Positions 1-44,059 of a stretch of 44,059 bases of DNA are shown here, in pieces. A program made the translations under genes and the position numbers. Location: NCBI GenBank assembly GCA_027021615.1, contig JALUTY010000046.1, positions 1-44,059 on the forward strand, in the 5' to 3' direction. The stretch is from a bacterium (lineage in GTDB: Bacteria > Desulfobacterota > Deferrisomatia > Deferrisomatales > Deferrisomataceae). The notes under the pieces were generated by a model. It was not told the origin of the DNA. It worked only from the letters and a program-made list of their open reading frames with translations, and did not search any database. Each line of letters starts with the position of its first letter. The first letter of the stretch is position 1.

Positions 1-240
1 CACCGGCGCCCCGACCTACCGGGCTGACGACGGCATGCGAAGGCGCGGCGAAAGGGGTGCCGCACTCGCGCCCGGCCGGAGCCAGCCCCCCACCCGCGCC
101 CGGCAATACCTTCGTAGGCCTTAGTAACGCTGCCCACTCAGGTTTCGCACTCTACCCGAGCTTCTGCCTTCGGACTCCTGACACCTGGATCGCAGGCCCC
201 ACGCCCCTGCGACCACCTGCGCGCCTTTATAGTCGCCGGG
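1..240. other. Intergenic stretch with a dispersed-repeat copy
   Basis: I see no convincing gene here. Bases 30-80 are a near-identical inverted copy of 31485-31534: two perfect blocks of 22 and 23 bases separated by a short diverged segment. The copy marks this stretch as non-coding repeat DNA of the same family as the 31.4-31.7 kb intergenic region. Near the right edge, GGTTA-ATAA-TAACC (239-252) is a small dyad spanning the stop codon of the MarR gene; it could be a weak terminator stem but lacks a U-tract. Confidence 0.55.
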
Positions 241-696
241 TTAATAATAACCGCCCGATGAACCCCCCGGCGGCGTCCCGGGGTCCGCCTGAAACTCCCG
301 GAGCAGGCGTTTCAGGAGCACCCGTTCCTCCAAGGTGAACCGATCGAGCACCTCGGCGTTGATCCGTTGGATCTCCCGCTGGAGGTCGTCGCCCGCCTCC
401 CGGGCCTTGCCGGTGGTCCATACCCGCACCACCCGGCCGTCGTCGGGGTCGGGGCGCTTCTCCAACCAACCCGCCTGGGCCATCCGGTCGAGCGTGCCGG
501 TAAGGGTGGCCGTGTCGAGGCCCAGCTTGCGGCCGATCTCGCCCACGGGCACCCCGTCCTCCTCCCGCAGAGCCGAGAGGATCAGGTTCTGGACGGGGGT
601 GAGCCCGTAGGGCCGAAGCCGGGTTTTGAACACCCCGCTGACCCGTTGGGACGCCTTGGCCAGGAGGAATCCAATGCAGTCCTGGTAGTCGTTCAT
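241..696 (-). CDS. MarR-family transcriptional regulator
   Basis: A 151-residue winged-helix regulator of the MarR type, expected to bind DNA as a dimer and release it on ligand binding or oxidation. The helix-turn-helix core runs over residues 50-81, with the recognition helix DTATLTGTLDRMAQAGWLEKR, followed by the basic wing DPDDGRVVRV (82-91) and C-terminal dimerisation helices. A single cysteine (C7) lies at about the place of the sensing cysteine in OhrR-type members; redox sensing is therefore possible but unproven. The ATG at 694-696 is preferred because the frame further upstream runs into AT-rich, promoter-like DNA; its ribosome site is weak. The gene stands alone, and the adjoining GTPase gene begins 2 kb away on the same strand. 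The target is unknown. Confidence 0.88.
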   Translation of the reverse strand: MNDYQDCIGFLLAKASQRVSGVFKTRLRPYGLTPVQNLILSALREEDGVPVGEIGRKLGLDTATLTGTLDRMAQAGWLEKRPDPDDGRVVRVWTTGKAREAGDDLQREIQRINAEVLDRFTLEERVLLKRLLREFQADPGTPPGGSSGGYY

Positions 697-864
697 GGGG
701 GCACCATACCACGCGCTTTGTTTGCATACAAGATAATTATCCCCACCCCTACCCTGGGACCCGATCGGGCCCACCGCCCCGCCGAGCAGTACCGACGTGT
801 CCTGCGTCGCGGCACGGCTTCCCTTGCCGTGGGGAGTTCGCAGGCCCCCTTCCGGGGCGGAGCA
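697..864. promoter_or_regulatory. MarR gene promoter with candidate operator; end of GTPase gene
   Basis: Two adjoining near-palindromes, TTGCATACAA (722-731) and GATAATTATC (732-741, perfect), lie 26-45 bases upstream of the MarR start in an otherwise GC-rich gap. This is the usual place and style of a MarR auto-operator. Nearer the GTPase stop codon, CACGGC (813-818) can pair with GCCGTG (826-831), a possible transcript end without a U-tract. Both readings are inference from sequence symmetry. Confidence 0.4.
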
Positions 865-2751
865 TCACACACTGGTCGACGCGTCTCGTCCCGAGATCGC
901 CCCGAGCACCCACTCGGCCAGGGCGTCGTAGACCTGGGCCGCGGCCTCGTCCACGTGGGGAGCCAGGCATTCCGCCTCCACCCGGTCCAGATATGCGGCC
1001 CAGGCCCGATCGAGGGCCACGGCCACCCCGGCCCGCCGGGCCACCCCGCCCACCACCCCGCCGGGCAGGAGCCGCTGCCACACCCCCCCCGGCCGGCCCG
1101 GGCCCACCGTGCCCCGGAACAGGGGGATCCTGCGGGTGGCCGTGATCTCCCGGACCAGGGCCTGGCGATCGGGCGGCGGCGGAGGCCTCAGGCCGGCCCG
1201 GGCCAGCGCCTCGGCCGCCTGCCGGGCCAGGTCCTCGCCCGCCCGGGCCAGGGCGGCCCGGGCCTCCAAGGCCAGGTTGCGCACCGCGTTCACCCGCAGG
1301 GGCTCGGTGGCCGCGAGCACGGCCTCGACCCGGTCGCGGTAGTCCGCCGCCGCAGGGTCGAGGGACGCTACCCGTCCGGCCCAGGCCCGGCGGTGGGCCG
1401 CCCGGCGGCGGCCGAACCCGGAGCGAAGCCCCGCGGAGATCCCCACCTTGGCCTCCCGGGCCGCGGCCTCTATGCGCTCGGAGAGCCACCCCAGGAGCGC
1501 GTCGGCCGTGTCGGCCCGCCAGGGCCCCCGGCCCAGGCCGAGGGCCGTGCCGGCGCCCAAGGCCCGCCCCGCCTCCGCCACGACCCGCCGCAGGTCGGCC
1601 CGGCACCGGGCCAGGATCAGCCGGTCCCGCCGAGCGGCCACCTCGTCCCACAGCTCGTCCCGGAACGACCGGAACGCGTCCCGCAGGATCGGCGTGAGGG
1701 CCGAGGACTCCCACGCCTCCCGCAGCCGGGCCTCGCCGGCCGGGAGCACGGCCGGGTCCGTGAGGGCCTGCCGGTCCAGGAGCCCGAGCAGGGCCGAGAC
1801 CACGGCCGGCCGGCCGGCCACACCCAGCCCCCGCAGGTGCCGGACCACCGACTCCTCCACCCGGCGCAGATGCTCGGGACGGCCCAGCTCGGACAGGTCG
1901 GCGTTCAGCACGAACCGGGTGACCCCCAGGAGCCCGTACCCCTGCAGGGCCTCCAGGAACCGCAGGTCCGCCTCCCGGAGCCCCACCCGGCCCGAGATCA
2001 CGTACACCACGGCGTGGGCGTCGAGGAGGGCCCGGTCCACCGCGGCGCCGTGGGCCGCGTTCCAGGCGTCCACGCCGGGGCAGTCGGCCAGCACCACCCC
2101 CCCGGGCAGGTCGGGCGCGGGCACCTCCACCCACACCCGGCTCAGGAACGCGGCCACCTCGTCCCGGGCCACCCACGCCCACAGATCGCCGTGGGCCCCC
2201 AGGTCCTGGGTGCTGGGCTCGCTCCCCACCCGGTCGGCCGCGGCATCGGCCCCCCGCACCAGGGCCCCCAGGGCCTCCCGAAGGGGCGAGGGGGGTCCGT
2301 CCAGCAGGGCCCGGGCGGCGCGCCGGTGGTCGGGGTTCCACAGGTCCCAGTCCCCGGGCCGGCCCAACGCCTCCAGGTGCAGGCCGAACGCCCGGTTCAC
2401 CTCGGCCCGGCTCCTCCAGGTGATGCGGACCGCCGCCCGGTCCGCCGGCACCACCTCGGTCACCTGGGCCGTGAGCACCCCCGAGCCCCGGGGCAGCAGA
2501 TCCCGGCCCACCAGGGCGTTGGCCAGGGTGGACTTGCCCGACTTCACGGCCCCCACCAAGGCCACCCGCACCCGGGCCTCGCAGGCCCGCCGGGCCGCGG
2601 CGTCCAGGTCCGCGAGCCATCCGGCCGCCCGGGCCGCCAGATCCGGCCGGGAGGCAGCGAGGGTCCGGAGCCTCTCCCGGGCCTCGGCCACGGCCCGCTC
2701 CACCTCGGCCTGCAGCCGGGCCGCCCGGGCCTGGCGTAGCGGCTCGGTCAC
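865..2751 (-). CDS. Dynamin-like / 50S-clamp-type GTPase of unknown role
   Basis: A 628-residue P-loop GTPase of the bacterial dynamin-like group. Residues 1-60 are helical and charged. The G1 loop is GAVKSGKST (67-75), the G3 motif is DCPG (223-226), and LNAD (282-285) stands where NKxD is expected, so the guanine-recognition motif is degenerate. A long helical, arginine- and alanine-rich stalk fills residues 300-628, with a glycine-rich hydrophobic stretch near residues 540-575 that could touch membrane. The GTG at 2749-2751 overlaps the stop codon of the Nudix gene (GTGA) and has GGGAGG just upstream, so translation is probably coupled; longer N-terminal readings would run inside the Nudix gene. 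Membrane remodelling is the family inference; nothing in the context fixes a substrate. Confidence 0.8.
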   Translation of the reverse strand: MTEPLRQARAARLQAEVERAVAEARERLRTLAASRPDLAARAAGWLADLDAAARRACEARVRVALVGAVKSGKSTLANALVGRDLLPRGSGVLTAQVTEVVPADRAAVRITWRSRAEVNRAFGLHLEALGRPGDWDLWNPDHRRAARALLDGPPSPLREALGALVRGADAAADRVGSEPSTQDLGAHGDLWAWVARDEVAAFLSRVWVEVPAPDLPGGVVLADCPGVDAWNAAHGAAVDRALLDAHAVVYVISGRVGLREADLRFLEALQGYGLLGVTRFVLNADLSELGRPEHLRRVEESVVRHLRGLGVAGRPAVVSALLGLLDRQALTDPAVLPAGEARLREAWESSALTPILRDAFRSFRDELWDEVAARRDRLILARCRADLRRVVAEAGRALGAGTALGLGRGPWRADTADALLGWLSERIEAAAREAKVGISAGLRSGFGRRRAAHRRAWAGRVASLDPAAADYRDRVEAVLAATEPLRVNAVRNLALEARAALARAGEDLARQAAEALARAGLRPPPPPDRQALVREITATRRIPLFRGTVGPGRPGGVWQRLLPGGVVGGVARRAGVAVALDRAWAAYLDRVEAECLAPHVDEAAAQVYDALAEWVLGAISGRDASTSV

Positions 2752-3368
2752 CGGCCCTCCCGGTGGAGGGCCCAGGCCAGCTCGGACCACAGCTCGAACC
2801 CGGCCCCCTCGGGGAGGGCCCCGGCGGGGTCGCCCGGGGCGGCCCACCGGTGACCCCGCAGCTCACCGTCCCCGTCCCGGGCCGTGGCCGGGTCCACCGT
2901 GAGCCGGCAGCACACCCCCACGTGCACCCGGCCCACCTCGGACTCGTCCTCGCTGATCAGCCCCACCACCTCCAGGCCGCCCAGCCACCGCACGGGGTAC
3001 TCCTCCTCCACCTCCCGCCGGGCAGCCCGGGCCAGGAGCTTCGGCCCGGGGGCCTCGTCGCCGGCCGCGTCGGCCCGGTCGATGTGCCCGCCGATCCCCA
3101 GGCTCCAGAAGGCGTGGAGCCGCGCCTCGGTGCCCTGGCGGGGGTAGACCAGCACCCGCCCGCCGGGGTCGAACACCGTGACGTAGGGGATCACCTGCTT
3201 CCACTCCGGGTCGGTCTCGGCCTCGGGCCGGGGCATCCACCGGGCCCGATCCAGGCCCAGCAGCCCGGCCGCCTCGGTCCAGGACCCGGCCGCGACCCAG
3301 GCCCTGGGGGCCTGCAGCGCCGGGTGCAGGGCGGTTCGGGGAACGACGAGAATCGTCTGGCTCTTCAT
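2748..3368 (-). CDS. Nudix hydrolase (MutT-like, predicted phosphoesterase)
   Basis: A 206-residue Nudix-fold protein. The Nudix box starts at GGHIDRAD (93-100) and ends with REVEEE (118-123), which supplies the metal-binding glutamates. The spacing between glycine and REVEEE is longer than the classical box, as in the larger predicted-phosphoesterase branch of the family. It should hydrolyse a nucleoside-diphosphate-linked or related phosphoanhydride, but the substrate cannot be read from the sequence. The ATG at 3366-3368 follows GGAGGAACC, a good ribosome site. Its TGA overlaps the GTG of the dynamin-like GTPase, so the two genes form a coupled pair. The gene is separated from the radical SAM operon upstream by a strong hairpin. 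Confidence 0.85.
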   Translation of the reverse strand: MKSQTILVVPRTALHPALQAPRAWVAAGSWTEAAGLLGLDRARWMPRPEAETDPEWKQVIPYVTVFDPGGRVLVYPRQGTEARLHAFWSLGIGGHIDRADAAGDEAPGPKLLARAARREVEEEYPVRWLGGLEVVGLISEDESEVGRVHVGVCCRLTVDPATARDGDGELRGHRWAAPGDPAGALPEGAGFELWSELAWALHREGR

Positions 3369-3434
3369 GGTTCCTCCGGTTCGGGGGGTGGCCGGAGTCT
3401 GGCACACCGGACGGCTTCGCCTCAACCTCCGCCC

Positions 3435-3477
3435 GGCACCAGAAGGGCCGGCCCTCAGGGCCGGCCCTTCTGGTGCC
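3435..3477. terminator. 43-base perfect palindrome, strong terminator hairpin
   Basis: Arms 3435-3455 and 3457-3477 are perfectly complementary over 21 bases around a single central base. It lies just after the 20-residue peptide gene on the minus strand and before the Nudix gene, so it most likely ends the radical SAM operon transcript. There is no U-tract on either strand, so action may be through RNA stability or as a bidirectional stop. Confidence 0.75.
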
Positions 3478-3507
3478 TCCAGCGTCAGCAGGGATGGACG
3501 CTGGAGG
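3476..3507 (-). terminator. Second hairpin overlapping the 3' end of the peptide gene
   Basis: CCTCCAGCGTC (3476-3486) pairs perfectly with GACGCTGGAGG (3497-3507) around a ten-base loop. The stem contains the stop codon and codons 14-17 of the 20-residue peptide gene, and shares two bases with the 43-base palindrome, so the two stems are stacked end to end. It may protect the peptide mRNA or modulate its translation; that role is inference. Confidence 0.55.
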
Positions 3508-3547
3508 TTCCCGCGATGCGGGGCTTTACGTAGGGGATCTTCTTCAT
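3485..3547 (-). CDS. 20-residue precursor-like peptide coupled to radical SAM enzyme
   Basis: The reading frame encodes MKKIPYVKPRIAGTSSVHPC and stops at TGA (3485-3487). Its ATG (3545-3547) overlaps the TGA of the radical SAM/SPASM gene as ATGA, and a strong ribosome site, AAGGAGGA, lies eight bases before it, inside the end of the enzyme gene. That independent site argues the frame is really translated. The lysine-rich start with a KxPYxKPxI pattern resembles short leader regions recognised by PqqD-type carriers, and the C-terminal SSVHPC offers a cysteine plus modifiable side chains. It is best read as the substrate of the adjacent enzyme, giving a ribosomally made modified peptide or small cofactor. 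The product is unknown, and the gene is easily missed by gene finders because of its size. Confidence 0.7.
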   Translation of the reverse strand: MKKIPYVKPRIAGTSSVHPC

Positions 3548-4554
3548 GACGGTCCTCCTTGGGGCCGGCCGTTCCCGGCCCAGCAGTGGGGATCGGGGGC
3601 GTTGAACGAGCCCGTGGCCGCGAACGCCCGGGCGGTGCACCCGCCCAGACACTCGCCGTACACCCCGCAGGAGCGGCACTTGCCCTCCGGGGTCTTCTCG
3701 CGCATCTTCCGCAGCACCGGCGAGGTGCTCCACAGCACGTCCAGGGGCTGATCGATCAGGTTTCCGGCCGATACCGGGATGAACCCGCACGGCGTCACCT
3801 CGCCGTCGGGCTCCAGGTGCAGCGAGAGCTTGCCGCAGGTGCTGCCCTTCACGGCCCCAGGATCGGCCCCGCCCAGCAGGGCCAGGATCGGGTCGTCGAA
3901 CGCCAGCTCGGCCGGCGCCCGGGGCCGCCAGGCCAGGGCGTCCCCGTAGAAGGCCCGCCACTCGCCGGGCGAGAGATCGAGCTCCGTCCGGTTCTCGGCG
4001 CCCCGACCCGCGCACTTGAAGTTGTGCAGGTACACCGTGGCCGCCCCCCGCTCGGCCGCGAGCTCCACGATCCGGCGGTACGAGCCCACGTTGTTTCGGT
4101 GGATCACGGCCGACACCGTGGACGCCACCCCGGCGTCGCGCAGGTGCTCCAGGGCGGCCAGGGCCCGGTCGAAGCTGCCCGGCCGGGCCCGGAACGCGTC
4201 GTGCACCTCAGCCGTGGCCCCGTCGAGGCTCACCCCCACCGAGGCGAACCCCGCGGCCCGGGCCCGGCGGGCCGCCTCGGCGTCCAGGAGCCACCCGTTG
4301 GTGTTCATGCTGACCCGCAGGCCCCGGTCCGCCGCGGCCCGGGCCACCTCCCACAGGTGGGGGTAGCACAGCGGCTCGCCCCCCCCGAAGTTCACGAACA
4401 GCACCCGGCACCGGGCCAGCTCCTCCACCAGGCCCAGCACCCGCTCCAAGGGGAGCTCCGGCCGCGCCTGGCCGCGGGAGTAGCAGTGCCGGCACGAGAA
4501 GTTGCAGGTGTAGGAGAGGGTCCAGTTGACGGTGAGGGGTGCGGTGAGCTCCAC
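3544..4554 (-). CDS. Radical SAM/SPASM peptide-modifying enzyme
   Basis: A 336-residue radical SAM protein. The SAM-binding 4Fe-4S cluster motif CNFSCRHC gives C17, C21 and C24. A GGGEP-type segment (FGGGEPL) follows in the TIM-barrel. The C-terminus is a full SPASM domain with C240, C256, C293, C296, C302, C306 and C324, enough to bind two further Fe-S clusters; the stretches PDGEVTPCGF and PDPHCW are characteristic. SPASM enzymes typically modify peptides (PqqE, MftC, sactisynthases). The GTG at 4552-4554, two bases after the PqqD-like stop codon, is chosen; reading further upstream would overlap that gene. It is flanked by a PqqD-like carrier upstream and a 20-residue peptide gene downstream, which supports a peptide substrate. 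The layout recalls systems such as GeoRSP, but I cannot confirm subfamily membership. Confidence 0.9.
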   Translation of the reverse strand: MELTAPLTVNWTLSYTCNFSCRHCYSRGQARPELPLERVLGLVEELARCRVLFVNFGGGEPLCYPHLWEVARAAADRGLRVSMNTNGWLLDAEAARRARAAGFASVGVSLDGATAEVHDAFRARPGSFDRALAALEHLRDAGVASTVSAVIHRNNVGSYRRIVELAAERGAATVYLHNFKCAGRGAENRTELDLSPGEWRAFYGDALAWRPRAPAELAFDDPILALLGGADPGAVKGSTCGKLSLHLEPDGEVTPCGFIPVSAGNLIDQPLDVLWSTSPVLRKMREKTPEGKCRSCGVYGECLGGCTARAFAATGSFNAPDPHCWAGNGRPQGGPS

Positions 4555-4556
4555 GG

Positions 4557-4877
4557 TCAGGCGTCCTCGGCCACGAGCCAGCCCCGGCTCAGGCACTCGG
4601 CCACGAACGCCTCCACGTCCTTGCGGATCTCGTCGGCCGGGGCGTCGTACCGGCCCGCCAGCTCGGCCGCGATGGCGGCGGCGTCCCGGGTGCCGTCGGC
4701 CAGGAGCCAGATCTCCCCGGCCAGGAGGTTCAGCTGGTGCATCCGGCCGGCGTGGACCAGGATCACCCAGCCCTCGTCGGCCACGTCCTCGCTCCGCTCC
4801 AGGGCGGCGAGGATCCGCTCCCGGGCCCCGGGCTCGTCGCGCCAGGCCAGCGAAGGGTTTCGGCGGAGCACGGTCAC
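4557..4877 (-). CDS. PqqD-like peptide chaperone (RiPP recognition element)
   Basis: A 106-residue protein with the PqqD fold pattern: an N-terminal strand region (VILVHAGRMHQLN, 38-50), then the hallmark LLAGEIWLLADGTRDAAAIAAEL (51-73) and the helix V..FVAECLSRGWL near the C-terminus (88-102). PqqD-type domains bind the leader of a precursor peptide and present it to the SPASM enzyme. The first GTG (4875-4877) lies five bases after the upstream lipoprotein stop, with GGAAGAAG as ribosome site; a second GTG two codons later is equally possible. It is followed two bases later by the radical SAM gene. The match in family and position to the enzyme is what makes the small downstream frame a credible substrate. 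Confidence 0.85.
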   Translation of the reverse strand: MTVLRRNPSLAWRDEPGARERILAALERSEDVADEGWVILVHAGRMHQLNLLAGEIWLLADGTRDAAAIAAELAGRYDAPADEIRKDVEAFVAECLSRGWLVAEDA

Positions 4878-4882
4878 GGCGG

Positions 4883-5755
4883 CTACTTCTTCCTTTCCGG
4901 CGGGCCCCAGGGAACGGGCAGCCGGGGCTCCATGTTCACGCGGCCGATCCCCTCGGAGTCGGCGGCGTCGAAGATCCGGTCGGCGAGCCGCCCCTTCTCT
5001 CCGGCCTTCCACCAGTTGCTCCCGGCGTCCACATCCTCGGTCTGGGCCTCGCCGAGCTTCAGATCGTACTCCCGATCGTCGAAGTTGTTTCGCCGCAGCA
5101 CCGCGCCGGTCACGCCCTGCCGGAAGAAGATGCCGGTGAGGTTGCCCACGAACCAGTTCTCCTCGATCACCGGTGAGGCGTTGAGACACCGGATCCCGAT
5201 CCGGTTCTCCTCGAACCGGGACCGGCGGATCACCAGCCGCCCCCCTTGGAACCGCACCCCGCCGTAGTTGTTGCGAAACGTGCAGTCCTCGAGCTCCACG
5301 GGGGTGAAGTGGCTGTGCACGGCCCACGGGCCCCGCTCGAACACCACCCGCCGCAGGTGGGCCTCCTTGGCCTCTTCGAAGGAGATCATGTCCTCGAACT
5401 CGTTGTTGCGCAGGGGCACCGAGGTGATCTCGATCGGCGCCTCCGGCGTGCCCAGGGCCACCAGGCTCCCCAGAACCCGGATCCACGGCTCCGGGTCCTC
5501 GCCCGGCTTGGGCTCGGGTAGATCGAGGTACACGCGGGTGCCGGGCAGGAGGGTCAGGGTGGCGGTCTTGGTCACGATGAGGGGCCGAACCAGCCGGATC
5601 TCCCCGCGCCACACCGTGGGGGCGTAGAGGATGTGCCGGGCCTCGGTGCGGGCCCCGGCCGGAACCGAGATCGTCTTGGGCTGGGGCAGGGTCACACACG
5701 CCGCGAGCCCCACCGCCGTCGCCGCCCCCAGGAGCCACCATCGCCGCAGACCCAT
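4883..5755 (-). CDS. Beta-helix lipoprotein (NosD-like repeats)
   Basis: A 290-residue exported protein. The N-terminus MGLRRWWLLGAATAVGLAAC carries a lipobox with C20, so it should be a lipoprotein. The body has parallel beta-helix repeats: short segments ending in patterns such as RNNYGGVRF, FEENRIGIRC, FVGNLTGIFF and RNNFDD. These resemble NosD and other right-handed beta-helix proteins. The ATG at 5753-5755 has AAGGAGG at a good distance. The gene heads an operon with the PqqD-like carrier (five bases away) and the radical SAM enzyme, so it may handle, display or receive the modified product outside the cytoplasm. No catalytic residues are recognisable, and the link to the peptide is inferred from position. 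Confidence 0.75.
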   Translation of the reverse strand: MGLRRWWLLGAATAVGLAACVTLPQPKTISVPAGARTEARHILYAPTVWRGEIRLVRPLIVTKTATLTLLPGTRVYLDLPEPKPGEDPEPWIRVLGSLVALGTPEAPIEITSVPLRNNEFEDMISFEEAKEAHLRRVVFERGPWAVHSHFTPVELEDCTFRNNYGGVRFQGGRLVIRRSRFEENRIGIRCLNASPVIEENWFVGNLTGIFFRQGVTGAVLRRNNFDDREYDLKLGEAQTEDVDAGSNWWKAGEKGRLADRIFDAADSEGIGRVNMEPRLPVPWGPPERKK

Positions 5756-5780
5756 CGCCCGCCTCCTTCCCCGTGACTTC

Positions 5781-5906
5781 CGCTAGGACGCTGGGAGGCT
5801 GGGACGCCAGAAAGCTCGAAAACCGACCTGATTCCCAAGCATTCTAAGCATCACCACACCTCTTTGACACCGCCTCACGGCGCGGGGCATGGGGCCTGAC
5901 TCCGGG
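5781..5906. repeat. Intergenic dispersed-repeat fragments
   Basis: Bases 5781-5808 match a repeat rich in GACGCTGGGAGGCTGGGA, also found at 31291-31322 and 32412-32453. Bases 5866-5898 match the end of the MITE-like element at 31.4-31.7 kb, including the exact 15-mer GGGGCATGGGGCCTG (5884-5898) preceded by a CCTCACGG block. No gene is visible between the YedE-type gene and the lipoprotein gene. Confidence 0.6.
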
Positions 5907-6964
5907 TCAATGGGGTCGGACCGAGGCGCCCAGGCCCAGAAGCGCCGCCAACCCGACCAGCACCGCCACCTTCCCGGCTGTCGGCACCCCGGCGGCCGAC
6001 GCGCCCAAACCCCAGACCTGCACGAGCACCGCGCCCGCGCCCATGCCCACCACCGTGGCGGCCGCGTCCAGGTCGCCCTCGCCGGCCCGCACGATCTGGC
6101 GGAACGGACACCCGCCCGCCACCACCGCGGCCCCGCCCACGAGCCCCATGCCCAGGAAGCTCCACAGCCACTCCAGGTGAGCCCCGGGCTGGTCATAATA
6201 GCCAAGCCGGAACTGGCCCGTAAACCCGTCGGCCACCCCGGCTGCCAGAAGGAGCCCTCCCAGGGCCAGGGCCGCCCCCGGGCTGCGCACGAGCAGGATG
6301 TCGCGCACCGACCCGGTGATGCAGAACCGGGAGCGCTGACAGACAGCTCCGATCGCCAACCCCACGGCCAGGCTGATCCAGACCGGGGCGTGGAGCGCCC
6401 CACCCCCGCTCCGGCTCTCCAGCAGGATCCCGGGCCGGAACAGCAGGGCCGTGAGGACCAGGGCCCCCACGACCAGGCCTGCGGGCACGAGCCACGGCAC
6501 CGGCCGGGCCCGGCCGCCGCCGTCCAGGTCGCCCCGCCGAACCAGGCGGAGCCCCCCCCCACCCCGGCCACCAGGCCCACCGCCCCGGCCACGGCGGTCA
6601 GGTCCCCGGCGGCGAGCCGCAACATCATCTTGATCGGGCAGCCGATGAACACGGCCGAGCCCACGATCATCAGGAGCCCCAGACCCAGCAGGTGGGCCCC
6701 GGCCGCCCGGGCCCGCGGCCGGAACTCCCGCGCAGCCAGGGCGGCGGCGGCGCTGCCCAGGAAGAACCCCAGAAGCTCGGGCCGCAGGTACCGCATGCGG
6801 GGGTTGGGGTGCAGCCCCAAGGCGCCCACCGCGTTCTCCAGGAAGCACGAGATGCAGATCCCCGTGTTCGGCGGGTTGCCCCAGTAGGCCAGGAGGCTGC
6901 CGAAGAGCCCCATCAGGAGCCCGGCGGCCACGATCCACCCGTGCCGGGCCACCCCCCCCCTCAC
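5907..6964 (-). pseudogene. yedE: YedE-type putative selenium transporter, frameshifted
   Basis: Two overlapping frames together encode one YedE/YeeE-family membrane protein of about 350 residues. The upstream half has GNPPNTGICISCFLENAVGALGL, RPELLGFFLGS and FIGCPIKMMLRLAAGDL, typical of YedE proteins linked to selenium uptake. The downstream half, in another frame, carries CITGSVRDILLVR and GGCPFRQIVRAGEGDL. The frames part at a run of nine C (6552-6560); adding one C restores a single reading frame. The GTG at 6962-6964 overlaps the TPR gene stop as GTGA. As given the protein is broken, through a sequencing error, a real mutation or a phase-variable tract. The family role, importing a selenium or sulfur species, is inferred from annotation of relatives rather than proven here. 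Confidence 0.8.
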
Positions 6965-7446
6965 TCGCACCCCCCCGCCAGGCGGCGCTGGAGGGCGTAG
7001 AGCGCTCGGATCTCCGGCGGGGGCCGCTCGGCCCACGGCCCCTTCCGGATCGAAGCCAGCCGCTCGGTCACGCGCTCGCCCGACCGGAACGGGCCGTTCC
7101 GGTCGGCCACGGCCGGGTTCTCGTCCACGGCCCGGCCGTAGGCCCGCACCGCCTCGGCCCACGCCCCCTGGCGGTAGGCCGCCTCACCCAGCCAGAACCA
7201 CGCCCAGGCAGGGTACGGCCCGGAGCGGGCCCTCTGTCGAAGATCCAGCACCACCCCGGCCGCGTCCCCCCCTTGGATCCGGGCCTCCACGTCCCGGTAG
7301 CTGGCCTCCACCGCGGCCGGGTCCACCCGGGCGGCACAGGGATCGGTCCGGACCCGCCGGTCCCGGCTCAGGCCCCGGGCCTCCACCCCGGCCCACACGA
7401 GCAGCAGGGCCGCGGCCACCAGAAGCCAGGTCCGCTCCCGGTCCAC
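6961..7446 (-). CDS. Membrane-anchored TPR-like protein
   Basis: A 161-residue protein with one N-terminal hydrophobic segment (about residues 6-22) acting as signal anchor. The rest is helical, with a TPR-like unit at AWAWFWLGEAAYRQGAWAEAVRAYGRAVDENP, a classic W-x2-LG-x2-Y-x3-A-x2-Y-x3-A pattern. Such proteins usually scaffold complexes in the periplasm or at the membrane. The GTG at 7444-7446 is chosen because the previous gene stops five bases upstream; GAGGAG lies somewhat far away. It overlaps the YedE-type gene by GTGA, so it sits mid-operon between a PhnD-like binding protein and the transporter. It may couple the two, but no partner can be read from the sequence. Confidence 0.65.
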   Translation of the reverse strand: MDRERTWLLVAAALLLVWAGVEARGLSRDRRVRTDPCAARVDPAAVEASYRDVEARIQGGDAAGVVLDLRQRARSGPYPAWAWFWLGEAAYRQGAWAEAVRAYGRAVDENPAVADRNGPFRSGERVTERLASIRKGPWAERPPPEIRALYALQRRLAGGCE

Positions 7447-7450
7447 CGGC

Positions 7451-8341
7451 TCAGTACTCCTCGTAGGGGGGAAGCTTGGCCCGGCGGGCCCACGCCCGGA
7501 TGCGGTCGTAGTCCGCGTCCGTCACGGGCTCGAACCCGCTCAGGCCGGCCCGGCCGAGCACTCGGAGCCGTTCCCCGGCCCACTCCACCGTGGTCCCCGG
7601 GGTGAGCCCCACCAAGGCCTCCCGCACCCGGTTCACCCACTTTGCCGGCACCCCCGGCCGGGCTCCCACGGTGCAGTAGGGGGCCAGCTCGCTCTTGGCG
7701 AGGATCACAAAGTCGTCCGGGGAAACCTTTCCCTCGGCCGTCATCTCCTCCAGGTCGATCATGGGAGCAGCCCCCGCGTCGAAGGCGCCGTACAGCACCG
7801 CGTAGATCGCCTTCTCGTGCTTCCACGACCCGTGGGGGATCGCGTAGTAACCCAGGTCGGTCTCGGGGTCGATCCCGCTCTCCAGGAGCAGGGCGTACTG
7901 GGCCAGGAACCCAAAGGGTGCCCACTGGGGGCCGAACACGAACCGCTTGCCCTTCAGGTCGGCCAGGGTCCGGATGCCCGAGCCCTTGCGGGCGATGATC
8001 GCTCCCAGGGTCCGGGCCCCGAACGCACCGCGCCGGTCCGCGGCCACCACCCGCAGGCCGTGGCGCTCGCGCAGGGTGACGTACAGGGCCGAGTTGGTAT
8101 GGGTGAAGTCCAGGTCCCCGCGGACGTAGGCCTCCTCCACGTCCACGGTGTCCAGGTACACCGGCACGAATCGGGCTCCGGTGGCCTCGGAAAGGTAGGC
8201 GGTCAGGGGGCCGAACCGGGCCTCGGTCTCGGCCCGGGAGTTGCAGATCATGTACCCGATCCGGAACGTGCGAGGCTCGCGGCACGCCCCCGTCGCCAGG
8301 GTCAGGAGGGCGAGCCCCAGGACCCCGAGCCTATGGAGCAT
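7451..8341 (-). CDS. PhnD-like phosphate/phosphonate-type solute-binding lipoprotein
   Basis: A 296-residue periplasmic binding protein of the PhnD/PhnD-like superfamily. The signal sequence ends in a lipobox with C20 (ATGAC). Mature-domain landmarks are FRIGYMICNSRAE, Y..AYVRGDLDFTHTNSALYV, ADLKGKRFVFGPQWAPFGFL and the C-terminal DADYD. Relatives bind phosphonate, phosphite or other oxyanions, or serve as sensor domains. The ATG at 8339-8341 overlaps the end of the preceding small gene by 11 bases. No ABC permease or ATPase lies in the operon; the only transporter-like gene is the YedE-type gene downstream. The ligand is therefore open; an oxyanion such as a selenium compound is a guess from context. 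Confidence 0.8.
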   Translation of the reverse strand: MLHRLGVLGLALLTLATGACREPRTFRIGYMICNSRAETEARFGPLTAYLSEATGARFVPVYLDTVDVEEAYVRGDLDFTHTNSALYVTLRERHGLRVVAADRRGAFGARTLGAIIARKGSGIRTLADLKGKRFVFGPQWAPFGFLAQYALLLESGIDPETDLGYYAIPHGSWKHEKAIYAVLYGAFDAGAAPMIDLEEMTAEGKVSPDDFVILAKSELAPYCTVGARPGVPAKWVNRVREALVGLTPGTTVEWAGERLRVLGRAGLSGFEPVTDADYDRIRAWARRAKLPPYEEY

Positions 8342-8792
8342 CGAGCACCACCTGCCGTGCCACGGCCTTGGGGGGCCGGTCCCCTGCGGACCGGAACGGG
8401 CCCGAGGTCCAGAGCGGGGGCACCTTGCCCAGGGCCCGCTCCACCAGGGTGAGCCGCAGATCCTCGAACACCTGGGGCCGTAGCCAGAACACCACCGGCC
8501 CGAACCCGGCCACCTCACCCCCGGGCCGGGTCTCCACGCCCTCGGGTGGGGCCCGGCCGGCCGGAACCACGACCACGTCGGCCCGGTCCCCGAGCAGCGC
8601 GGCCCCCGGGTCGGCCGTGTCCACGAACTCCACCCGGGTTCCCGCCCGCTCCTCCAGGTAGTACCCGAACACGTACGCCGCCAACGCCACCTCCGGCACC
8701 ACCCCCACCCGCAGCCTCGGACCGAAGCAGCCCCATGCCGAGCCTGCAGTCACCGCAGCAGCGGCGATCGCCGCCCACAGGACTCGAGTCAT
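8331..8792 (-). CDS. Small exported solute-binding-like protein
   Basis: A 153-residue protein with a signal sequence (MTRVLWAAIAAAAVTAGSAWG) and the opening of a binding-protein lobe: LRVGVVPEVALAAYVFGYYLEERAG, then DPGAALLGDRADVVVVPAGRAP. It resembles the N-terminal half of PhnD-like or TAXI-type binding proteins but is much shorter than a two-lobed protein, so it is either a diverged single-lobe protein or a remnant. The ATG (8790-8792) shares one base with the GlcD stop (TGATG); a GTG one codon earlier is also possible. It is followed by the full-length PhnD-like gene with an 11-base overlap, suggesting duplication and shrinkage. Function is unknown. Confidence 0.6.
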   Translation of the reverse strand: MTRVLWAAIAAAAVTAGSAWGCFGPRLRVGVVPEVALAAYVFGYYLEERAGTRVEFVDTADPGAALLGDRADVVVVPAGRAPPEGVETRPGGEVAGFGPVVFWLRPQVFEDLRLTLVERALGKVPPLWTSGPFRSAGDRPPKAVARQVVLDAP

Positions 8793-10258
8793 CACACCAC
8801 TTTGCCGGGGTTCAGGATGCCCAGGGGGTCGAACGCCGCCTTGACCGAGGCCATCAGGGCCAGGGCCCGCTCCGGGAGGAACCGGTGGAGATAGGGTCGC
8901 TTCAGGACCCCGATCCCGTGCTCGCCCGAGGGAAGTCCACCCAAGGCCTTCACCGCCTTCATGATCTCGGCCAGGGCCAGGGAGCGCCTCCGTTCCCACT
9001 CGTCCTCGGCAAGGTCGCATCGGAGCAGGTTCACGTGCACGTTGCCGTCGCCCGCGTGGCCGAAGCTGGCGGCCACCAGGCGGTGGCGGTGGCCCACCCC
9101 CTGCACGGCCTCCACCAGCTCGGGCACCCGGGCCCGGGGCACCACCACGTCGGCCTTGCCCAGCTGCCGGCCCCAGGCCCGCAGTGCCTCGCCGAGGCAC
9201 CGGCGGCTCTCCCACAGCCGCTCCTGCTGGCCGGGGTCCTCGGCGGCCAACACGTCCAGGGCTCCATGGCCCTGCACCACCCCGGCCACCCGCTCCATCT
9301 GGGCCTCCAGGGCGGCTGGGGCGTCCCCGTCCAGCTCCACAAACACGTACGCCCCGGCGGCATCGCCGCCGGGGAGATCGCGGCCCAGGTACCTGCGGGC
9401 CGCCTCAATGGTTACGTCGTCCATGAACTCGGCCGCGGCCGGCAGCACCCGGGCCCCCAGCACCGCCGTGACCGCCCGGGCAGCCTGGTGGATCGACGGA
9501 AACGGCACCAGCATCACCACCCGCCGGCCCGGCCGGGGCACGAGCCGTAGGGTGATCCGGGTGATCACCCCCAGGGTGCCCTCGCTCCCCACCATCAGGT
9601 CCCGCAGGTGATAGCCGGTGGCATCCTTCACGTTCTTGCCCCCGAGCTCCAGGACCTCGCCGTCGGCCAGCACCACCTCAAGCCCCAGCACGTAGTCGCG
9701 GGTGGTGCCGTACTTCACGGCCCGCGCGCCGCCGGCGCCCACGGCCACGTTGCCTCCGATGGAGCAGCTCTCCAGGCTGGCCGGATCCGGGGGGTAGAAC
9801 AGGCTGTGACGCCGGGCCTCGTCGTCGATGCGGGCCGTGATCACCCCAGGCTCCACCGTCACGGCCAGATTCTCGGGATCGAGCTCCACGATCCGGTCCA
9901 TCCGCTCCAGGCTCAGCACCACCCCGCCCCCCACGGCCACCGCCCCCCCAGCCACCCCCGTGCCGCCACCCCGGGGCACCACCGGAAACCGCCCCGCCGA
10001 GGCCCACCGCAGGGTCTCGGCCACCTCGGCGGTGCACCGGGGCCGCACCACCGCCCACGGCCGCGCCTCGACCACGGTGGACTCGTCCCGGGCGTACCGC
10101 TCGACCGACTCGGGCGAGGCGCTCACCCGGTCCCCGCCGATCCGCCCGGCCAGGGCCGACAGGTCGGTGTCGGTGGGGCGGCGCAGCCGGACGGACGAAC
10201 AAACGGCCCCGGGAGACGCCCCGGGGCCCTGGATCGGCAACCCTCTCCTCGCGCTCAC
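8792..10258 (-). CDS. FAD-linked oxidase, GlcD/D-lactate dehydrogenase family
   Basis: A 488-residue flavoprotein with an N-terminal FAD-binding PCMH domain (PRGGGTGVAGGAVAVGGGVVLSL and CSIGGNVAVGAGGARAVKYG) and a C-terminal FAD-oxidase domain ending in SFGHAGDGNVHVNLL and SGEHGIGVLKRPYL. These are the hallmarks of GlcD and D-lactate dehydrogenases, which oxidise 2-hydroxy acids and pass electrons on. No GlcE or GlcF partner is nearby. The GTG at 10256-10258 overlaps the lipoprotein stop (GTGA), but the ribosome site is weak and a hairpin lies within the first 20 codons. A shorter protein from GTG near residue 45 is conceivable but would lose conserved sequence. The stop shares a base with the next ATG, so translation is coupled. 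Confidence 0.85.
   Translation of the reverse strand: MSARRGLPIQGPGASPGAVCSSVRLRRPTDTDLSALAGRIGGDRVSASPESVERYARDESTVVEARPWAVVRPRCTAEVAETLRWASAGRFPVVPRGGGTGVAGGAVAVGGGVVLSLERMDRIVELDPENLAVTVEPGVITARIDDEARRHSLFYPPDPASLESCSIGGNVAVGAGGARAVKYGTTRDYVLGLEVVLADGEVLELGGKNVKDATGYHLRDLMVGSEGTLGVITRITLRLVPRPGRRVVMLVPFPSIHQAARAVTAVLGARVLPAAAEFMDDVTIEAARRYLGRDLPGGDAAGAYVFVELDGDAPAALEAQMERVAGVVQGHGALDVLAAEDPGQQERLWESRRCLGEALRAWGRQLGKADVVVPRARVPELVEAVQGVGHRHRLVAASFGHAGDGNVHVNLLRCDLAEDEWERRRSLALAEIMKAVKALGGLPSGEHGIGVLKRPYLHRFLPERALALMASVKAAFDPLGILNPGKVV
10205..10228 (-). terminator. Terminator-like hairpin at the GlcD gene start
   Basis: GGCCCCGGG (10205-10213) and CCCGGGGCC (10220-10228) form a nine-pair stem with a six-base loop. 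On the minus strand it is followed by TTTGTT, an imperfect U-tract. It lies 27 bases after the lipoprotein stop and inside the first codons assigned to GlcD, so it could attenuate transcription into the rest of the operon. Confidence 0.45.
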
Positions 10259-10983
10259 AGCGGGAGCATGACCGTTCGGGCTTCGCCCGTGCGGGTGTTG
10301 CGGATACGGAGCCGCAGCTGCTGGGGGCTCTTGGCCTCGGCCGGGAAGAACAGCACCCCGTGGGTCAGCACGCCCGGCTCGATCGGCCTGTTGGCCAGGG
10401 ACCGGCTGCGCAGATCCTGCCGGATCGAGCGGCCCACGTCCGGCTCCTGGGCGCCCTTGGCCCCGCCCAGAACCGCGCCACCCGCGCCGCCCACGGCCGC
10501 CCCCTTGCCCGCGGCCTCGGGAACGCTCTTGCCGGTCACGATGCCGATGGCCGCCCCCACGATCGCGCCCGCGGCCGCCCCCAGCAGGGCGCCCTTGCCC
10601 GCCTCGGGCGCGATCTCACCCCACTCGGTCCTCTCCTGGATCCGCTTGTAGGCGAGCTTCTGCTCGAGGATGTTCCAAAGCCGGCCCTGGGCGTCCACCA
10701 GAAAGGTCTGCTCGGGGACGATCTCCACCGGGTCCGGCCCCTGGTGGTCGAACACCACTTGCACCGGCAGGACCCCGGCACCCACGATGTCGAACCCGTA
10801 GAGCTCCTTGGCCCGGGCCGGATCGGCGTGGGCCTCGGCCGCCAGGGTCACCCCGAACACCGTGGTGACGTTGGGATACGCGGCCGGAAGCCGCATGGGA
10901 AGGGGCTTTTGCTCGTAACGCGCGCAGGCGGCCGCTGCAAGGACCGCCCCCACCAGCAGCACGGCCAACCGGTTCCGGATCAT
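10255..10983 (-). CDS. Glycine-zipper lipoprotein
   Basis: A 242-residue lipoprotein: MIRNRLAVLLVGAVLAAAAC ends in a lipobox with C20. A mixed domain of about 100 residues follows. Residues 130-175 form a glycine/alanine zipper (KGALLGAAAGAIVGAAIGIV, then GKGAAVGGAGGAVLGGAKGA), which normally inserts in or packs against membrane. The C-terminal part has short beta-like segments (QLRLRIRNTRTGEARTVMLPL). GGGAGGAGTGCC precedes the ATG at 10981-10983. It is the first gene of a coupled six-gene chain that runs to the YedE-type transporter. Such proteins are often envelope-stress or outer-membrane components; no specific role can be assigned. Confidence 0.75.
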   Translation of the reverse strand: MIRNRLAVLLVGAVLAAAACARYEQKPLPMRLPAAYPNVTTVFGVTLAAEAHADPARAKELYGFDIVGAGVLPVQVVFDHQGPDPVEIVPEQTFLVDAQGRLWNILEQKLAYKRIQERTEWGEIAPEAGKGALLGAAAGAIVGAAIGIVTGKSVPEAAGKGAAVGGAGGAVLGGAKGAQEPDVGRSIRQDLRSRSLANRPIEPGVLTHGVLFFPAEAKSPQQLRLRIRNTRTGEARTVMLPL

Positions 10984-11028
10984 GGCACTCCTCCCTCACC
11001 CTGGCCCGTTCGAACCTGCCGATCGGGC

Positions 11029-11226
11029 CTACTCCTCGTAAGCCACCACCCGCAGCAGGCCGATCGTGGTGCCCGACTCGTCGGTCACCGGCATGTCGCT
11101 CACCCCGATCAGCCGGGCCTGGGGTCGGTCGGCGAAGAACCGGTTCACCTGGTCGTCCAGCCGCTCCAGCTCCTCGTGCAGGTGAAACACCCTCATGTCG
11201 GTGCCAAAGGTCCTGACCTTGTACAT
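11029..11226 (-). CDS. Small Cse60-like conserved protein
   Basis: A 65-residue protein starting MYKVRTFGTDMRVFHLHEELERLDDQVNRFF in outline, with a beta-hairpin end (LLRVVAYEE). The pattern of an ELE..D..VN.F segment followed by two strands and a terminal acidic tail resembles the small Cse60 family, first named in sporulating Bacillus but also seen in other bacteria. Its role is unknown. GGGGAGCGGCGAGC precedes the ATG at 11224-11226. It lies 18 bases after the NifU-like gene and is probably co-transcribed with it. The family assignment is by pattern memory only. Confidence 0.6.
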   Translation of the reverse strand: MYKVRTFGTDMRVFHLHEELERLDDQVNRFFADRPQARLIGVSDMPVTDESGTTIGLLRVVAYEE

Positions 11227-11244
11227 GCTCGCCGCTCCCCGGGC

Positions 11245-11469
11245 CTAGTCCACGGCCACCACCTCTTTCACCTCGGGTACCTCGGCCTTGATGGCCCGCT
11301 CGATCCCCCGCTTGAGGGTCATCTGGCTCATGGGGCAGCCGTGGCACGCCCCCTTGAGCCGCAACCGCACCACCCCGTCCTCGCTGACGTCCACCAGCTC
11401 GGCGTCGCCCCCGTCGGCCTGCAGGTTCACCCGCACCTTGTCCAGCGCCGCCTGCACCTTTTCCTTCAT
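11245..11469 (-). CDS. NifU C-terminal-domain Fe-S scaffold protein
   Basis: A 74-residue protein equal to the NifU/NfuA C-terminal domain. It has [21 protein letters not shown] at the N-terminal side and the cluster-binding CHGC (C42, C45) in [18 protein letters not shown]. Such stand-alone domains carry or transfer 4Fe-4S clusters in the cytoplasm. The ATG at 11467-11469 has AAGGAG at ideal spacing, so the shorter start is chosen over an upstream frame extension through promoter DNA. It is divergent from rubrerythrin, a non-haem iron peroxidase, which fits an iron/oxidative-stress neighbourhood. A candidate promoter lies at 11496-11523. Confidence 0.9.
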
Positions 11470-11495
11470 GGCAAACTCCTTCTCTTGGCCGGAAA

Positions 11496-11523
11496 TATGT
11501 ACCAAAGTGATCAACGAACCCAA
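11496..11523 (-). promoter_or_regulatory. Candidate promoter of the NifU-like gene
   Basis: On the minus strand TTGGGT (11518-11523) and TACATA (11496-11501) stand 16 bases apart, 27 bases before the start codon. This is a plausible but imperfect housekeeping promoter in the divergent gap shared with rubrerythrin. Confidence 0.35.
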
Positions 11524-11610
11524 TCTAGCCCCCGGCCCCCGCACTGTCAAACCGACCGGGCAGGCAGGCTTGCACCCGAAAAAAACCCTGGTAGCCTGAC
11601 GAACGAGCCC

Positions 11611-11640
11611 TTGACAATGCTAACCGAGCTGGTTAGCATT
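11611..11640 (+). promoter_or_regulatory. Rubrerythrin promoter with overlapping palindromic operator
   Basis: TTGACA (11611-11616) and TAGCAT (11634-11639) are spaced by 17 bases, a near-ideal housekeeping promoter. A perfect inverted repeat, AATGCTAACC (11616-11625) and GGTTAGCATT (11631-11640), covers the whole spacer and the -10 element. A repressor bound there would block RNA polymerase. Its identity is unknown; a peroxide- or iron-responsive factor would fit the gene. Confidence 0.7.
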
Positions 11641-11687
11641 TCGGTGCTCACCGATCCCCGTCCCTATCTTGCACGAAGGAGGAACCC

Positions 11688-12185
11688 ATGGGTAAGACGA
11701 CCGAGAACCTGAAGGCCGCGTTCGCCGGCGAGTCCCAAGCCAACCGTTCGTACCTGGCCTTCGCCAAAAAGGCCGACGAGGAAGGGTACCCCCAGGTGGC
11801 CAAGCTGTTCCGAGCGGCCGCGGCGGCCGAGACGGTGCACGCCCACAACCACTTCCGGGCCCTAGGCAACATCAAGGGAACCAAGGAGAACCTGCAGGCC
11901 GCCATCGAGGGGGAGAACCACGAGGTGGTCTCCATGTACCCCGAGTTCATCAAGGACGCAGAGGCCGAGGGGGAGAAGGCGGCCCTTCGGAGCTTCCAGT
12001 GGGCCTGGGAGGTGGAGAAGGTCCACGAATCCCTGTACCGCAAGGCCCTCGAGGCCCTGGCCCAGCAGGGGGAGACCTTCGACTACTACGTGTGCCCGGT
12101 GTGCGGCTACACCCACGAGCGCGAGGCCCCGGACAGGTGCCCCGTGTGCGGCGCCCCGGGGAGCCGGTTCGAGAAGGTCGAGTAG
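11688..12185 (+). CDS. rbr: Rubrerythrin
   Basis: A 165-residue rubrerythrin, a cytoplasmic non-haem iron peroxidase of anaerobes. The N-terminal four-helix diiron domain has the ExxH-type ligand pattern in AFAGESQANRSYLAF, AAAAAETVHAHNHF, IEGENHEVVSMYPEF and EVEKVHESLYRKAL. The C-terminal rubredoxin-like domain has two CxxC knuckles, CPVCGYTHE and CPVCGAPGS. Length and both domains are typical and intact. GAAGGAGGAACCC precedes the ATG at 11688. Transcription should start from the promoter at 11611-11639, controlled through the palindrome on it, and end at the hairpin at 12222-12248. It indicates exposure of an anaerobe to peroxide or oxygen. Confidence 0.96.
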   Translation: MGKTTENLKAAFAGESQANRSYLAFAKKADEEGYPQVAKLFRAAAAAETVHAHNHFRALGNIKGTKENLQAAIEGENHEVVSMYPEFIKDAEAEGEKAALRSFQWAWEVEKVHESLYRKALEALAQQGETFDYYVCPVCGYTHEREAPDRCPVCGAPGSRFEKVE

Positions 12186-12221
12186 GTCGCCCAGACCGTT
12201 CCTTGCTACCCACAACGATAC

Positions 12222-12248
12222 GGCGGGCGCCCTTCTCGGGCGCCCGCC
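12222..12248 (+). terminator. Rubrerythrin terminator
   Basis: GGCGGGCGCCC (12222-12232) pairs with GGGCGCCCGCC (12238-12248) around a TTCTC loop, followed by CTTCTTCT. It lies 37 bases past the rubrerythrin stop codon and can also serve the convergent PEP-CTERM gene. Confidence 0.8.
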
Positions 12249-12273
12249 CTTCTTCTGGGTCCGCCGGTCCGTT

Positions 12274-12945
12274 TCAGCTGCGCCGTCGGTAGGCGACCAG
12301 GGCTCCGAGGCCGCTCCCCAACAGGAGGAGGGTCCCCGGTTCGGGAACCGTGGTGGCCACCTGCCGGATCCCGATGCTCCCCGCCTGGCCGTTGAAAATC
12401 TGGAAGGGATCGAACCAGAACACGAACTGCTGGGTCTCCCCAGGGGCCTGCCAGTCCGGCGCCCAGAACTGAAGCGTGGACCCGTCGAACGCCCAGTTCT
12501 GGAAGATGTCGGCCTGGGGGTCCGGAGACATCAGCGGAAAGAGTAGCCGCTGGGTGAACGTCGCATCCCAGAACTCGAAATGGTAGTCCGACCACGTGTA
12601 CGGCCCGGTGTTCGTGACCCGGAAGTCCAGGGCCCAGGTTCCGTCGAGGTCTCCAGCCGTGAACGTCAAGACCTTGTCGAAGTACCCCCCTTGGGCGTTC
12701 ACGATGCCGTATCCGTCGTGGGACTTGTAGGGCACGAGGTGTGTCTCGTTGTAGTCCTCAAACACGAGGAGTTCGTTGTTCGCGTCGTCCTCGTCCTGGC
12801 TCGTGATCGAGTTCTGGTCCGTCAGATCTTGGTCCGTGATGGTCATGGCCCCGGCGGGGCGGAGCATCGGAAAGAGAAGCAGGGACAGGGCCGCAAGCAG
12901 GACACCAGGCGCAGCACGTTTGGGTTGGGCCTTTGGGAGTCTCAT
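12274..12945 (-). CDS. PEP-CTERM sorting-domain protein
   Basis: A 223-residue exported protein. A signal peptide (about residues 1-33, ending in PAGA) precedes an acidic, tyrosine- and tryptophan-rich beta-type domain. The C-terminus is a complete PEP-CTERM signal: VPEPGTLLLLGSGLGALVA, then YRRRS. That tail is recognised by an exosortase (EpsH type), which was not found in this window. Such proteins are usually surface or biofilm-matrix components made together with exopolysaccharide. The ATG at 12943-12945 is chosen because GGAGGAAGAGGC precedes it. A sigma-54-type promoter lies about 95 bases upstream. Its ligand or structural role is unknown. Confidence 0.9.
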   Translation of the reverse strand: MRLPKAQPKRAAPGVLLAALSLLLFPMLRPAGAMTITDQDLTDQNSITSQDEDDANNELLVFEDYNETHLVPYKSHDGYGIVNAQGGYFDKVLTFTAGDLDGTWALDFRVTNTGPYTWSDYHFEFWDATFTQRLLFPLMSPDPQADIFQNWAFDGSTLQFWAPDWQAPGETQQFVFWFDPFQIFNGQAGSIGIRQVATTVPEPGTLLLLGSGLGALVAYRRRS

Positions 12946-13226
12946 CTTGCCTCTTCCTCCTCTCCCCCGGATGAGCTGCAAAGCAAGACCCGAAACGTCA
13001 TTTTTTGACGGCGAAGCATTGTGTATTTATTAATCAAGCAAGTTTTGGGCCTTTGTCTCGACGCCTTTTGGGGTCGGGGCTGTCACCTTTCGTTCTCAAA
13101 AAGGGAAACGTCTTTCCCTCCCATGGGGCTCCCGACTTCCACGGTGGTGGCTCTGGCTTCACTTTCGCGGAGGCTTTGTAGTATCTTTTGCGGCTTCCCA
13201 AAGATCCCACGAGGTGCGCAACCCCC
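12946..13226. other. Divergent AT-richer gap between PEP-CTERM and YgiQ genes
   Basis: This gap is noticeably richer in A and T than the genes around it. It holds a CGTCA-TTTTT-TGACG small hairpin (12996-13012 region) in the leader of the PEP-CTERM gene and the sigma-54-type promoter listed separately. No small gene is convincing in it. Confidence 0.4.
13036..13054 (-). promoter_or_regulatory. Candidate sigma-54 promoter of the PEP-CTERM gene
   Basis: On the minus strand AGGCCC-AAAAC-TTGCTT has the invariant GG (13050-13051) and GC (13038-13039) separated by exactly ten bases, as in -24/-12 promoters. It would give a leader of about 80 bases. PEP-CTERM genes in several bacteria depend on RpoN with the PrsK/PrsR regulators, which supports this reading; no activator site was identified. 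Confidence 0.55.
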
Positions 13227-15110
13227 ATGTCCTCCCGTCTCCGCTTCCTCCCCGAGGCCCCCGACGGCCCCGACGACCGGTTCGACGTGGTGCTCGTGAC
13301 CGGCGACGCCTACGTGGACCACCCCGCCTTCGGTGCGGCCCTGGTAGGCCGGTACCTGGAGAGCCTGGGGTTCCGGGTGGGCATCCTGGCCCAGCCCGAC
13401 TGGACCCGGCCCGACGACTTCCGTCGCTTCGGCCGGCCCCGGCTGTTCTTCGGGGTGACCGCCGGAAACCTGGACTCGGCCGTGGCCCACTTCACCCCGG
13501 ACCGCAGGCGGCGCAAGCGCGACGCGTACGCCCCCGGGGGCCGGCCCGGCCGCCGGCCCGACCGCGCCACGGTGGTGTACGCCCAGCGGTGCAAGGAGGC
13601 GTTTCCCGACGTGCCCGTGGTGCTGGGAGGGATCGAGGCGAGCCTCCGGCGGCTGGCCCACTACGACTACGTGGAGGACCGGGTGCGCCGGTCGGTCCTG
13701 GTGGACGCCAAGGCCGACTTCCTGGTCTACGGCATGGGGGAGCGGGCCGTGCGCGCCCTGGCCGAGGGCCTGGCGGCCGGGCAGCCCCCGGAGGCCCTGC
13801 GGCGGGTGGCGGGCCTGGCCTACCGCACCCCGGCCCCGCCGACCGGAGAGGGGACGCTGGAGCTGCCCCCTTTCGAGGCCGCGGCCGAGAGCCCGGAGGG
13901 GTTCTTCCGCTACTTCCGGGAGCTGGACCGGGCCCTGCGGCAACCCGATCCGCCGGTGCTGGTGCAGCGCCACGGATCCCTGGCCGTGGTGGTGAACCCT
14001 CCGGCCGCTCCGCTCACCCCGGAGGAGCTGGACGGCCTGTATCAGCTGCCGTTCACCCGGGGGTATCCGCAGCGGTACGAGCGCGAGGGCGGGGTGCCGG
14101 CCCTGGAGACGGTGCGGTTCTCGGTGGTGACCCACCGGGGGTGCTACGGCGGCTGCTCGTTCTGCGCCCTGGCGGCCCACCAGGGCAAGGGCATCGTGAG
14201 CCGCCCCCCCGAGGGCGTCGTGCGGGAGGTCCGGAGGCTCACGAAGCATCCGGACTTCCGGGGCACCATCACCGACCTGGGGGGCCCCACCGCCAACATG
14301 TACGGCACCGGGTGCGCGCGGGCCGGCCCCGGGCGGTTCGCCTGCGACCGGCCCAGCTGCCTGGTGCCCGAGGTGTGCCCCCACCTGGAGACCGGGGGGC
14401 GGGCCTACCTCCAGCTCCTGCGGGGCGTGCGGCGGATCTCGGGGGTGAAGCACGTGTTCGTGGCCTCGGGCCTGCGCCACGACCTGCTCCTTCAACCCAA
14501 CCAGCGCCGGCTGTTCCGGGAGATCGTGGCCCACCACGTGGGCGGGCAGATGAAGGTGGCCCCGGAGCATGTGGCCAACCGGGTGCTCCGGCTGATGGAG
14601 AAGCCGGGCCGCCGTACCTGGAAGGAGTTCCAGGAGGCCTTCGGCCGGATCCGGCGGGACCTGGACCGGCCCGTGTACCTGATCCCGTACCTGATGACCG
14701 GCCACCCGGGGTGCGATCTGACCGACGGCCTGGACCTGGTCTGGTTCGTCCGGGACCTGGGCCGGTTCGCGGAGCAGGTGCAGGACTTCACGCCCACCCC
14801 CATGACCCGATCCACCTGCATGTACTGGACCGGCCGGGATCCGCTGAGGGGCGAGGAGGTGCCGGTGCCCCGGGGCCGGGACAAGCGGGCCCAGCGGGCC
14901 CTGGCCCAGTACCAGAGCCCCCGGAACCGGGAGTTCCTGATCCGCTATCTCGAGGAGGCCGGCCGGCCCGAGGTGCTCCGCAGGCTCTACGGCCCCGGGT
15001 ACAAGGCCCGGCCCCGATCCCGGCGGCCGGGCTTTGACTCCCGTTCCAAACGCTGTGATACTAGAGGCCGTCGGTTCCCCCGGAAACCCAGGAGCGAGGA
15101 GTCCCCATGA
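13227..15110 (+). CDS. ygiQ: YgiQ-family radical SAM protein
   Basis: A 627-residue member of the YgiQ (UPF0313) family. It has an N-terminal B12-binding-like region ([54 protein letters not shown]), then the SAM cluster motif CYGGCSFC (C306, C310, C313) in [20 protein letters not shown]. Further cysteines occur in [18 protein letters not shown]. The biochemical reaction of YgiQ is not established. The ATG at 13227 is chosen over a longer frame that starts inside the preceding gap; its ribosome site, GAGG, is only moderate. The stop overlaps the ATG of the XRE-cupin gene (ATGA). The C-terminal 30 residues are basic and arginine-rich, probably disordered. Confidence 0.92.
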
Positions 15111-15670
15111 ACGTCGGAAAACGGATCCGGAGGATGCGGGAGGCCCAGGATCTGTCGCTGGCTCAGGTGGCCCAGATGACCGGGTTGAGCGAGGCCTATC
15201 TCCAGGCGGTGGAGGAGGGCACCGAGGTCCCGTCCATCGGCGCCGTGCTCAAGATCTCGCGGGCCCTGGGCTCGAAAATGGGCCAGCTCCTCCACGAGGC
15301 CGGCACCCGCTCCGACATCTTCAGCATCGTGCCGGCCGGCAACGGCACCACGGTGGACCGGTCGGTCCAGCGCACCGGCCAGGGGTACACCTACCTGAGC
15401 CTGGTGGCCCCCGACCTTCGGGGGCAGGGCATGGAGCCGTTTCTGGTGACCTTCGATCCCAAGGCGGCGAGCTCGATCCAGCCCATGGTCCACGAAGGCG
15501 AGGAGTTCCTCTACATCCTGTCGGGCACTGTGGAGCTCCTGTACGACGGTGAGACCTACACCCTGAAGAAGGGCGACAGCCTTTACATCGACTCCTCCCG
15601 CCCCCATGCTCTGCGGGGCATCGGCAAGACCCCCCCCCAGGCCCTCGCCGTGATCTTCAGCCGGGACTGA
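15107..15670 (+). CDS. XRE-cupin transcriptional regulator
   Basis: A 187-residue two-domain regulator. Residues 1-65 form an XRE-type helix-turn-helix ([40 protein letters not shown]). Residues 110-185 form a cupin_2 domain with [20 protein letters not shown] and the HALRG segment. Such proteins sense a small ligand, often a metabolic intermediate, through the cupin barrel. GGAGCGAGGAGTCCCC precedes the ATG, which overlaps the YgiQ stop, so it is co-translated with YgiQ. The target genes are unknown. A good intrinsic terminator follows at 15696-15730. Confidence 0.9.
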
Positions 15671-15695
15671 TCCGGGCCTCCCCTTTCGTGCAGGG

Positions 15696-15730
15696 CGGGC
15701 GCGTTCCGGCAGGGGCGCGCCCGTTTTTTT
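15696..15730 (+). terminator. Intrinsic terminator after XRE-cupin gene
   Basis: CGGGCGCG (15696-15703) and CGCGCCCG (15716-15723) form an eight-pair stem with a 12-base loop, followed by seven T (15724-15730). This is the clearest textbook terminator in the window and ends the YgiQ/XRE-cupin transcript. Confidence 0.85.
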
Positions 15731-15842
15731 CTCTCCCCAGGGAGAGACGGGGCCGGCGGACGTCCCCCCATCCCCTCAAGCGGATCGGGAGGGGTGCCGT
15801 TATAGAAGCACGTTGTACGGCCATCCTCCTGCGGGAGCTTTC

Positions 15843-17987
15843 ATGGTCCGACTGCCTACCGCCTTTTCCTTGCGCCTCGCGGCGATCTTGGCCGCGGCCG
15901 TGGTCCTGGCCGAGATCGCCGAGGAAGGGTTCAAGCTCGTCTGGCCCGCGGCCTCCCCCGTTGTCTCCCAGGGGCTCCACATCCTTTTCGTGGCCGCTGC
16001 GGTCGCAGCCCTGGTGGAGACCGGGGTGGTCCGCCGGCTCCGGCGGGCCTTGGCCCAACAGCAGGAGGCGGAAAGCCGCTACCGCCTCTTGTTCGACGAG
16101 TCCCCCGTTCTGTGCTGCCTCACCCGAGACGACACCGGCCGGCCCGTGGTGGTAGACGCCAACCGGGCGTTCTGCCTCGCCGTGGGGCTCGACCACGACC
16201 GGGTCGTCGGCCAGTTCCTCGACCGATTCTACGACGAGGCCTCCCGCCGGGAGCTGCTCGAGGAAGGGGGGTACCGAAGGGCGTTGGAGGGAACGTTCAC
16301 CGAGGAGCCCCGCACCCTGATCGCCTCGGACGGTCGCGCCATTCCCACCGTGTTGAGGGCCAGACCGTTGAGCGATTCCGACGGCCGTGTATGGGGAACC
16401 CTGGCGGTGTACGTGGACCTCACCGAGAGGCTGCGGGCCGAGGAGTCCCTGGCTCGCCTCCACGCAGCCGTGGAAAACGCCGGGGAGATGGTCGTGCTCA
16501 CCGACCCCCAGGGGCGCATCACCTACGTGAATCCCGCGTTCGAGGTGGCGAGCGGGTGGCCCCGGGAGGAAGCCCTGGGCCGAACCATGGTGGAGCTGCT
16601 GGGTCCCGGTGAGCACCCGGGTGCCGACCAGGAGGCGATGCGACGCACCCTGGCCCAGGGTCACACCTGGAAGGGCTCGTTCGTTCGTCGCCGAAAAGGG
16701 GGAGGGCGGTTCGAGGTGGAGGCGACGATCTCCCCCATCCGGGATCGAGGTGACCGGGTGAGGGGGTACGTGGCCATCGAGCGTGACGTCACCCGGGAAC
16801 GGCGGCTCGAGCGGACCCTGCGGCGTGCTCGCCGGCTCGAGACCCTGGGGCAGCTGGCCGGGGCCGTGGCCCACGACTTCAACAACTTCCTCACCGTGAT
16901 CTTGGGCCAGGCGGAGATCCTCGAGCGCAACCCCGAGCTCCCGGCCGGAGACAAAGACCGGGTGGACCGGATCCGGGAGGCGGCCGAGCGGGCGGCCGAC
17001 CTCACCTCCCAGCTCCTGGCCTTCGGCCGCCGTCAGCCCGTGCATCCCCGCGTGGTGGGGCTGAACGACCTGGTCCGAAACCACCAGAAGATGGTCCGAA
17101 AGCTCGTGGGCGAAGCGGTTCGGGTAGAGGTGTCGCTGGATCCTGACGCCGGCCTGGTGCGGGTGGACCCCACCCGGTTCGCCCAGGTCCTTCTGAACCT
17201 GGCGGCCAACGCCCGCGACGCCATGCCCGGGGGCGGCACGCTTGCCATCCGCACCGGTCGGGCCCAGAGCCGTGAAGGGCCCCCCGAGGCCGTGCTCACC
17301 GTGGTGGACACCGGGATCGGGATGGACGAGGAGACCCGAGGCCAGATCTTCGAGCCGTTCTTCACCACCAAAGGCCCCGACCGGGGCACCGGCCTGGGCC
17401 TGGCCACCGTGTACGGCATCGTCGCCCAGGCCGGGGGATGCATCGAGGTGAACAGCGGGCCGGGCCAGGGGGCCCGGTTCGAGATCCGGCTGCCGGCCGT
17501 GGACGAGGCAGAACACGAGTCAGACGGCCCGGAGATCCCGAGCCAGGACGTGCCCAGAGGAAAAGGACAAAGGATCCTGCTCGTGGACGACGACCCGGCC
17601 GTGGGTCAGGTGGCGGCCGAGACCTTGGAAGGGCTCGGGTACCGGGTCGTTCGGGCCGACGGGCCAGGGGAGGCCCTGCTCGCGGCCGAGGGAGAAGGGT
17701 GGGCGATCGACCTGCTTCTCACCGACGTGCGCATGCCCCTTATGGACGGGGTCACCCTGGCGTCCCGGCTCTCGGAACGGAAGCCCGGGCTCCCGGTGGT
17801 GTTCATGTCGGGCCACACCGGCGGGCAAGAGCTGGCGCCGGGGTCGGTGTTCGTGGCCAAGCCGTTCCGCTCGGCAGCCCTGGCCCGGGCCGTACAGCGG
17901 GCTCTGCAGGGTGCGGGAAAAACCTCTCAAGGGACCACAGCCCTCACCGCGCCACCCGAAACGTCGGACCGCTCACGGCCGGGATGA
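15843..17987 (+). CDS. Membrane-anchored PAS hybrid histidine kinase
   Basis: A 714-residue hybrid sensor kinase. Two hydrophobic segments (about residues 11-25 and 43-58) anchor it in the membrane. A coiled linker leads to two PAS domains (about 78-195 and 205-325; the second has [19 protein letters not shown]). The phospho-acceptor is H344 in [18 protein letters not shown], followed by the ATPase domain ([39 protein letters not shown]). A C-terminal receiver has DDD near its start and D628 in [13 protein letters not shown]. The H-box of DFNN type is common among delta-proteobacterial kinases. The ATG at 15843 is chosen with GGGAG upstream. Its last 44 bases overlap the convergent acetyltransferase gene. 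The signal and output are unknown. Confidence 0.9.
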
Positions 17988-18576
17988 ACCGGCGGCCCAC
18001 GGCCGTGAAAGGGGGGTACCACGCCAGGTCCGGCAATGGGACCCCCAGGTAGCGGGCTGCCTCGGTCAGGATCCTCCGGCCCAAACCCGTGCGGCGGTAC
18101 CGCGGGGCCACCCAGAGAAAGTCCACGGACCAGGCCGTGCCCTTCCCCGGCTCCCGCGCCCGCCACCCTTTGCGAGGGGCCACGCCGTCGGGCTCCACGC
18201 CCTCCACCCACTCGGCCACGGCCTCCACCGGTCGGAGGGCCAGCAGGAACACCCCGGCCAGCCGCGCCCCCCGGTACCCCAGGAACCCGTGGGTCTTGAG
18301 CTCCGGCGGTTCCCTCAGGGAGTAGGGGGATCCGGTGTACCCCATCTCCCGGGCCCCGATCCGAGCGATCTCCTCCACCCTGCGGCGCTGCGTCCGGGGC
18401 GCGCCCGGCGCCACCACCGTGACCCGCAGCCCGTCGCCCTGCCACAGCACCCGCTCCCCCGCCAGGGGACGGCGGGGGAGGCCCCGGGTGACCCGGTCGT
18501 GAAGCCTGCGGTGGCGGGCCGTATCGGCCGGGGCGTCGGGATCGTACCGGGTGTGGCACACGCGGCACCAGGCCAC
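17944..18576 (-). CDS. Eco1/ESCO-like zinc-finger GNAT acetyltransferase
   Basis: A 210-residue protein with the layout of the eukaryotic cohesin acetyltransferase Eco1/ESCO. The N-terminus has a finger C4-x2-C7-x14-H22-x3-H26 with the same spacing and an aspartate/alanine-rich loop before the histidines. A central region ([28 protein letters not shown]) follows. The C-terminal GNAT core is [22 protein letters not shown] (149-170), with RRTGLG as acetyl-CoA loop. It is followed by [14 protein letters not shown] and PTFRVAR, paralleling the ESCO block AFSDPT-DGKLFA and the FLVY end. The GTG at 18574-18576, six bases past the alanine dehydrogenase stop with GGAG upstream, fits best. Bacteria lack cohesin of that kind, so the substrate is unknown; a chromosome-linked or small-molecule target is open. 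Family placement is by motif reading. Confidence 0.7.
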
Positions 18577-18581
18577 GGCCC

Positions 18582-19694
18582 TTACTCCAGCAGCCGCTCC
18601 AGGGGGGTCCAATCCAGGCCGAACGCCTCGGCCACGGGCCGGCAGGTGACGTGGCCGTCCCAGGTGTTCACGCCCTTGGCAAGGCTCGGGTCGGCCCGGA
18701 GGGCCTCCTCCACGCCGGAAGCGAGCTTGCGGCAGTAGGGCAGGGTCACGTTGGTCAGGGCGTAGGTGCTGGTCATCGGCACCGAGCCCGGGATGTTGGG
18801 CACGCAGTAGTGGATCACCCCCTCCTCCTCGTACACCGGGTCGGAGTGGGAGGTGGGCCGGCTCGTCTCGCTCACCCCGCCCTGATCGATGGCCACGTCC
18901 ACGAACACGCTGCCCCGCTTCATGCCCTGCAGGATCTCCCGGTCCACGAGCCGGGGGGCCTTGGCCCCGGGCACCAGGACCGCCCCCACCAGCATGTCGC
19001 AGCTGGCCGCGGCCTCGCGCACGTTCCGGCGGTTGGACATGAGGGTCACCACCTTGCCGTCGAACACGTCGTCGATGTAGGAGAGCCGGGCGTGGTTGAT
19101 GTCGACGATGACCACCTCGGCCCCCAGCCCGTAGGCCACCTTGGCTGCGTTGATGCCCACCGCGCCGCCCCCGATGATCACGATGCGGCCGTGCTTGGTG
19201 CCCGGCACCCCGCCCAGCAGGATGCCCATGCCCCCCTTCTCCCGCTGGAGGAACGCCGCGCCCAGCTGTACCGCCATCTTCCCGGCCACCTGGCTCATGG
19301 GGGCCAGGAGCGGCAGGCTCCCGTCACCGAGCTGGATCGTCTCGTAGGCCACGGCCCGGATCCGGCGCTCCAGGAGCACCCGCCCCAGCTCCGGCAGGGG
19401 CGCCAGGTGCAGGAACGTGAACAGGATCTGGCCCTCCTGGAGCAGGTCGTACTCCTCGGGCAGGGGCTCCTTGACCTTCATCACCAGGTCCGCGGCCTCC
19501 CACACCTCCCGGGCCGAGGAGGCGATGCGGGCGCCGGCCGAGACGAACTCGTCGTCGGAGATGCCGCTCCCCAGGCCCGCACCGGTCTCGATCAGCACGG
19601 TGTGGCCGTCGCGGGTGAGCTCCTCCACACCCGACGGCACGACGCCCACCCGGTACTCGTTGTTCTTTCGCTCCTTGGGTACCCCAACGATCAT
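18582..19694 (-). CDS. ald: Alanine dehydrogenase
   Basis: A 370-residue NAD-dependent alanine dehydrogenase, which interconverts L-alanine with pyruvate and ammonia. It opens with MIVGVPKERKNNEYRVGVVP, including the substrate-binding R15 and the lysine further on in DLVMKVKEPLPEEY. The Rossmann core has GRIVIIGGGAVGINAAKVAYGLGAEV, and the C-terminal half has VDVAIDQGG and HYCVPNIPGSVPMTST, all family hallmarks. Length is standard. The ATG at 19692-19694 follows AAGGAGGCGCC. The Eco1-like gene starts six bases downstream and probably shares its transcript. No regulator binding site was recognised in the gap to MsrP. Confidence 0.95.
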   Translation of the reverse strand: MIVGVPKERKNNEYRVGVVPSGVEELTRDGHTVLIETGAGLGSGISDDEFVSAGARIASSAREVWEAADLVMKVKEPLPEEYDLLQEGQILFTFLHLAPLPELGRVLLERRIRAVAYETIQLGDGSLPLLAPMSQVAGKMAVQLGAAFLQREKGGMGILLGGVPGTKHGRIVIIGGGAVGINAAKVAYGLGAEVVIVDINHARLSYIDDVFDGKVVTLMSNRRNVREAAASCDMLVGAVLVPGAKAPRLVDREILQGMKRGSVFVDVAIDQGGVSETSRPTSHSDPVYEEEGVIHYCVPNIPGSVPMTSTYALTNVTLPYCRKLASGVEEALRADPSLAKGVNTWDGHVTCRPVAEAFGLDWTPLERLLE

Positions 19695-19906
19695 GGCGCC
19701 TCCTTGGACGTCCTCCCAAGCCCCTGGGGGGCCGGGCAACGAAGAATGTAACCCTATCTGGCACCGGACAGCTCCGGCGTGGGCAGGGGGCCCGGTTTCG
19801 GCCGCCTACCATACCCCAACCGGTCCCCGCAGCCAACCGGCCCGGCTTGCCCGGCCGACCGGCCGTGGTAGGGTGGGTGAGGCTGTTGGCTTCTTCGGAG
19901 GAACCC
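19695..19906. other. Divergent gap between ald and msrP
   Basis: The gap holds the promoters for alanine dehydrogenase (minus) and MsrP (plus). I could not pick convincing -35/-10 pairs, and no repeat or small gene is evident. GGAGGAACCC at its right end is the MsrP ribosome site. Confidence 0.3.
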
Positions 19907-20767
19907 GTGCTGCTTCGCCTTCCATCCCGCTCCGTCACTCCCGAAAGGGTCTGGGCCGACCGCAGGCGGTTCCTGGCCCGGCTGGGGTTTCAGGGTCTCG
20001 GGGTCTGGAGCCTGCTGACCGGGTCGGGGTGGGGGCTCGATCTGCCTCCTCCGACCGGCTCCATCACTCCCGAGGCCTCTGCCACCCGGTTCAACAACTT
20101 CTACGAGTTCACCTCGGACAAGCGCCGGGTGTGGCGGGAGGTGGCGGCCCTGCAGACCCGTCCGTGGGCGGTGGAGATCACGGGGCTCGTGGCCAAGCCC
20201 CGTATCGTGGACGTCGGGGACCTGGTACGGCGGCTGGGTACCGTGGACCGGGTGTACCGCCACCGGTGCGTGGAGGGGTGGTCGGCCGTGATCCCCTGGA
20301 CCGGCATCCCCCTGCGCACCTTGGTGGACCGGGCCCAACCCCTGGGCTCGGCCCGGTATGCGGCGTTCACCGCGTTCCTCGCCCCGGAGGCGGCCCCGGG
20401 CCAGGCCCGGCATCCGGACTGGCCCTGGCCTTACACCGAGGGCCTCACCCTGGCCGAGGCCAGAAACCCGCTTGCCCTCCTGGCCACCGGCGCCTACGGC
20501 AAATCCCTGGCCAAGCCGCTGGGAGCTCCGATCCGCCTGGTGGTGCCGTGGAAGTACGGCTTCAAGAGCATCAAGGGCATCGTCCGGATCTCGTTCACCG
20601 AGGCCCGGCCCGCCACCTTCTGGACCACCCTGGCACCCGGCGTGTACGGGTTCCGCTCCAACGTGGCCGGCGGAGACCAGGAGTGGCGGATCGACACGGG
20701 GGAGCGCCAACCCACCCCGCGGCTCAACGGGTACGGACCTTGGGTTGCGTACCTGTACGGGGGCTGA
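19907..20767 (+). CDS. msrP: MsrP, molybdopterin methionine sulfoxide reductase catalytic subunit
   Basis: A 286-residue homologue of MsrP (YedY). It begins with a Tat signal: the twin-arginine RRRFLARLGF (19-28) then a hydrophobic stretch. The mature enzyme has FNNFYEFTSDK, RPWAVEITGLVAKPR and the molybdenum ligand C121 in YRHRCVEGWSAVIPWTG. The C-terminal end (YGFKSIKGIVRI and RLNGYGPWVAYLYGG) is also typical. MsrP repairs oxidised methionine in periplasmic proteins and takes electrons from the haem membrane protein MsrQ, for which no gene lies nearby in this window. The GTG at 19907 is chosen for its GGAGG site. A quinol-linked electron donor elsewhere in the genome is expected. Confidence 0.95.
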   Translation: MLLRLPSRSVTPERVWADRRRFLARLGFQGLGVWSLLTGSGWGLDLPPPTGSITPEASATRFNNFYEFTSDKRRVWREVAALQTRPWAVEITGLVAKPRIVDVGDLVRRLGTVDRVYRHRCVEGWSAVIPWTGIPLRTLVDRAQPLGSARYAAFTAFLAPEAAPGQARHPDWPWPYTEGLTLAEARNPLALLATGAYGKSLAKPLGAPIRLVVPWKYGFKSIKGIVRISFTEARPATFWTTLAPGVYGFRSNVAGGDQEWRIDTGERQPTPRLNGYGPWVAYLYGG

Positions 20768-20896
20768 GCACAACCTCCGTGATTACGGGTAGACATATTT
20801 ACTCCCTTGCCGCAGGGGAACCCCCGGCTGCCCTGCCAGATGCTCCATCCTCCCGAGCGTCCGGGATGCGGAGCCGCGCCGGAAAGGGGGTGCATC
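20768..20896 (+). promoter_or_regulatory. Leader of the response-regulator/kinase/glycosidase genes
   Basis: This gap is more AT-rich around ATTACGGGTAGACATATTTAC (20781-20801) than its surroundings, and is the likely promoter for the next three plus-strand genes. CCGT-GATT-ACGG (20778-20789) could form a small stem ending MsrP. No firm -35/-10 pair could be assigned. Confidence 0.3.
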
Positions 20897-21469
20897 TTGG
20901 TCCCGACTCCCCGAGACCCTGCCGCCACCTTGGTGGCCGACGACGACCGGACGATCCGGGCCATGGCGGTTCCTGTGTTGGGCCGCCACGGGTGGCGGGT
21001 GACGGAGGCCGAGAACGGCCGTGAGGCGGTGGATCGGTCCGTGGTCGATCCCCTCGACCTGGTGATCCTCGACGGCGTGATGCCCGAGATGAACGGGTTT
21101 GAGGCCTGCGGCAGGATCCGCGCCCTGCCCAAGGGCGACACCGGCCCGATCCTGTTCGTGGCCGCCCTGGACGACTCCGAGAGCGTGGACCGGGCCTCTG
21201 GGGCCGGGGCCAGCGAGTACGTGAACAAGCCCTTCCACGGGGCCGTGCTGGAGCGCCGGGCCCAGGACCTGGTCCGGCTCCATCGCTCCGAGCGACTGCT
21301 CCAGATCGAACAGGCCCGGGTGTTGGTGCGGGCCGAGGGGTGGGGAGGCCCGGTGAGGCTGTGGGTGGAGGACAACGGCCCCCTGGAGAGCTGGGAGGCT
21401 CGGATCCAGGAGATCGCCACGGAGCGGGGCCGGCTCCGGGGCCGCCTGACCCAGGAGGGGAAGCCATGA
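20897..21469 (+). CDS. Single-domain response regulator
   Basis: A 190-residue response regulator starting at TTG (20897-20899), after GGAAAGGGGG; an ATG further upstream (20840) has no ribosome site. The receiver has the acidic pocket ADDD (14-17), the phospho-acceptor D59 in LVILDGVMPEMNG, and the conserved lysine in EYVNKPFHG. After the receiver (to about residue 125) there is only a charged helical tail and no DNA-binding domain, so it probably relays phosphate or binds a protein partner. Its stop overlaps the ATG of the following hybrid kinase (ATGA), making them a coupled pair. Confidence 0.85.
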   Translation: MVPTPRDPAATLVADDDRTIRAMAVPVLGRHGWRVTEAENGREAVDRSVVDPLDLVILDGVMPEMNGFEACGRIRALPKGDTGPILFVAALDDSESVDRASGAGASEYVNKPFHGAVLERRAQDLVRLHRSERLLQIEQARVLVRAEGWGGPVRLWVEDNGPLESWEARIQEIATERGRLRGRLTQEGKP

Positions 21470-23739
21470 GCCCGGCGCGGCTGCGGATCATCATCGCCGA
21501 CGACAATCCCGACGACCGGACCCTGGCGCTGCGGGAGCTGCGCAAGGAGTTCGCAGCGGTGGACGCCACCGAGGTGGGAGATCAGGAGGCGTGGGAGGCC
21601 GCCCTGGCGGCGGAGGCGCCGGACCTGATGGTCACCGACTACCATCTGCGCTGGTCCGATGGGCTGGTGCTTCTCCGGCAGGCCAAGACCCGGTGGCCGG
21701 GAGTGCCGGTGGTCATGTTCACCGGCACCGGCACCCAGGAGGTGGCGGTCGAGGCCATGAGGCAGGGCCTGGCGGACTACGTGGTCAAGTCGCCCCGGCA
21801 CTTCGCCCGGCTGGCCGTTGCGGCCCGCAACGCCCTAGAACGGGCGGCCAAGGAGCGGGCCCTGGCCGAGGCCGAGGCCCGCTACCACGACCTGGTGGAG
21901 AACCTTCCGGTGGGCATCTACGTGTCCACGCCGTCGGGCCGAATCCTCACCGTGAACCGGGCCTTCGTCGAGATCCTGGGCTACCCCGACTCCGGCTCCC
22001 TCACCCGCTTGGACGCCCGAGCCCTGTGGGTCGATCCTGCGGAGCGGGACCGGTGGATCCGGGCCCTGGAGACCCAGGAGCGGGTGGAGGGGTTCGTGGG
22101 GCAGATCCTCCGGGCCGACGGCACCTCGGTCTGGGTGGAAGGCGGGGCCAGCGCCATCCGGGATCCCCGGGGCCGGCTGGTGGCCTGGCAGGGCTCGGCC
22201 GTGGACGTGACCGATCGCATCCTGGCCCAAAAGGAGCGGGAGAAGGCCCTGCGGGAGGTGGAGGCTGTGCTTGAGGCGGTTCCCGCAGGCATCGCCCTTC
22301 TGACGCCCGAGGGCACCATCCGTCGGGCCAACGGCGAGGCCCGTACCCTCCTGGAGACCTACGCCGACCTGGACGCCCAGGGCCGGCTGCGGGCCGTGGC
22401 CGGCCGGCCGTTTGCCGACCTGCTGGCCTCGCCAGCGGACGGACGGGCGGTTCACGAGATGTTCACCCCGGGCCCTGCGCCCCGGGTCATCCAGGTCCAG
22501 ACCCGGACCGCGGGGGAACCGGACCGGCCCGACGCGTGGGTGATGGTGATCCGGGACGCCACCGAGGAGCGTCACCGGTTCGAGAAGATCGCCCTCCAGG
22601 AGCGCTTGGCGGCCCTGGGGCAGCTGGCCGCCGGCATCGCCCACGACTTCAACAACATCCTAAGCGCGATCGTCGGGTACGCCGAGGTGCTACGAGGCCG
22701 CGAGGACATCCCGGCCGACGTCAGGGTGCGGCTCGAGCAGATGCTGATCCAATCCTTTCGCGCCGCGGACCTGATTCGGCAGGTGCTTGACTTCGGCCGC
22801 CTCACCAAGGGCGAACGCCAGCCCATGGACCTCCTGAGCTTCGCCAAGGAGCTTACTCGGCTGTTCCAGACCACCTTCCCCGAAGGAATCCGGGTGCGCA
22901 TGGCGTTCGATACGGGCAGCTACTGGGTGCTGGCGGATCCGGCCCAGATCCAGCAGGTCCTGACGAACCTGGCCGTGAACGCCCGGGACGCCATGCCCGA
23001 GGGCGGCGAGATCACGATCCGACTGGGCCTTAGATCCGTGGCCGCCGGGGAGGCCCCGCCGGTGCCGGGCATGCAGCCCGGCGAGTACGTATGCTTGGGC
23101 GTGGCCGACACCGGCTGCGGCATCGCCCCCGAGCACCTGGATCGGGTGTTCGAGCCGTTCTACACCACCAAACCCTCGGACGAGGGCACGGGGCTGGGCC
23201 TGAGCCAGGTCTACGGCCTGGTCCGGGAGCACGGCGGGTTCGTGGACCTGCACAGCACCCCTGGCGCAGGCACCGAGGTGAACGTGTACCTGCCGGCCGC
23301 GGAGCGGCCCCATGCCCGCCGCTCCACCGTGATCGGGGCCGCGCCGGAGGGCGCAGGCCAGACCGTGCTCCTGGCCGAGGACGATGTCAACGTACGAGAA
23401 ATCCTGCGCGCCATGCTCGAACGCCTCAACTACCGGGTTCTGGAGGCCCGAAACGGGGACGAGGCCCTGGCCCTGTGGGAACGCCGTGCCGACACGGTGG
23501 ACGCGGTGGTGACCGACCTGGTGATGCCCGGGCTCCACGGCCGGCAGTTCGCCCGCCGGATCAAGGCCCGTAGGCCCGAGGTGCCGGTCATCGCGGTCTC
23601 CGGGTATCCCCTGCCCAGGGGGGCCGACCGCCGACCCGACGAAGGGTTCGACGAGTGGATGCCCAAGCCTGTCCACATCCGGGAGCTGGCCAAGGCCCTG
23701 GTGCGTCTCCTGGCCCCACCCTCCGATCCGGGTCGTTGA
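21466..23739 (+). CDS. REC-PAS-PAS-histidine kinase-REC hybrid sensor
   Basis: A 757-residue soluble hybrid kinase. An N-terminal receiver has ADDN and D58 in LMVTDYHLRWSDG. Two PAS domains follow (about 145-265, with GIYVSTPSGRILTVNRAF, and about 270-375). The phospho-acceptor is H393 in AHDFNNILSAIVGYAEVL, then the ATPase domain (NLAVNARDAMPEGG; DTGCGIAPEH; EPFYTTKPSDEGTGLGL). A C-terminal receiver has D684 in AVVTDLVMPGLHG. There are no membrane segments. With receivers at both ends and a stand-alone receiver gene coupled upstream, this is a multi-step phosphorelay. No output gene is attached, unless the glycosidase-like protein 20 bases downstream is co-regulated. Confidence 0.9.
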   Translation: MSPARLRIIIADDNPDDRTLALRELRKEFAAVDATEVGDQEAWEAALAAEAPDLMVTDYHLRWSDGLVLLRQAKTRWPGVPVVMFTGTGTQEVAVEAMRQGLADYVVKSPRHFARLAVAARNALERAAKERALAEAEARYHDLVENLPVGIYVSTPSGRILTVNRAFVEILGYPDSGSLTRLDARALWVDPAERDRWIRALETQERVEGFVGQILRADGTSVWVEGGASAIRDPRGRLVAWQGSAVDVTDRILAQKEREKALREVEAVLEAVPAGIALLTPEGTIRRANGEARTLLETYADLDAQGRLRAVAGRPFADLLASPADGRAVHEMFTPGPAPRVIQVQTRTAGEPDRPDAWVMVIRDATEERHRFEKIALQERLAALGQLAAGIAHDFNNILSAIVGYAEVLRGREDIPADVRVRLEQMLIQSFRAADLIRQVLDFGRLTKGERQPMDLLSFAKELTRLFQTTFPEGIRVRMAFDTGSYWVLADPAQIQQVLTNLAVNARDAMPEGGEITIRLGLRSVAAGEAPPVPGMQPGEYVCLGVADTGCGIAPEHLDRVFEPFYTTKPSDEGTGLGLSQVYGLVREHGGFVDLHSTPGAGTEVNVYLPAAERPHARRSTVIGAAPEGAGQTVLLAEDDVNVREILRAMLERLNYRVLEARNGDEALALWERRADTVDAVVTDLVMPGLHGRQFARRIKARRPEVPVIAVSGYPLPRGADRRPDEGFDEWMPKPVHIRELAKALVRLLAPPSDPGR

Positions 23740-23758
23740 CCCGACCCCGGCAGAGCCG

Positions 23759-25957
23759 ATGTCCCGGGTGTTCGCCGATGCGGTCAGCCAGGCCCGAAGG
23801 ATCCTGGACGCCAACTGGACCGGACGGTTCACCAGACCGGCGCCCACCCTCTACCCCCACCAGTGGAGCTGGGACTCCGGGTTCGCGGCCATCGGCCGGT
23901 CCCACTGGAGCCCGGTGCGGGCCATGCGCGAGATCGAGGCCCTGCTCGATGCCCAGTGGTCCAACGGGCTCGTGCCCCAGATCGTGTTCGACCCTTCGGC
24001 CCTGGGCCACTACTTCCCCGAACCCGACTTCTGGCAGACCGAGGGGTCGGGCCTTGCCCCCTCCCACGTGCCGACCTCGGGCATCACCATGCCCCCGGTG
24101 GTCACCGTGGCCGCCGAGTGGATCCTCCGGCATGCCCGGCACCGGGACGTGGGGGGGTTCCTCCGGCGCATCTACCCCAAGCTGCTCGCGTTTCACGCCT
24201 ACCTGTACCGGGAGCGCGACCCTGACGGCCGGGGTCTGGTGTACCTGAGGCATCCGTGGGAGTCGGGCATGGACAACTCCCCCACCTGGGACGGCCCACT
24301 CGCCCGGATCCGGGTGGGTCCGGGCTCGGTTCCCCCCTACCGCCGGCAGGACCTGGGCCACGGCGTGGACCCGTCCATGCGCCCTTCCGACCCGGACTAC
24401 GACCGGTACGTCCTGCTGGTGGATCTGTTCCGCCGGGCCCGGTACGACGAGGCCGCCATCCGGGTCGAGTGCCCGTTCCTGGTGGAGGACCCCCTGTTCA
24501 ACGCGGTGCTGGCCCGGGCCGACGAGAGCCTTGCCCGGGTGGCCGAGGCCGTGGGTGAGGACCCCTCTCTCCCCAGGGAGTGGGCCGAGGCCACGGCCCG
24601 GGCCCTCCGAACCCGTCTGTGGCACTCTGGCCACGCCATCTTCGACGCGTTCGACCGGGTGGCTGGCCGGCCCATCGAGGTGGACACGGCCGCCGGGTTC
24701 GTGCCCCTGTGGGCCGGTGCGGCCGATCGGGATCAGGCCGAGGCGCTGTACCGTCACCTGGACTCGGCCGCGTTCTGTGCGCTGCACCAGGGCAACTGCT
24801 ACACGGTGCCCAACTACGACACCCAACGAGAAGGGTTCGACCGGGCCCGGTACTGGCGCGGCCCGGTGTGGATCAACGTCAACTGGATGATCGCCGAGGG
24901 CCTGGCCCGGTACGGGTTCACCCAGAAGGCCGACAACCTACACAAGGACCTGCTGCAGCTGCCCATCCGGTTCGGGTTCCGGGAGTACTACGACTCCTTC
25001 GACGGCACGGGGTACGGGTCGCACCGGTTCACCTGGACCGCGGCCCTGTTCCTGGACCTGGTGCACCGATTCTACCAGCCCGCCCGCCGCCGACCCCTGG
25101 CCCTGCGGTGGAGCGCCGGATCGGTTCGCCCCCTCGAGCTGAACGCCCCGGGTCCCGGCCGGCCGCCCCCGGCCCCGCCGGGGCTGGCGGGGCGGCTCCT
25201 GGAGACCCTGGGAGATCTGCGGGACCGGTTCTTCGACACGGCCCGGGGCCTGGTGGACTACGACGGCATCTCCGCGTCACCGGAGTACGGGGCGTACCGC
25301 GCGTTGACCCGTTCCCTGGACACCTTTGACCCGGCTACCCTGGCTGGGCGTGCGGAACGGCTTGCGTTCTGGATCAACCTGTACAACGCCCTGGTGATCG
25401 ACGGCATCGTGGCTCGTGGCATCCGCGGATCGGTACGGGAGGTGCCCGAGTTCTTCAGCCACACCGGCTACCGGATCGGCGGCCGGTTCTACTCGGCCGA
25501 CGATGTCGAGCACGGGGTCTTACGAGGAAACCAGCGGCCCTGGCGCCGGGCCCGGCGTCCCTTCGGCCGGGGGGACCCCCGCCGGGCCTTTGCGATCTCC
25601 CCCTTGGACCCCCGGATCCACTTCGCCCTGGTGTGCGGGTCGCGCTCCTGCGCGCCGGTGCGGTTCTACGACCCCGGCCGGATCGACACCCAGCTCGACG
25701 AGGCGGCCCGGGAGTTCGTGAACTCCTCCGAGGTGCTGGTGCTGCCCGAGCGGGGACGGATCCTCCTGTCGGAGATCTTCCGTTGGTACGCCAGGGACTT
25801 CGGGGGGCGGCCGGGCATCCTGGAGTTCCTGATCCGCTACCTCACGGCGCCCGACGCCGCGGCGTTCCTCCGGAGCCGGGGCCTCCGGGCTCCGATCGGA
25901 TTCATCGACTACGACTGGAACCTGAATCGGGGGATGCCCCGGGGCCCCACGGGTTGA
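23759..25957 (+). CDS. GH63-like glycosidase fused to a DUF547 domain
   Basis: A 732-residue fusion. Residues 1-440 match the mannosylglycerate/glucosylglycerate hydrolase branch of GH63: WSWDSGF (D39), SNGLVPQIVF, TSGITMPPVV, HPWESGMDNSP (D172), YWRGPVWINVNWMI and FREYYDSFDGTGYGSHRFTWTAAL (E409). D172 and E409 are the likely acid/base pair, close to the positions reported for the characterised hydrolases. A proline-rich linker (about 441-480) leads to a complete DUF547 domain (about 485-725) with AFWINLYNALVIDG, FALVCGSRSCAPVRFYD and a C-terminal IDYDWNLN. Both halves are in one unbroken frame. Degradation of a compatible solute such as glucosylglycerate is the family inference. The ATG has no good ribosome site, so coupling to the kinase gene is likely. 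There is no signal peptide. Confidence 0.85.
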   Translation: MSRVFADAVSQARRILDANWTGRFTRPAPTLYPHQWSWDSGFAAIGRSHWSPVRAMREIEALLDAQWSNGLVPQIVFDPSALGHYFPEPDFWQTEGSGLAPSHVPTSGITMPPVVTVAAEWILRHARHRDVGGFLRRIYPKLLAFHAYLYRERDPDGRGLVYLRHPWESGMDNSPTWDGPLARIRVGPGSVPPYRRQDLGHGVDPSMRPSDPDYDRYVLLVDLFRRARYDEAAIRVECPFLVEDPLFNAVLARADESLARVAEAVGEDPSLPREWAEATARALRTRLWHSGHAIFDAFDRVAGRPIEVDTAAGFVPLWAGAADRDQAEALYRHLDSAAFCALHQGNCYTVPNYDTQREGFDRARYWRGPVWINVNWMIAEGLARYGFTQKADNLHKDLLQLPIRFGFREYYDSFDGTGYGSHRFTWTAALFLDLVHRFYQPARRRPLALRWSAGSVRPLELNAPGPGRPPPAPPGLAGRLLETLGDLRDRFFDTARGLVDYDGISASPEYGAYRALTRSLDTFDPATLAGRAERLAFWINLYNALVIDGIVARGIRGSVREVPEFFSHTGYRIGGRFYSADDVEHGVLRGNQRPWRRARRPFGRGDPRRAFAISPLDPRIHFALVCGSRSCAPVRFYDPGRIDTQLDEAAREFVNSSEVLVLPERGRILLSEIFRWYARDFGGRPGILEFLIRYLTAPDAAAFLRSRGLRAPIGFIDYDWNLNRGMPRGPTG

Positions 25958-26020
25958 GGCTCGTCCGCTGCGAGCGTATCATGGCGCGCCCCCGTAGCCG
26001 ACCGCCGGGAGGGAACGCCG

Positions 26021-27811
26021 TTGAGCACCCAGCGCCCCTTGAAGCCCCTTTCCGACCGCCTGAACCACTGGATCGACCGGATCCGGCCGTCGGAACACAC
26101 GGCCACCCTCTACATGGCGGTGGCCGTGGGGCTCCTGGCCGGCGCGGGCAATGTGGGGTACCGGTACCTGATCCACCTGGTGCACCAGGGGGTGTTTGAG
26201 ACCGGGTGGCAGGTGCTCGGGCTGGACTACGGATTTCCCCTGCTTCTCTTCCTGCCGCTGCTCCCCATGGCGGGGGCGGCCCTTCTGATCCCCCTGGACA
26301 TGCTGTTCCCGGGCGAGGTGCGGGGCTACGGGCTGCCCCGGTTTCTGGAGACCGTAAACCTCAAGGGCGCGGTGTTCCGGGCCCGGACCCTGGTGGTGAA
26401 GTCTCTGGCCTCGGCCATCACCATCGGCACCGGGGGCTCCGCCGGGACCGAGGGCCCGATCGCCCAGATCGGCGGCACCCTGGGCTCGCTGGTGGGGCAG
26501 GTGCTGCGGGTGGGCCAGGAGCGGACACGCACCCTGGTGGCCTGCGGCGTGGCCGGCGGAATCTCGGGCACCTTCAACGCCCCGATCGCCGGGGTGTTCT
26601 TCGCCCACGAGATCGTACTGCTGCGCAACTTTGACGCCACCAGCTTCACCCCCATCGTCATCAGCTCGGGACTGGGGGCCCTGGTCACCCGGATGATCGA
26701 GGGCAACCGGCCGGCCTTCGAGGTGCCCCGCCATTACGTGCTGCGCAGCCCTTGGGAGATCGTGTTCTACTGCCTGCTGGGGGTGGTGGTGGCCCTGGCC
26801 GCCGTGGCGTTCATCCGCAGCTTCTACGACCTGACCGACCGGTTCGCTCGGTGGAAGGCCCCCGGTCGCCTCAAACCCCTGGTGGGCGCGGCCCTCACGG
26901 GCGTGATCGGCATCGCCCTGCCCCAGGTCCTGGGGGACGGGTACGAACACATCGAACAGGCCCTGGCCGGCCAGATCGGGGGATGGCTCCTTCTGGGCCT
27001 GGCCCTGGCCAAGATCCTGGCTACCGGCCTGACCCTGGGCAGCGGCAACGCCGGCGGGGTGTTCGCCCCGAGCCTGTTCATCGGAGCCGCCCTGGGGGGC
27101 GCCTTCGGCAGCCTCGTTCACGGCCTGTTCCCCAACCTGGCTGCCGGTCCCGGTGCCTACGCCCTGGTGGGCATGGGCGGATTCCTGGCCGCGGCCACCC
27201 ACGCGCCCATGACCGCCATGTTCCTGATCTTCGAGATGACCGGCGAGTACTCGGTGATCCTGCCGATCATGTTCGCGTGCGTCATCGGGTACACAGTGTG
27301 CCGGTACTTCGAGCGCGAGTCCATCGACACCCTGGAGCTGGCCCGGCGGGGCATCCATCTGGAAGAGGGTCGGGAGGTGGGGCTCCTGGAGTCGATCCGG
27401 GCCGGCGACATCATGAACCCGGACGTGGAGGTGATCCACGAGGGCACACCCCTGCGGCGGCTGCTCGCGGTGATCCCCTCGTCCCGCCACGTGACGTTTC
27501 CGCTGGTGGACGGCGACAACCGGCTGACCGGGATCTTGAGCCTCCAGGACCTCCGGGAGGTAGCCTACGAGGAGGGGCTGGAGGATCTGATCGTGGCCAA
27601 GGAGCTCGGCACCCCCAACGTGATCACCATCTTCCCCGACGAGAACCTGCGCCACGCCCTGGCCAAGATCGGGTACCGCGACATCGAGCACCTGCCCGTG
27701 GTCAGCCGGGAGGACCCCCGCAAGGTGATCGGCATGCTGTCCCGCCGTGACATCCTGGCCGCCTACAACAAGGCCCTGATCGACCGGAGCTTCCGGGGGG
27801 ACGCCGCGTGA
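26021..27811 (+). CDS. ClC-type chloride channel/transporter with CBS pair
   Basis: A 596-residue membrane protein. Some ten to twelve hydrophobic segments fill residues 30-440. The filter motif is GTGGSAGTEGPIAQIG with the gating glutamate E144; GSGNAGGVFAPSLFIGAALGG is the third hallmark; the first filter motif is altered (YGLPR). The C-terminal 130 residues form two CBS domains (IMNPDVEVIHEG...LVDGDNRLTGILSLQDLREV, and PNVITIFPDENLRHAL...VSREDPRKVIGMLSRRDIL), which usually bind adenine nucleotides. It moves chloride or another anion, perhaps against protons. TTG at 26021 follows GGGAGG with good spacing and is chosen as start. Its stop overlaps the helicase GTG (GTGA). Confidence 0.93.
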   Translation: MSTQRPLKPLSDRLNHWIDRIRPSEHTATLYMAVAVGLLAGAGNVGYRYLIHLVHQGVFETGWQVLGLDYGFPLLLFLPLLPMAGAALLIPLDMLFPGEVRGYGLPRFLETVNLKGAVFRARTLVVKSLASAITIGTGGSAGTEGPIAQIGGTLGSLVGQVLRVGQERTRTLVACGVAGGISGTFNAPIAGVFFAHEIVLLRNFDATSFTPIVISSGLGALVTRMIEGNRPAFEVPRHYVLRSPWEIVFYCLLGVVVALAAVAFIRSFYDLTDRFARWKAPGRLKPLVGAALTGVIGIALPQVLGDGYEHIEQALAGQIGGWLLLGLALAKILATGLTLGSGNAGGVFAPSLFIGAALGGAFGSLVHGLFPNLAAGPGAYALVGMGGFLAAATHAPMTAMFLIFEMTGEYSVILPIMFACVIGYTVCRYFERESIDTLELARRGIHLEEGREVGLLESIRAGDIMNPDVEVIHEGTPLRRLLAVIPSSRHVTFPLVDGDNRLTGILSLQDLREVAYEEGLEDLIVAKELGTPNVITIFPDENLRHALAKIGYRDIEHLPVVSREDPRKVIGMLSRRDILAAYNKALIDRSFRGDAA

Positions 27812-30021
27812 CCCTCGGCCCGGTCCCCCGCCGCTCCGCCCTGGAGGATCTCCGGGCCCGGCTCAACCCGGCCCAGTGGGAGGCAGTCACCCACACCGAG
27901 GGCCCCCTGCTGATCCTGGCCGGGGCCGGAAGCGGCAAGACCCGGGTCCTCACCTACCGCATCGCCTACCTGATCGGAGCGGCCGGGGTCTCCCCCCGGG
28001 AGATCCTGGCGGTCACCTTCACCAACAAGGCGGCCCGGGAGATGATCCGCCGGGTCGAGGCCCTGCTGGGCACGGACTCGGCCGGGGTTTGGATCGGCAC
28101 GTTCCACGGCATCTGCCTGCGCATCCTGCGGGCCCACGGTCACCTTCTGGCGGTGGGCCCGGACTTCACCATCTACGACGCCGACGACCAACGCAGGCTG
28201 GCCAAGACCGTGGTGGAGGAGATGGGGCTCGATCCCCGGCGGGTGTCCCCCGGCAGCCTCCTGCACAGGGTCGCACGGTGGAAGGACGAGGGGATCCCCG
28301 CCGACCGGGTACCGGCCGAGGTGGAGGAGGACGTCCGGGAGTTCTACCGGCGCTACCAGGACAGGCTCCGGGAGGCCCGGGCCATGGACTTCGGCGACCT
28401 GCTCCTGGAGACCCTCCTCCTGTTCGAGGCCCACCCGGACCTGGCCGATCACTACCGCCGGAGGTTCCGCCACGTGCTGATCGACGAGTTCCAGGACACC
28501 AACCGGGTCCAGTACCGGCTGGCGATCCACCTGGCCCGGCCCCACGGCAACCTGTGTGTGGTGGGGGACGACGACCAGTCGATCTACACCTGGCGCGGGG
28601 CCGACGTGCGCAACATCCTCTCGTTCGAGGAGGACTTTCCCGGCGCCCGGGTCGTGAAGCTCGAGCAGAACTACCGCAGCACCCAAGCCATCCTGGACGC
28701 GGCGTGGGCCGTGGTGAGCCGCAACCGCCACCGCCACCCCAAACGACTGTGGACCGACCGCAACGACGGGGACCCGGTGGTGGTCCACGAGGCCCGCACC
28801 GAGGAGGAGGAGGCGGCCTGGGTGGCCGACACCATCGGGGAGCTCCGGCGCCAGGGGATGCCCCTGGGCGAGATCGCCGTGCTCTACCGGGTTCACGCCC
28901 TGTCGCGGCCCCTGGAGGAGGCCCTGCTCACCCGGACGATCCCCTACGTGGTCTATGGGGGCCTGCGGTTCTACGACCGCAAGGAGGTCAAGGACGCGCT
29001 GGCCTACCTGCGGTTGGTTCTCAACCCCGACGACCCCGTGGCGTTCCGCCGCGTGGTCAACGTTCCGCCCCGGGGCATCGGGGCGTCCACCGTATCTGCC
29101 GTGGAGGAGCTGGCCCGGGAGGAGGGGCTCGGGCTCCACCGGGCCGCCCAGGCGGCCGTGACCGGGGGCCGCCTGAGGACCCGCCAGGCCCGAGCCCTGG
29201 GCGTGTTTCTCGGCCTCCTGGACCGGTGGCGCCGGCTCTTGGGCACCGTGCCGCTTCGGGAGCTCCTCCTCCGGGTTCTGGAGGACTCGGGCTATCTGGA
29301 GAGCCTGCCGAGGCTCGATCCCCGCGAGGCCCGGGAACGCCGGGAGAACCTCCAGGAGCTCCTCAACGCTGCGGAGACCTTCGAGCGCGAGGAGGGGGGC
29401 GACCCCAAGGCGTTTCTCGACCGGGCCGCGCTGGTGTCCGACCAGGACCTGGGTCCGGACCGGGCCGAGGTGGTGACCCTGATGACCCTCCATGCCGCCA
29501 AGGGGCTGGAGTACCGGGTGGTGTTCCTCACCGGCCTCGAGGAGGGGGTGCTCCCCCACCAGTTCAGCATGCGGGAGGACGAGGAGGTGGAGGAGGAGCG
29601 CCGGCTCTGCTACGTGGGCATGACCCGGGCCAAGGACCGGCTGTACCTCTCCCGGGCCCGCATCCGGGCGGTGTATGGCCGGGACGGCGGCATTCGGGAG
29701 CCGAGCCGGTTCCTGGGGGACCTGCCGGCCGGCGTGTTCCGCAGGGTGGAGCCCGAGCCGGCCGTCCCCTGGACCCACGTAACCCCCCATCGTCCTGCCG
29801 ACCTCCCGGCCGAGGCCGGCGGCCGCTACATCCAACCCGAGCCCGGCGCTGTGGCGTTCCGGGCCGGCATGCGGGTCCGCCACCCCGCCCACGGACCCGG
29901 CCGCATCGTCCGGGTCCAGGGCCGGGGCCCGGCCACCAAGCTGGTGGTCCGGTTCGCCGGTGGCACCCGAAAGCTGCTCGCTTGGATGAGCGACATCGAG
30001 GTGGCGGCCGAGGATCTCTGA
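27808..30021 (+). CDS. UvrD/PcrA-family superfamily 1 DNA helicase
   Basis: A 737-residue 3'-5' helicase. It has motif I GAGSGKT in LILAGAGSGKTRVLTYRIAYLI, motif II LIDEFQDTN, motif III GDDDQSIYTWRGADVRNI, motif IV LEQNYRST, motif V VTLMTLHAAKGLEYRVVFLTGLEEG and motif VI EEERRLCYVGMTRAKDRLYL. These are intact, and the C-terminal tail has the Tudor-like VRHPAHGPGRIVRVQGRG segment typical of PcrA/UvrD. It unwinds DNA in repair and clears stalled complexes. The GTG at 27808 is inside the ClC stop codon. Whether this is the UvrD or the PcrA type cannot be told from sequence. Confidence 0.93.
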   Translation: MTLGPVPRRSALEDLRARLNPAQWEAVTHTEGPLLILAGAGSGKTRVLTYRIAYLIGAAGVSPREILAVTFTNKAAREMIRRVEALLGTDSAGVWIGTFHGICLRILRAHGHLLAVGPDFTIYDADDQRRLAKTVVEEMGLDPRRVSPGSLLHRVARWKDEGIPADRVPAEVEEDVREFYRRYQDRLREARAMDFGDLLLETLLLFEAHPDLADHYRRRFRHVLIDEFQDTNRVQYRLAIHLARPHGNLCVVGDDDQSIYTWRGADVRNILSFEEDFPGARVVKLEQNYRSTQAILDAAWAVVSRNRHRHPKRLWTDRNDGDPVVVHEARTEEEEAAWVADTIGELRRQGMPLGEIAVLYRVHALSRPLEEALLTRTIPYVVYGGLRFYDRKEVKDALAYLRLVLNPDDPVAFRRVVNVPPRGIGASTVSAVEELAREEGLGLHRAAQAAVTGGRLRTRQARALGVFLGLLDRWRRLLGTVPLRELLLRVLEDSGYLESLPRLDPREARERRENLQELLNAAETFEREEGGDPKAFLDRAALVSDQDLGPDRAEVVTLMTLHAAKGLEYRVVFLTGLEEGVLPHQFSMREDEEVEEERRLCYVGMTRAKDRLYLSRARIRAVYGRDGGIREPSRFLGDLPAGVFRRVEPEPAVPWTHVTPHRPADLPAEAGGRYIQPEPGAVAFRAGMRVRHPAHGPGRIVRVQGRGPATKLVVRFAGGTRKLLAWMSDIEVAAEDL

Positions 30022-30068
30022 GCGCCCCGACCTCCTTCCGTCCCGCTCCGAAGCACCCCGCCCAGGAT

Positions 30069-30094
30069 TTGCAATACAACATTGTTTTGTGCAA
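30069..30094. promoter_or_regulatory. AT-rich dyad upstream of kamA
   Basis: TTGCA (30069-30073) and TGCAA (30090-30094) flank a 16-base AT-rich centre, 42 bases before the KamA start, in otherwise GC-rich DNA. It may be an operator and promoter for kamA; no -35/-10 pair is firm. Confidence 0.35.
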
Positions 30095-30135
30095 GAAATG
30101 GGGCTCTCCTCGTCTTCTCAGGAAAGGAGGTCCCC

Positions 30136-31284
30136 ATGACACCACCCCAACCCATCGAGACCATCCCCACCCCTGCCACCCGGGTGATAACCCGAATCGA
30201 CCGGGTTTCGGGCCTGTCCCTGGAGGACCGCCGGAGGATCGCTCCGGTGGCCAAGCGGTTCCGGTTCCAGGCCCCTTCCTACTACCTTTCCCGCATCCGG
30301 TGGGACGATCCGGCGGATCCGCTTCGCCGCATCGTCGTGCCCGATCCCGGAGAGGACGACACCACCGGGCGGCTCGACCCCTCCAACGAGAGGTCGAACA
30401 CGGTGCTCCCTGGCCTCCAGCACAAGTACCGGGACACCGTGGTGGTGCTGCTGACCGACCGGTGCGCCGGCCTGTGCCGGTACTGCTTCCGGAAGCGACT
30501 GTTCATGCAGGACGAGGGGGAGTGTCTGCAGGACGTGGGGGTAGCGGTGGCCTACGTGGAGCGACACCCTGAGGTCACCGACGTGCTTCTGACCGGGGGA
30601 GACCCCTTGACCCTTCCCACCGAGCGCCTCGCGGCCGCTGCCCTGGCGTTTGCGTCGATCCCCCACGTCCGGACGATCCGCCTGGGCTCGAAGACCCCTG
30701 CCTACAACCCCCTGCGGGTGCTGGAAGACCCGGCCTTGCCCGAGCTGGTGCGGGCTTTGCACGCCCGGGGCAAGGCCGTGGCGCTCATGAGCCATTTCGA
30801 TCACCCGGCCGAGCTGGGCCCAGAGGCCCGGCGATGCATCGCGGCGTTTCAGGAGGCCGGGGCCCAGGTGCTCAACCAGTGCCCCCTGATCCGGGGGGTC
30901 AACGACGACTCCTCGGTGCTGGCCGATCTGTACCGGGAGCTGGTCGGCCTGGGGATCACCCCCTACTACCTGTTCCAGATGCGCCCCGCCGTGGGAAATC
31001 GGGTGTATGCGGTGCCGATCGTGGAGGGGTGGCAGATCCTGAGCCGGGCCCGGCGCCGGCTCTCGGGCCTTGCCCGCCGGGTCCGCTACGCCATGAGCCA
31101 CGCCACCGGCAAGGTGGAGATCCTGGGGGTGGACGACCGATCGATCTACGCCCGGTACCACCGGGCGCGGGCTCCGGAGGACGAGGACCGGGTGCTGGTG
31201 CTGCCCCGGGACGACCGGGCCCTGTGGCTGGACGAGCTTTGGGAGCAGGAGGAGCCGCCCGAGGGCGATGCTGCGGCCGCGTGA
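30136..31284 (+). CDS. kamA: KamA-family radical SAM protein (lysine 2,3-aminomutase-like)
   Basis: A 382-residue radical SAM protein of the KamA family. C110, C114 and C117 in RCAGLCRYCFRKRLF bind the SAM cluster, and LLTGGDPLTL is the downstream SAM-contacting loop. Further family blocks are LGSKTPAYNPLRV, ALMSHFDHPAEL, NQCPLIRGVNDD, YYLFQMRPA and YAMSHATGKVEILG, whose lysine is the probable PLP attachment. Relatives move the amino group of lysine or modify EF-P; the substrate is not fixed here. AGGAAAGGAGGTCCCC gives an excellent ribosome site for the ATG at 30136. The acidic tail after residue 345 is variable. It is probably a separate transcription unit from the helicase gene. Confidence 0.9.
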   Translation: MTPPQPIETIPTPATRVITRIDRVSGLSLEDRRRIAPVAKRFRFQAPSYYLSRIRWDDPADPLRRIVVPDPGEDDTTGRLDPSNERSNTVLPGLQHKYRDTVVVLLTDRCAGLCRYCFRKRLFMQDEGECLQDVGVAVAYVERHPEVTDVLLTGGDPLTLPTERLAAAALAFASIPHVRTIRLGSKTPAYNPLRVLEDPALPELVRALHARGKAVALMSHFDHPAELGPEARRCIAAFQEAGAQVLNQCPLIRGVNDDSSVLADLYRELVGLGITPYYLFQMRPAVGNRVYAVPIVEGWQILSRARRRLSGLARRVRYAMSHATGKVEILGVDDRSIYARYHRARAPEDEDRVLVLPRDDRALWLDELWEQEEPPEGDAAAA

Positions 31285-31743
31285 CCGGCTTGGCCTTCGG
31301 CCCGTTGGAGGGCTAGGAGGCTAGCATTCAGGGGTCAGAATTCAGGCGACAGAAGACAGAACGCAAAGCCACCGTGGCCGAGGCGACGTCGCGGGACCAC
31401 GCCCCGTCCACTGACCCCTGCCCTCTGACCCCTGATCTCCGACACCGTGAGGTGACGCCAACGAGGCGGGGCATGGGGCCTGCTTCCGGCCGGGCGCGAG
31501 TGCGGCATCCGATCGCCGCGCCTTCGCATGCCGTTGCCGGAGCAGCCTGTTCGGGCGGCGACAGCGGAGGGGCCTGGAATTCGACAAAGCTACAGATGTT
31601 CGAGGGGCGCGGCGAGCCAAGGAGCCGCGCCCGGCTTTCCAGCAGGCCCCATGCCCCCCGGACCGTGAGGTGACGCCAAAAAGGCGTGGCTATGCTTGAA
31701 ACGCTGGGAGATCACGGAGGTTTTTTAAGCGTCCTAGCCGAAG
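31285..31743. repeat. Gene-free region of dispersed repeats and a MITE-like element
   Basis: No gene is convincing here. 31291-31322 is a copy of the repeat also at 32412-32453 and 5781-5808. CAGGGGTCAG (31329-31338) recurs inverted as CTGACCCCTG at 31411-31420 and 31425-31434. 31444-31679 is a MITE-like element with 18-base direct repeats and 17-base inverted ends. 31485-31534 also occurs inverted at 30-80. This looks like intergenic mobile or REP-type DNA, not a decayed gene. Confidence 0.7.
31444..31679. mobile_element. MITE-like element, 236 bases
   Basis: ACCGTGAGGTGACGCCAA occurs as perfect direct repeats at 31444-31461 and 31662-31679. Just inside, GGGGCATGGGGCCTGCT (31468-31484) and its exact complement (31641-31657) are inverted, extended imperfectly by about 15 more bases. 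It encodes no transposase. A partial copy near 5866-5898 shows that the end sequence is dispersed in the genome. Confidence 0.5.
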
Positions 31744-32391
31744 TTACTGGGAGGCGGGGCGGTCCTCGGGCTCCACCACCTCGAACCCACCGGCCGGCAG
31801 GGTCCGCTCCAGCCGCCGCCGGGCGCCCAGCAGGTTCTCGTGGGGCTTCATCACGAGGCACGGCTTTCCGTTCCGGCCGGTTTCCACCGGCTCGGCCGAG
31901 AGCTCGATGCCCGCGAACACCCGCGCGGACTCGGCCCACCTCTTGTTGGGCCGGAACCCGAACCGTCGGGCGAACTCGATGGCCCGCTCCACGATCGCCC
32001 GGGCCAGGGACGGGTCGCAGGGCTCGAACTCCACCTCGTCGTGGAAGATCTCGGGCTTGATGCTCTGCTGGTACTCGTCCGGCTCCAGGTCGGGGAGCAC
32101 CGCCGTGTCCTTGAGCCCCATGCACCACAGGTCTACGTAGTACCCGCCCACCAGGAGGCGTCCGTTCTCGCGACGCCGGGCGAGAAGGATGTGGGCCGAG
32201 CCGCTGTCTCGCCAGCCCCGGCTGATCACACACTCCTCCACGGGCAGGTCCCCGGCCGTGGCGAGGAGGCGACCCATGCTCGACCGGGATCGGGCCGCCT
32301 CCCTTCGCGCCCGCTCCCTGCGCTTCTTCTCCTCGCGTTCCTTCCGCTTCTTCTCCAGCGCCTTCTGGCGGCGTCGTTGCCCGGAACTCAT
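31744..32391 (-). CDS. Unrecognised protein with basic coiled N-terminus
   Basis: A 215-residue protein I cannot place in a known family with confidence. Residues 1-36 are almost wholly lysine, arginine, glutamate and glutamine (KALEKKRKEREEKKRRERARR), a probable charged coil that may bind nucleic acid. The rest is globular, with RGWRDSGSAHILLARRRENGRLLVGGYYVDLWCMGLKDTA and a helical region PSLARAIVERAIEFARRFGF that look conserved. The ATG at 32389-32391 has AAGGAGCGAG upstream. It lies between repeat-rich gaps, 345 bases from dnaA and on the opposite strand. No function is proposed. Confidence 0.7.
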   Translation of the reverse strand: MSSGQRRRQKALEKKRKEREEKKRRERARREAARSRSSMGRLLATAGDLPVEECVISRGWRDSGSAHILLARRRENGRLLVGGYYVDLWCMGLKDTAVLPDLEPDEYQQSIKPEIFHDEVEFEPCDPSLARAIVERAIEFARRFGFRPNKRWAESARVFAGIELSAEPVETGRNGKPCLVMKPHENLLGARRRLERTLPAGGFEVVEPEDRPASQ

Positions 32392-32736
32392 GCCACTTCT
32401 CGCTCCTTTTCTTGGGCCTTCGGCCCGCTGGGACGCTAGGAGGCTGGGAGGCCGAAAACAGACCCCCTGCCCCCGGGTACGGGCGCGTCACGCTATCGGG
32501 ACCGGTCCGGCGGCGTCAACCCCAACCCTGCCGGGCCGGGCTCAACCGATCAATTTTCCACACCCCCTTGCGGTGCCCGAGCCGCCTTTGCTAGTCTCGC
32601 CTCGTTGCGGGCCGGCTCTCCCGCCGGCTCCTTCCCCCCTGCTTCCCCGTTTCCGCTGGGCTCGTGCATCCGTCACCGTCGGACCGGGGTGAGCGTTATC
32701 CACACTTGTGGATAACCCTGTGGATACCAAGCCCCC
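32392..32736. other. Repeat-bearing divergent gap upstream of dnaA
   Basis: 32412-32453 is a copy of the dispersed GACGCTAGGAGGCTGGGAGG repeat, starting with a GGGCC-TTC-GGCCC stem. TTTTCCACA (32553-32561) is a weak DnaA-box-like site. TTGCGG (32568-32573) with TAGTCT (32592-32597) is a poor candidate dnaA promoter. No gene is visible. Confidence 0.4.
32696..32727. promoter_or_regulatory. Three DnaA boxes abutting dnaA
   Basis: TTATCCACA (32696-32704), TGTGGATAA (32707-32715, reversed) and TGTGGATAC (32719-32727, reversed, one mismatch) lie 9-41 bases before the dnaA start. They suit autorepression of dnaA and may form one half of a bipartite origin. Confidence 0.8.
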
Positions 32737-34068
32737 ATGGAACAGATCTGGCGATCCATTCTGAGCGACCTGGAGTCCTCGCTGCCCACACAGACGTTTC
32801 AAACCTGGATCCGCCCGATCCGCCCCCTGCGTCTGGACCAGCACGAGCTCCTGGTGGAGGTGCCCAGCAAGTTCTTCGCCGACTGGCTCCAGGACCACGA
32901 GTACCTCAGCCTGATCGAGCGCTCTGCCACCGGCCATGCCGGCCGCCCCGTGCAGGTGCGCTGCGTCCCATCGAAGCAGGAGAAGGCCTATCTCCGCCCG
33001 TCCAAGAAGGAGTCACCGGCTCCACCGGGGTGGCAGGAACGGGCACGGCGGATCGGTCTGAACCCCAAGTACACGTTCGAAGCCTTCGTGGTGGGGAGCT
33101 CCAACCAGTTCGCCCACGCGGCCAGCCTGGCCGTGGCCGAAAGGTCCACGCGGACCTACAACCCCTTGTTTATCTACGGCGGTGTGGGGCTCGGAAAGAC
33201 CCACCTGCTCAACGCCATCGGTAACTTTCGGCTTGCCAACGACCCCGCTGCCAAGGTGTGCTACGTCCACAGCGAGAGCTTCGTCAACGAGATGATCCAG
33301 GCCCTCGCCCACAACCGGATGCCCGAGTTCCGGGAGAAGTACCGGAAGATGGACATCCTGTTGATGGACGACATCCAGTTCATCGCGGGCAAGGAACGCA
33401 CCCAGGAGGAGTTCTTCCACACCTTCAACACCCTCTACGAGAACCACCGCAACATTGTGGTGACGAGCGACAAGTTTCCCAAAGAGATCCCCGGCTTGGC
33501 CGACCGCCTGCGATCCCGGTTCGAATGGGGCCTGATCGCCGACATCCAGCCCCCTGACATCGAGACCAAGGTGGCCATCCTCCAGAAGAAGGCCGAGCTG
33601 GAGTCGATCTTCCTGCCCCTGGACGTGGCCCACTTCCTGGCGGCCCACTGCCCCTCGAACATCCGGGAGCTCGAGGGGTCGCTGATCACCATCATGGCCT
33701 TCGCAAGCCTCACCAAGGCCGAGATTACGGTGGATCTGGCCAAGAGCGTGCTGCGGGGCATGATTCGCGAGGGCTCCCATAAGGTCACGGTAGACCGCAT
33801 CGTCAAGGCGGTGGCCCAGCACTATCACCTGACCGCATCGGATCTCCGGGGCAAGCGCCGAACCAAGGCCGTGGCCCTGCCCCGGCAGATCGCCATGTTC
33901 CTGGCTCGGGAGCTCACCGACTGCTCGTTTCCGGAGATCGGTCAGAAGATCGGGGGGCGTGACCACTCCACCGTGATGTACGCCTGCGAGAAGATCTCAA
34001 AGGCCTTGGAGGCGGATGCGGACCTGCGAGCCGAGCTGGAGTCCATTCGCCGAAAGATCTCTGGATGA
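32737..34068 (+). CDS. dnaA: Chromosomal replication initiator DnaA
   Basis: A 443-residue DnaA. The N-terminal helicase-loading domain (1-85) has WIRPIRPLRL. The AAA+ domain begins at NPKYTFEAFVVGSSNQFAHAA, with Walker A GGVGLGKT (148-155) and Walker B LLMDDIQFIAGKE. The C-terminal DNA-binding domain has the signature RRTKAVALPRQIAMFLARELTD and GGRDHSTVMYA. Length and motifs are complete. The linker is short. The ATG at 32737 lacks a clear ribosome site, and DnaA boxes sit directly upstream, so translation and transcription are probably self-limited. dnaN, recF and gyrB follow in the standard order. Confidence 0.98.
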   Translation: MEQIWRSILSDLESSLPTQTFQTWIRPIRPLRLDQHELLVEVPSKFFADWLQDHEYLSLIERSATGHAGRPVQVRCVPSKQEKAYLRPSKKESPAPPGWQERARRIGLNPKYTFEAFVVGSSNQFAHAASLAVAERSTRTYNPLFIYGGVGLGKTHLLNAIGNFRLANDPAAKVCYVHSESFVNEMIQALAHNRMPEFREKYRKMDILLMDDIQFIAGKERTQEEFFHTFNTLYENHRNIVVTSDKFPKEIPGLADRLRSRFEWGLIADIQPPDIETKVAILQKKAELESIFLPLDVAHFLAAHCPSNIRELEGSLITIMAFASLTKAEITVDLAKSVLRGMIREGSHKVTVDRIVKAVAQHYHLTASDLRGKRRTKAVALPRQIAMFLARELTDCSFPEIGQKIGGRDHSTVMYACEKISKALEADADLRAELESIRRKISG

Positions 34069-34273
34069 CCTGGGGATCACCGGAGGAGAACCCTGGGGAT
34101 AACCTGTGGGCGAGCCGGGCCACCTCAAGACCTGTGGATAAATCCGGGTTTATCCACAAGGTCATCCACAACGGAAAGCGGCCGGCCCAGCGCCTGGTTT
34201 TCACCTTATCCACAAAATCCACAGGCCCTATGACTTACGAGTAAAGAAAAAAAACACCCCAGTAGGAGGAGCC
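34069..34273. other. Probable oriC in the dnaA-dnaN gap
   Basis: DnaA boxes at 34133-34141 (TGTGGATAA), 34150-34158 and 34206-34214 (both TTATCCACA), plus TCATCCACA (34162-34170) and one-mismatch sites near 34094 and 34215, crowd this 205-base gap. An A-rich stretch (34240-34255) next to dnaN is the candidate unwinding element. GTAGGAGGA at the end is the dnaN ribosome site. Together with the boxes before dnaA this forms a bipartite arrangement. Confidence 0.85.
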
Positions 34274-35395
34274 ATGATCGTCCACATCGACAAGGACGCT
34301 GCCGTTCCGGTCTTGGCCCAAGCGGTCTCCGTGCTGGAGCGCAAGACCACCCGGGAGATCCTGGAGCACATCCTCCTGGACGCCCGGGGAGACGCGCTCC
34401 ATGTGCGGTCTACAGACCTCAAGATCAGCCTCGTCCAGAGCCTACCCTGCGAAGTGAAAATGCAGGGAGCGGCTGCGGCTCCGGGCCGAAAGCTCTACGA
34501 GATCGTTCGAGAGCTTCCTGCGGGCACGGCCACCCTCGAACTCGAGGAGAACGGCTGGCTCCACATCACGGCCGCGAAGACCAGCTTCCGGATCCCAACG
34601 GAGCGACCCGATGAGTTTCCGGAGTTCCCGGTGTCGCCCGACGAGTTCTTTCGGTTTCCCGCATTGTCCTTCGTGACCATGCTGGACAAAACGCTTTTCT
34701 CGGCTTCCAACGACGAGACCCGACCGACCCTGTGCGGAGTCTACCTCCATGCCCAAGGGGACCCGAACACCGGCTCACACACCCTGCGCATGGTGTCCAC
34801 CGACGGACACCGGCTCGCCATCATGGAGCAGCCGACATCGGTGGACCTGCATATGTTCCAAGACGGCCTGATCCTCCCGAAAAAGGGTCTCACCAGCCTG
34901 AAGTCCTTGATCGAGGAGGCAGGGGACGAGTTCGAGATCGCCCAGTCCAACGGGAAGATCTTCTGCCGGATCCCCCACGCCCACATGTGCCTGACACCGA
35001 TCGATGGGTCGTTTCCCCGGTATCAGGACGTCATCCCAACGGAGCCAAAGAACCGCGTCACCCTGGCCAAGGACGCGTTCGCTGACGCCCTGCGAAGGGT
35101 CTCGCTGATGACCGACCCCGACACCCACAGCGTCATCCTCGACGCCGACCGGGGACGCGTGCTGCTGACCTCGATGAACACCCTGACCGGCGACAGCCGG
35201 GAGGAGATCGAGGCCACCCTCGAGGGTGAGCCGCTACGCATCGCCTTCAACGCATCGTACTTCCTGGACGCCCTGCGCCACCTCAGCGGCCCGGAGGTTC
35301 GCATCGAGATCGACCAACCCCTGGCCCCCTGCCTGATCCGATCGGATGAGGACCCCGGCTACCTCTGCGTGGTGATGCCGATCCGTATCGACTGA
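34274..35395 (+). CDS. dnaN: DNA polymerase III beta subunit (sliding clamp)
   Basis: A 373-residue beta clamp, which forms a dimeric ring on DNA and tethers polymerase III. The start MIVHIDKDAAVPVLAQAVSVLERKTT is typical, as are GVYLHAQ, LRMVSTDGHRLAI, LPKKGLTSLKSLIEE and the C-terminal CVVMPIRID, whose end forms the binding pocket for clamp partners. GTAGGAGGAGCC precedes the ATG at 34274. recF begins two bases after the stop, so both are co-transcribed from the origin region. Confidence 0.98.
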   Translation: MIVHIDKDAAVPVLAQAVSVLERKTTREILEHILLDARGDALHVRSTDLKISLVQSLPCEVKMQGAAAAPGRKLYEIVRELPAGTATLELEENGWLHITAAKTSFRIPTERPDEFPEFPVSPDEFFRFPALSFVTMLDKTLFSASNDETRPTLCGVYLHAQGDPNTGSHTLRMVSTDGHRLAIMEQPTSVDLHMFQDGLILPKKGLTSLKSLIEEAGDEFEIAQSNGKIFCRIPHAHMCLTPIDGSFPRYQDVIPTEPKNRVTLAKDAFADALRRVSLMTDPDTHSVILDADRGRVLLTSMNTLTGDSREEIEATLEGEPLRIAFNASYFLDALRHLSGPEVRIEIDQPLAPCLIRSDEDPGYLCVVMPIRID

Positions 35396-35397
35396 CG

Positions 35398-38930
<3,533 letters not shown>

Positions 38931-38960
38931 AGGGGGGAGCTTCGGTCGAGGGTCCTCCGG

Positions 38961-40025
38961 TCAACGGTCGTCGGTCTTGGGCCCTGGTATCTCGAGGTTC
39001 TGCTCCGACCCCCGGAACGCGGCGCGCAGCTCCTCGGCCACCTCTTCCGGAGCCCGCAGGACCATGGGCTCGTGCTCGATCACGTCGAAGTGGATGTCGC
39101 TGCAAGCGGCCGGCGGAAACACGGCCCGGGGAACCAACCGGACCTGGCACCGGAACCGGCGGTCGCCCTCGGGCAGTCCCATCAGGGCCAGATTGAAGCT
39201 CCACAGCCCTTGGGACGCCAGGTGACGGAACAGGGAACACAAAGGGTCGATCAGGGAGCCGTAGTCCTCTTGTCCCAGCTCGGCCAGGTCCGATTTGGAC
39301 CGGTGGACCCCTACCCACTCGAAGTACCGGCCCTGGGGTGCCGGGTCCAGGAAGAAGCTCCAGGGACCGTGCTCTCCCAGCCACCGTTCGCCCGCCTCGC
39401 GTTCCGCACGCACGATCGCCTCCCAGGGGCTCTCCCCCGGCAGAACCAGAAGCGAGCCGGCCCCCTCAGCCAGGCGGCGCAATCGGGTCGGCGGGAGGCT
39501 GGTGGCCATGAGCTGGTGGTGGGGGTGGAGGATGCTGGACCCGGCCGGGGGCATGTAGTTCCAGTGGAGCAGCCGCACGGGCAGGTCCGGCCGGTTGCAC
39601 CGAGCCCGGTCGAAGAAGATCCGGGCTGCTGCAAAGGCATCGGTGAGCACCTCGGCCGAGAGCTCCTCGATTCCCACGAAGTGCTCTCGGGTGAGCACCG
39701 ACACCGCACACACCCCGGAGTAGGCGAGAAGGTTTGGAAACACCCGCACCTCTCCGACCCGGATCCGGGGCTCGTCCAGGTCCTCGGGTGCGAACGACGG
39801 GGTGCGGGCTTCCAGGGCGTCGGGGCAGAACGGGCAGTGATCCCGGGTGTGCCCGTACTCGGCGACCAGGTCCGGGATCCGGAGGGGACGGTGGGGCGGG
39901 GTCAACACCCGAACCGTGTCGCCGGTGAGCGGGTGAATGCGCACCTGCACCGTCCGCTCCACCGCCCTGCCGTCGGGCAGCACCATGCGGGCCTTCTCCT
40001 CTCGGATCTCCACCCGGTAGCTCAC
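38961..40025 (-). CDS. GalT-like HIT-superfamily nucleotidyltransferase
   Basis: A 354-residue protein of the galactose-1-phosphate uridylyltransferase fold. It has a zinc-type CPFC (C64, C67) and the catalytic-style HPHHQ (167-171), where H169 stands at the nucleophile position of GalT HPHxQ. Elsewhere similarity to GalT is low, and the usual second zinc histidines are unclear. It may transfer a nucleotide to another sugar phosphate or be a hydrolase or phosphorylase relative. The GTG at 40023-40025 overlaps the thioesterase stop (GTGA), so they are translated together. No sugar genes lie nearby, so a Leloir role is not supported. Confidence 0.75.
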   Translation of the reverse strand: MSYRVEIREEKARMVLPDGRAVERTVQVRIHPLTGDTVRVLTPPHRPLRIPDLVAEYGHTRDHCPFCPDALEARTPSFAPEDLDEPRIRVGEVRVFPNLLAYSGVCAVSVLTREHFVGIEELSAEVLTDAFAAARIFFDRARCNRPDLPVRLLHWNYMPPAGSSILHPHHQLMATSLPPTRLRRLAEGAGSLLVLPGESPWEAIVRAEREAGERWLGEHGPWSFFLDPAPQGRYFEWVGVHRSKSDLAELGQEDYGSLIDPLCSLFRHLASQGLWSFNLALMGLPEGDRRFRCQVRLVPRAVFPPAACSDIHFDVIEHEPMVLRAPEEVAEELRAAFRGSEQNLEIPGPKTDDR

Positions 40026-40438
40026 GGCCGGCCCTCCTTGCGGGAGACCTTCTTCTCCACGGCCTGCAGGAACGGCTCCTCATCGATCACGAACCTCACG
40101 TGACGGGCCGTGCCGATCTGCTCGAGCTCGTCGAAGCACTCCACGTCGAACACGTACTTGCGCCCCTCAAGCTCCACCAGCCGGGCCACCGCTCGGACCC
40201 TCCAGCCCAAGGGCGTGGGTTTCGTGTGACGAAGCTCGACGAACCCGCCCACGCTCATCTGGCCCGGCGCCAGGTCCGGCTCCATCAGCCGGGCCGCGGC
40301 CGCCTCCACCGCGCCCACCAGGAACGGGGTGGCGAACACCGGGGGAGAGCTGTCCTGAAATCGATGGGCCCCCATATCCGTGGTTGTGGTCATTTCGTAG
40401 GTGAAGGTGTCGCCGACGCGCACGGTGCCGTTCGCCAT
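40022..40438 (-). CDS. FlK-like hotdog thioesterase
   Basis: A 138-residue hotdog-fold protein. The segments VFATPFLVGAVEAAAARLM, GQMSVGGFVELRHTKPTPLGWRVRA and RKYVFDVECFDELEQIGTARHVRFV match the fluoroacetyl-CoA thioesterase (FlK) family, with T54 and E64-type and H90-type active positions in the expected blocks. Real substrates of most members are unknown acyl-CoA or acyl-ACP thioesters. AGGAGGAGTTCC precedes the ATG at 40436-40438. It is divergent from feoB and overlaps the GalT-like gene at its 3' end. Confidence 0.85.
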   Translation of the reverse strand: MANGTVRVGDTFTYEMTTTTDMGAHRFQDSSPPVFATPFLVGAVEAAAARLMEPDLAPGQMSVGGFVELRHTKPTPLGWRVRAVARLVELEGRKYVFDVECFDELEQIGTARHVRFVIDEEPFLQAVEKKVSRKEGRP

Positions 40439-40662
40439 GGAACTCCTCCTGCTCTGGTTTCTCGGAAAATCTGCAAGAGATCTCCCGGCCGAGGGTTGGC
40501 GCGGGATGGGAGTGATCTTACTCATACCCAACACCGGCCGCCAGGGGGAGGCTGCTTGTCTCGATCGGTACGTTCGATGAACGGGGGAAGGGGAAGAATT
40601 ATATTGAAAATGAGTTTCAATAGTGTTAGAACTCCAGGGTCGTCCCCCACCGAGGAGGAGCC
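40439..40662. other. Divergent gap between thioesterase and feoB
   Basis: The gap holds the promoters of both units. The feo side has the Fur-box-like palindrome listed separately. GAGT-GATCTT-ACTC (40509-40522) is a small dyad closer to the thioesterase. No additional gene is evident. Confidence 0.35.
40603..40621 (+). promoter_or_regulatory. Fur-box-like operator of the feo operon
   Basis: ATTGAAA-ATGAG-TTTCAAT is a 19-base perfect inverted repeat resembling a Fur box, 41 bases before the feoB start, in AT-rich DNA with a TATATT (-10-like) at its left edge. Iron-dependent repression of feoB is the expected effect; the downstream DtxR-type regulator is an alternative ligand for it. Confidence 0.7.
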
Positions 40663-42645
40663 ATGCCTGGTCGTTGTCACTCGTCTGCCGCACCCCAAGC
40701 CGATCCGTCCCTGCGGAAGATCGTGCTGGTGGGCAACCCCAACGTGGGTAAGAGCGCGCTGTTCAACCGGATCACCGGCACCTACGTGGTGGTGTCGAAC
40801 TACCCGGGCACCACGGTGGAGGTGTCGCGGGGAAGGCTGCGCCTGGGGTCCACGGACGTGGAGGTGGAGGACACCCCGGGCATGTACAGCCTGCTGCCCA
40901 TCACCGAGGAGGAGAGGGTGGCCCGGGACATCCTCTTGGAGTCCCACGCCGACGCGGTGCTCCACGTGGTGGACGCCAAGAACCTGAAGCGCATGCTGCC
41001 CATGACCCTCCAGCTGATCGAGGCCGGCCTGCCGGTGGTCCTGGTTCTCAACATGATCGACGAGGCCGAGCGGCTGGGGGTGCGGATCGACACGGATCGG
41101 CTCGCCCGGTCCCTGGGGGTGCCGGTGGCCACCACGGCCGCCCTCACCGGACGGGGGGTGAAGGAGCTGATCGCTCGTCTCGGCGAGGCGGGAAGGGGCC
41201 GGACCCTTCCGGAGATCTACTACGGCCCGGAGGTGGAGGCCGCCCTCGCCCGGGTGGAGCCCCTGGTCCCGGCCCGGGCCGGCCTCTGCCCCCGGGCCCT
41301 GGCCCTGCTGCTCCTCCAGGGCGACGAGCGGCTGGAGGAGACCCTGGGGCTGTCGGCCGCGGACGTGGAACGGATGGCCGAGGCCCGCAGGGAGGTGGAG
41401 CGCAGGGCCGGAGCCCCGGCGAGCCTGCTGATCCCCGAGCGTCTCCACGACGAGGCGGCCCGTCTGGCGGACGAGGTGTTCCGGGCGCCGGAGGCCGGGC
41501 GGGTGACCTGGGTGGAGCGGTTGAGCAAGTGGATGATGCACCCCGTAACCGGACTGCCGATCCTGGCGGTGGTGCTCTACTACGGGCTGTACAAGTTCGT
41601 GGGGGGGTTCGGGGCGGGGACGGTGGTGGACTTCCTGGAAGGGCACGTGTTCGAGACCTATGTGAACCCCTGGGTCAACGACGCGGTGACCCGGTGGATC
41701 CCGTGGAGGTGGCTCCAGGATCTGATCGCGTTGGACTACGGGGTGATCACCCTGGGTCTGCGCTACGCGGTGGCGATCATCCTGCCGATCGTGGGCACGT
41801 TCTTCATCGCCTTCTCGATCATCGAGGACTCCGGCTACCTGCCCCGGCTGGCCATGCTGGTGGACCGGCTGTTCAAGGCCATCGGGCTGAACGGCCGGGC
41901 GGTCATCCCCATGACCCTCGGGTTCGGGTGCGACACCATGGCCACCATGGTGACCCGTACCCTGGAGACCACCCGGGAGCGGATCATCGCCACGGTCCTG
42001 CTGGCCCTGGCCATCCCTTGCAGCGCCCAGCTGGGGGTGATCCTGGGCATGATGTCGGCCGAGCCCAGGGCCATGGCGGTGTGGGCGGGGTTCGTCATAG
42101 GGGTGTTCCTCCTGATCGGATGGCTCACGGCCCGGATTCTTCCCGGGGAGCCTCCGATGTTCTACATGGAGATCCCTCCCCTTCGCCTGCCGCGGCCCGG
42201 AGCCGTGGCGGTGAAGACCCTGACCCGCATGCAGTGGTACTTTGCCGAGATCCTGCCCCTGTTCCTGCTGGCCAGCGTGCTGATCTGGCTCGGCAAGATC
42301 ACCGGCCTGTTCGACGCGGCGGTGTCCGGCCTGGGCGTGGTGATGGGGTGGATCGGGCTGCCCAAGGAGGCGGCGGTGGCGTTCCTGTTCGGGTTCTTCC
42401 GGAGGGACTACGGGGCCGCCGGTCTGTACGATCTGCAGTCCCGGGGACTGCTGACCGGAAACCAGCTGGCCGTGGCCGCGATCACCCTGACCCTGTTCGT
42501 GCCGTGCATCGCCCAGTTCCTGGTGATGCAGAAGGAGCGGGGCACCAAGACGGCGCTGGCCATCGCCGGGTTCGTGTTCACGTTCGCCTTCGGGGTGGGC
42601 GCCCTGGTGAACGTCGTCTTGACGGCCTTGGGGGTGAAGCTATGA
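40663..42645 (+). CDS. feoB: Ferrous iron transporter FeoB
   Basis: A 660-residue Fe(II) uptake protein. The N-terminal G domain has GNPNVGKSALFN (24-35), the switch motif NYPGTTVEV, DTPG and NMID. A helical GDI-like region follows, then a membrane domain with the two Gate segments (PIVGTFFIAFSIIEDSGYLPR; GFGCDTMATMVTRTLETTRER) and SCAQLGV-type cysteine (AIPCSAQLGVILGMM), with a matching second half. GAGGAGGAGCC gives the ribosome site. The stop overlaps the following zinc-ribbon gene (ATGA). No separate FeoA gene is present; the FeoA domain is fused to the regulator two genes downstream. Confidence 0.97.
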   Translation: MPGRCHSSAAPQADPSLRKIVLVGNPNVGKSALFNRITGTYVVVSNYPGTTVEVSRGRLRLGSTDVEVEDTPGMYSLLPITEEERVARDILLESHADAVLHVVDAKNLKRMLPMTLQLIEAGLPVVLVLNMIDEAERLGVRIDTDRLARSLGVPVATTAALTGRGVKELIARLGEAGRGRTLPEIYYGPEVEAALARVEPLVPARAGLCPRALALLLLQGDERLEETLGLSAADVERMAEARREVERRAGAPASLLIPERLHDEAARLADEVFRAPEAGRVTWVERLSKWMMHPVTGLPILAVVLYYGLYKFVGGFGAGTVVDFLEGHVFETYVNPWVNDAVTRWIPWRWLQDLIALDYGVITLGLRYAVAIILPIVGTFFIAFSIIEDSGYLPRLAMLVDRLFKAIGLNGRAVIPMTLGFGCDTMATMVTRTLETTRERIIATVLLALAIPCSAQLGVILGMMSAEPRAMAVWAGFVIGVFLLIGWLTARILPGEPPMFYMEIPPLRLPRPGAVAVKTLTRMQWYFAEILPLFLLASVLIWLGKITGLFDAAVSGLGVVMGWIGLPKEAAVAFLFGFFRRDYGAAGLYDLQSRGLLTGNQLAVAAITLTLFVPCIAQFLVMQKERGTKTALAIAGFVFTFAFGVGALVNVVLTALGVKL

Positions 42646-42818
42646 AGTGTGATTTCTGTGGTAGGTGGTTCTCCGAGGACGAGGCGCGCAAGGAGTGTCG
42701 GGGCTGCGCGGTGTTCGGAGGCTGCAAGAACGTGAAATGCCCCTACTGCGGGTACGAGATGCCCCGGGAGGCGGGGTGGGTCCGTTGGCTCCGCACCCGC
42801 AAGGAGAAGCGGTCATGA
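42642..42818 (+). CDS. Small cysteine-rich zinc-ribbon protein of the feo operon
   Basis: A 58-residue protein with C3, C6, C19, C22, C28, C33 and C36 in CDFC, CRGC and CPYCGYE knuckles, enough for one or two metal sites, followed by a basic tail (RTRKEKRS). Its ATG overlaps the feoB stop, and its stop overlaps the regulator ATG, so it is tightly embedded. Small Cys-rich proteins next to feoB are often called FeoC or Feo-associated proteins, but this one does not have the FeoC winged-helix pattern. It may bind iron, zinc or an Fe-S cluster and modulate FeoB. Confidence 0.75.
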   Translation: MKCDFCGRWFSEDEARKECRGCAVFGGCKNVKCPYCGYEMPREAGWVRWLRTRKEKRS

Positions 42819-43495
42819 AGTTGGACGAGCGAGCGGAGGAGGCTCTGGAGACCCTGTGGGAGACCTTGGAGGAGGGCAAGCCCCGGAGCACCATGCCGAG
42901 CGGCGAGGATCTCCAGGCCCTGGCGGACCTGGGGTTGGTCACGGGGCAGGGGGACTCGGTGGGGTTCACCGACCGGGGTAGGGAGGAGGCCCGCCAGGTG
43001 ATCCGGCGGCACCGGTTGGCCGAGCGGCTGATGAACGACGTGGTGGACACGGCCCGGGCCGACATGGAGGCAGCGGCGTGCCAGATGGAGCACGCCCTGA
43101 GGCCCGGGGTGGAGGAGAGGGTGTGCGAGCTCCTCGGTCACCCCGAGACCTGCCCCCACGGTCGGCCGATCCCTCCGGGGCCGTGCTGCGAGAAGGCCTG
43201 GGCCGAAGGCGAGCGCTACGTAGCACCCCTGGCCCACCTGCGGCCGGGAGAGGAGGGTACGGTCGCCTACCTGCGCACCCAAGACTCCAAGAAGCTCCAA
43301 AAGCTCATGGCCATGGGCGTACGGCCCGGCAGCCGGCTGCAGGTGGAGCAGGCGTACCCCGCCTACGTGTTCACGGTGGGGTTCAGCCGGTTCGCGGTGG
43401 ACGCGGACATGGCCGGCCTGATCATGGTACGCCGGGACGGGGAGCCGCCGCCCCGACGGCGCCGGAGGCGATGGGGGTTCCGGTTCGGGGGGTGA
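42815..43495 (+). CDS. DtxR-type metalloregulator fused to a FeoA domain
   Basis: A 226-residue protein. Residues 1-60 form a winged helix (EALETLWETLEEG; DLQALADLGLVTG; FTDRGREEA). The metal-sensing dimerisation region is HRLAERLMNDVV...AACQMEHAL and LLGHPETCPHGRPIPPGPCC, with the cysteine, histidine and glutamate ligands typical of iron-responsive DtxR/IdeR-like proteins. The C-terminal part is a FeoA/SH3 domain (LRPGEEGTVAYLRTQDSKKLQKLMAMGVRPGSRLQVEQ). The tail is arginine-rich. It both regulates and probably touches FeoB, replacing a separate FeoA. Its target is likely this operon. Confidence 0.88.
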   Translation: MKLDERAEEALETLWETLEEGKPRSTMPSGEDLQALADLGLVTGQGDSVGFTDRGREEARQVIRRHRLAERLMNDVVDTARADMEAAACQMEHALRPGVEERVCELLGHPETCPHGRPIPPGPCCEKAWAEGERYVAPLAHLRPGEEGTVAYLRTQDSKKLQKLMAMGVRPGSRLQVEQAYPAYVFTVGFSRFAVDADMAGLIMVRRDGEPPPRRRRRRWGFRFGG

Positions 43496-43503
43496 TGGGG
43501 AGA

Positions 43504-44059
43504 TCAGGGACGGCCGACGACCAACGGCCACAAGGTGGCCAGGCCGAAGGCGAGGAACAGGAGCCCGGCGATCCTCCGGATCCGGCGGGCAGGGATCCAG
43601 CGGTGGATCCGGACACCCACCGCCAGGGCCAGGCCGCTCACGCCCCACAGCGCCAGGCAGGAGCCGGCGAACACCTCAAGGGGCGCGGCCCATCGGGCCG
43701 CGAGGCCTGCCGTGGCGAGCTGGGTCTTGTCGCCCAGCTCGGAGACGAGGATCAACAGGAACGAGGTGCCGAACGGCCCCAGGGATCGCGCCCCGGGGCC
43801 GCTTTCGTTTCCGGGCTCTTCCCGGCTCACGAAGGAGAGCCCGCCGAACAGGAGGAACAGGCCGCCCGCTGCGACCTGGATCCAGGCCGGGGGCACCGCG
43901 GCCGCAGCCACCCCTCCCACGGTCACCGCGGCGGCGTTGAGCAGGGCGAACGCGGCCACCACCCCCGCCAGCACCGGCCTCCAGGGGTAGCGCGCGGCCA
44001 GGGTCAGGGTGGCGAGCTGGGTTTTGTCCCCGAGCTCGGCCACGAACACGAGGCCCAGG
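43504..44059 (-). CDS. GDT1/TMEM165-family cation exporter, N-terminus cut by window
   Basis: At least 181 residues of a UPF0016 (GDT1/TMEM165) membrane protein. The two hallmark motifs are FVAELGDKTQLATL and LVSELGDKTQLATA, one in each half, with about six hydrophobic segments. Relatives export Mn2+ or exchange Ca2+/Mn2+ for protons. An in-frame Leu-Gly-Leu precedes the GTG at 44047-44049, and family members have some ten to fifteen more N-terminal residues, so the true start probably lies beyond the window edge. It is convergent with the feo regulator, nine bases away. Manganese export beside an iron-uptake operon is consistent with metal homeostasis. Confidence 0.85.
   Translation of the reverse strand, partial: LGLVFVAELGDKTQLATLTLAARYPWRPVLAGVVAAFALLNAAAVTVGGVAAAAVPPAWIQVAAGGLFLLFGGLSFVSREEPGNESGPGARSLGPFGTSFLLILVSELGDKTQLATAGLAARWAAPLEVFAGSCLALWGVSGLALAVGVRIHRWIPARRIRRIAGLLFLAFGLATLWPLVVGRP

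Follow-up and report, generated by a model that had tools for sequence, protein, structure and literature searches.

A dispersed family of short VHPC-ending peptides co-inherited with GeoRSP-type radical SAM/SPASM enzymes

What does a frame of only 20 codons encode at the end of an operon for a PqqD-like protein and a radical SAM/SPASM enzyme, and is its product the substrate of that enzyme? The frame lies in the window, the whole stretch of 44,059 nucleotides analysed here, whose minus strand carries between positions 8518 and 3485 a row of genes in the order PhnD, TPR, YedE, β-helix, PqqD, enzyme and peptide. It occupies positions 3485–3547 on the minus strand (read from 3547 to 3485, stop included) and specifies MKKIPYVKPRIAGTSSVHPC, a candidate GeoRSP precursor peptide of 20 residues that has no match in NCBIfam or Pfam.

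Layout of the locus and family of the enzyme

The Shine-Dalgarno sequence of the peptide gene, AAGGAGG (3554–3560, minus strand), is embedded in the 3′ end of the enzyme gene six bases before the ATG, and this ATG (3547–3545) overlaps the enzyme's stop TGA (3546–3544) as ATGA. The enzyme itself, a GeoRSP-type radical SAM/SPASM protein of 336 residues with invariant cluster cysteines (3544–4554, minus strand), starts with GTG at 4554, two bases past the TGA (4559–4557) of a gene for a PqqD-family (RRE) peptide chaperone, which also begins with GTG (4557–4877, minus strand; PF05402, 7e-17). The original prediction of a 20-residue frame with a strong ribosome site, an ATGA overlap and a PqqD-like gene two bases upstream of the enzyme is confirmed to the base, whereas its span of 3485–4877 needs amending: 3485 is the last base of the peptide stop rather than a start, and the operon extends upstream well beyond 4877. 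There, all on the minus strand, lie genes for a NosD-like right-handed β-helix lipoprotein that is a conserved island member (4883–5755; PF13229 and PF05048), a YedE-like sulfur/selenium transporter (5907–6938; TIGR04112, 173 bits), a small TPR protein (6961–7446; PF07719) and a PhnD-like substrate-binding protein (7451–8518; PF12974, 9e-50), the true start of which is probably internal. The YedE-like gene is split over two frames at 6474–6596, and the copies compared, one of them from the same genus, are single-frame; the split would reflect either a recent mutation or an error of the draft assembly. Directly past the peptide stop, a perfect 20-bp GC-rich hairpin without a T-run (3434–3477, minus strand; fold −52.4 kcal/mol, z −7.3) probably marks the end of the transcription unit; sigma-70 and terminator scans gave nothing, and no T-tailed terminator was found at the window locus.

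The enzyme matches the GeoRSP radical SAM/SPASM model TIGR04303 over its full length (residues 4–326 on model positions 1–325 of 325) with 391.6 bits, just under the curated cut-off of 400. The next-best models are mycofactocin MftC (207 bits, under the TIGR03962 cut-off of 265), heme synthase AhbD (190 bits) and NirJ2 (165 bits), so that MftC and AhbD are its nearest characterised relatives by profile score; PqqE and sactipeptide-enzyme models reach 110–125 bits (PqqE 116, against an equivalog cut-off of 381), and PqqE and SkfB are among its resemblances in solved structures. Its CX3CX2C motif and seven SPASM cysteines are invariant across 51 homologues. For the PqqD-like protein, TIGR04302 is the top PqqD model with 68.4 bits, under the cut-off of 100, and a homologue at locus L138 scores 94.7 bits. 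Several sister-family and Geobacter enzymes surpass the TIGR04303 cut-off, as do Nitrospirota enzymes, and genomes with such above-cut-off Geobacter or Nitrospirota enzymes carry the same peptide family as the window. The second SPASM protein of GeoRSP, TIGR04304, was not found in the window's genome, where its top match is the enzyme's own SPASM domain. The window system is best called GeoRSP-like, because its enzyme and chaperone are full-length homologues within the same set of island genes, its gene order agrees and the peptide is shared, yet both proteins fall under the curated cut-offs and the third component is missing. The suggestion that the frame is an unannotated peptide of a GeoRSP-like family is thereby borne out by the TIGR04303 and TIGR04302 matches together with co-occurrence in two phyla (see below). 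Neither the model titles nor the open-access papers searched name a substrate of GeoRSP, and a search of the open-access literature found nothing on GeoRSP or on VHPC-type peptides.

Comparison of 37 islands shows that the PqqD and enzyme genes always occur together, accompanied by the PhnD-like binding protein and the YedE-like transporter in 31 islands each, by the NosD-like β-helix gene and the TIGR04304 protein in 25 each, and by an ArsP-type permease (18/37), ResB (15/37) or a cysteine desulfurase (4/37). The system is hence not the minimal one originally envisaged, as the enzyme belongs to this larger conserved island and the peptide to a dispersed multicopy family.

A dispersed peptide family inherited with the enzyme

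The original prediction proposed a search for similar frames at homologous SPASM loci. At 14 of 51 such loci, the same frame follows the enzyme gene at a distance of 0–170 nt, with the VHPC end conserved. Within the window's phylum, 11 of the 26 first enzyme loci have a similar short frame at most about 230 nt downstream of the enzyme, often between the enzyme and the second SPASM gene, as exemplified by MKKYMKPKVVGSSSVHPC and MKTRYVKPRVTGQSSVHPC; at most Geobacter and all examined Nitrospirota loci, the peptide is not immediately downstream. A profile built from eight peptides of enzyme-adjacent frames (A1) was used to search for copies elsewhere and revealed unlinked ones, of which a single genome may have six or more, even where the enzyme locus lacks the peptide. 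The frame recurs away from the enzyme in nearly all genomes that have the enzyme, and in the window's own genome a second copy lies on contig 83. Scanning named genomes with a DNA pattern yielded at least 116 stretches, which come from Desulfuromonadales, Geobacter, Pelotalea, Deferrisomatales and many Nitrospirota. In total, the family comprises at least 173 non-redundant copies in two phyla and at least 121 distinct full-length peptides.

The peptides are 17–20 residues long, with Y/F at −15, P at −12, V/I at −10 and G/A at −8. Essentially all listed copies place V-H-P-C before the stop (one has LHPC), and among the matches listed the pattern [YF]xxPx[VI] fits 121 of 121 distinct full peptides and no peptide has a residue after the Cys. 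Since 113 of the 121 distinct peptides listed contain neither Asp nor Glu, their C-terminal carboxylate is the sole carboxylate. Because the motif seeded the searches, VHPC is in part invariant by construction. The scan constrained certain first and second codon positions and restricted a few third positions to the C/T class, leaving four-fold third positions, flanks and ribosome sites free. A Shine-Dalgarno 4-mer (GGAG, GAGG or AGGA) precedes 158 of 161 listed copies, against 10% at random positions; across 136 dereplicated copies, the final 12 bases carry on average 1.66 bits of information each, as against 0.02–0.06 per base past the stop and about zero upstream of the ribosome site; and any of the four bases is found in third place in codons for Val, Gly and Pro, with a pN/pS of 0.31 (pS saturated). 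In a GC-rich genome, the location of the frame inside a longer open stretch might suggest a chance open frame, but it recurs in at least 173 copies that are conserved as coding sequence and have ribosome sites, which refutes this reading and leaves it a vanishing probability. Absence of the frame from homologous loci, or its decay as in non-coding DNA, had been named as evidence that would count against it; instead the frame recurs and its third positions vary freely under constraint on the protein. The 20-residue frame is a real, conserved coding gene.

Several variants were noted. A Nitrospirota subfamily ends in VCVHPC, with two cysteines, and alternates with secreted proteins of about 280 residues (L104, L156, L175, L180 and L185). 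The LHPC-ending copy (L036/L068, 2113–2169) and a truncated one that keeps only the C-terminal half (L066, 8674–8709) are possibly decaying. The YedE, PhnD and desulfurase genes could point to selenium, and a selenocysteine form was therefore sought and rejected: TGA replaces the last Cys codon in none of the 35 genomes searched.

The peptide is co-inherited with the enzyme in two phyla. Of 395 genomes sampled from the window's phylum, 26 have the enzyme and 28 the peptide (both in 25, enzyme only in 1, peptide only in 3, neither in 366); among 198 Nitrospirota genomes, the figures are 11 and 14 (both in 11, enzyme only in none, peptide only in 3, neither in 184). Fisher tests give 3e-35 and 1e-15, respectively, values that genome relatedness renders optimistic; the repetition in an independent second phylum is persuasive. 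Conversely, among the matches listed, 28 of 32 genomes picked by the peptide pattern alone possess the enzyme. One genome (G176) has the enzyme with no peptide found, and six draft genomes (G200, G247, G362, G399, G404 and G486) have the peptide with no GeoRSP enzyme. Simple assembly gaps were rejected as the explanation of the peptide-only genomes, given that G247 and G362 keep a related PqqD gene with no enzyme beside it. A Phycisphaerae occurrence (L165) was likewise not accepted as genuine; the peptide comes from a 3.9-kb contig in a draft bin that lacks the enzyme, and is probably contamination.

The peptide as candidate substrate

The co-inheritance makes the peptide almost certainly the functional partner of the GeoRSP enzyme as judged from genomes, and the family very probably represents the GeoRSP substrates. 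The original claim that the 20-mer is the substrate is therefore upheld as to a conserved gene with an enzyme partner, and the substrate role itself, to which co-occurrence points, is the most likely one. We propose that the PqqD-like protein would bind the N-terminal half of the peptide through Y-x-[KR]-P-x-[VI], that the radical SAM/SPASM enzyme would then modify the invariant C-terminal V-H-P-C, and that, as gene order suggests, one enzyme would serve many peptide genes encoded in trans. In the window peptide, the putative RRE-binding half is MKKIPYVKPRI (Y-x-x-P-x-I) and the conserved C-terminal half is GTSSVHPC. The former comes close to [Y/W]xxPx[L/V/I/F/A], the motif bound by discrete RREs of lasso-peptide systems (PMC13381572). 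Two of the features that characterise a RiPP system are found here, namely a genetically encoded precursor peptide and a PqqD recognition element with a matching putative leader motif, and so is a co-inherited short VHPC peptide, which we put forward as a criterion for GeoRSP.

The proposed mechanism is like that of PqqA/PqqD/PqqE or MftA/MftB/MftC, and the system is neither. Mycofactocin shares a short precursor with essential C-terminal residues, a PqqD-like chaperone and a homologous SPASM enzyme, but it has one precursor gene of about 30 residues ending in Val-Tyr, along with a peptidase and tailoring enzymes, whereas the window system has many dispersed 17–20-mers ending in VHPC; moreover, the window's genome encodes a separate true mycofactocin maturase MftC, and the system is therefore not mycofactocin. 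PQQ biosynthesis also combines a PqqD-type chaperone and a SPASM enzyme with a precursor of about 20 residues, yet PqqA is crosslinked between Glu and Tyr, while the window peptide has no acidic residue and carries its Tyr in the putative leader. Lasso-peptide leaders and their discrete RREs share the Y-x-x-P-x-[VI] recognition motif, but the window system lacks a lasso cyclase and a leader peptidase and its enzyme is different. In radical SAM triceptides (HaaB, YhhB), the His precedes its partner residue by two positions, as in H-P-C; however, their enzyme clade differs from the window's, and Cys is not established as a partner residue. What is new is a dispersed, multicopy family of candidate precursors beside giant cytochromes, which would be served in trans.

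Two explanations of the frames dispense with a substrate. The peptides might act within the GeoRSP system as an activator, carrier or inhibitor of the enzyme, the target being another molecule or the exported proteins; their shortness and uniformity would suit such a role, and the second SPASM protein, the YedE-like transporter and the cysteine desulfurase of the island suggest a more complex pathway. This leaves the RRE-binding signature and the invariant C-terminal block without account, and the PqqD-type proteins of characterised SPASM systems (PQQ, mycofactocin) present a precursor peptide, all of which renders it improbable. Still less credible are unmodified cis-acting leader peptides that regulate adjacent surface-protein genes by ribosome arrest or attenuation. 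The frames are indeed very short, occur one per operon near exported proteins and end strictly at the stop, but the partner gene lies upstream of many copies and downstream of others (VCBS/ASPIC is upstream in L083 and downstream in L084), which argues against an action in cis; no conserved RNA or flanking sequence is present, the Rfam scan gave no match, and neither the link to the enzyme in two phyla nor the enzyme–peptide operons are accounted for.

If the peptides are substrates, as we favour, the chemistry would be oxidative and act at the C-terminal Cys, as a decarboxylation like that of MftC and AhbD, a crosslink of Cys20 with His18 or Val17, or both. Oxidative decarboxylation serves as a first guess, albeit a doubtful one, because the sole carboxylate is C-terminal, nothing follows the Cys and MftC and AhbD, both oxidative decarboxylases (PMC7491314, PMC10452713), are the nearest relatives. 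A crosslink without decarboxylation, either a Cys20 thioether of the sactipeptide or ranthipeptide type or a His18–Cys20 C–C bond, is a variant of the substrate reading and compatible with it, and we hold it at somewhat short of an even chance; broadly, the two chemistries are about equally possible. Thioethers on Cys are a common SPASM product, and the structural resemblance to PqqE and SkfB speaks for the crosslink. So does the His-Pro-Cys spacing, which matches known C2(His)–Cβ(i+2) crosslinks, triceptide enzymes being makers of His-containing three-residue cyclophanes (PMC11002830). On the other side, the MftC and AhbD profiles score higher (about 200 bits) than those of PqqE and sactipeptide enzymes (110–125 bits), and the lack of any residue after the Cys among the listed peptides favours a role for the free C-terminus.

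Neighbours of the dispersed copies and a possible role

Most copies lie away from the enzyme. Their usual place is directly after a giant exported protein, often a multiheme cytochrome, or next to a secreted carboxypeptidase-regulatory-like protein, and many trail a large exported protein on the same strand with a median gap of 64 nt. At the listed loci, lengths of 700 codons or more are reached by 46 of the 94 ORFs adjacent on the upstream side, against 34 of 482 other ORFs, and 36 of the 94 contain at least five CxxCH heme motifs (up to 34), against 16 of the 482; on the downstream side, 55 of 72 ORFs have a signal-like start, compared with 183 of 482 others. These contrasts are optimistic, as the ORF caller was crude and the genomes are related. 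Pfam assigns cytochrome c3/c7 and paired-CxxCH domains to about a third of the upstream neighbours and carboxypeptidase-regulatory-like domains to 16 of the 77 on that side and to 21 of the 58 downstream; FG-GAP/UnbV, Big_1, fn3 and NosD domains also occur. The peptide lacks a signal sequence, and neither a peptidase nor an exporter dedicated to it was recognised.

From this placement we tentatively suggest that the peptide, once modified, would help to make, metallate or anchor the adjacent exported giant or multiheme surface proteins, which is the weak step of the proposal. With similar reserve, one may picture a single radical SAM/PqqD machine serving a fleet of peptides, each dedicated to its adjacent giant extracellular protein, in many cases a multiheme cytochrome with more than 10 heme sites. 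In modified form, such a peptide would then represent a novel type of cofactor or assembly factor, encoded separately from the surface electron-transfer proteins that it serves in Geobacter, Deferrisomatales and Nitrospirota, and the family would give fresh access to the question of how extracellular electron-transfer proteins are produced. The placement points to the giant exported and multiheme proteins of metal-reducing bacteria, away from antibiotics. GeoRSP proteins had been catalogued before and a described substrate was not found; the set of 17–20-residue peptides makes the enzyme testable by co-expression. More generally, precursor genes below the annotation size of pipelines can be dispersed family-wide, outside a biosynthetic cluster.

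The second peptide copy of the window's genome, on contig 83, sits beside a giant Big_1/invasin-type exported protein (L067, 4171–7362) whose C-terminus is a biotinyl/lipoyl-like domain (E 9e-9), a domain that recurs in related partners. As an attachment site in the Deferrisomatota partners it was rejected, no attachment lysine being conserved. Elsewhere in the window, dnaA, dnaN and a RecF-like gene lie in a row (32737–36492), and the window probably contains the chromosomal replication-origin region. It also encodes a second radical SAM protein, YgiQ-like (Radical_SAM_N and DUF3362; 13188–15110), a third, weak radical SAM frame (30082–31284) and a FeoB ferrous iron transporter (40663–42645).
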